A stretch of 38,881 bases of DNA from Planctomycetota bacterium (GTDB taxonomy: Bacteria; Planctomycetota; Phycisphaerae; FEN-1346): the NCBI GenBank assembly GCA_016872895.1, contig VGYT01000006.1:1-38881 (forward strand). Reading direction: 5' to 3'. The notes beneath the pieces were generated by a model, which saw only the letters and a program-made list of their open reading frames with translations, was not told the DNA's origin and ran no database searches. The position numbers and the translations under genes are program-made. Shown here one piece after another: positions 1 through 38,881 of this stretch (positions are counted from its first letter, which is position 1; the number at the start of each line of letters is the position of its first letter).

Positions 1-44
1 TGCCGCTCTTCGATTGTCAACCGAACCACATATCGCTTGTTCAT
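1..44 (-). mobile_element. IS630-family transposase, N-terminal fragment running off the left edge
   Basis: Reverse complement reads ATG AAC AAG CGA TAT GTG GTT CGG TTG ACA ATC GAA GAG CGG = MNKRYVVRLTIEER, like the IS630-type N-terminus (K+YVVRLT.EER); an RBS-like GGAGG lies just upstream on that strand. Confidence 0.6.
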
Positions 45-172
45 GCCGATCCTCCCCGGTATCCTGACCCCCGTGTGAGAATCGGCTATTCACACAAACT
101 AACAACATCAAAAGACGACGGGTACTAGCCACGGGCGCAAGCACCGCCCCGGCAGGGGCGGACTGAATGCAG

Positions 173-192
173 CCACGGGCGCCAGCCCGTGG
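173..192. repeat. 8-bp-arm inverted repeat CCACGGGC-gcca-GCCCGTGG
   Basis: Seen directly; lies in a 500 bp stretch crowded with other palindromes. Confidence 0.7.
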
Positions 193-230
193 AGACGAAG
201 GGGGCGCCAGGTCCTTTATTCCCCCGGCCC

Positions 231-279
231 AGCCCCGTAGGGGCGACTGGTCCACGGTTCAATCGCCCCTGACGGGGCT
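231..279. repeat. Inverted repeat AGCCCCGTAGGGGCGA ... TCGCCCCTGACGGGGCT
   Basis: Arms 231-246 and 263-279 are reverse complements apart from one inserted base. Confidence 0.75.
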
Positions 280-473
280 CAAAAGAACACAAGGCGGCGC
301 CGACGTTTTCCCACGGGCTTGCGCCCCTGGCTACAGTTCAATCGGGCCTGCGGCCCTGACGGGGAGCGGGCCGGCTGCCTGACGCCGCGCTTCGGATAAA
401 CTCCGTCGGCCTCGCTTAGCCCCCGCCGCAAGGCGGGGGGCGGCAGGCGGCCGGCGCTCGGCGACGCGGCGAA

Positions 474-493
474 CCCCCTGCTTACGCAGGGGG
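474..493. repeat. Palindromic repeat CCCCCTGC-ttac-GCAGGGGG
   Basis: Perfect 8 bp arms with a 4 nt loop, between the other repeats and the first promoter. Confidence 0.7.
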
Positions 494-553
494 CTAGTGA
501 GGGCGACTCGGCGCGAGTAACTGAGGCCTGCCAAAAAAAATCGGCCGGGCAAC

Positions 554-582
554 TTGACGCGGGGGATTTTCTGGTGTATATT
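554..582 (+). promoter_or_regulatory. Sigma70-type promoter TTGACG-N17-TATATT
   Basis: -35 TTGACG (554-559), 17 bp spacer, -10 TATATT (577-582). Confidence 0.65.
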
Positions 583-589
583 ATCGGCA

Positions 590-698
590 CAAGGGTTGGC
601 GCGGCATGCAGTCCGGCCGCGCGGGAGTAGGTCAGTACAACTCGGTCTTCACGCCGGGGGAGATCGGCTGACGAAGCCGGTTTCCCCCTTTTTGTTTG
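590..698 (+). ncRNA. Candidate small RNA or attenuated leader (no known family recognised)
   Basis: Starts about 7 nt after the -10; hairpin GCGCGGC/GCCGCGC (599-605/616-622); ends in a terminator-like hairpin plus U-run; no convincing ORF inside. Confidence 0.45.
656..698 (+). terminator. Rho-independent-type terminator
   Basis: GGGGGAgatCGGCTgacgaAGCCGgtTTCCCCC followed by TTTTTGTTTG. Confidence 0.65.
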
Positions 699-774
699 TT
701 GCGTGGGGGGCCGCTGCGGGGCGGCCGTAGTCGCTGTGATAAGTCGGGCGGAGGGCGGATAAGGACGGACGACC

Positions 775-1521
775 GTGAAGCAAGCCCACATGTTGCTGCG
801 CGCCGCGGCGGTCTTGGCGTGCGCGTTTGTTATCGGCGCAGGGCTGGCGCCCGCGGCAGCCCTGGCGAATACGCCTCTTGTTTCGCCGGCTGCGCCCATA
901 GCCACGAGCGACTGGCGGTGCCATCCCGACCCCAGCCTGAATCTTATGGGCGCCGGTTTCAACGTCTTCACGGACGCCGCAATGCCGGCCGATTGGAGCC
1001 TGCTGGCGTCGCTCGCGGGCACTCCCGGCATGGGGACGATGTTTGTAACCATAAACTCGCAGGTGTGGCAGCACGCCGACGGGCATCTCTTGTTCGCCTA
1101 CCAGGTCGTGAACGGGAACGACGCCAAGGTCCGCCGCGGGAACGTTGTGGGGCACGGCTCGGAGTTCAGCGTAATAGATTCGGGCATACTGGATTACGGC
1201 GGCGACCTCGCCTACGATGCAGGCGACATCCTCTGGCTGGCCAGGACCGACGGCACTGCGCCGCAACTGGCGTTTGCTTTTGAGGGCGTGAACGGGAACT
1301 ACCAGATAGTTGAGCGGCTGCTGGAGAAGGGTCAGACGTCTTCATGGTTCTACGTGGAGACGGATGCGACGGTGTACAGCACAGCCGGGGCCACCGTGCA
1401 GGACAGCGGTCGCAGCGGCGACCGCATTCCGGTTCTCGTGCCCGCGCCTGAGCCGGCGACCGTGCTCTTGCTTGCAGCGGGAGCGGTCACAGCGCTTGTG
1501 CTGCGTCGGCGCGGCCGATGA
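775..1521 (+). CDS. Secreted PEP-CTERM sorting-domain protein
   Basis: GTG start, N-terminal signal peptide, C-terminus VPAPEPATVLLLAAGAVTALVLRRRGR = PEP motif + TM + Arg-rich tail. Confidence 0.9.
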   Translation: MKQAHMLLRAAAVLACAFVIGAGLAPAAALANTPLVSPAAPIATSDWRCHPDPSLNLMGAGFNVFTDAAMPADWSLLASLAGTPGMGTMFVTINSQVWQHADGHLLFAYQVVNGNDAKVRRGNVVGHGSEFSVIDSGILDYGGDLAYDAGDILWLARTDGTAPQLAFAFEGVNGNYQIVERLLEKGQTSSWFYVETDATVYSTAGATVQDSGRSGDRIPVLVPAPEPATVLLLAAGAVTALVLRRRGR

Positions 1522-1713
1522 GTTCCCGGGCGGCTGCAAGAGAATCGCCTCGGCGGGCGGCCGGCGCGTAGCCAGGCCGCTCGCTGTGCTTCTTGGAAGA
1601 CGCCACGGGCGATGTCCCCATGCCGTGGGGCTTTCCGTCGAGCCTTTCCGTCGTCCGTTATCGCTGCCGCCATCCGGCCTGAAGCGCCCACCGGCGGGAA
1701 CCGGCACCTGACT

Positions 1714-1812
1714 GCACCGCTCCTTTACGGTCGCGGCACGGCAAGTGCACCGCTCCCTTACGGTCGCGGCACGGCAACGGCACCGCTCCCTTACGGTCGC
1801 GGCACTGATGAG
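1714..1812. repeat. 33-bp tandem repeat, 3 copies (GCACCGCTCCYTTACGGTCGCGGCAC core)
   Basis: Core copies start at 1714, 1747 and 1780, exact 33 bp period. Confidence 0.9.
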
Positions 1813-1944
1813 GAGCGACGCCGGCATGCCCGGCGTTGACGGTTTTCGGCAGGTGCGGCCGTTTTTGGAAACTTGTGGCGGCTATGATGCCGATAATAAC
1901 AGTGCCGAGGTTGCCTTTGTGCATCATCGGCAGGGGGCGGCATG

Positions 1945-1973
1945 TTTGCATTTGCCCGAATCTGCCGTATAAT
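1945..1973 (+). promoter_or_regulatory. Sigma70-type promoter TTTGCA-N17-TATAAT
   Basis: Consensus -10 at 1968-1973 and a 4/6 -35 at 17 bp spacing, upstream of the polysaccharide export gene. Confidence 0.55.
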
Positions 1974-2155
1974 ACTCGGCGATGGCAGGCATGGCCGGGC
2001 GTGCGTCCGCGACCGTCAGGGCCGGACCGGGGTTCTGGCGCGTTGCCGTGCAACCGTAGGGCAGGAATCCGTGGAACCGCGATGACTGCCGACCGCCGCG
2101 GCGGGCAAAGGACCGCCGGCGCGGCAAGACCCAGCCGCGCGTTACGGTCCGGGGG

Positions 2156-3019
2156 ATGCCGATAATGATAAAACCAGGCAGACTGGCCGCTGTGGTGGCG
2201 GTTCAGGTGGGTTGTGCCTTGCTGCTGGGCTGCGGCAGCAGTGCGGAACGCCTGAGGGCGTTCCTTCAGCAGCCGCGGTCTCCCGTGTCGGCGACCGAGT
2301 ACCGCGTCCTGCCGCCCGACATCCTCACGATCTCGTCTCTGCACGTGCCGGACATCAACAACGTCACGGAGCGTGTCCGCCCTGACGGCAAGATCAACCT
2401 TCCCCTCATCGGCGAAGTCTACGTGGCCGATCTCACGCCGAAAGAGATCGAGGACGTCCTGAAGAAGGCCGCCCGCGAGTACTACGAGCAGGTCGATGCG
2501 ACCGTCCGCGTCGTGGGCTACAACTCGCAGAAGATATACGTGTTCGGCCAGGTGGGCCGCCCGGGACCGATCCCGTGGACGGGGTGCGACACGCTGCTCG
2601 ACGTGCTGGCCCAGGTCCAGCCGACCACGCTGTCCTGGCCGGAGAAGATCAGCGTGGTCCGCGGCAAGCCGCCGCAGCAGGGCGGGTACTTGCCTTCTAA
2701 GAAGCGAGATAAGAAGAAGGAACCGGCCGCGGAGCCGGGAAAGCCGCCCGAGGAAGGCGGCGGTCAGGAGGTGTGGAAGGCCGAGGCCAAGCAAGCCATC
2801 ATGCAAGTCAACATGATGAAAATGGTGGAAAAGGGGGACCTGTCTCAGAACGTCCTCTTGCGACCGAACGACGTTGTTTACGTGCCGCCGAACCCGCTCG
2901 CGGCGATCGGGTTGGCGATCCAGCAGATCCTTATGCCTATTCGTCCGGCGGCTGAGACGGTTACCACGCCAGCCTACGCCGCGCGGGCGGTCACCTACGG
3001 GGCGGCAGGGGTGCCCTAA
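2156..3019 (+). CDS. Polysaccharide biosynthesis/export lipoprotein (Wza-like, SLBB)
   Basis: Lipobox LLLGCG; YRVLPPDILTISSLHVPDINNVTERVRPDGKINLPLIGEVYVADLT is typical of Poly_export; SLBB-like VFGQVGRPGPIPWTG. Confidence 0.9.
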   Translation: MPIMIKPGRLAAVVAVQVGCALLLGCGSSAERLRAFLQQPRSPVSATEYRVLPPDILTISSLHVPDINNVTERVRPDGKINLPLIGEVYVADLTPKEIEDVLKKAAREYYEQVDATVRVVGYNSQKIYVFGQVGRPGPIPWTGCDTLLDVLAQVQPTTLSWPEKISVVRGKPPQQGGYLPSKKRDKKKEPAAEPGKPPEEGGGQEVWKAEAKQAIMQVNMMKMVEKGDLSQNVLLRPNDVVYVPPNPLAAIGLAIQQILMPIRPAAETVTTPAYAARAVTYGAAGVP

Positions 3020-3036
3020 CCACTGCGAGACGAACC

Positions 3037-5103
3037 GTGCCTGAGAAGACCCAGAAAACGCTTCGGGATTTCCTGCGGATCGTGTTCCGCCGCCGGTATC
3101 TGTTCATCGTCGGCATCGCCGTCTTTGCCTTCGGCACCCTGGTGGGTGCCTGCTGGTGGCCCCTGAAGTACACGGGCATGGCGAAGTTTGAGCGCCGCGC
3201 CGACCCTGCCTCCGAGGACATCACTCGCGGCAAGAGCGAGTCGTTTGACTCGCTCAAACTGACCCTCCAGCACGAACTGGCGGGTTTGAACGCCGTCGAG
3301 CGGGCCGTTGGCGACCTGGAGAAGCGCGGGCTGTTCAGGGAGATGGGCCTGGACGCCCCCTTGCCGCGAGGCCCGGACGGCAGACTCGCGGCCGACGGGG
3401 TGAGGGCCAAACAGGAACTCGTCACCGCTTTGCAGGCGGCGCTCAAGGTCAACTTCGAGGTGCGTTCCGACCAGGTGGACCTCGTTTCGGTGACGTTCAC
3501 GCACCCCGACCCGCGCCTGGCCCAGGAGATGCCCAACACCCTCGTCACCAACTACATCAACCGCATCAGCGAGCAAATCATCACGAACCTGACGGCCAGC
3601 CGCGACTTCCTCCAGTCGAAGGTCACGGACGCCACGACCCGTCATACGGAAATCGTCCAGAGAAAGACCGACTTCGAGGTGAAGAACGCCGGCATGCTGC
3701 CGGACAACCCCGGTGCGCTTTACGACCAGATTCAGCGCGTCAGCAGCGACATCGACACGGTCCGCCGCCAGCAGACCGTTGCAAAGCAGAGGCTCGAACG
3801 TCTTCAGGCGGTGACGGGTGGCGAGAAGCCTGCGGACAGCGCCGCAGCGCCGCCCAAGACGGAAGGCGGTACGGCTGCCCCGCCTGCCGCTTCTGCGGCG
3901 GGCGCGCCGGCTGCTGTTGCGGCTGCCCCGCTGGCCGCTCCTGCGGCGGCCCCACCGGCGACCGAAGTCGGTGTGACTCCTTCTGTGACTGAAGGCGCGG
4001 CAGCCCCGCCCACGACGGAAGGCGGTGCGGCTCCGCCCAAGAAGGAAGGCGCCCCGGCGGCAGCGCCCCAGGAGAAGAGCAGCCTGAGTGCCAAGGTGTC
4101 GCCGCCTGCCGACCTGACCGCGGGCCTGACGCCCGACCAGATCATCAAGGTGCCGAACCCCGAGTTTTCTCGCGTGGAGGAAGAACTCAGGCAGGCCAAG
4201 CGGGCGCTGTCCGATGCGCAGGTGCTGTCGTACATGACCGACAAACATCCCACGGTCGTCGCGCTGAAGAAGAAGGTCGCCGAACTGGAGACCCGCTTTC
4301 AGCAAACCCCGCGGTTCGTCAACCAGGAGGTCTATGTTACAAGGACGCCCGTGGTCGTTGATGAGGAGGGCCTGCGGGAAAGGCAGTTGCGCGAGGAGCA
4401 GCGGCAGAGAGACCTGCAACTGCGCGACGCGCTGCTGCGCATGGACATGGCCGGCATCCAGGCGGAAATCGAGAGCACAACCAATGAAATGGAACGCCTT
4501 CAGAACCGCCTCGCCAAACTCCAGGAAATGATGATGGGGTTCGGCCCTGTCAGGCAGGAATACGTCCAGATCCTCAAGGAGGTCGAGGACCAGCAGGCGG
4601 AAGTGGACCGCTGGCAGAAACGCCTGACGGAGGTGCAGATGGCCCTCGCGGCCGAGGCCGCCAAACGCCGCACCCACCTGAACCAGGTCGAACTGGCCCA
4701 GGAACAGTTCCAGCCGTCTTCTCCGAAACTGCTGTACGTGCTGGCCTTCGCGCTTGTCGGGGCGCTCGGTTTTGGCGGAGGCCTTGTGTTCTTGGCCGAC
4801 ATGATGGACCGCTCCATCGCAACGACCGAGGAGGCCGTACGGCACTTCAATATGCCCGTGTACGGCGTCGTGGGTGAGATCGTGACGCCTCGCGAGCGCA
4901 CGCGGAAGAAAGTGCTTCGCTGGGTCCTGGGGCCGGTCGGGTTCGTTGTCGCCGTGCTCCTTGTCGGGGCGGCGGCCCTGAACATCGTCCTGTGGCTCCA
5001 GTCGCGCAGCGAGTACGACGAATGGAGGGCCGCCCCGGTGACCTTCGTCTGCAACCAGGCCGCCGAGGTGGTGGACGGCCTCAAGAACAAACTGCGGGGG
5101 TGA
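3037..5103 (+). CDS. Wzz/GumC-type polysaccharide chain-length determinant
   Basis: GTG start; N-terminal TM, long coiled coils, C-terminal TM followed by DMMDRSIATTEEAVRHFNMPVYGVV; Ala/Pro-rich insert in the middle. Confidence 0.85.
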   Translation: MPEKTQKTLRDFLRIVFRRRYLFIVGIAVFAFGTLVGACWWPLKYTGMAKFERRADPASEDITRGKSESFDSLKLTLQHELAGLNAVERAVGDLEKRGLFREMGLDAPLPRGPDGRLAADGVRAKQELVTALQAALKVNFEVRSDQVDLVSVTFTHPDPRLAQEMPNTLVTNYINRISEQIITNLTASRDFLQSKVTDATTRHTEIVQRKTDFEVKNAGMLPDNPGALYDQIQRVSSDIDTVRRQQTVAKQRLERLQAVTGGEKPADSAAAPPKTEGGTAAPPAASAAGAPAAVAAAPLAAPAAAPPATEVGVTPSVTEGAAAPPTTEGGAAPPKKEGAPAAAPQEKSSLSAKVSPPADLTAGLTPDQIIKVPNPEFSRVEEELRQAKRALSDAQVLSYMTDKHPTVVALKKKVAELETRFQQTPRFVNQEVYVTRTPVVVDEEGLRERQLREEQRQRDLQLRDALLRMDMAGIQAEIESTTNEMERLQNRLAKLQEMMMGFGPVRQEYVQILKEVEDQQAEVDRWQKRLTEVQMALAAEAAKRRTHLNQVELAQEQFQPSSPKLLYVLAFALVGALGFGGGLVFLADMMDRSIATTEEAVRHFNMPVYGVVGEIVTPRERTRKKVLRWVLGPVGFVVAVLLVGAAALNIVLWLQSRSEYDEWRAAPVTFVCNQAAEVVDGLKNKLRG

Positions 5104-5112
5104 TGCCGGCCA

Positions 5113-5976
5113 ATGTATCTGAAATTCTACAAACTGCGGGAGTTCCCGTTCGCCATCACGTGCGACGAGCGGTTCTTCTACGAAAGCGCCGTCCACACAG
5201 AGGCGCTGGCCAACATGATGTATACCGTCCAGCAGCGCAAGGGCATGGTGCTCGTGACGGGCGAGGTCGGGGCGGGCAAGACGTTCGTCGGGAACATGCT
5301 CGGCGCACGACTGGGTCCCGGCTGCCAGACCGCGATGATGAATAATCCCCCGCAGTCCGGCAAGCAACTCATCGTCAGCCTTGCCAGGCGAATCGGGATG
5401 AGCGTGCGCGCCTCGGCCGACAAGATCAGTCTTCTGGAAGACCTGGAGCAGCACCTGGCGCGCCTGCACGCGCGCGGCCGCCTGGCAGCCCTGATCATCG
5501 ACGAGGCCCAGGACCTCACGCCCACCAGCCTGGAGGAACTTCGCCTCCTGTGGAACTGGGAACAGAGCGGCCAGCGCCTCATCCAGATCATCCTCATCGG
5601 GCAGCCTGAACTCCGCAAGAGGCTCCTGGAGCCCAAGTGGGAGGCCCTGAGGCAGCGCATCGTCCTCAGTTATCACCTGGGGCACCTCTCCGCCGCAGAC
5701 ACGCCCGCCTACATAGCGCACCGCCTGCGGGTTGCGGCCGATGAGGGGTGCGCGGCCGAGTTCACCATGGCGGCCATGGAAGATATTCACGCGGCCACCG
5801 ACGGCATTCCGCGCCTCATCAACATCCTCTGCGACAACGCCCTGCTGGTCGGGTACGCCAAGGGCGCATCGCCCGTCGACAGGCCGATCATTTCAGAGGT
5901 GTTGCGCGACATGACCTGCTGGGGCCTTCGAACGCCGGAACCGGCGCCGCAGCCGACGGCCCTGGCGAGCGATTAG
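5113..5976 (+). CDS. ExeA/XrtA-associated AAA ATPase
   Basis: Start MYLKFYKLREFPFAITCDERFFY; Walker A GEVGAGKT; Walker B ALIIDEAQDL. Confidence 0.9.
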   Translation: MYLKFYKLREFPFAITCDERFFYESAVHTEALANMMYTVQQRKGMVLVTGEVGAGKTFVGNMLGARLGPGCQTAMMNNPPQSGKQLIVSLARRIGMSVRASADKISLLEDLEQHLARLHARGRLAALIIDEAQDLTPTSLEELRLLWNWEQSGQRLIQIILIGQPELRKRLLEPKWEALRQRIVLSYHLGHLSAADTPAYIAHRLRVAADEGCAAEFTMAAMEDIHAATDGIPRLINILCDNALLVGYAKGASPVDRPIISEVLRDMTCWGLRTPEPAPQPTALASD

Positions 5977-5985
5977 GAGCAGCGT

Positions 5986-6822
5986 GTGGCAAACGTCTGG
6001 GACGCCATGAAGAAGCACCAGGCCGAGCAGGTCGCGGGGGCCGCGCCGCAGCAGCCGCCCGGGGATGAGGCCCCGGCCGCCGATTCGGGGCAGGGTCGGC
6101 CCCCCGCCGCCGCCCAGGCCGGCGGGCGGACGGCCCTCGGGCAGGTCATTCTGAACGGCTACTCGCCGGCCCTGGTTGCCCATCATGACCGCGGCGGCAG
6201 GGTCACCGAGGAATACCGCGGGCTCCGCACGAACCTGCTTGCACAGTATCCCGACGAGCGATTCTGCCTGGTCGTGACCTCGGCCGAGGTGCGCGAAGGC
6301 AAGACCGTCACGTGCCTGAACCTGGCCCTTGTCCTGGCCGAGCGCCAGGAACGCCGCACGGTCGTCGTGGACTGCGACCTCAGAAAACGCACCGTCGCCG
6401 CCCTGATGAAGGTCAAGAATACGCCGGGCATGGCCGACCTTCTTCGCGGCACGGCCCGGCTGGACGACGTCGCCCAGGCCACCCCCTACCGCAACCTGTT
6501 CGTGGTTCCGGCCGGGCAGGCGGCTAAAGACGAGGTGGGTGAAATCCTCGGCCGCCCGGAACTCGAGGAAATCGTCAACGAGTTGCGCAGGCGCTACGAT
6601 TACGTGCTCTTCGATACCCCGCCGGTCAGCATCGCGTCTGATGCCGGCATGGTGGGCCGGGCCACGCATGAAGCCATCCTCGTCGTCCGCATGAACAAGA
6701 CACATCGGGAATCGGTGGACAGGGCCATACGCCTCCTTCACGCCGCGAACGTCAAGCCGGTCGGCTTGGTCCTGACGCACCAGAAGTACTACATTCCAAA
6801 TTACCTTTACCGCTACTCATGA
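5986..6822 (+). CDS. CpsD/CapB-type tyrosine autokinase
   Basis: EEYRGLRTNL, EVREGKTVTCLNLA, VVVDCDLRKRT, VLFDTPPVSIASDAGMVG; C-terminal Tyr cluster KYYIPNYLYRYS. Confidence 0.88.
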   Translation: MANVWDAMKKHQAEQVAGAAPQQPPGDEAPAADSGQGRPPAAAQAGGRTALGQVILNGYSPALVAHHDRGGRVTEEYRGLRTNLLAQYPDERFCLVVTSAEVREGKTVTCLNLALVLAERQERRTVVVDCDLRKRTVAALMKVKNTPGMADLLRGTARLDDVAQATPYRNLFVVPAGQAAKDEVGEILGRPELEEIVNELRRRYDYVLFDTPPVSIASDAGMVGRATHEAILVVRMNKTHRESVDRAIRLLHAANVKPVGLVLTHQKYYIPNYLYRYS

Positions 6823-6928
6823 GACGTCCGGGCACGAAAGCCGCACCCCGTCAGGGAAAGGCGCCCGCAACCGGGGGAGGGCCGGAAGCCCGCTTCCCGG
6901 GGTCGGCTGCCGCCGTTCAGGACATGCT

Positions 6929-8563
6929 ATGGCAACTGCACATCCGGCTGGGCGTCAGAGGTGGTTGACGGCGGCGGGTTGGCTGCTGCTCCTGGCGGGG
7001 CTGGCGGCAACCTACGCCCAGACCTTCGCCGAGATGTGGCGGCGGTGGTTCCCCGCCTGGCACCATGCGCACCTGGGCCTTTATGACCGCATCGTGGGCG
7101 GCGAAAGTTACTACACGCACGGCCCTGTTGTGCCGCCGGTCAGCCTCATCATCGCCATCCTGCTCATCCGCCACACGCGCTTGTCCGTCCGGCCGCAGCG
7201 GCTCCTGGGCCTGCTGGTGCTGGCCGCAAGCCTGGCGGTGCACCTTGCGGCGTGCTTCGCGCGGGTGAACTTCGTGAGCGGTTTCAGCCTGATCGGCGTG
7301 CTGGCCGGGCTGATTCTGATCGTCTGGGGCACGCCGGCCCTTCGCCGCCTGTGGTTTCCGCTTGCGCTGCTGGCGTTCATGGTGCCGCTGCCGGAGGTCT
7401 CGATTGCGCAACTCAACTTCCGCCTGAAACTTCTGGCGGCGGACTGGGGCGTGTCGCTGGCCGGCGCGCTGGGCGTCATCGTCGAGCGGTCGGGCAACCA
7501 GGTGCTGCTGGAGGGCGACAAGACGTTCGTCATTGCGAACGTGTGCAACGGCCTCCGGACGCTGATCAGCCTGCTGGGCTTCGGGGCCATATATGCGTAT
7601 GTCTGTAAACTGAGGGGATGGTGGCGGCTGGCGCTGTTCGCCATGTCGGTGCCCGTGGCGGTGGCCAGCAACTCGCTGCGAATCGTCGGCCTCATCGTCG
7701 TGGCGGACGTCTGGGACGTCCCGACGGCAGCAGGCTGGTACCACGACACCTCCGGCATTCTCATCTACCCCGTCGCCTTCGCCATGATGTTCGGCATCGA
7801 GCGCCTCGTGCTGTGGGCGCGGAAGGCCGTTGGGAAACCGGCCACGGTCGAACCGCTGTTCCACGATGTCCTTCGCGGGCCGGGGGACGACGACCAGTGG
7901 CCGCGCATGGCCCACGCCGTGGGCGGGCGCGCTGGTGCGGCGGCCGTTGCTCTTCTGCTTGTCGTCGGCGGCGTCACCTTGGCGCTGAACCGCTCTGTTC
8001 CTTCCGTGTGGAACCAGGCGCTGGCCCGCGCGGCCATGCCCACGGCGCTGGAGATGGACGGGCGCCGCTGGGAGAGTTACGACCTCGTCATGGACGACCG
8101 CACGCTGGATATCCTCGAGACGCGCGACTATCTCTACCGCCGCTATTTCAGCCCCGGCTTGCAGCCGGTGGACTTCTGCGTGATCTTCAGCCGCGACAAC
8201 CGCAAGGGCACCCATCCGCCCGACCTCTGCCTCGAAGGCGGAGGCCAGGACATCGTTGAGAAGCGCGACGTCGTCCTCCCCAACGTCGAGGGACGCGGCG
8301 AAGTGCGCTGCCGCGCCCTGGTCGTCCAGACGGGGACCAGCCGTCAGCATTTCCTGTATGTCTATAAGTGCGGAGATGAGTACACGCCCAGTTTCTGGCG
8401 GCAGCAGTTCGCCATTTTCGCCAACGGCCTGCTGGGGCGCAGCGCCAGCGGCGCGCTCATCCGCGTCTCCACGTCGGCCGACGACAACGCCGAGGCCGCC
8501 AACCGCCGAACCATGATGATGCTTGGCATCGCGCTTCCATACCTGGACCGCGCACTGCCGTGA
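6929..8563 (+). CDS. Exosortase fused to a C-terminal EpsI (DUF3485) domain
   Basis: Multi-TM; presumed catalytic residues in NVCNGLRTLISLLGF (Cys), SNSLRIVGLIV (Arg), WYHDTSGILIYPVAF (His); EpsI-like C-terminal half GTHPPDLCLEGGGQ. Confidence 0.88.
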   Translation: MATAHPAGRQRWLTAAGWLLLLAGLAATYAQTFAEMWRRWFPAWHHAHLGLYDRIVGGESYYTHGPVVPPVSLIIAILLIRHTRLSVRPQRLLGLLVLAASLAVHLAACFARVNFVSGFSLIGVLAGLILIVWGTPALRRLWFPLALLAFMVPLPEVSIAQLNFRLKLLAADWGVSLAGALGVIVERSGNQVLLEGDKTFVIANVCNGLRTLISLLGFGAIYAYVCKLRGWWRLALFAMSVPVAVASNSLRIVGLIVVADVWDVPTAAGWYHDTSGILIYPVAFAMMFGIERLVLWARKAVGKPATVEPLFHDVLRGPGDDDQWPRMAHAVGGRAGAAAVALLLVVGGVTLALNRSVPSVWNQALARAAMPTALEMDGRRWESYDLVMDDRTLDILETRDYLYRRYFSPGLQPVDFCVIFSRDNRKGTHPPDLCLEGGGQDIVEKRDVVLPNVEGRGEVRCRALVVQTGTSRQHFLYVYKCGDEYTPSFWRQQFAIFANGLLGRSASGALIRVSTSADDNAEAANRRTMMMLGIALPYLDRALP

Positions 8564-8582
8564 ATCCGGAGGAGGAGGTCAT

Positions 8583-11500
8583 ATGCGACGCGTCCTTCTG
8601 ATCCTGATCATCCTGGGCGTCCTGGGCGGGCTCGCCCTGGCTATCGCCTGGTACCTGCACCAGGGCACCACTGCCAAACTGCTCGCGCGGTCGGAACTGG
8701 CCATGCGCGGCCAGCAGTACGATCGCGCAATGGAACTGGCCGACGCGGTTATCGCGAAGGAGCCGGCGAACTGGATGGGCCACTACCAGCGGGCCCAGGC
8801 GTGTCTTCACCTGGGACGGTACGACGAGGCCCGCGCCTCGCTAGGGGAGGCGGCAAAGCACGGCCCCACCGGCGTGACCGTCGAGTTGGCCGTGGCCGAG
8901 ACGCACGCCATGCCCGCGCGGCAGTCGCTGGCGTCGGCGGAGTCTCCGGTCAGCGTTGCGAGCCTGACGCAGGCGATCAGCGGCCTGCGGCAGGCCAACG
9001 ATTTCCTCGCCGGCGTCCAGGCCAGGGACGAGACGGACGTCTTGGACCTGCGGCAGGCCGCCGGCCTCAACCTGATCCTGATCGGCTCAGCCCAGCGCGC
9101 CTTGAGCAACAGGTTGGACAAGGAGGCCGATGTTGCCGAGGTTGCCCGCGACCTGAAGACGCGGGACGCGAAGCGCCAGGCCGCCCAGGATGCCCTGGCG
9201 CAGTCCAACGCATCCGTCGGCGCCGCCGTGGACGTCCTGCTGGACGTCGTGAAACGCGACCCGAAACGCGGCGCGGCCGCCCGCGCGCTCGTGGAGCAGT
9301 GCATCAGCCGCAACGACCGCCAGATGCTGGCCGCCGTCCGCCAGGCGATCATGTCCCAGGCCGACCCTCCCGTTGTGGCCGCCGTGTTGCTCATCATGCA
9401 CGATGCACATGCCGCCGACGACACACGAACCACCGCCGAAGACGCCCAGAGGCTCCAGGGGGCCGCCCGCGAACTCGACGCCATCCTCGGCAGGCATCCG
9501 AAAGACATCGAGGCGAAACTGGCGCGGGCCGAAACGGCCCTGCGCCTTTCCGACTTCGCCCGCGCCCAGGCGCTCTGCGAAGAGGTGATTGAGGCCAAGC
9601 CGGCCCAGGACCAGCAGGGCCGGGCCAGGTTCATCAACGCCCGCGTCCTGATGGCCCTGAACAAATGGGCCGACGCCGAGCGGGCGATGCTGGCGCTGAA
9701 AACCGAATCCCCCGGTCTGGCCGCGGCCCACTACGCCTATGCAATCGCGGCACTGGCCACGGGCAAGAAGGAACTGGCCCGCGAGGCGATGCGAACGGTG
9801 ACGAAACTCGACCCCGCGCACGCGGGCGCCCGCCGATACCTGGCGGAATCGCTCCTGGCTGGCGGATTCGCGCCCGAGGCCTTCCCGGACGCCAAGGCCT
9901 ACTACGATGCGCACCCCGAGGACCCTGTGGCCCTCGGCCTTTACGTGCGCGCCGCCGAGGGGACCGGCCAGACCGGACTGGCCCAGCAGGCCATCGAGAA
10001 AGCCTTGAAAGACCATCCTTCGCGGGCCGACATGCTGCTGGCCGTCTATGATGGGTACAGCCTTCTGGGCATCAGAGACAAGGCCGCGGACGCGGCCCGC
10101 CGCGCGGCCGACTGCAAGCCGGCGAACCTTGTGGAACGACTCGCGGTTGCCCGCGCCCTGGTGCTGACGGACCGGGTGTCCGAAGCCGAGAAGTTGCTGG
10201 GCGATGAACTTGCCCGGGACCCTAAGGACGCCCGCCTCCACTTCGAACTCGCCCGCCTCTACGCCTCAACCGACCGCGCGTTCCAGGCCATCGAGGAATA
10301 CCGCACCGCCGCGGACTTGGACGAGCACAATATGACCTATCAGGAAGTCCTGGCCCGGGCGCTCTTTGACGCCGGCCTGCTGGACGAATGCCTCAGCCAG
10401 TGTCAGGCCATCCTGGGCCGGGACCCGAGCAACACGCTGGCCCCGCGGCTGATCAGCCAGGTGCGGCTCATCCGCGGCGAGATTAACATCGAGGAAATGC
10501 TTCGGCAGGCCGGGCCCGAGGCGCCGGCCGGCCTCTACCTGGCGCAGATTTACCTCTCCAACGGCCTGCCTGGGCGCTGCGTCGAAATCTGCGAGGCCAT
10601 ACTCAAGAAGAAGCCGAACGACGCCGACGCCCGCGTCCTGCTTGGCCAGGCATACCTCGTGCTCGGCCAGGACGACAAGTGCATCGAGCAGTGGGCTGCG
10701 CTCGTGAAGGCGTCGCCGGACCAGTTGACCGCGTACCTGCGGCTGGCGGTCGTCCTGGCCCGGCGGTCGAAGCCGGAGCAGGTCCAGACCGCGCTGGCGG
10801 CCGTGCCCGGCGCGCGGCAGGACATGGTTGACATGGCGATGGGCTGGCTCTTCGACCGGCTGGGCCGCGTCGATGCCGCCGCCGATGCCTACGGCCGTCT
10901 CGCCGGCCGCAAGGGCGCCCCGGAGCAGAGTCAGAACCTTGCGCGGCTGTTCCGGGCGCAGGCGCTGGCTCGCGGCGGGCGCGTGGACCGCGCGCTGGCC
11001 GAACTGGACCTGTTGGCCGCCAGCCGTCCCTGGCAGCGCCAGGCGCTCCTGGGCAAGGCGCAACTGCTGGCCGCGTCCGACCGGGGCAAGGAGGCCGCGG
11101 CCGTCCTGGCGGACCTCCAGAAGATCGCCGCTGAGAGCCAGAGCGGCCGCATGTGGGAACAGATCGCCGCGCTTCACGTCCAGATTCGCCAGATCGACGA
11201 GGCGCTGGCGGCGTGCGACAGGTTGCAGGAACTCCTGCCTTACCACGTGCGGTCCTACTTGATGCGGGCCGCCGTCCTTTCGGATGCCGGCAAGTTGCAG
11301 GACGCCGCCGAGTGCTACCGCAAGGCCATCGAGAGGCAACCGGGGAACTTCCGCATCCATCTTCTGCTCGCCAGGACGCTTGACGCCGACGGCAAGCCCC
11401 TTCTTGCCGTCGAAGCCCTGAAGCGCCTGGAAACGATGGGGCAGACGGGGCGGGCCATCGCCCTCTTTGAGCAGGGCGACATGTTCACGCGATGGGGCGT

Positions 11501-13139
11501 TCAGGCCGACGCCGCCGCCTGCTTCGAGCAACTGGCGAAACTGGGCTACGCGGGCGACCCGCGGCTCCAGCGCGCCCTGGGCCATGCGTTCGCCTGCCTC
11601 GGCATGAAGGACCGGGCGCGGGAAATCCTGGAGAAAATCCCTGAATACGCATCGCAATACGTCTCGGCACGCCAGGCGCTGGCCGACCTGGAGGACACCG
11701 ACGAGGCCAAACTTCAAGTCCTGGGCAGCATCGACCGGGCCAAGCCAGGCCGCCCCTCCGTCCTCGTGCAGGAGATGAGCATCCTCCTGTTGGCCAAGCG
11801 GCCGGCCGACGCCGTAAAGCGGTACCAGGACTTCATCGCCCAGCAGCCCGCCGGGGAGCCCCTGGCAGACGAGGCGCCTTTCCTGGCCTCCCAGGCGCTC
11901 CTCACGGCGAACAACCTCGCGGGCGCGGCCGACCTCGTGCTCCAGATGGCCGAGGACACGCAGAGGCCCAGGTGGCGGCAACTGGCCGCACTGCTCCTGG
12001 CCGAGGACAGGCCCGAAGTCGCCAAGGCCCAGTTGCCGCCGGTGGGCGAGGCGGGAATCTATGAGGCGCTGCTCGGCCTGGCCGTGGCCTCCCACACGGG
12101 CGGCGCGACGGCCCCCTGGAAGGACCGCCTTGCGCAGATTCAGCAGAGTGCCGGGCAGACGACCCCGGCCCCGCCGCTGCCGGCGGCTTACAAGGTGCTG
12201 GCGGCCCTGGCGTCCGGGTCGAAGGCCGAGGCCGAGGCTGAACTGGCGAAGGTCCCCGCCATCACCGGCGTCAGCCGCGGCGTCGCCGCCGAACTGGTGG
12301 CGGCGGCCGGCCGCGACCCGAAGGCCCCCCAGGAGGCGGCCAGGCTGCTTCGCGCCGCCCTTGCCGCCGACCAGGGCATCCCGCTCCTGGCCCAGAAGTG
12401 GGCCATGCAGGCGCTGAAGGCCCGTCCCACATGCCAGTGGGCCGCGGCCCTCGTCATGCAGACCAGGCCTGATGCCGCGATGTCGCAGGAAGTCCTGGGG
12501 ACGCTCCAGCCGGGCGATTGCCCCCTGGCCCGGACAATCCAGGCGGCCCTGGCCTTCAACGATAAGCAATATGACAAGGCGGCGGAAATCTGGGCCGCCG
12601 TGGCCCAGGCCGACTCTGGACACCGCCATGAATCGCTCATGAACCAGGGGCTGGCACTTGAGAAGGCCGGACGCCTGGCAGAGGCCCTTCCGCTTTACCG
12701 CCAGGTCTGGGAGGCCACGCAGAACCCGGCCGCGGCGAACAACGCGGCTTACCTCACGACCCAGTTGCACGCGCAGGATGCGGCCATGCTGGCCGATGCC
12801 CAGAAATGGGCCGAGGCCGCGGTGAAGGCATCCCCTCAGACGGCGGCCTTCCGCGACACCCTGGGCTGGATCGCCCACCTGCGGGGCCGCCACGATGAAG
12901 CCTCGGCCGAACTGTGGCGGGCCGTCAAGGGGCTGCCCGACTCGCCCGAAGTGCACTACCACCTGGGCGCCGTCGAGGCCGCCATCGGACGCAAGGAACT
13001 GGCCCGCTGGCACCTTGCCGCGGCCGTCAGCCTGGGTGAGAAGCAGAAGGCCGGCGACAAGACGGTGGCCGTAGGCGTAACCGAGGCCGTGCGTTCCGCC
13101 CGCGAGGCCCTCGCAAAGATGGAACAGCCCAAGTCGTGA
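8583..13139 (+). CDS. Large PrsT-like TPR protein of the PEP-CTERM/EPS system
   Basis: GGAGGAGG RBS before ATG at 8583; N-terminal TM then many TPR-type repeats; directly follows the exosortase. Confidence 0.85.
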   Translation: MRRVLLILIILGVLGGLALAIAWYLHQGTTAKLLARSELAMRGQQYDRAMELADAVIAKEPANWMGHYQRAQACLHLGRYDEARASLGEAAKHGPTGVTVELAVAETHAMPARQSLASAESPVSVASLTQAISGLRQANDFLAGVQARDETDVLDLRQAAGLNLILIGSAQRALSNRLDKEADVAEVARDLKTRDAKRQAAQDALAQSNASVGAAVDVLLDVVKRDPKRGAAARALVEQCISRNDRQMLAAVRQAIMSQADPPVVAAVLLIMHDAHAADDTRTTAEDAQRLQGAARELDAILGRHPKDIEAKLARAETALRLSDFARAQALCEEVIEAKPAQDQQGRARFINARVLMALNKWADAERAMLALKTESPGLAAAHYAYAIAALATGKKELAREAMRTVTKLDPAHAGARRYLAESLLAGGFAPEAFPDAKAYYDAHPEDPVALGLYVRAAEGTGQTGLAQQAIEKALKDHPSRADMLLAVYDGYSLLGIRDKAADAARRAADCKPANLVERLAVARALVLTDRVSEAEKLLGDELARDPKDARLHFELARLYASTDRAFQAIEEYRTAADLDEHNMTYQEVLARALFDAGLLDECLSQCQAILGRDPSNTLAPRLISQVRLIRGEINIEEMLRQAGPEAPAGLYLAQIYLSNGLPGRCVEICEAILKKKPNDADARVLLGQAYLVLGQDDKCIEQWAALVKASPDQLTAYLRLAVVLARRSKPEQVQTALAAVPGARQDMVDMAMGWLFDRLGRVDAAADAYGRLAGRKGAPEQSQNLARLFRAQALARGGRVDRALAELDLLAASRPWQRQALLGKAQLLAASDRGKEAAAVLADLQKIAAESQSGRMWEQIAALHVQIRQIDEALAACDRLQELLPYHVRSYLMRAAVLSDAGKLQDAAECYRKAIERQPGNFRIHLLLARTLDADGKPLLAVEALKRLETMGQTGRAIALFEQGDMFTRWGVQADAAACFEQLAKLGYAGDPRLQRALGHAFACLGMKDRAREILEKIPEYASQYVSARQALADLEDTDEAKLQVLGSIDRAKPGRPSVLVQEMSILLLAKRPADAVKRYQDFIAQQPAGEPLADEAPFLASQALLTANNLAGAADLVLQMAEDTQRPRWRQLAALLLAEDRPEVAKAQLPPVGEAGIYEALLGLAVASHTGGATAPWKDRLAQIQQSAGQTTPAPPLPAAYKVLAALASGSKAEAEAELAKVPAITGVSRGVAAELVAAAGRDPKAPQEAARLLRAALAADQGIPLLAQKWAMQALKARPTCQWAAALVMQTRPDAAMSQEVLGTLQPGDCPLARTIQAALAFNDKQYDKAAEIWAAVAQADSGHRHESLMNQGLALEKAGRLAEALPLYRQVWEATQNPAAANNAAYLTTQLHAQDAAMLADAQKWAEAAVKASPQTAAFRDTLGWIAHLRGRHDEASAELWRAVKGLPDSPEVHYHLGAVEAAIGRKELARWHLAAAVSLGEKQKAGDKTVAVGVTEAVRSAREALAKMEQPKS

Positions 13140-14089
13140 ACCCGGAGAATCCTGCTGCCGCCGGCACGCCTTTGCCCTCCGCGGACAGGACGCACATGCT
13201 CAGTTTCGACGTGGAGGAGTACTTCCAGGTCGAGGCTGCCGCCCACGTCATTCCGCGCGACCGGTGGGACTCCACTCCGAAGCGACTCCCGACCGCCGTT
13301 GACCGCATTCTTGAGATGCTGGCATGCCGCGCGGCGACCGCCACGTTCTTCGTGCTCGGCTGGGTCGCGCGGCACGAACGGGACGTCGTCCGCCGCATCG
13401 CCGGGGCAGGGCACGAGATCGCCTCGCACGGCTGGGGGCACCGGATGCTCGGCAGCCTGACGCCGGCGGATTTCCGCCGCGACCTGCTGGACAGCCGCGC
13501 CCTCCTGGAGGACATCGCCGGGCAACCTGTGATGGGTTACCGCGCGCCGACGTTCTCAATCACCCACAAGACGGCCTGGGCGCTGGACATGCTGGCCGAG
13601 GCGGGGTTCGCGTACGACTCCTCCGTCTTTCCCATCCGCCACGACCGCTATGGCGTTCCGGATGCGCCGGTGTGCCCCCACCGTGCCGTCGGCCCGGGGG
13701 GAGGAAGCATCCTGGAGATTCCGCCCCTCACCGTTCGCCTGGCGGGGGCCAACTGGCCCGTGGGCGGCGGAGGGTACCTTCGCCTGCTGCCGGTCCGCTT
13801 CGTGGCGGCGGCCCTGCGCGCTTCCGCTCGCGGCGGGTGGCCGGGCTTGCCACGGCGTCGCCCTGGCGAGCCGGGGATGCTCTACCTGCATCCCTGGGAA
13901 CTTGACCCCGACCAGCCCGTCCTTCCGGTGGGGCGTCTGTCCCGCTGGCGCCATCGCGTTGGCCTTCGCGGGACGGCCGATAAACTGGCGCGGCTTCTTG
14001 CGGAGTTCCGTTTCTCATGCGTGAAGGGGTGCGGCATACTGGAAGTCCCGCCGACGGAGACCTTCAGTTACGGGAATCGGGAATCGTAG
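13136..14089 (+). CDS. Polysaccharide deacetylase (NodB-like, DUF3473 type)
   Basis: Overlaps the preceding stop (GTGA); LSFDVEEYFQVEA, GHEIASHGWGHR, GYRAPTFSIT, LYLHPWELDPDQP. Confidence 0.9.
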   Translation: MNPENPAAAGTPLPSADRTHMLSFDVEEYFQVEAAAHVIPRDRWDSTPKRLPTAVDRILEMLACRAATATFFVLGWVARHERDVVRRIAGAGHEIASHGWGHRMLGSLTPADFRRDLLDSRALLEDIAGQPVMGYRAPTFSITHKTAWALDMLAEAGFAYDSSVFPIRHDRYGVPDAPVCPHRAVGPGGGSILEIPPLTVRLAGANWPVGGGGYLRLLPVRFVAAALRASARGGWPGLPRRRPGEPGMLYLHPWELDPDQPVLPVGRLSRWRHRVGLRGTADKLARLLAEFRFSCVKGCGILEVPPTETFSYGNRES

Positions 14090-14096
14090 TTCGGCA

Positions 14097-14117
14097 GTCG
14101 GCCGTCACGTGGCCGAC
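14097..14117. repeat. Hairpin GTCGGCC-gtcacgt-GGCCGAC between convergent genes
   Basis: Perfect 7 bp arms at the junction of convergent CDSs; no U-tract, so terminator role uncertain. Confidence 0.45.
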
Positions 14118-16561
14118 CAGGGCGACGTGTTCTCTTCCCGCATCGGCGAACCCCGCACGAACGTGTCCACGAACGGCCCGTAGAGCAGCACCCCGGCTAT
14201 GCCGCCCGCCACGGGAAGGATGACCGACGTCATGTCGGCCCCCCCCGCGGGCAGAAACAGTTGTCCCGCCTCAAGCGCAACGGCCGCCGCCGCAACCGCT
14301 ATGGCGGCAACGGCTGCCGATGCGCGGGCCGACTCCTCGCGGGGCCCCGCCAGGCTTCGCGCCAGCAATCCCATCACGGCGAAGGCGGTGAACTCGCGGG
14401 CCACCTGTCCGGCCGCGCTCAGTTCCGACTGGTAGTAGAGGCCCGTCAGGGGCACGCGGACCGACCGGATGACGCCCTGCCACAAGCCGTCCGGCGGCCA
14501 CGCGAACTCCAGCGGCCACCACTTCGTCCACACGATCCCCGCCGTCCAGGCCAGCAGGAGGCCGGCCTTGATCCATCCGCCGTGCCGCGCCCAGAACGGC
14601 GTCTCACAGACGCCCGGCCGCGCCGCCGGGCCGAAATGCATCGCCAGCCATCCCCCCGCGCCTGCGCCGGCTGCGCCCAGCACCACGTCCGTGGCGCTGG
14701 GGTAGCGCGACACCACGAAGAGTTGCAGCAGTTCGATGGCGGCGGCGAAAAGCAGCCCCCAGCCCGCCGCCAACCGCAGCGGATGCCGCCTTCCCCGCGC
14801 CAGGAGAACGATGAGGTATCCTATCGGCGCCATCAGGGCGGCATCCGACAGCACGCCGTAGAGATCCAGTCGCGCCGCATCGGCCAGCGGAATGAGGTTC
14901 ACGTGGCCGTCGCTGAACTTATGATAGACTTCGCTGGGCCGGATCGTCAGGTCGAACGGCAGCAACTGGTACAGGGCCAGCGCCACGGCGTACCCGCTGA
15001 GAATCTTGGCGGCCCGCTCCTCCTGCACGTGTTCCTGCCACAGGCCGCGGGCCCAGCATGTGACCCGCGCGCCCGCCAGGAACCAGATGACGATTCCTAT
15101 GACGCCGCCGGCCGATTCGGCCAGCATGTCGTTGAGCGAAACCGTCCGCGCCGGGAAGTAGAGTTGCGTGAACTCGATGCCCACGCTGAGCGCGGCCGCC
15201 GCCGGCGCGGTGCACAGGGCGATCGCCCAGCGGCGCCGCCGCGAGTTCTCCCGCGTAAGGACGCCCATCGCAAAGAACGTCAGCGGAATGAAAAGCAGCA
15301 GGTTCGCCACCAGGTCGGCGCGGCCGCCGACGAAAATAGACAGGTACGGCGTCCGCAGGAACTGCGAGACGGCCTCGCCGAACGGCCTGCTCTGGAAGTG
15401 CAGCGGCACAAGGCTCCCGTAAACCACGAACGCCAGGTACGCGATCAGCAGGATGCCGTACGCGCGGCCAGGGGCCGCAAGGCCGGACGCCCGCTCGCCC
15501 GCGAGGCCGGCCGGCGGTTCGGCAGGCCCGCGGCGGGTCGGGAGACCCGCCGCGCGGCGGCTCTCCTGAGCCGCCGCGCCCGAGGTGTGCGCCGCCGGCG
15601 CCGCCGCGTATGACGGAACCAGGAGCAGGGCGATCAACTCGCCCCAGGCGAGGGTCGCCACGGCGGCCGTTTGCACGATGCCCCACCGAAGAAACAGGTC
15701 CCACTGCGAGAGGACCGTCTGCCGGTCGGGCCCCAGCAGAAACCGCGCCGCCGGGAACGTGATGCCGTACTTGGTGAGTTCCGGCACGAGTCCCAGTTCA
15801 AGAAGCAGCCAGCCGGGGACCACCAGGATGCCCGTGGCGGCCATCGCCGCCGCGACCCGGCCCGCCGTCGGTTGCCGCCAGGCGTGGGCTAACGCCGCGG
15901 CGTTCAGCCCTATCAGCAAGACCAGCAGCATCAGAAAGACGCCGCCCGGATACGGCTCCGCCCGAATCAACTCGGTCAGGTTGTCGGTGTTCGCCCAGTC
16001 TATGACTACGAAGTGCACCAGCAGCAGGCAGGGGAGGTTGAAGAGCAGCAGCCCCAGGCCCGCCTGCACGCCCCGGAACATGCCGGACTTCCGCCACGCC
16101 CCTACCGCCGCGCTGCTGGCCATCAGCAGAAGCATCGGCCCGCCGTACAGCGCAAGGAAGCGGCAGATGAACTCCCAGTCCCACCCCCAGCCCAGCGTTT
16201 GTGAGCCGAGGATGTCGCCGAGGCTCTCAGTCGTGACGGAAAGACGAAGCATGAACCACGCGGCCAGGGCTGCGCACGCCGCCCACAACGCGGCGCCCAA
16301 CGAATACCGCGGGCTCCGCAGAATCCTGTCAGCCGCCCACGCCGGCGCGAACCCCGTGAAGAGAAGGACCAGCGAAAAGGCGGCGGCCGATACGTCGAGG
16401 CGGCCCTCGGGGAAAAGTTCGCGGACGTTGTACGGAACGCCCGGCGCCCCGATGAGGATCTCCATCGCTGCCGCCGCCGCCGCGACCCCGGCCGCAAACA
16501 GCCCCAGCGCCAGGCCCCGCCGGGGCGGACCGGACGCTGCCGCTGTAGGTTCAAGGCCCAT
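14105..16561 (-). CDS. Large VanZ-like membrane protein with three apparent VanZ modules
   Basis: 818 aa, multi-TM; repeated pattern P(L/F).F ... (I/L)E..Q(L/F)F.....: SLVPLHFQ..IEFTQLYFPART..ND; QLLPFDLT..IELLQLFVVSRYPSATD; KWWPLEFA..LEAGQLFLPAGGADMT. Confidence 0.7.
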   Translation of the reverse strand: MGLEPTAAASGPPRRGLALGLFAAGVAAAAAAMEILIGAPGVPYNVRELFPEGRLDVSAAAFSLVLLFTGFAPAWAADRILRSPRYSLGAALWAACAALAAWFMLRLSVTTESLGDILGSQTLGWGWDWEFICRFLALYGGPMLLLMASSAAVGAWRKSGMFRGVQAGLGLLLFNLPCLLLVHFVVIDWANTDNLTELIRAEPYPGGVFLMLLVLLIGLNAAALAHAWRQPTAGRVAAAMAATGILVVPGWLLLELGLVPELTKYGITFPAARFLLGPDRQTVLSQWDLFLRWGIVQTAAVATLAWGELIALLLVPSYAAAPAAHTSGAAAQESRRAAGLPTRRGPAEPPAGLAGERASGLAAPGRAYGILLIAYLAFVVYGSLVPLHFQSRPFGEAVSQFLRTPYLSIFVGGRADLVANLLLFIPLTFFAMGVLTRENSRRRRWAIALCTAPAAAALSVGIEFTQLYFPARTVSLNDMLAESAGGVIGIVIWFLAGARVTCWARGLWQEHVQEERAAKILSGYAVALALYQLLPFDLTIRPSEVYHKFSDGHVNLIPLADAARLDLYGVLSDAALMAPIGYLIVLLARGRRHPLRLAAGWGLLFAAAIELLQLFVVSRYPSATDVVLGAAGAGAGGWLAMHFGPAARPGVCETPFWARHGGWIKAGLLLAWTAGIVWTKWWPLEFAWPPDGLWQGVIRSVRVPLTGLYYQSELSAAGQVAREFTAFAVMGLLARSLAGPREESARASAAVAAIAVAAAAVALEAGQLFLPAGGADMTSVILPVAGGIAGVLLYGPFVDTFVRGSPMREENTSPWSAT

Positions 16562-16795
16562 CTCTGTCCCGTGTCAGTCCGGGCTTGCCCCGGCGTCGCC
16601 CTGGCAAGCCGCGTACGCGGCCCGTGGCCGCCGTAATAAGGTTGCCGGCACATCGCCGATATGTGAAGGTATCCAACCGGATGAGCGTATTCAAGGCGCT
16701 GCCGCCTGCTCACCGGCTTTGTGTCTGAGAGATTTGCCGAACCTCGCGGATTCGGTAAGCCGAGATTACCAGTACGGGTCCCGACGGCGGCGGTG

Positions 16796-16886
16796 CGGCG
16801 ACGCTTCAAGGCGGCGGGCGCCGCTTCAAGGCGGCGCGGCGACGCTTCAAGGCGGCGCGGCGACGCTTCAAGGCGGCGCGGCGCCG
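16796..16886. repeat. 20-21 bp tandem repeat (GGCGACGCTTCAAGGCGGCGC), about 4 copies
   Basis: CTTCAAG at 16804, 16824, 16845 and 16866. Confidence 0.85.
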
Positions 16887-16920
16887 CTCCGCAACAGGCG
16901 CAAGGCGGGGAAACGAGTTC

Positions 16921-18045
16921 ATGGGCGAGAACTCTGGCCAGGGCGCACGGGCCGCGACGGCGCAGGATCCGTTCCGCGACGCCGTCGCCGTGCTGATGGC
17001 GGGCGGCGCGGGCACGCGGTTCTGGCCCCTCTGCACGCCGGACGTGCCCAAGCAGTTTCTGCACGGGCTTGCGGCCAAGCCGCTCTACGTCCAGGCCGCC
17101 GAGCGGGCTCGCGGCCTGGTGCCGTGGGACCGCATTCTCGTCATGACCCACGCGCGGTTCGCCAGCCTGGTGCGCGACCAGACGCCGCACGTGCCGCAGG
17201 CCAACGTCATCCTTGAGCCGATGCGGCGGAACACGGCCGCCGCCATCATCCTGGCCGCCGTCATTGTCAACCGCCGCCGGCCGGGAAGCATCATGATCGT
17301 CATGCCGTCTGACCATGTCATCGGCGACCTGGAAGCGTTCCGGCGCACGCTGGCGCGTGCGGCGGCCCGCGCCGGGCGGGGCGGGCTGGGAACCATCGGC
17401 ATCCCGCCGTCCTGTCCCTCGACGGAGTTCGGCTACCTGCGGCTGTCCGGCCCGCCCGGCGGGGACGAGCCGGTGCGGGTCGAGCAGTTCGTTGAGAAGC
17501 CCGACCGCGCCCGGGCCGAGGAGTACGTGGCCTCCGGTCGCTTCCTGTGGAACAGCGGCATCTTCATCTGGCGCACCGAGGCGCTGCTGGCGGCCGCCTC
17601 GCGCCACCTGCCGCAGGTTTACGGCCCCATCGCCGCCCTGGGCCAGGCGGTGGACACCGATGCGTTTGCCGCGCGGGCACGCGAGGCGTTCGAGCGCATC
17701 GAGTCGATCTCCGTGGACTACAGCATTATGGAGAAGACCGAGGACGTGTGGGCCGTGCCGGCGGCTTTTGCATGGAACGACGTGGGCAACTGGCTGACCG
17801 CCGCTGACCTTTTTGCGGCCGACGCCGGCGGCAATCGCGTCCGCGGCCGGGTGATTCTGGACGAGGCCCGCGGCAACCTCATTATCTCGACGTCGGGCGC
17901 GCCCGTGCTTGTGTCGGGCATCAGCGACTGCGTCATCGTGCAAGGTCCCGCCGGCACCCTCATCTGCGGGAAGGGCAGCGTCCCGGGCCTCAAGCCCCTC
18001 GTGGAACGCCTTCTGAGCCGCGACGTACCTGGGCCGCGACCGTAA
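16921..18045 (+). CDS. manC: Mannose-1-phosphate guanylyltransferase
   Basis: VLMAGGAGTRFWPLCTPDVPKQFL; MPSDHVIGD; VEKPDRARAEEYVASGRFLWNSGIF; SVDYSIMEK. Confidence 0.9.
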   Translation: MGENSGQGARAATAQDPFRDAVAVLMAGGAGTRFWPLCTPDVPKQFLHGLAAKPLYVQAAERARGLVPWDRILVMTHARFASLVRDQTPHVPQANVILEPMRRNTAAAIILAAVIVNRRRPGSIMIVMPSDHVIGDLEAFRRTLARAAARAGRGGLGTIGIPPSCPSTEFGYLRLSGPPGGDEPVRVEQFVEKPDRARAEEYVASGRFLWNSGIFIWRTEALLAAASRHLPQVYGPIAALGQAVDTDAFAARAREAFERIESISVDYSIMEKTEDVWAVPAAFAWNDVGNWLTAADLFAADAGGNRVRGRVILDEARGNLIISTSGAPVLVSGISDCVIVQGPAGTLICGKGSVPGLKPLVERLLSRDVPGPRP

Positions 18046-18094
18046 GGGAGCGGAGCCTTCGGCGGCCACCACGGCACCGCTCCCTTACGGTCGC
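18036..18094. repeat. 18-bp perfect inverted repeat GCGACCGTAAGGGAGCGG ... CCGCTCCCTTACGGTCGC
   Basis: Arms 18036-18053 and 18077-18094; same core as the 1714-1812 repeats; contains the manC stop codon (TAA 18043-18045). Confidence 0.9.
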
Positions 18095-18141
18095 GCCTCT
18101 GATACTGCGCCCGCGCGCTGAAAGGGCGCTGAAAGGTCGGC

Positions 18142-18621
18142 ATGGTCTTGACAGCCGCGGAAGATGATCGCTGGATGCACGAGGCCCTGCGCCTGGCCCG
18201 CGATGCCCTCGCGAAGGACGAGGTGCCCGTCGGTTGCGTCATCGTGCATGAGGGCCGCCTGGTCGGCCGGGCGCACAACCAGCGCGAGACCCTCCGGGAC
18301 CCCACGGCCCACGCCGAGATGATCGCCATCACGCAGGCGGCCGAGGCGCTGGGCTCGTGGCGCCTCGGCGGGTGCACCCTCTACGTTACACTCGAGCCGT
18401 GCGCAATGTGCGCGGGGGCGATGGTCCTGGCGCGGATCGACCGCCTCGTTTACGGCGCGTGCGACCCGAAGGCGGGGGCTGTGCGCTCCGTCTTCCGCTT
18501 CCTGGACGAGCCGCGGCTCAACCACCGCGTCGCCGCCACGGCGGGCGTGCTGGCCGAGGAATGCGGGGCCGTCCTGACGGAGTTCTTTCGGAGCAAGCGC
18601 GGCCGGGAGGAAGCGGACTGA
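18142..18621 (+). CDS. tadA: tRNA adenosine(34) deaminase
   Basis: [57 protein letters not shown]. Confidence 0.92.
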
Positions 18622-18663
18622 GCCGCAAAGAAGGCGAGGACCGCAAGGAATGCTGACGCCCCG

Positions 18664-20871
18664 CTACGGCGCGGCGCCGGGGGCCTCGCGCAGGGCCTTC
18701 AGGAAGTTCTCGTCCACCTGGCGGCCCAGGCGGCGGCAGGCTTCAACGTCGGAGCGGGCCTTGTCGTACGCGCCGGACTCGTAATAGGCGATCGCCCGGT
18801 TGAGCAGGGCCGGGGCGTAGTCGGGCGCGAGTTGCAGGGCGTGCGTGCAGTCGCGGATGGCCTCGGAAAAATTAGACATAAGGCGATACGTGTTGCCGCG
18901 GTTGCTCCAGGCGGCGGGGTCGGCCGGGCGCAGGTCGATGGCCTTCGAGTAGTCCGCCAAGGCGAGGTCGGGCCGCCGGGCCAGCAGCCGCACCGCGGCG
19001 CGGTTGGTGTATGCGTCGGCGTAATCGGGCGCCAGTTCCAGCGCCCGCGTGTAATCGCCCGCGGCGTCGTCCAGGGCGCCCTCCTCCTGCCGGACGAGGC
19101 CGCGGTTGAACCAGGCCTCGGCGAGGTCCGGCCCCAGGAGCGTCGCCCGGGCGGCATCGCTGGCCGCCAGGTCGTGGCGGCGGAGGCGGCGATACACCTC
19201 GCCGCGATTGCTCCAGGCGGCGGCGTCGTGCGGCGCCAGATCCAGCGCCCGCGTGTAGCCCTCCAGGGCGAGGTCGAGCCGCCCCAGGCGCTGCCAGGCG
19301 CCGGCGCGGCCGCTGTATGCCGCGGCGAACGCGGGCCGCAGGGCGATCGCCTGCGAGAAGTCGCCGACCGCCCCTTCCAGGTCGCCCCGCTGTGCGCGGG
19401 CCAGGCCGCGGTTGTACCAGGCATCGGCGTAGTCGGGGGCCAGCCGGAGGGCCTCGTTGAACTTCTCCAGGGCCTCGGAATCCCGGCCTTCCCGCACCAT
19501 GACGGCGCCCAGGTTCGACTGCGCCCGCGGGTTCTCCGGCCGCTTGCGGACCGTGTCTTCCCAGATTGTGACGGCAGTGCGGTAGTCCTGGTTGCGGCGG
19601 AAGGTGGCGGCGCCAAGCGCGGCCGCAAGGGCGAAGACGGCCGCGCCGGCCAGGACCCGCCCGATGAGTCTCCGCCGCGCGCCCCCTGCCACCGGCCGCG
19701 CGAGGAACCGCGCCCCCAGCGCGTATCCCCCGACCACCGCCAGCGCGACCACGGCCGCCAGCGGCAAATACATCCGGTGCTCAGCGGCCACCTGGCCCAC
19801 GAGCGGCACGATGCTGGAACTCGGCGCAAGGATGGCCAGGAACCAGGCGCCAAGCAGCCCCAGCCCCGGCCATCGCCGCAGGGCCACGCCGGTTGCGGCC
19901 AGCAGGAGCGCCGCTGCCCCGTACGCCGGCGCATCGCCCGGCCTCGCGCCGGCGGTCCAGCCGTAATCCAGCACAAGCGGGTCGGGCCAGAAGCACAGGC
20001 GCAGGTAGTGAACGATGAACGCGGGTTGGGCCGCCAGGTACTCCCAGGGGCTCATGTTAAGTCCGAACCCCGCCGTTCCGCCCCGCTGCCCGGACGCAAG
20101 GAGCAGGGCCGCCAGGATGCCCCACGTGGCCGCCAGCGCCGCGTAGAGCGGCCACCGCCGCCGCAGTGCCTCCCGCAACGACCCCGCCAGAAACGCGCGG
20201 TCGTAGAGCAGCACGATCAACGGCGCTGACGCCACGATCTCTTTGCTTGCCATGCCGAGCGCGCAGGCGGAGGCCGCAGCGGCATACCAGGGGGCGGGCC
20301 GCGCAGATGTCGCACCCCGGACGGCGCTGTAAAGCGTTACCAGGTAGAACAGGCCGCCGAGCGCCTCGGCACGCTGAACCACGTATGTGACCGACTCGGT
20401 TTGAATCGGGTGCAGCGTCCAGATAAGCGCCACGGCCGCGGCCAGGCCCGTCGCGGCCGGACCGAAGCGTGCGGCCATCGCGGGCAGCGCCAGCGTCCGC
20501 CTTACCACGCCGAACAGCGCCAGCGCGGCGGCCAGGTGTACCGCCAGGTTCACCGCGTGATAGGCCCGCACGTCGAGGCCGCAGAAGGCGTAGTTGAGGG
20601 CCAGCGACAGGTTGACGGCTGGGCGGCCGATGACCGTTACGGCCTCGGGCGGCGGCGAGAGGACCGGGCCGGGCGGCCACAGACGCCGGATGGTCGGGTT
20701 CTCGACGATGGAGTTGCGGTCGTCGAAGATGAACGGGACGTCGAACGTGTTCGAGTACGCGGCCGCTCCGCCGACGAGGACGAGCGCGACCGCCGCCGCC
20801 GTCATGCCGCGAGCCGGCGGCAGGGCCGCGGGCGCACCGCCCGGCGCTTCGCGCTCCACACCGCGGCTCAC
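18664..20871 (-). CDS. TMTC-like membrane protein with C-terminal TPR repeats
   Basis: FIFDDRNSIVENPTIRRLWPP, multi-TM, HPIQTESVTYVVQRAEALGGLFYL, then repeats of A.DLAPHDAAAWSNRGEVYRRL type; start uncertain (GTG 20871 or ATG 20805). Confidence 0.8.
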   Translation of the reverse strand: MSRGVEREAPGGAPAALPPARGMTAAAVALVLVGGAAAYSNTFDVPFIFDDRNSIVENPTIRRLWPPGPVLSPPPEAVTVIGRPAVNLSLALNYAFCGLDVRAYHAVNLAVHLAAALALFGVVRRTLALPAMAARFGPAATGLAAAVALIWTLHPIQTESVTYVVQRAEALGGLFYLVTLYSAVRGATSARPAPWYAAAASACALGMASKEIVASAPLIVLLYDRAFLAGSLREALRRRWPLYAALAATWGILAALLLASGQRGGTAGFGLNMSPWEYLAAQPAFIVHYLRLCFWPDPLVLDYGWTAGARPGDAPAYGAAALLLAATGVALRRWPGLGLLGAWFLAILAPSSSIVPLVGQVAAEHRMYLPLAAVVALAVVGGYALGARFLARPVAGGARRRLIGRVLAGAAVFALAAALGAATFRRNQDYRTAVTIWEDTVRKRPENPRAQSNLGAVMVREGRDSEALEKFNEALRLAPDYADAWYNRGLARAQRGDLEGAVGDFSQAIALRPAFAAAYSGRAGAWQRLGRLDLALEGYTRALDLAPHDAAAWSNRGEVYRRLRRHDLAASDAARATLLGPDLAEAWFNRGLVRQEEGALDDAAGDYTRALELAPDYADAYTNRAAVRLLARRPDLALADYSKAIDLRPADPAAWSNRGNTYRLMSNFSEAIRDCTHALQLAPDYAPALLNRAIAYYESGAYDKARSDVEACRRLGRQVDENFLKALREAPGAAP

Positions 20872-23267
20872 GGCTTGGATTCGCCTCCGACTTTCCATTC
20901 CAGGATGCCGCCCGAAAAGCCCGCCTGGAGGTCCACTTCCAGGCGCAGGCCGTCGGCCTCTACGGGCGTGAACGTGACGCGGTTGTACTTGTCCCTGGCC
21001 GCGCCGCACTCGGACGCGCCCTCGACGGGCTTCCACTCGCCGCCGACGCGGGCCAGAATGCGCCACGCCCGCGGCGCGCGGCAGCCGCCGCGGCCCGTGT
21101 CGTCGAACCAGTACACCTCCGTGGCGGAGACCTTCGCGGGCCGGGCGAAATCATACTGCACCCACTCCGTCTTGCCCCTGCGGTCCCACCAGGTGAGGCG
21201 CGGAACCTCGTGGTCGCCGGAGTTCGCCGGCTCGATTTGGTCGTTCAGGGCCTGGACGGTGTCGGCGTGCCAGCAGTGCGAGGCGCTTGCGCGGCTGGCG
21301 GCGGCGATGGTGGGCTTGAGAGTTGGCGCGGCCAGGTCGGCCTTCTCGGGCAGCCAGACCATCATCTCGCCCGCCTCGCGGTGGTCCCAGGCGTAGTAGG
21401 GGATGAGCACGAGGTTGGCGGTTTTCGGTTCGGTCCCATCCGGCTGGCGCACCTTGGCCTTCGCCCGGATGACCGTCAGGCCGCCCAGGAGGTCGGCGCG
21501 GTGCTCGGCCGCCAGGGCAGCGTCGGGCGGCATGAAGGCGAACCGGAGGTCCTTGCCGTTGTCGGCGGCCTCGGCGCAGTACACGACGGGCCCGCGCTGG
21601 ACGGCCACGCGGCCGGCGTCGGCCTGGACCTTCGGATGGGCGTACACGCGGCGGACGGGCATCGGCAGGTCAAGGTCCACGCGGTCGCCCTTGCGCCATC
21701 TGCGCGAAAGAAACAGGTAGCCCTTGCGGACGTCCAGCGTGCGAACCGAATCGCCGTTGAGTTTTACAACCAGGGATTCTTGCGGCGGAGGATCGTAGCG
21801 GTAGAGGTCGTCGGCCGACGGCTCCGAGCGGGCCCACGCGGGCACGCGCAGCGCCAGCGTCAGCGCCCCGGCCGGAGCGCCTTCCACCGTTATCGCCACC
21901 TTGCCGTCCCACGGGTAGCGGGTCTCCTGCGCCAGCGCGACGGGGCCGGCCTTGTGCGCGACGCGGGCCTTCCCTCCTGCGTAGAGGTTCACATAAACAG
22001 ACTCGTCGTCGTGGGCGTACGCGAGGCCGGGCAGCGAGGCCATGAACCGCACCACGTTCGGCGGGCAGCACGCGCAGCCGAACCACGCCTGGCGGTGATG
22101 GTTGCCGCGGCTCGCCAGGGGGTTCACGTAGAAGAACCTGCGCCCGTCGAGCGAGACGCCCGAAAGAAACCCGTTGTAGGCCACGCGCTCCACCACGTCG
22201 GCGTACCGCGCGTCGGCCGTCAGGAGGTTCATCCGGTGGCTGAAGAGCGCCAGGCCGATGCCCGCGCACGTCTCGCAGTAGGCCGACAGGTTCGGCAGTT
22301 CGTAGGCGTCGCCGAAGGCCTCGCCTGAGTGGCGCGCCCCCACGCCGCCCGTCAGGTGCATCTTCTTGGTGGCCAGGTTCTCCCAGATCGTACGGAGGGC
22401 CGTGAGGTAGGCGGCGTTGCCGGTGCGTGCGGCCACGTCGGCGGCGCCCGAGTAGAAATACATGGCGCGGACGGCGTGGCCGGCCGGCTCGGTCTGCTCA
22501 ACCAGGGGCTTGTGGTCCTGGGCGTAATCTCCGTAGAGCGTGCGGCCGCAGGCGTTGTGCCCGTGCTCGCCGATGAAGAAGGCCGCCAGGTCCAGGTACC
22601 GCCGCTCGCCGGCGGCCTCGGCCAGTTTCACGAGGGCCAGTTCCGGCTCGGGGTGGCCTTCTATGTCGTGGCGCTTGTCGGGGCCGAAGATGGAGTCGAT
22701 GTGGTCCGCCAGGCGGACGGCCACGTCCAGGAGCGTGCGCCTGCCGGTTGCGCGGTAGTGGGCCACGGCAGCCTCGATGAGGTGCCCGGCGCAGTACATC
22801 TCGTGCTTGCTGCGGCAGTCGGTGAAACGCTTATCAAGCGTCTTGTTGACCGTATAGAACGTATAAAGATATCCGTCCGGTTGCTGGGCGGCGGCAATGC
22901 GTGCGATGACGGCGTCAAGATACTTTTCCTGCTCGGCGTCGGGGTGGGCTGCAAGCGCATATGCGGCGCCCTCAACGACTTTGTACACGTCGGAATCATT
23001 GAAGAAGATGCCCTCGAACTTGCCTTCCATCCTTCCGGCGGCCTTGTCGAAGTTCGTCAGGCGGCCCGTGTCCTCGCACATCTTGAAGTTGTGCGGGATG
23101 GAGGCGGTGCGGTTCGTCTCGAGGCGCGGCGTCCAGAAGGCGTCGGCGAACCGCACGTCCGTAAAGGGCACGGCCGAGAGGCGCTTCAGGGCGGGCTCGG
23201 CGGCGCAGGCGGCCCCGGCCGAGGCAACAACCAGGCCGACGGCCAGCAGTCTGGCGGCGTTCATCAT
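20868..23267 (-). CDS. GH127 (DUF1680) family glycoside hydrolase, secreted
   Basis: PFTDVRFADAFWTPRLETNRTASIPHNF, DSDVYKVVEGAAYALAAHPD, FGCACCPPNVVRFMASLPG; signal peptide; discoidin-like C-terminus. Confidence 0.88.
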   Translation of the reverse strand: MMNAARLLAVGLVVASAGAACAAEPALKRLSAVPFTDVRFADAFWTPRLETNRTASIPHNFKMCEDTGRLTNFDKAAGRMEGKFEGIFFNDSDVYKVVEGAAYALAAHPDAEQEKYLDAVIARIAAAQQPDGYLYTFYTVNKTLDKRFTDCRSKHEMYCAGHLIEAAVAHYRATGRRTLLDVAVRLADHIDSIFGPDKRHDIEGHPEPELALVKLAEAAGERRYLDLAAFFIGEHGHNACGRTLYGDYAQDHKPLVEQTEPAGHAVRAMYFYSGAADVAARTGNAAYLTALRTIWENLATKKMHLTGGVGARHSGEAFGDAYELPNLSAYCETCAGIGLALFSHRMNLLTADARYADVVERVAYNGFLSGVSLDGRRFFYVNPLASRGNHHRQAWFGCACCPPNVVRFMASLPGLAYAHDDESVYVNLYAGGKARVAHKAGPVALAQETRYPWDGKVAITVEGAPAGALTLALRVPAWARSEPSADDLYRYDPPPQESLVVKLNGDSVRTLDVRKGYLFLSRRWRKGDRVDLDLPMPVRRVYAHPKVQADAGRVAVQRGPVVYCAEAADNGKDLRFAFMPPDAALAAEHRADLLGGLTVIRAKAKVRQPDGTEPKTANLVLIPYYAWDHREAGEMMVWLPEKADLAAPTLKPTIAAASRASASHCWHADTVQALNDQIEPANSGDHEVPRLTWWDRRGKTEWVQYDFARPAKVSATEVYWFDDTGRGGCRAPRAWRILARVGGEWKPVEGASECGAARDKYNRVTFTPVEADGLRLEVDLQAGFSGGILEWKVGGESKP

Positions 23268-23310
23268 GGTAGGCATCCTTCCCTGGCCCGGCCAGGGCGA
23301 GCGGCCGGCG

Positions 23311-23405
23311 GTGCGCTTGCCGCAGGCATGCTTTCGCAACGGCGCGAAAGCATGGCACCAGGCGCTTGCCGCAGGCACGCTTTCGCAACGGCGCGAAAGC
23401 ATGGC
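23311..23405. repeat. Tandem pair of a 49-bp unit containing the hairpin ATGCTTTCGC-aacggc-GCGAAAGCAT
   Basis: Units at 23327-23356 and 23376-23405, each preceded by GCGCTTGCCGCAGGCA; one arm base differs in the second copy (CACG). Confidence 0.85.
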
Positions 23406-23447
23406 ACCCGGCCGTGAGCGACGTATCCGCCGCTCGGCCAGGGGCCG

Positions 23448-25772
23448 TCACTTCGCCTTCGCCGGGACGACTTCAACGATGCCGACGTCAATGTATTGAC
23501 CGCCCCCGGTCTGGCGGCAGTGGACGGCCAGGACGTTCTTGCCGGGCCTGAAAGCCGCCCTGGCTTCGGGCGCGAGCGGCTGTTCGTCGTAGTCGGTCGC
23601 GAAGCCCTTCAGTTGGCATGCCAGGACGCCGTTGATGTAAACCTCGGTATCCTCATCATGGTGCACGCGCAACTGGAGCGCCGAGAAGTCGCCGGCGGGC
23701 ACCTGGAACTCGCGCCGCAGCCAGATGTCGGTCGTCCGCCACTCGGTGCGGACCACGGCGCCGGGCGTGCCCTTGGTGCCGAAACCGCTGCGGCCTTTCT
23801 TCCATGCCGAGTCGTCAAAGGCGGGCTTGGTCCAGTCGCCGGCGGGCTTCTCCGTTACATAGCGCCATTCCTGCGGCGACTCCTCTGCCGTAGGAACCAC
23901 GCTCCGCACGACGGGGGCGGGCGGTACCTTGGAGAAATCGCCGCGGTTGACGGCCGCAAGGCGCTCAACGTCGCCCTTGACCACCCGGTCGTAGGTCATC
24001 AGTCCGTTGCACTCTACTTCAACGTCGGTCGTCTGCGTGTACACGGCGGCGCACAGGCCGGCGGAGTCCTTCAGGTCGTACACCGTTCGCAGAAGTTTTT
24101 CGTAGGTGCGCGTCAGGTGCTCGGCGTCGGCCATGCCCTTGTAGCCCCACGATTCCTTCTTCCACAAGTGGCCCTGTACGGCCAGTCCCAGGCCGCCGAA
24201 CTCGCCCAGCACGGCCGCACGCTTTTCTTCCGTCGGCGGGCACTTGGGGTTGGGGTAACTGTGGATGTCGTGCACGTCGCCCACGCTCGTGTCGGTCCAG
24301 CCGGAAGCGTTATTGACGAGTCGCGACGGGTCCATGTTCTTCACCAGTGCGGTAAGGCGCTCGGTGTCAAACTGCCCCCACCCCTCGTTGAAGACCACCC
24401 ACATGATGATTGAAGGATGGTTGCGCAGGCCCTCAACCATGCGCACGAGTTCCTTCTCAAACTGCCTGCGGGCCTCAACCGCCGCCGCGTCATCCTTCGG
24501 GGTGGGCGGCAGGGGCTTGCCGTCGGGGCCGCGCCGCCGCTCCATGCCGTTTGAGCCGCTCGGCATGTCCTGCCACACGAGCAGGCCCAGGCGGTCGGCC
24601 CAGTAGTACCAGCGCTCGGGCTCAATCTTGACGTGCTTGCGGGCCATGTTCATTCCGAACTTGAGGGTCATCTCAATATCATAGCGCAGGGCCTGGTCGG
24701 TGGGCGCGGTGTAGAGGCCGTCGGGCCAGAAGCCCTGGTCCAGGAATCCCGCCTGCATGACGAACTTGCCGTTAAGCAGGATGCGCGTAACGCCCTGCGG
24801 GTCTTTTCCGATTTCCACCTTGCGCATGCCGAAGTAACTCTGCACGGCGTCGGTCTGGCCCAGGCGCACTTCCAGGTCGTAAAGGAAGGGCGAGTCGGGC
24901 GACCAGAGTTTTGGCTGGGGTATCCGAACCTCCAGCGGCGCATCGGCCGGCCCCGTCGCCTCGGCGACGGGCCGGCCGCCGTCCTTGACCACCGCCTTGA
25001 CCGCTGCCGATTTGCCTTGCGCCTGCGGTTGCACGTCCACGGTGATGCGCACGGCGCTGTTGTCAACGTCGGGCACGATCCTGATGCCGCCGATCCACTG
25101 CTCGGGCACCGGCTCCAGCCACACGGTCTGCCAGATGCCGGTGGTGGGCGTGTACCAGATTCCGCCGGGCTTGTGCACCTGTTTGCCGCGCGGCTGCGGG
25201 CCCGAGTCGGAAGGGTCCCACACCGCGACAACAAGTTCCTGTCGGCCGCCAGGTCTGAGCGCATCGGTTATGTCGCACGTAAACGAGTCGTATCCGCCGC
25301 GGTGCTCGCCCGCCTTCCTGCCGTTGACGAACACGGCGGCCTCCCAGTCAACCGCGCCGAAGTGCAGGAGCAGCCTGCCGCCCGCAAAGTCCGGCGGCAC
25401 GATGAACGTGCGGCGGTACCACAGCCGCTCCTTCTCGCTCACCTGCCTCATCACGCCCGACAGGGCCGCCTCGATGGGGAAGGGCACAAGGATCTGCCCG
25501 TCGAACTTCTCCGGCTGCGGGGCGTCCACGGGCAGGACCGCGTAGTCCCACAGGCCGTTCAGGTTGAGCCACCGCGGCCGGACCATCTGCGGCCGCGGGT
25601 ACTCCGGGTGCACCTTGTCGGGCGACACGTCCTTGGCCCATCGCGTCAGGAGGGGCCCCGCCGCCGGGGCCCACGCTGCCGACGCCGGCTGCACGCACGC
25701 CGCCGACACCCCCAGCACGAGCACCATCGGCCACACCAGCGACACGGCCGCATACCCTTTCGTCGCGCACAT
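23448..25772 (-). CDS. GH2 family glycoside hydrolase (beta-galactosidase-like), secreted
   Basis: PRPQMVRPRWLNLNGLWDYA, LWYRRTFIVP, FGAVDWEAAVFVNGRKAGEHRGGYDSF, HPSIIMWVVFNEGWGQFD; C-terminal beta-sandwich-like region. Confidence 0.88.
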   Translation of the reverse strand: MCATKGYAAVSLVWPMVLVLGVSAACVQPASAAWAPAAGPLLTRWAKDVSPDKVHPEYPRPQMVRPRWLNLNGLWDYAVLPVDAPQPEKFDGQILVPFPIEAALSGVMRQVSEKERLWYRRTFIVPPDFAGGRLLLHFGAVDWEAAVFVNGRKAGEHRGGYDSFTCDITDALRPGGRQELVVAVWDPSDSGPQPRGKQVHKPGGIWYTPTTGIWQTVWLEPVPEQWIGGIRIVPDVDNSAVRITVDVQPQAQGKSAAVKAVVKDGGRPVAEATGPADAPLEVRIPQPKLWSPDSPFLYDLEVRLGQTDAVQSYFGMRKVEIGKDPQGVTRILLNGKFVMQAGFLDQGFWPDGLYTAPTDQALRYDIEMTLKFGMNMARKHVKIEPERWYYWADRLGLLVWQDMPSGSNGMERRRGPDGKPLPPTPKDDAAAVEARRQFEKELVRMVEGLRNHPSIIMWVVFNEGWGQFDTERLTALVKNMDPSRLVNNASGWTDTSVGDVHDIHSYPNPKCPPTEEKRAAVLGEFGGLGLAVQGHLWKKESWGYKGMADAEHLTRTYEKLLRTVYDLKDSAGLCAAVYTQTTDVEVECNGLMTYDRVVKGDVERLAAVNRGDFSKVPPAPVVRSVVPTAEESPQEWRYVTEKPAGDWTKPAFDDSAWKKGRSGFGTKGTPGAVVRTEWRTTDIWLRREFQVPAGDFSALQLRVHHDEDTEVYINGVLACQLKGFATDYDEQPLAPEARAAFRPGKNVLAVHCRQTGGGQYIDVGIVEVVPAKAK

Positions 25773-25819
25773 GATGAGTCCTTTCCGTTGTGGGCTTGCT
25801 TCGGCTGAGCGGGTGGAAT

Positions 25820-26785
25820 CTAGCGCGCCGGGGCGCGAAATGCAAACGTTTCTGCCAGCGCCTCCGGGTACGGTTCCAGGAACGTCTGCTGCATGAGGCA
25901 GGCGACCTCGAACCGCACGCCCCACGACCGCACGAGCGTCAGGGCCGCGCTCAGGGGGGCCTTGCCCGCGCGGTACTTCTCCAGCAGGTCCAGGAAGAAG
26001 GCCTTCTCGCCCGCCTTGAGGCCGGCGGAGACGTATCTAAGCGCATGCATAAGCACGTTGATGATGCTCGTCGTTCGCGGCGGCCGGGCCAGGGCGCGGG
26101 CGAAGCCCCGGCGATACGCGGCCGACAGATTAGCCGACGGTCGTCGGCCCGCGCACGCCGCCAGGCGCCCCAGTTCGCGCATCCGCGAACGGCTGTAGGC
26201 CGCCAGCAGCCACTCGTTGGCGGCATGGAAGGCCGCCAGGTCGCGCATGCCGCCGCGGCGGCCGACCCCGCGGAGCGAGGCCATCGCAAACAGCCGCGTA
26301 AGAAAGTGCTCGCGAAGGGCAATGTTGTTCAAGCGCCCCTCGTCCTCCACCGGCAGGTCGGTGAACCGCCGAAGGACCGCGCCGCCGAAGAAGCCGCTGC
26401 CCGCGCCCAGCGGGGCCTCGGCGCCAGGGCCGCCGTACACCTTCACGTCCGTGATGCCGCACGACGGCGAGCGGGCCTTCAGAAGGAATCCGTCCACTTC
26501 GCCCAGCGACGCGAGGAACCGCGATGCGAACGCAACCATTTCGCCGGACACGTCGCGGCCGGTGGCCGGCTGCACCAGGCGAACGCGGCCGCCCCGCCGC
26601 ACCACCCGGATGGGGTCCCGCGGGCAGCCCAACCCGATCTCCATCTCCGGGCACACGGGCGCCGCCGCAACGTGCGCACGCAGCCGCGAGGCAAACTCGT
26701 CGGCGACAATGGCGCCGTCGTAGCGGCAGGCGGCAAAGCCCAGGCACTTGCTGAAGACGGCGCGCGGCTTCACGAACGTTCGCAT
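25820..26785 (-). CDS. DUF523-DUF1722 fusion protein
   Basis: SKCLGFAACRYDGAIV, VCPEMEIGLGCPRDPIRVV, KARSPSCGITDVKVY, then an all-helical C-terminal half; start trimmed to 26785 because the longer ORF runs through the tRNA. Confidence 0.85.
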   Translation of the reverse strand: MRTFVKPRAVFSKCLGFAACRYDGAIVADEFASRLRAHVAAAPVCPEMEIGLGCPRDPIRVVRRGGRVRLVQPATGRDVSGEMVAFASRFLASLGEVDGFLLKARSPSCGITDVKVYGGPGAEAPLGAGSGFFGGAVLRRFTDLPVEDEGRLNNIALREHFLTRLFAMASLRGVGRRGGMRDLAAFHAANEWLLAAYSRSRMRELGRLAACAGRRPSANLSAAYRRGFARALARPPRTTSIINVLMHALRYVSAGLKAGEKAFFLDLLEKYRAGKAPLSAALTLVRSWGVRFEVACLMQQTFLEPYPEALAETFAFRAPAR

Positions 26786-26889
26786 AAGCGCCCCTGCGGA
26801 CGGGGGGAGCGCGACTGTGCCCTGCCCGCGCTTCGGCACAAATGCTATAGACACGGGGCCGCCCGGACGATAAAAATCCTGCCGGGCGC

Positions 26890-26979
26890 GGAGAGGTGCC
26901 AGAGCGGTTGAATGGGCCGGTTTCGAAAACCGGTGTGGGCTACGGTCCACCGGGAGTTCGAATCTCCCCCTCTCCGCCA
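26890..26979 (+). tRNA. tRNA-Ser(CGA), CCA encoded
   Basis: GGAGAGG (26890-26896) pairs with CCTCTCC (26969-26975); anticodon stem/loop CCGGTttcgaaaACCGG; long variable arm; GGGAGTTCGAATCTCCC T-arm; discriminator G + CCA. Confidence 0.95.
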
Positions 26980-27101
26980 CGCCTCGCGGTTGCCGGCGGG
27001 CCTGCCGGGGGCGCACCGGCAATGATGAGGCCATGTCCGGCGGCGCGTGTCGGTGGCATCAACGCCGCTTCACGGGGAGTTGCGGCCGGTCAGGGGCGGG
27101 T

Positions 27102-27458
27102 ATGATGAATCTGACGGACCTCGCCAGGGAAATCGGCGCCCACGTCGCGGCCGGGGGGCGTCCTAACTGCCGCGCGGTCGACCGCGTGTACGCCGGCGAC
27201 CGCATCAGCGACCTCCTGACGCACGCCTCGCACACCACGCTGCTGGTGACCAACCTCTCCAGCGCCCTGTTGGTGTGCGTGGCGGAACTGATGGACGTGC
27301 CCGCCATCTGCCTGGTGGGCGGCCAGAACCCCGCGCCGGAGATTATTGCGGCCGCGCGGTCACGCGGCATGTTCCTGATGGTCTCGCCCGTGGACCTTTT
27401 CGAGACGTGCGGCCGCGTGCACCGCTGCTGGAACGACGCAAGGCCCGCCGGAGCATGA
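27102..27458 (+). CDS. DRTGG-domain-like protein
   Basis: MMNLTDLAREIGAHVAAGGRPNCRAVDRVYAGDRISDLLTHASHTTLLVTNLSSALLVCVAELMDVPAICLVGG. Confidence 0.6.
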   Translation: MMNLTDLAREIGAHVAAGGRPNCRAVDRVYAGDRISDLLTHASHTTLLVTNLSSALLVCVAELMDVPAICLVGGQNPAPEIIAAARSRGMFLMVSPVDLFETCGRVHRCWNDARPAGA

Positions 27459-28039
27459 ACGCTTTCACATACATCATCGCGGGAGGAGACTACATCCGCG
27501 CGGGTGCGGCGTCGCGCCGCCTCAAGGAGCGCCTGGAGGCCGCCGGGGCGGCGCCCGACTCCGTCCGCCGCGCCGTCATCGCCGCCTGCGAGGCCGAGAT
27601 GAACGTCGTCGTCCACGCGCGCGGCGGGCGGATGGAGGCGCGCCTGGCCCCCGGCCGCATCGACGTGGAAGTCGCCGACGCCGGTCCGGGCATCGCCGAC
27701 GTCCCCCTGGCGATGCAGGAAGGCTACTCCACCGCGCCGCCCGAGGCGCGGGCGCTGGGCTTCGGCGCCGGGATGGGCCTGCCGAGCATCCGCCGCGCTG
27801 CCGACGCCTTCGCGATTGATTCCGCGCCCGGCAGGGGCACACGCTTGCGGTTCACGGTTTACCTCGGGGCCCGGTGCCCCGCCGCGGCGGGCGAAGGCGT
27901 GCGTTTCAGGGGCACCAGGATCATGCTTTCGCAACGGCGCGAAAGCATGGCGCCCCGCCGTCCCGGCCAGGGCGGGCCGTGCCGCCTGCCGTCCGGGCCG
28001 CCGCGAGGCAGCGCCGGGAGCGACGCGCCCGGAGGTTGA
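27455..28039 (+). CDS. ATP-binding regulator (anti-sigma factor/HATPase type)
   Basis: Overlaps the upstream stop (ATGA); AVIAACEAEMNVVVHA, DVEVADAGPGIADV, GFGAGMGLPSIRRAADAF, GRGTRLRFTVYL. Confidence 0.8.
   Translation: MNAFTYIIAGGDYIRAGAASRRLKERLEAAGAAPDSVRRAVIAACEAEMNVVVHARGGRMEARLAPGRIDVEVADAGPGIADVPLAMQEGYSTAPPEARALGFGAGMGLPSIRRAADAFAIDSAPGRGTRLRFTVYLGARCPAAAGEGVRFRGTRIMLSQRRESMAPRRPGQGGPCRLPSGPPRGSAGSDAPGG
27922..27951. repeat. Third copy of the ATGCTTTCGC-aacggc-GCGAAAGCAT hairpin, inside a CDS 3' end
   Basis: Same sequence as the 23327-23405 copies; read as IMLSQRRESMA near the end of the ATPase ORF. Confidence 0.85.
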
Positions 28040-28041
28040 AC

Positions 28042-28434
28042 GTGCCCAAGCGCATTCTCGTCGTGGACGACGACCCGGAGTTCCTCCAGGAACTCACGGA
28101 GAGGCTCCAGGCGCAGGGCTTCGATGTGGCGCCCGCCGACGGATACCAGGCGGCGCTGGCGGCCTTCGGCCGCGCGCGGCCGGACCTGGCCATCGTGGAC
28201 CTGATGCTTGAGCACCGCGACGACGGGTTCATGCTGTGCCATCACATCAAGAAGGCCGACCCGGCCATCCCGGTCATCCTGGTTACGGCCGTCACGTACG
28301 AGACGGGCATGGCGTTCGACGCCGCCGGCGAGGAAGAGCGGCGGTGGCTGAAGGCCGACGTGATGCTCGACAAGCCCGTGCGCTTCGAGGCGATCCAGCG
28401 CGAGATCGACCGCCTCCTGCCGCGGCTGGCGTAG
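28042..28434 (+). CDS. Stand-alone response regulator receiver domain
   Basis: KRILVVDDDPEFLQEL, LAIVDLMLEHRDDGFMLCHHIK, PVILVTAVTYE, VMLDKPVRFEAI; no output domain. Confidence 0.88.
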   Translation: MPKRILVVDDDPEFLQELTERLQAQGFDVAPADGYQAALAAFGRARPDLAIVDLMLEHRDDGFMLCHHIKKADPAIPVILVTAVTYETGMAFDAAGEEERRWLKADVMLDKPVRFEAIQREIDRLLPRLA

Positions 28435-28435
28435 C

Positions 28436-29371
28436 CTAGTGCATCTCCACCTTGCACTCGCCCAGCCCCGGCCGGTAGAAGTTGAACTGCACGTTCGGGT
28501 GCAGCGCCAGCAGCGACATCGGCACGGCGCTGTCGGCGATTCTCCTGGAGATCATGAGCGTCGTCAGGCGCATGCCGAACGGGTTGTCGTGCCTGCCCGC
28601 CTGCCAGATTGAGACCTTGTCGGCCTTCCACGTTTCGACCGGCCCGACGGTTGCGGCCTGGGTTGGCACGAGCGAGACGTCGCCCCCGCCGCTCGTGCGG
28701 GCGTTCTGCATCACCGTTACGGGGTGGAGGTCCACGACGCGGGTCCCCAGTTTCAGGTACTCCCGGGGCGGGGGCGGGGCGTCCCTGTACTTGCCGCGGC
28801 GGGGCAGGGGGTCGTTGAACGCCCAGTGCTTGATGTCGCCCTGGCCGCCCTGCATGATTACGCAGCGGATATCATCATATGTGCGCGAGTATGCCGCCAG
28901 GTCGCCCGCGGGGAAGTGCAGGTTCTCCGGCGGCATCCGCAGCGCCGGCCGTATGCGGTCGAAGCACAACTGGCGGTCCGTCCGGGCGAACGACAGCGGG
29001 TGCTCCGGCGGCACGGGCCGGCCGTTCTCCACCCACTCGTCCATGCCCCAGAAGTGCGCGTCGCGGGCCCGCAGGTCCAGGTCCATCGCGTTGACGATGC
29101 GGGCCGCCAGCGGCAGTTGCTCGGTCGGCCCGATGGGTCCGCAGATGCCCGCCGGCCGGCCGGGCGACGATTGCTTCCACGCCTCGATGTACTCAAGCGC
29201 CTCGGCCAGGTAGAACTCCTCGACGGCGTCGTACATGACGACGCGGAACCCCGGACGCGACAGGCCCGCCAGGGCCTTCGGCGTCAGGCGTGCGGCGTCT
29301 TTCAGGATGTCCGGGTCGAGGGTCGTGTAGTCCCACCATCCGGGGGCCAACTTGCTCAGGGGACGGGTCAT
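28436..29371 (-). CDS. Glucosamine-6-phosphate isomerase/deaminase-like protein
   Basis: [55 protein letters not shown]. Confidence 0.75.
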
Positions 29372-30153
29372 CGGCTGCCTCCTTCCGTAAGTTCCGCGCA
29401 GGCGTCCGGGCCGAGGGCCTCGCCCAGCGGGTCGAAGTCCGGCGGCCCGAAGCCCAGGTGCGAGTGCCGCTGCCAGCCTTCGGCCAGGGCGAACCGGCCG
29501 GACATCCGGCCCACGGCGGCCGACATATCTTCCATCGCCTTCAGGTAACTGCCGATGCCCTGGCTTTCGTCGAGCCAGCGTTTCTGGCTCTCGTGGCAGG
29601 CCAGGGCACGACGCTTGCGGTCGAAGACGCGCGAAATATCGACGCAGAAGTCCGGCCGCACCGGCCGCCGCAACACGTCCTGAAGCCCGTAGGGCAGGGC
29701 GTGGTACACCGCCACCGGCGAATCGACCGGCGCGGCGGGCGGGTCCGTGGCGAGGTTGGGCATCCCGCGCGTGAACGCGGCGGTAACCGCCAGCCGCGAG
29801 GCGTTCACGTGGTCCTCCATGTAATCGCAAGGCGAGGGCACGAGCAGCGCCTGCGGCGCAGCCTGACGCACGACGGCCGCCACGCGCGCAAGGAGCCGCG
29901 GCTCGTAATAAATCTCGATGTCATCAACCAGCGGGGGATGAAGGATGGACCCGAGCATCGCGGCGGCGGCCTGCGCCTCGCGCGTGCGGACGGCCACGGT
30001 CTCGTCGCGCCCCGTGCTGCGCGAGCCGCACGACCCCGTCGCCACGTTCAGGCAGTGCAGCCGCCACCCGGCCTCGCCCAGCGCAAGAAGCGTGCCGGCC
30101 ATCATGAACTCGATGTCGTCCGGATGGGCCGCTATCGCCATCGCCGTGGGCAT
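29368..30153 (-). CDS. PIG-L family N-acetylglucosaminyl deacetylase
   Basis: [17 protein letters not shown]; overlaps the downstream start codon by 4 bp (ATGA); alternative start 30180. Confidence 0.85.
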
Positions 30154-30326
30154 GGTCGGCTTCGCCTCGCGCGGCAGCACGGACCCCCTGGCCGCGCGTC
30201 TGTTATGATACCCTTGCCGGCCGGCCGCCGCCAGCGTTCCTGTGTCTTGCTTGGCCTGCGTGGGATGAAGATGAATGTGAAAAGGGTGGACTTTTTTTTG
30301 GCTGGCGCGGAAGATGAAGCCGGGGC

Positions 30327-30366
30327 GGAGAGGTGCCGGAGCGGTCTATCGGGCCGGTCTTGAAAA
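30327..30366 (+). pseudogene. Truncated tRNA-Ser(UGA): 5' half only, ends just after the anticodon loop
   Basis: GGAGAGGTGCCGGAGCGGTCTATCGGGCCGGTCTTGAAAA matches the 5' half of the intact tRNA-Ser at 26890 with anticodon TGA; expected ACCGG anticodon-stem partner is replaced by ATTCTTT. Confidence 0.85.
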
Positions 30367-30483
30367 TTCTTTCTGCGGATAGCCGCAAGTCCTTGCCGTG
30401 TTTGCAATTACGTCTGTGGCGAGGACTTGTCGTCGTCCGGCGAATGCCGCCCGAACCGCAGGAATCCGCCGAAACCGCCCTTC

Positions 30484-30501
30484 CGGTTGTCGCGACAACC
30501 G
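30484..30501. promoter_or_regulatory. Perfect 18-bp palindrome CGGTTGTCGCGACAACCG
   Basis: Self reverse-complementary; flanked by a second pair GAAACC (30471-30476)/GGTTTC (30504-30509). Confidence 0.5.
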
Positions 30502-30611
30502 TTGGTTTCAGGTTCATCGAGCGGTAAACCCTTAGTTCTCTCGTGGTACCGCGCCCTTTCATGTTCCAGGCCGGCCGGTTATGATTGGTGGGCATCGCTC
30601 GGAGATGAACC

Positions 30612-32273
30612 ATGGGGCAGGGGATCAGGTGGGCCGGCATGCTTCTGCTGTTGGCGGCGGGCGTCTTGCCGGCGCGAGAAGGCGACCGGATTCAACGAGG
30701 CGAGATGGCCGGTTACCTGGTCGTGCCCAACGGGAAAGTCCCGGCTGCGTATGATGCCGGGTTCTCAATGTATGTGGCCGCCTGGCCCTTGTTGAAGGAC
30801 TATCCGGGGGACCGTTTTCAAACGGGGCTTTTCGGCACCTGGATGTTCGCTCAGTATGAGGGCCGCGCTCCCGCCAACCTGTATTCCGGTATAGAGGGCG
30901 GGCTGGGCTGGTGGCGCGACACTCGGTTCGCCACCGAAACGCCGAAGTTCATCATGGGCGGGGTGGCTCCGAACTTCGTCGAATGGGCCAACGGGCCTGG
31001 GGCCGGCAAGGGAAGGAACTGGAAGGAACCGAAAGGCCTCTACGGTGTGGCACAACTCAGTCCGTGGTTGCTCTGGCCCCCCGACGGCTTGAACCTGAAG
31101 CAGGGCGCCTGCGGCGAACTGTTCGGATACGGCTACCTGCCGCTACCCCTTACCAAGGCCAAACCCACCACCGCCGGAAAGGACGTTCCCACAGGCGACA
31201 ACAGTTGGACGTTGTTTCTGAATACGGGGAACTTCAAAGGCCCGGTGGCTTTTTTCACCCCCTTCTTCTGGTCTCGCGCCGCCGTGGTTGAGCCGCGCCT
31301 GAGCGGGATGCTTCTGGACAGCCGTCCCTCCGATCCCAACCGGGCCTTGCAGATGGAGACCCAGCATGTCCCCAGCGTTCAGGCGATGGACGCCAAGGGT
31401 GAGACCTATGCCCGAATCGCCCCCACATCGTTCCCCCGCGGGCCGAACGGCGACTCGGTGCTGGTGCATCGCATCACCTCCTATAGCAGGAAAGCGCTGT
31501 GGAATGCCGTGAAGACCTGGTTTGAAGGGGGCGCCCAGGCCAGCGGCGCCATCAATCCCGAAGGGGCCGTTGTGCACGACTTCAGCGGGCGCGGCGAAGC
31601 AACCTGGGAAATCTACACCGACGGAGCCCCCAAGGAGAAGAAGGCGCCTGTGGCTTGGGATTCTCTTGCGACCCCCAGGGCATTGGACTTGAACACCTTC
31701 GGCTACCGTTGGAATCACCAGGTGGTTGAGAAGACCGATTCCAGGAACGGCCCGCTGGCCACTCTCCCCGAGTACTTCCGCCTGGTGAATGACGGCGCCA
31801 AGAAGAAGGCGCGGTGGGTTCCGGTGCGGGCCGAAGACGTCCCGAAGGAAACGGGTCTCGTGCAGGTTCGTTTTGACCGACCCCGCGAGAATCGCCCCGA
31901 ACCCTATGTCACTCCTGATGATGCGGCGAGTTGCTGGAAGAAGCCCGGCCCCGCGGCCGGACCTTTTCAGTCGCACCTGGGTGACGGCAGCGTGGTGACC
32001 TACTACTGGTATCGCTTCGCCGACCAGCCCGCCTTGCTCAACGCCGACCTGACGAACGAGGAGCGCGAGGCCATGCAGGCGCGCGTGGAAAAACTCCACC
32101 GGAATTGGAGGAAGGACCGCGATTACCTGGCGCCGCCCACGGTCGGCAGACTGGCGGATGTTGACCCCGCCCTTATCGTCACTCCGCCGCCGGGACTGGC
32201 GGCGGGTTATGTCCCCATTGCCACTCGACAAGCAGCGAAGGAAGACTCGCCCAAGGGGGCCAAAGACAAGTGA
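30612..32273 (+). CDS. Secreted protein of unknown function, 553 aa
   Basis: Signal peptide MLLLLAAGVLPAREG; long clean ORF; ends LIVTPPPGLAAGYVPIATRQ. Confidence 0.75.
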   Translation: MGQGIRWAGMLLLLAAGVLPAREGDRIQRGEMAGYLVVPNGKVPAAYDAGFSMYVAAWPLLKDYPGDRFQTGLFGTWMFAQYEGRAPANLYSGIEGGLGWWRDTRFATETPKFIMGGVAPNFVEWANGPGAGKGRNWKEPKGLYGVAQLSPWLLWPPDGLNLKQGACGELFGYGYLPLPLTKAKPTTAGKDVPTGDNSWTLFLNTGNFKGPVAFFTPFFWSRAAVVEPRLSGMLLDSRPSDPNRALQMETQHVPSVQAMDAKGETYARIAPTSFPRGPNGDSVLVHRITSYSRKALWNAVKTWFEGGAQASGAINPEGAVVHDFSGRGEATWEIYTDGAPKEKKAPVAWDSLATPRALDLNTFGYRWNHQVVEKTDSRNGPLATLPEYFRLVNDGAKKKARWVPVRAEDVPKETGLVQVRFDRPRENRPEPYVTPDDAASCWKKPGPAAGPFQSHLGDGSVVTYYWYRFADQPALLNADLTNEEREAMQARVEKLHRNWRKDRDYLAPPTVGRLADVDPALIVTPPPGLAAGYVPIATRQAAKEDSPKGAKDK

Positions 32274-32293
32274 TTCATTCAAGGAGAATGCCG

Positions 32294-33463
32294 ATGAAAC
32301 CAACGAGTATCGTTCGCGCCGCACTGCCGCCGGCGCTGCTGGCCGCGCTGGCAATCGGGCTCACAACCGTATCGGCGGCAGAGAAGATCAGCATCGATCC
32401 GAAGCAGCAATTGCCGGGGCCGAACAACAAGGCGCCCGACTCCGGGAAACCGGTCAAGGTGTTCATCCTGATGGGCCAGTCCAACATGGTTGGCATGGGC
32501 AGGATTGCCGAGGGCAAGAACGCTGAGGGGTCGCTGGAAAATGCGGTCAAGGCGAAGAAGAAATACCCCTACCTTGTGGATGAGGGGGGCAACTGGTCGG
32601 AGCGCAAGGACGTCCGCTATGTGCGCGTCATGCAGGGCCGAGGCGGCGGTGGAATGCAGCAGTTCAACAACGAATGGATGACCGTCAAGACCTGTAGGAC
32701 CATCGGCCCGGAGTTTGGTATCGCGCATGTCGTGGGGGATGCCATTGATGCGCCGGTGCTGATCCTCAAGAGCTGCATCGGCAACCGGAGCCTGGGATGG
32801 GACCTGCTGCCGCCCGGCAGCGAGCGCTACCAGGCGGAAGTGACCGAGCGGAACGGCCAGAAGGTCACCAAGGTGTTTGCGGGCTACAAAGATCGGCCGG
32901 ATTCCTGGGTCATGGACCAGAGCAAAGGCACCGCGACGGAGCCACCGCCCTGGCTCGACAAGAATGGTAAGCCCATTGATTGGTATGCTGGCAAGCAATA
33001 CGACGACGATACTTCCTACGCGAAAAAGGTGCTTGCGGAACTCGACAAATACTACCCCGGGGCGCAAGGCTACGAGGTCACGGGCTTCTTCTTCTGGCAA
33101 GGTGAGAAGGACTGCGGCAACGCCGTGCATGCGGCTCGCTACGAGCAGAATCTCGTCCGTTTCATCAAGCAGTTGCGCAAGGATTTCAATGCTCCGGACG
33201 CGAAGTTTGTCCTTGCAACCCTGGGCGAAGCCACCAAGGGTAGCGGGGGCAATGGTGGAATGGTGCTCGAGGCCCAGCTCGTGGTGGACGGCAAGAGCGG
33301 GAAGTACCCGGAGTTCAAAGGCAACGTGGCCACGGTCTATTCCAACCCCATGGCGCAAGGCGGCAGCGGAAACGGTCACTACGGCGGCAAGGCCGAAGTC
33401 TATATGGACGTCGGGGAAGCCATGGGCAAGGCCATGGTCGACTTGCTGGAGAATAAGCCATAG
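32294..33463 (+). CDS. SASA/DUF303-type carbohydrate acetylesterase-like protein, secreted
   Basis: RBS AAGGAGA; signal peptide; VKVFILMGQSNMVGMGRI (GQSN block), GFFFWQGEKDCGN, GHYGGKAEVYMDVGEAMG. Confidence 0.85.
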   Translation: MKPTSIVRAALPPALLAALAIGLTTVSAAEKISIDPKQQLPGPNNKAPDSGKPVKVFILMGQSNMVGMGRIAEGKNAEGSLENAVKAKKKYPYLVDEGGNWSERKDVRYVRVMQGRGGGGMQQFNNEWMTVKTCRTIGPEFGIAHVVGDAIDAPVLILKSCIGNRSLGWDLLPPGSERYQAEVTERNGQKVTKVFAGYKDRPDSWVMDQSKGTATEPPPWLDKNGKPIDWYAGKQYDDDTSYAKKVLAELDKYYPGAQGYEVTGFFFWQGEKDCGNAVHAARYEQNLVRFIKQLRKDFNAPDAKFVLATLGEATKGSGGNGGMVLEAQLVVDGKSGKYPEFKGNVATVYSNPMAQGGSGNGHYGGKAEVYMDVGEAMGKAMVDLLENKP

Positions 33464-33489
33464 ACGTCTCCATGCGCTGAAACACGACC

Positions 33490-34521
33490 ATGATCGCAAA
33501 GACATTCTTGAGTATCGGTTTGATGCTGGCAGGGGTGGCAATCGGACTGGCAAACACATTGGTGGCAGAGGATGCCAAGACAGGGTCGCCGCCGCGGGCG
33601 CCAGCGGCCGAGAGCAAGTCGGTGAGAGAACTGCAGCAGGACTTCCTGAAACTGAAGTTCGGCCTGTTCATCCATTTCAATCTGGAAACCTTCAAGGGCG
33701 TTCAGTGGGTCGCGGGCTATCACAGTCCTGCGGATTTCAATCCGGGCGGCAAGGTTGACACCGACGCCTGGGCCGACGCGGCCGTGTCCGCCGGGATGAA
33801 GTACGCCGTGCTGACGGCCAAACACGTGTCGGGCTTTTGCCTGTGGGACAGCCAATACACCACCTACGACGTCATGAATCCTGACTGTCCGTACAAGCAG
33901 GACCTCGTGGCGCAGTTCATCAAGTCGTTCAAGAGCCGGGGCCTGAAGGTGGGACTCTACTACTGCTGGCGTCATCCGGGATTCAAGAGTGAGTTCAAGG
34001 TCCTGCCGCCTGAATGCGATCCGGCGACGCATTCCCTGGAAGAGCAGATCGCTTTCCAGAAGAAGCAGATTGCCGAACTGATCGAGAAGTACCCGGATGT
34101 CTTCTACCTCTGGAATGATGCGCTCGATCCGAAGATCATGCCCGCGGAGGAATCGCTGGCTTTCATCAGGGGATTGCGCGTGGACCTGCTCGCCAGTTCG
34201 AATTGGTGGGACTGGGGCAAGAAAGGCACGCCCTACGTGGACATCGCCGTGAAGGAGATGCGGCAGTTCCCGGAGAACAACACCGCCCCAGGCGAGACCT
34301 GCTGGTGCCTGGAACAGAAGTGGTTCTGGCAAGAGGGAGCCCGCCCCAAGACGGCCAGGCAGGTCATGGATCTCCTTGCCGCGGTGAACAAGCGGAACTC
34401 GAATTTCCTGCTCAACGTTGGCCCGAACAAGCAGGGCCGATTCGAGGAAGCCAGTGTCAAGGTCTTGGCGGAAGCCGGCAGACTGCGAGAGCCGAAGGCA
34501 GGGGAGTTCCCTGCGAAATAG
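33490..34521 (+). CDS. GH29 alpha-L-fucosidase family protein
   Basis: LKFGLFIHFNLETFKGVQW, AVLTAKHVSGFCLWDS, GLKVGLYYCWRHPGF, FLLNVGPNKQG. Confidence 0.88.
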   Translation: MIAKTFLSIGLMLAGVAIGLANTLVAEDAKTGSPPRAPAAESKSVRELQQDFLKLKFGLFIHFNLETFKGVQWVAGYHSPADFNPGGKVDTDAWADAAVSAGMKYAVLTAKHVSGFCLWDSQYTTYDVMNPDCPYKQDLVAQFIKSFKSRGLKVGLYYCWRHPGFKSEFKVLPPECDPATHSLEEQIAFQKKQIAELIEKYPDVFYLWNDALDPKIMPAEESLAFIRGLRVDLLASSNWWDWGKKGTPYVDIAVKEMRQFPENNTAPGETCWCLEQKWFWQEGARPKTARQVMDLLAAVNKRNSNFLLNVGPNKQGRFEEASVKVLAEAGRLREPKAGEFPAK

Positions 34522-34532
34522 AGGTGCCGAAG

Positions 34533-37463
34533 ATGATGAGGTCTCTGGACCGGCGACTTCCGCCTGGCCGGAACGTTTGGCACTGGCTGGTGTTCGTCGC
34601 GCTGGCGGGCGCGGCGAGTGTTCTCGGCGAGACCGTCGGCCATCAGGAGAATTCGGTCTCTCTGGCCGGAACCTGGCGGTTCCGGCTCGACCCCCAAAAT
34701 ACCGGCGTCGAAGAAAAGTGGTTCGCGGCAAAACTTGACGACTCAGTTACGCTGCCCGGCACGACCGACGCGAACCACAAGGGCGTCTTCAAGGACGAGA
34801 AGGCGGTCGACCGCCTCTCCCGCGTCTGGTACTGGAAAGGCCCCGCCTGGTATCAGCGCGACGTGGTCATCCGTGATGGCTGGAGGGGCAAGCGGATCAC
34901 CCTGCTGCTGGAGCGGACCAAGAACACCCGCGTGTGGGTTGACGACAAGGATTGCGGAGCCGAAGACACCCTCAGCGCCCCGCAGGTTTTCGACCTGACC
35001 CGCGCCATGACACCCGGCCGGCACACCATCACCGTGCTGGTGGACAACGCCAAACTGCCGCCGGTCGGGCCCTCCCACGCGGTGGACGAGCGGACGCAGA
35101 CCAACTGGAACGGCATCATCGGCCGCATGGAACTGCGTGCCACGGATCCGGTCTGGCTCGACGAGGTGCAAGTCTATCCGGACGTTGACAGGAAGCAAGC
35201 GACAATCCGGGTGGTGGTGGGCAACATCACCGGCCAGGCGGCATCGGGACGAATCGAGATCTCGGGCAAGAGTTGGAACGTGCCGTCCTCCGTCGCGTTC
35301 CCAGCCCAATCAGCGGAGGTCCGTGCCCCCCAAGAAAGGAACGAGATCACTTTCACCTACAAACTGGGCCAGGATGTTCCGCTGTGGGACGAGTTCAACC
35401 CGGCGTTGGTCCGCCTGGCGGTCTTGCTGAAGGCGAACTCAGCAGTGAAGAGTTTTGGCGACGAACGGGTTGTGAACTTCGGCATGCGGAAGTTCGCCCG
35501 CGACGGAAAGAGGCTGACGATCAACGGGCGGACCGTTTTCCTGCGCGGAAAACTGGACTGTTGTCTGTTCCCCGCCACTGGCTTTCCGCCCATGGACAAG
35601 GGCGAGTGGATTCGGCTGATGAAGATCGCAAAATCTTACGGCCTCAACCACTACCGATTTCATTCGTGGTTTCCGCCCGAAGCGGCGCTGGAGGCGGCGG
35701 ACGAAGTGGGGCTGTATCTGGCGCCCGAACTCCCGAACAAGAGCAGTCGTTTCGGGTCGCTGGATGCCCGCGAGCCAGGGGCGCGTTACAACGTGGACTA
35801 CCTCGAAGTCGAGAGCACCTCCTCCCACACGCCGCTGGCGAAGTATCTGCTCCGCGAGGCAATACTGATTTTCAAGGCCTACGGCAATCACCCTTCGTTT
35901 GCCATGTTCACGTTGGGAAACGAACTGGGGCGCACACCGGCCATGTATCAGATGGTCGCCTATTTCAAGGAGGTTGATCCCCGCCACCTCTACGCCCAGG
36001 GGGCTAACAATATGCACTGGGCGCCGAGTTTTGCCGAGGGGGACGACTTCTGGGTGACCTGCAAGACGGGCAAAGATCTTCCTGTCCGCGGCGCGTTCTT
36101 CCCAGGCGATTTTCCCGCTGGCGGCCACATCGACCACCGCCCGCCCTCAACCATGGTTGACTACAGCAAGTCGATCAAGGATGCGCCGGCGCCCGTTATC
36201 AGTCACGAAATCGGCGAGTTCGAGGTGTCGCCAGACTTCCGGGAAATCCCTAAGTACACCGGCGTGCTCAAGGCCCGGAACCTGGAGGTATTCCGCCAGC
36301 GGCTGGAGGACGCCAACATGCTGGACTTGGCGCACGACTTCATGCGAGCGTCCGGCGCCCTGTCGGTCATTTGTCATCGTGAGGACGTGGAGGCCGCCCT
36401 GCGCACGCCCGGATTCTCCGGTTTTCAACTGCTCGACCTGCAGGACTTTCCTGGTCAGGGGACGGCGCTGGTCGGCATGCTCAACGTGTTCATGGAGTCG
36501 AAGGGCCTGATCGAGCCCGACGCGTGGCGGCAATTCTGCTGCGAGACCGTACCCCTGGTGCTGATGGAGAAATACACCTGGACCACCGACGAAACCTTCG
36601 CCTGCGAAGTCAAGATCGCGCATTACGGCGCGGCAGACATCCCCAATGCCCGCGTGACATGGAGCCTCGGCGACAGCGCAGGTTCGGCGGTCGCGTCCGG
36701 CGCTCTGAGACCGCTGACGATCAGGCAGGGCGAGGTCTTTCCGGTCGGCCCGATTCGCGCGCCGCTTGGCCGGGTCCAGGCGCCCAGGAAGTTGCTGCTC
36801 ACGGTGGCGATCGACGGAACGCCGTATCGCAACGGCTACGACCTCTGGGTCTATCCGCCGAAAGTGGACACGAGCACGCCAAACAACGTCCTCGCCACAG
36901 ATCGTCTGGACGCGGCGGCGCAGAAGCATCTCAGCGACGGCGGCAAGGTCCTGCTGTTCCCCCGACACGAAGAACTCAAGCACTGCGTGAAGGGCGCCTT
37001 CCAGACCGACTTCTGGTGCTGGCCGATGTTCGCTAAAGGCGCCATGGATCGCAAACTCGAGCCGCCGCCGGGCACGCAGGGCTTCCTCTGCGATCCGGCC
37101 CACCCCGCGCTGGCGGAGTTCCCGACCGAGTTTCACAGCAATTGGCAGTGGTGGCGCATCGTGAAGAACGCCCGGCCCGTCATCCTGGACGAGACGCCTG
37201 CAGACTACCGCCCGATCATCCATGTCATTGATAACTTTGCCCGCAATCACAAACTCGGCCTGCTCTTCGAAACCCGTGTGGGTCAGGGCAAACTGCTGGT
37301 CTGCGCGAGCGACCTGCCGGCCCTTCAGGACCATCCCGAGGCGCGTCAACTGATGCACAGCTTGTTGAGGTATGTCGATTCCCCTGACTTCGCGCCCGCG
37401 GCGGCGTTGGATGGCGGGCTGTTGAAGAAATTGCTGCCGGGGGAAATAGATGGGAAGCCATGA
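34533..37463 (+). CDS. GH2-superfamily glycoside hydrolase, secreted
   Basis: SLAGTWRFRLDPQNTGVEEKW, WYQRDVVIRDGWRGKRITLLLERTKNTRVWVDD, NHYRFHSWFPPEAALEAADEVGLYL, GNHPSFAMFTLGNELG. Confidence 0.85.
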   Translation: MMRSLDRRLPPGRNVWHWLVFVALAGAASVLGETVGHQENSVSLAGTWRFRLDPQNTGVEEKWFAAKLDDSVTLPGTTDANHKGVFKDEKAVDRLSRVWYWKGPAWYQRDVVIRDGWRGKRITLLLERTKNTRVWVDDKDCGAEDTLSAPQVFDLTRAMTPGRHTITVLVDNAKLPPVGPSHAVDERTQTNWNGIIGRMELRATDPVWLDEVQVYPDVDRKQATIRVVVGNITGQAASGRIEISGKSWNVPSSVAFPAQSAEVRAPQERNEITFTYKLGQDVPLWDEFNPALVRLAVLLKANSAVKSFGDERVVNFGMRKFARDGKRLTINGRTVFLRGKLDCCLFPATGFPPMDKGEWIRLMKIAKSYGLNHYRFHSWFPPEAALEAADEVGLYLAPELPNKSSRFGSLDAREPGARYNVDYLEVESTSSHTPLAKYLLREAILIFKAYGNHPSFAMFTLGNELGRTPAMYQMVAYFKEVDPRHLYAQGANNMHWAPSFAEGDDFWVTCKTGKDLPVRGAFFPGDFPAGGHIDHRPPSTMVDYSKSIKDAPAPVISHEIGEFEVSPDFREIPKYTGVLKARNLEVFRQRLEDANMLDLAHDFMRASGALSVICHREDVEAALRTPGFSGFQLLDLQDFPGQGTALVGMLNVFMESKGLIEPDAWRQFCCETVPLVLMEKYTWTTDETFACEVKIAHYGAADIPNARVTWSLGDSAGSAVASGALRPLTIRQGEVFPVGPIRAPLGRVQAPRKLLLTVAIDGTPYRNGYDLWVYPPKVDTSTPNNVLATDRLDAAAQKHLSDGGKVLLFPRHEELKHCVKGAFQTDFWCWPMFAKGAMDRKLEPPPGTQGFLCDPAHPALAEFPTEFHSNWQWWRIVKNARPVILDETPADYRPIIHVIDNFARNHKLGLLFETRVGQGKLLVCASDLPALQDHPEARQLMHSLLRYVDSPDFAPAAALDGGLLKKLLPGEIDGKP

Positions 37464-37614
37464 CAGTATTTTGCACACTATTCCCAACGACGACCATGGC
37501 ACTTGCGTGTGCTCACCACGGTCACCCTTGATTGGGCATGACGGAGCCACGATTGGTTTCCAGGACAGCCAGAAAATGAAAACCGGCGACAAAGCAGCCA
37601 AAGGAATCAACATT

Positions 37615-38881
37615 ATGAACAGACAACATTCCGAAGGGGTTCGATTTTGGAGCAGCGGCATGGGGCGACACGTCGGCAGGCTGCAATGTATCGCGGGGGT
37701 TGTGATTGCGTTGGCCACGGCTGACGCCGTCGCCGCTCCGCTCAAGACGCACCGCATCTTCTCGAGTAACATGGTCCTTCAGCGGGACAAGCCCATCACG
37801 ATCTGGGGTTGGGCTGAGCCCGGACAGAAGGTATCCGTCCAGTTTGGCGAGGCGAAGGCCGAGGCGACCGCTGCGGGCGAGGCGGGCTGTTGGAAGGTGA
37901 CATTCCCCGCCCGGCCAGCCGACGCCACCGGCCAGAAGCTGACCGTTACCTCGGGCGACAAAACGATCACGATGGACAATATCGTCATCGGCGATATCTG
38001 GGTGATGAACGGCCAGAGCAACATGGCCCTCGGGCTTAGCAAGGTGAATGACGCCGATCTGGAAATGGCCCAGGCGAATCTGCCGCTGTTGCGCCATTTC
38101 AGGATTGGGCCAAACGAGTCGTATGAGCTTCAAACCGATCTCCCGTCGTCCGAGAAGGTCGCTGGATGGACGGTGTGCGACCCACAGGCCGCAGGCGAGA
38201 TGTCCGCCATCGGCTACGCCTTCGCCTCCCGCGTGCAGCGGGCTTTGGGAATCCCTATCGGGGTCATCGACAACGCCCGCGGCGGCGCGTCCATCGAAAG
38301 CCTGGTGCCGCGCCACAAGTTTGCGGACCACCCGCTGGCCGCGCGCTACGCCGAATCGGTCGAGCAGCGCCGGAAGGAGTTCGACTGGGACGCGGCGGTC
38401 AACAATCTGGCTGTGCAATGGGAGAAACAGGTCGCCAGGGCGCGCCAGCAGGGCGTCGCCGAGGACAATCTGCCGCCGAAGCCGAAGCTCGTCCGCGAGA
38501 GCCTGAGTTCCTGGAGCGTACCCGGGAAGAGCCCAAGCGATGCCGCCTCCTGCTACAATGGCATGTTCGGTGTGTTCAAGGGGCTGAACATCAAGGGCGT
38601 TCTTTTTCACCAGGGATACAACAACAGGTTCGATTGCCGGCCCAAGCGCTACCGGGTGCTGATGAAGCTCATGATCGAGGGCTGGCGCGAGGACTTCAAC
38701 GATCCGGCGCTACCGGTGGCGGTGATCGGCGGCTGCGGGAGCGGTGGCGAAATCCAGACGCGTGAAAACTTCCCTCGTGTCCCTGAAAGCCTGAAGGAAG
38801 AAGGGGCCTTTGCCGATAACTCCTGCAGCGCTCCAAGTGGGCGGGCCGCTTGGGGTTGCGCGAGAGGAGGTCGGCGGATGA
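37615..38881 (+). CDS. Sialate O-acetylesterase-like protein (SASA), partial at the right edge
   Basis: Frame from 37615 stays open to the window end; SNMVLQRDKPITIWGWAEPG, WVMNGQSNMALG, GVIDNARGGASIESLVP, GVLFHQGYNNRF; not in the ORF track because no stop is reached. Confidence 0.85.
   Translation, partial: MNRQHSEGVRFWSSGMGRHVGRLQCIAGVVIALATADAVAAPLKTHRIFSSNMVLQRDKPITIWGWAEPGQKVSVQFGEAKAEATAAGEAGCWKVTFPARPADATGQKLTVTSGDKTITMDNIVIGDIWVMNGQSNMALGLSKVNDADLEMAQANLPLLRHFRIGPNESYELQTDLPSSEKVAGWTVCDPQAAGEMSAIGYAFASRVQRALGIPIGVIDNARGGASIESLVPRHKFADHPLAARYAESVEQRRKEFDWDAAVNNLAVQWEKQVARARQQGVAEDNLPPKPKLVRESLSSWSVPGKSPSDAASCYNGMFGVFKGLNIKGVLFHQGYNNRFDCRPKRYRVLMKLMIEGWREDFNDPALPVAVIGGCGSGGEIQTRENFPRVPESLKEEGAFADNSCSAPSGRAAWGCARGGRRM

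Follow-up and report, generated by a model that had tools for sequence, protein, structure and literature searches.

A tRNA-Ser(UGA) gene that stops directly behind its anticodon loop raises the question whether the contig carrying it was wrongly assembled or whether the break marks the edge of an integrated element. The window analyzed here is the whole stretch of 38,881 nucleotides, which makes up an entire contig (C6) of a draft, metagenome-type planctomycete assembly (5.07 Mb, 579 contigs, 88.65% complete), and the break lies at position 30366. The tRNA half in front of it (40 nt, GGAGAGGTGCCGGAGCGGTCTATCGGGCCGGTCTTGAAAA, with the anticodon TGA at 30361-30363) matches an intact tRNA-Ser(UGA) from a genome of the same family at 98% identity over 42 nt. 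ARAGORN and Rfam call no tRNA at the half; the only tRNA they report in the window is an intact tRNA-Ser(CGA) at 26890-26979. The first-pass annotation described an intact 5' half, an absent 3' half and unrelated sequence behind the cut. The first two statements hold: searches with the T-arm and with CCTCTCC yield no tRNA-Ser(UGA) 3' half downstream of the cut in the window, the sole T-arm-like match (one mismatch) being part of the tRNA-Ser(CGA) and CCTCTCC occurring no more often than expected by chance. The sequence behind the cut, however, is not unrelated but a conserved element end (Table 1).

The same annotation reported a lower GC content and a switch in gene content at the cut, and both are borne out. 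GC drops from 68.8% before 30366 to 61.8% behind it, whereas every 8.5-kb stretch of the left part has at least 66.0%. Genes for a PIG-L protein and for regulators are found on the left, and a SASA esterase, a GH29 fucosidase and a GH2 enzyme on the right. The last of these probably starts near 34.5 kb, because its listed open reading frame (ORF) overlaps the fucosidase gene. Left of the junction, at 22900-23500 and 27850-28050, similar peptide-like stretches (LSQRRESMAPG / FRNGAKAW) appear in ORF translations on both strands, which suggests a short dispersed DNA repeat.

Table 1. Features at and behind the tRNA break (window positions).
Feature	Position	Strand	Basis
Displaced tRNA-Ser(UGA) 5' half, acceptor 5' strand to end of anticodon loop	30327..30366	+	Direct reading and match to intact tRNA
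Conserved left end (attP arm) of integrative element, about 140 nt	30367..30501	+	Recurs after tRNA 5' halves in Planctomycetota
Inverted motif CAAGTCCT (30386-30393) / AGGACTTG (30422-30429), putative arm-type site	30386..30429	+	Sequence, alignment, right-end sequences
Four near-tandem GAA(N)CCGCC-type repeats, spacing about 9-11 nt, putative arm-type sites	30441..30479	+	Sequence
Palindrome CGGTTGTCG/CGACAACCG, two inverted GGTTGTCG half-sites	30484..30501	.	Sequence comparison
Cargo: ORF of 553 aa, no Pfam or NCBIfam match	30612..32273	+	
Cargo: sialic acid-specific acetylesterase-type protein, SASA (PF03629)	32270..33463	+	
Cargo: alpha-L-fucosidase, GH29 (PF01120)	33490..34521	+	
Cargo: GH2 glycoside hydrolase (PF02837, PF02836), ORF as listed	34203..37463	+	

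A misjoin at a repeated tRNA, arising in assembly (the serious alternative named earlier) or in binning, would account for much of this: the assembly is a fragmented draft, tRNA halves are repeats, and composition shifts at the junction. Yet the junction recurs elsewhere. In one relative (G001:C294) the same tRNA-Ser(UGA) half is followed by a similar end, with 78% identity over 136 nt and a match that crosses the junction (the query of this first search, 30250-30460, also returned ordinary tRNA matches). Using 30362-30530 as query against 397 genomes of the class, matches with E≤0.001 were obtained in 24 genomes. Most copies of the end directly follow a tRNA 5' half cut after the anticodon loop, the exceptions being a few chance matches and a few degenerate or missing halves. 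The halves represent Ser-UGA, Ser-GCU, Thr-UGU, Arg-CCU, Arg-UCU, Met-CAU, Lys-UUU and Cys-GCA, together with Thr-CGU and a Sec-like UCA that were assigned by eye. Two of the independent genomes carry half and end on single multi-Mb contigs (G226, which is CP054190.1, and G076:C1), and sequence across the junction is conserved in pairwise comparison. Because the same junction recurs in independent assemblies, single-contig chromosomes among them, we reject the misjoin as extremely improbable: the broken tRNA-Ser(UGA) at 30366 is genuine. The window's own genome contains a second such left end, located after a CAT half on contig C179 (G000:C179; L122, L201); no intact tRNA identical to that half is present among the loci of this genome.

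Aligned to each other, the ends fall into two length classes that have in common AATT after the anticodon, CCGC(N)GAACCGC-type repeats (the form in which the four repeats of the window are kept) and a palindrome (CGGTTGTCGCGACAACCG). In relatives, a GTAAGT-like motif, as in the inverted motif of the window, also closely precedes the rebuilt tRNA. Judged from the sequence, the inverted motif and the repeats are putative arm-type sites for an integrase. Searching 84,980 species genomes with the palindrome pattern CCGGTTGTCGCGACAAC gave 56 loci, with matches to a tRNA 5'-half profile upstream of 17 and downstream of none. All 17 are in records titled Planctomycetota or Phycisphaerae, and the loci from other phyla lack a half. 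A viral origin was considered and dropped: the six hits of the pattern in IMG/VR lack both a tRNA half and the conserved end. Two unusual halves were also encountered. One (L124, G146:C275) combines an Arg-type body (GCCCGTAGCTCAGCAGGATAGAGC) with a GCT anticodon loop (TTTGCTAA) and might have arisen as a chimera when an element integrated at a non-cognate tRNA. The other (L060, G024:C310) is a tRNA-Ser(UGA)-like half that includes a few stem bases beyond the anticodon loop and is followed by unrelated sequence without the conserved end; perhaps it belongs to a different island family.

Six relatives reveal the other side of the element. In each of them an intact tRNA with the same anticodon is situated on the same strand, 2.3 to 28.4 kb downstream of the half: Thr-UGU in G076 (28.4 kb) and G165 (2.3 kb), Ser-UGA in G045 (12.7 kb), Met-CAU in G082 (16.1 kb), Lys-UUU in G117 (6.8 kb) and Arg-UCU in G182 (6.2 kb). 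Up to the cut the half and the intact copy are identical at 37-38 of 38 positions; beyond it the left copy continues into the element end and the right copy into a proper tRNA 3' half. The 40 nt upstream of the tRNA agree at only 10-20 positions between both copies in five of the six, and therefore the rebuilt tRNA has a leader borne by the element. Leaders are similar at both ends in G045 (31/40), as expected if a second element has entered an already rebuilt tRNA. The expectation that an integrase restores its target tRNA had been set against the lack of a 3' half here. That lack is real for the window, whose contig includes neither a complete cognate tRNA nor an integrase, but relatives restore the tRNA at the far end of the island. 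The right end of the present island, with rebuilt tRNA and integrase, would accordingly be located beyond 38881.

The paired tRNAs also bear on two other readings of the break. An intron or other insert that leaves tRNA-Ser(UGA) functional, its 3' exon lying further downstream, is suggested by the insertion point, as bacterial group I introns sit in the anticodon loop, and by T-arm-like hairpins that follow the conserved end in G001 and G182. Against this, the window contains no matching 3' half or exon, and neither a self-splicing group I core nor any other Rfam intron is found in it at gathering score. Copies with the T-arm-like stretch diverge immediately after it, and in the six relatives the 3' half is part of a second, complete tRNA 2-28 kb away; we give this reading next to no credence. 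The shared T-arm-like GGTTCAAGAAAC followed by divergence had also suggested a tiny (about 200 bp) SINE- or cassette-like element, an idea dropped in view of the intact cognate tRNAs kilobases downstream. The second reading is an island of the usual orientation, which carries a 3' half, with the 5' half left behind by a later rearrangement. Such islands are certainly commoner: the Islander counts cited here list a 3' tDNA fragment for 3760 of 3919 islands and a 5' fragment for 159 (PMC4383910). Nevertheless, in all six bounded relatives the 5' fragment precedes the intact tRNA on the same strand, and the leader difference between the ends in five of them points the same way, which makes the usual orientation scarcely tenable for this family.

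An ORF located just inside the right end of the islands in G076 and G082, between the half and the rebuilt tRNA and divergent from the latter, encodes a tyrosine integrase. The family scores 32.3 bits against PF00589 (curated cut-off 27.1) and matches the phrog_1 integrase at E 1.8e-26; no sequence relatives of solved structure are found at E up to 1. In G076 the integrase gene overlaps at its end with an HTH_17 excisionase-like gene, and G082 has two integrases, 71% identical, at Met-CAU and Thr-UGU. Homologues number 14 (L211-L223 and L205, the latter being the own-genome copy, cut by a contig end) from 198 genomes of the class. A tRNA divergent from the integrase start is present at 11 of the 13 with sequence on both sides, at gaps of 134-361 nt; no tRNA was called at L218, and L221 has one in another orientation. 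Nearly all 14 keep the catalytic RPKT or KT, LRHTFR, MGH and Y(V/I)EE. The nucleophilic Tyr is retained in 13, and L219 has Asn in its place along with a broken N-terminus. None of the 14 has the canonical first catalytic arginine (Arg I, TGxRxxE-type), the corresponding stretch reading GNxD, mostly GGFGNTD. The integrase of CTnDOT, IntDOT, is likewise a tyrosine recombinase reported without the canonical first catalytic arginine; it belongs to another family and uses another target site.

Both ends share a further motif. At 9 of the 11 integrase loci with a divergent tRNA, GGTTGTCG is found as a direct pair 74-77 and 62-65 nt before the tRNA; at L219 the copy at 74 is intact and the second one altered. 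For comparison, GGTTGTCG is present within 250 nt in 14 of 91 tRNA contexts examined, and the intact tRNA-Ser(UGA) of G001 has no such pair upstream. The motif is thus inverted (as the palindrome) at the left end and direct at the right end, so that both ends of one element carry the same putative protein-binding site. Besides single islands we observed, in G006 (L189, G006:C105), a pair of Cys-GCA left ends in tandem at a distance of 8.8 kb, and in G076 (L193) a fragmentary integrase directly before the left half. Together with the similar leaders of G045 (L195), these point to an accretion of islands in tandem. The 28-kb island of G076 (L193/L194) contains several large ORFs that, by their sequence, resemble RND or heavy-metal efflux components.

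The recurrence of the end after tRNA halves, the pairing of halves with intact tRNAs, the adjoining integrase and the shared GGTTGTCG, all observed in relatives, together with the GC drop at the junction itself, lead us to consider position 30366 as the attL of an integrative element, that is, a genomic island with sugar-degrading cargo, which belongs to a planctomycete family and resides in tRNA-Ser(UGA) (probability about 0.94). The earlier suggestion of an island edge at an anticodon-loop attachment site is thus supported. The tyrosine integrase would recombine the element into the anticodon loop of its target, with the attP of the element carrying a copy of the 5' half of that tRNA. Integration would strand the native 5' half at the left and rebuild a full tRNA at the right from the 5' half of the element and the native 3' half. 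In the excised form, attP would then have the leader and the 5' half of the element (...CTTGAAAA) linked to TTCTTTCTGCGG. Given its element-borne leader and its position divergent from the integrase, the rebuilt tRNA probably owes its promoter to the element and would be transcribed from there.

It might be argued that the window shows only a remnant, the genuine left end of an island that has since lost its right half and integrase by deletion and is now immobile and incomplete. The visible 8.5 kb right of the junction are without integrase, and decay does happen in this family, since the integrase between half and rebuilt tRNA is decayed in G045 and decayed fragments also lie beside tRNAs in G001. 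On the other hand, the integrase of relatives sits at the far end, so that none is expected near the left end; we therefore hold a remnant to be less likely than not, though far from negligible. The only integrase of this family in the own genome (G000:C21:27706-28772; L205, L209) has lost its N-terminus at a contig end and is possibly the right end of one of the two islands of this genome. Its assignment to the island at 30366 was considered and proved impossible, as the contig stops inside the gene. The adjoining ORF of 591 aa (L209:10944-12719) looks HerA/FtsK-like by eye. No tRNA-Ser(UGA) is present in the assembly, and a pattern search for it recovered only Ser-GGA and Ser-GCU; this would be consistent with a contig that breaks off at the right end, even though several other tRNAs are missing as well. 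An empty site next to PIG-L homologues was not found in relatives.

How can one family use so many tRNAs? The 5' anticodon stem reads ..GG(T/A) in 27 of 29 target halves, compared to 12 of 44 intact tRNAs of the window's genome (Fisher p 1.3e-8, indicative only, as targets are phylogenetically non-independent and half stems were read by eye). Going by these stems, the family appears to recognize ..GG(T/A) rather than the anticodon, and hence to accept many tRNAs. Most simply, the integrase would bind the arms of the anticodon stem, and the anticodon would fall in the crossover region, where the element-carried 5' half matches it. More tentatively, a single integrase lineage without Arg I may read the ..GG(T/A) stem of almost any tRNA, carry the 5' half needed and place host tRNAs under an element promoter shared with the integrase; we regard this as possible rather than probable. 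If true, island integration would directly control the host supply of nine or more tRNA species.

A suspected assembly error thus becomes a mapped island boundary. It also provides a search signature for islands in Planctomycetota: a tRNA half, the end of about 140 nt and the GGTTGTCG palindrome on one side, and a direct GGTTGTCG pair 74 and 62 nt before the rebuilt tRNA on the other. Replacement of the 5' half and leader of a tRNA is rare in bacteria and systematic, at many tRNA genes, in this planctomycete family. Two questions can now be put to the test: how a single integrase family copes with whatever anticodon lies in its crossover region, and whether host tRNA expression comes under the control of islands.

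As a kind, 5'-fragment islands are known and rare; what is new is a planctomycete family that displaces 5' fragments at nine or more tRNA species. A limited literature search found no paper on a planctomycete family of 5'-half islands that share an end and occupy many tRNA genes, nor is such a family described in the Islander text consulted (PMC4383910). According to the same text, anticodon-centred sites occur in 2083 islands, and the 5'-fragment islands resemble ours in their tyrosine integrase, the split anticodon, the 5' fragment upstream and the regenerated tRNA downstream on the same strand. The difference with those 159 is that here one integrase family with a common end serves nine or more anticodons within one bacterial class. 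Integration in the anticodon loop with restoration of the tRNA is shared by classical 3'-half tRNA islands and prophages; in these, however, the element brings the 3' half and the native promoter is kept, whereas the planctomycete family replaces the 5' half and the leader. This promoter-side situation is seldom met in bacteria according to a review (PMC8371274). The archaeal pTN3-like integrases treated there are similar in that the rebuilt tRNA comes to lie behind the promoter region of the integrase. Those elements are archaeal plasmids with the attachment site inside int, so that integration splits the gene; the planctomycete family, in contrast, consists of bacterial chromosomal islands in which the integrase gene stays intact and divergent from the rebuilt tRNA.
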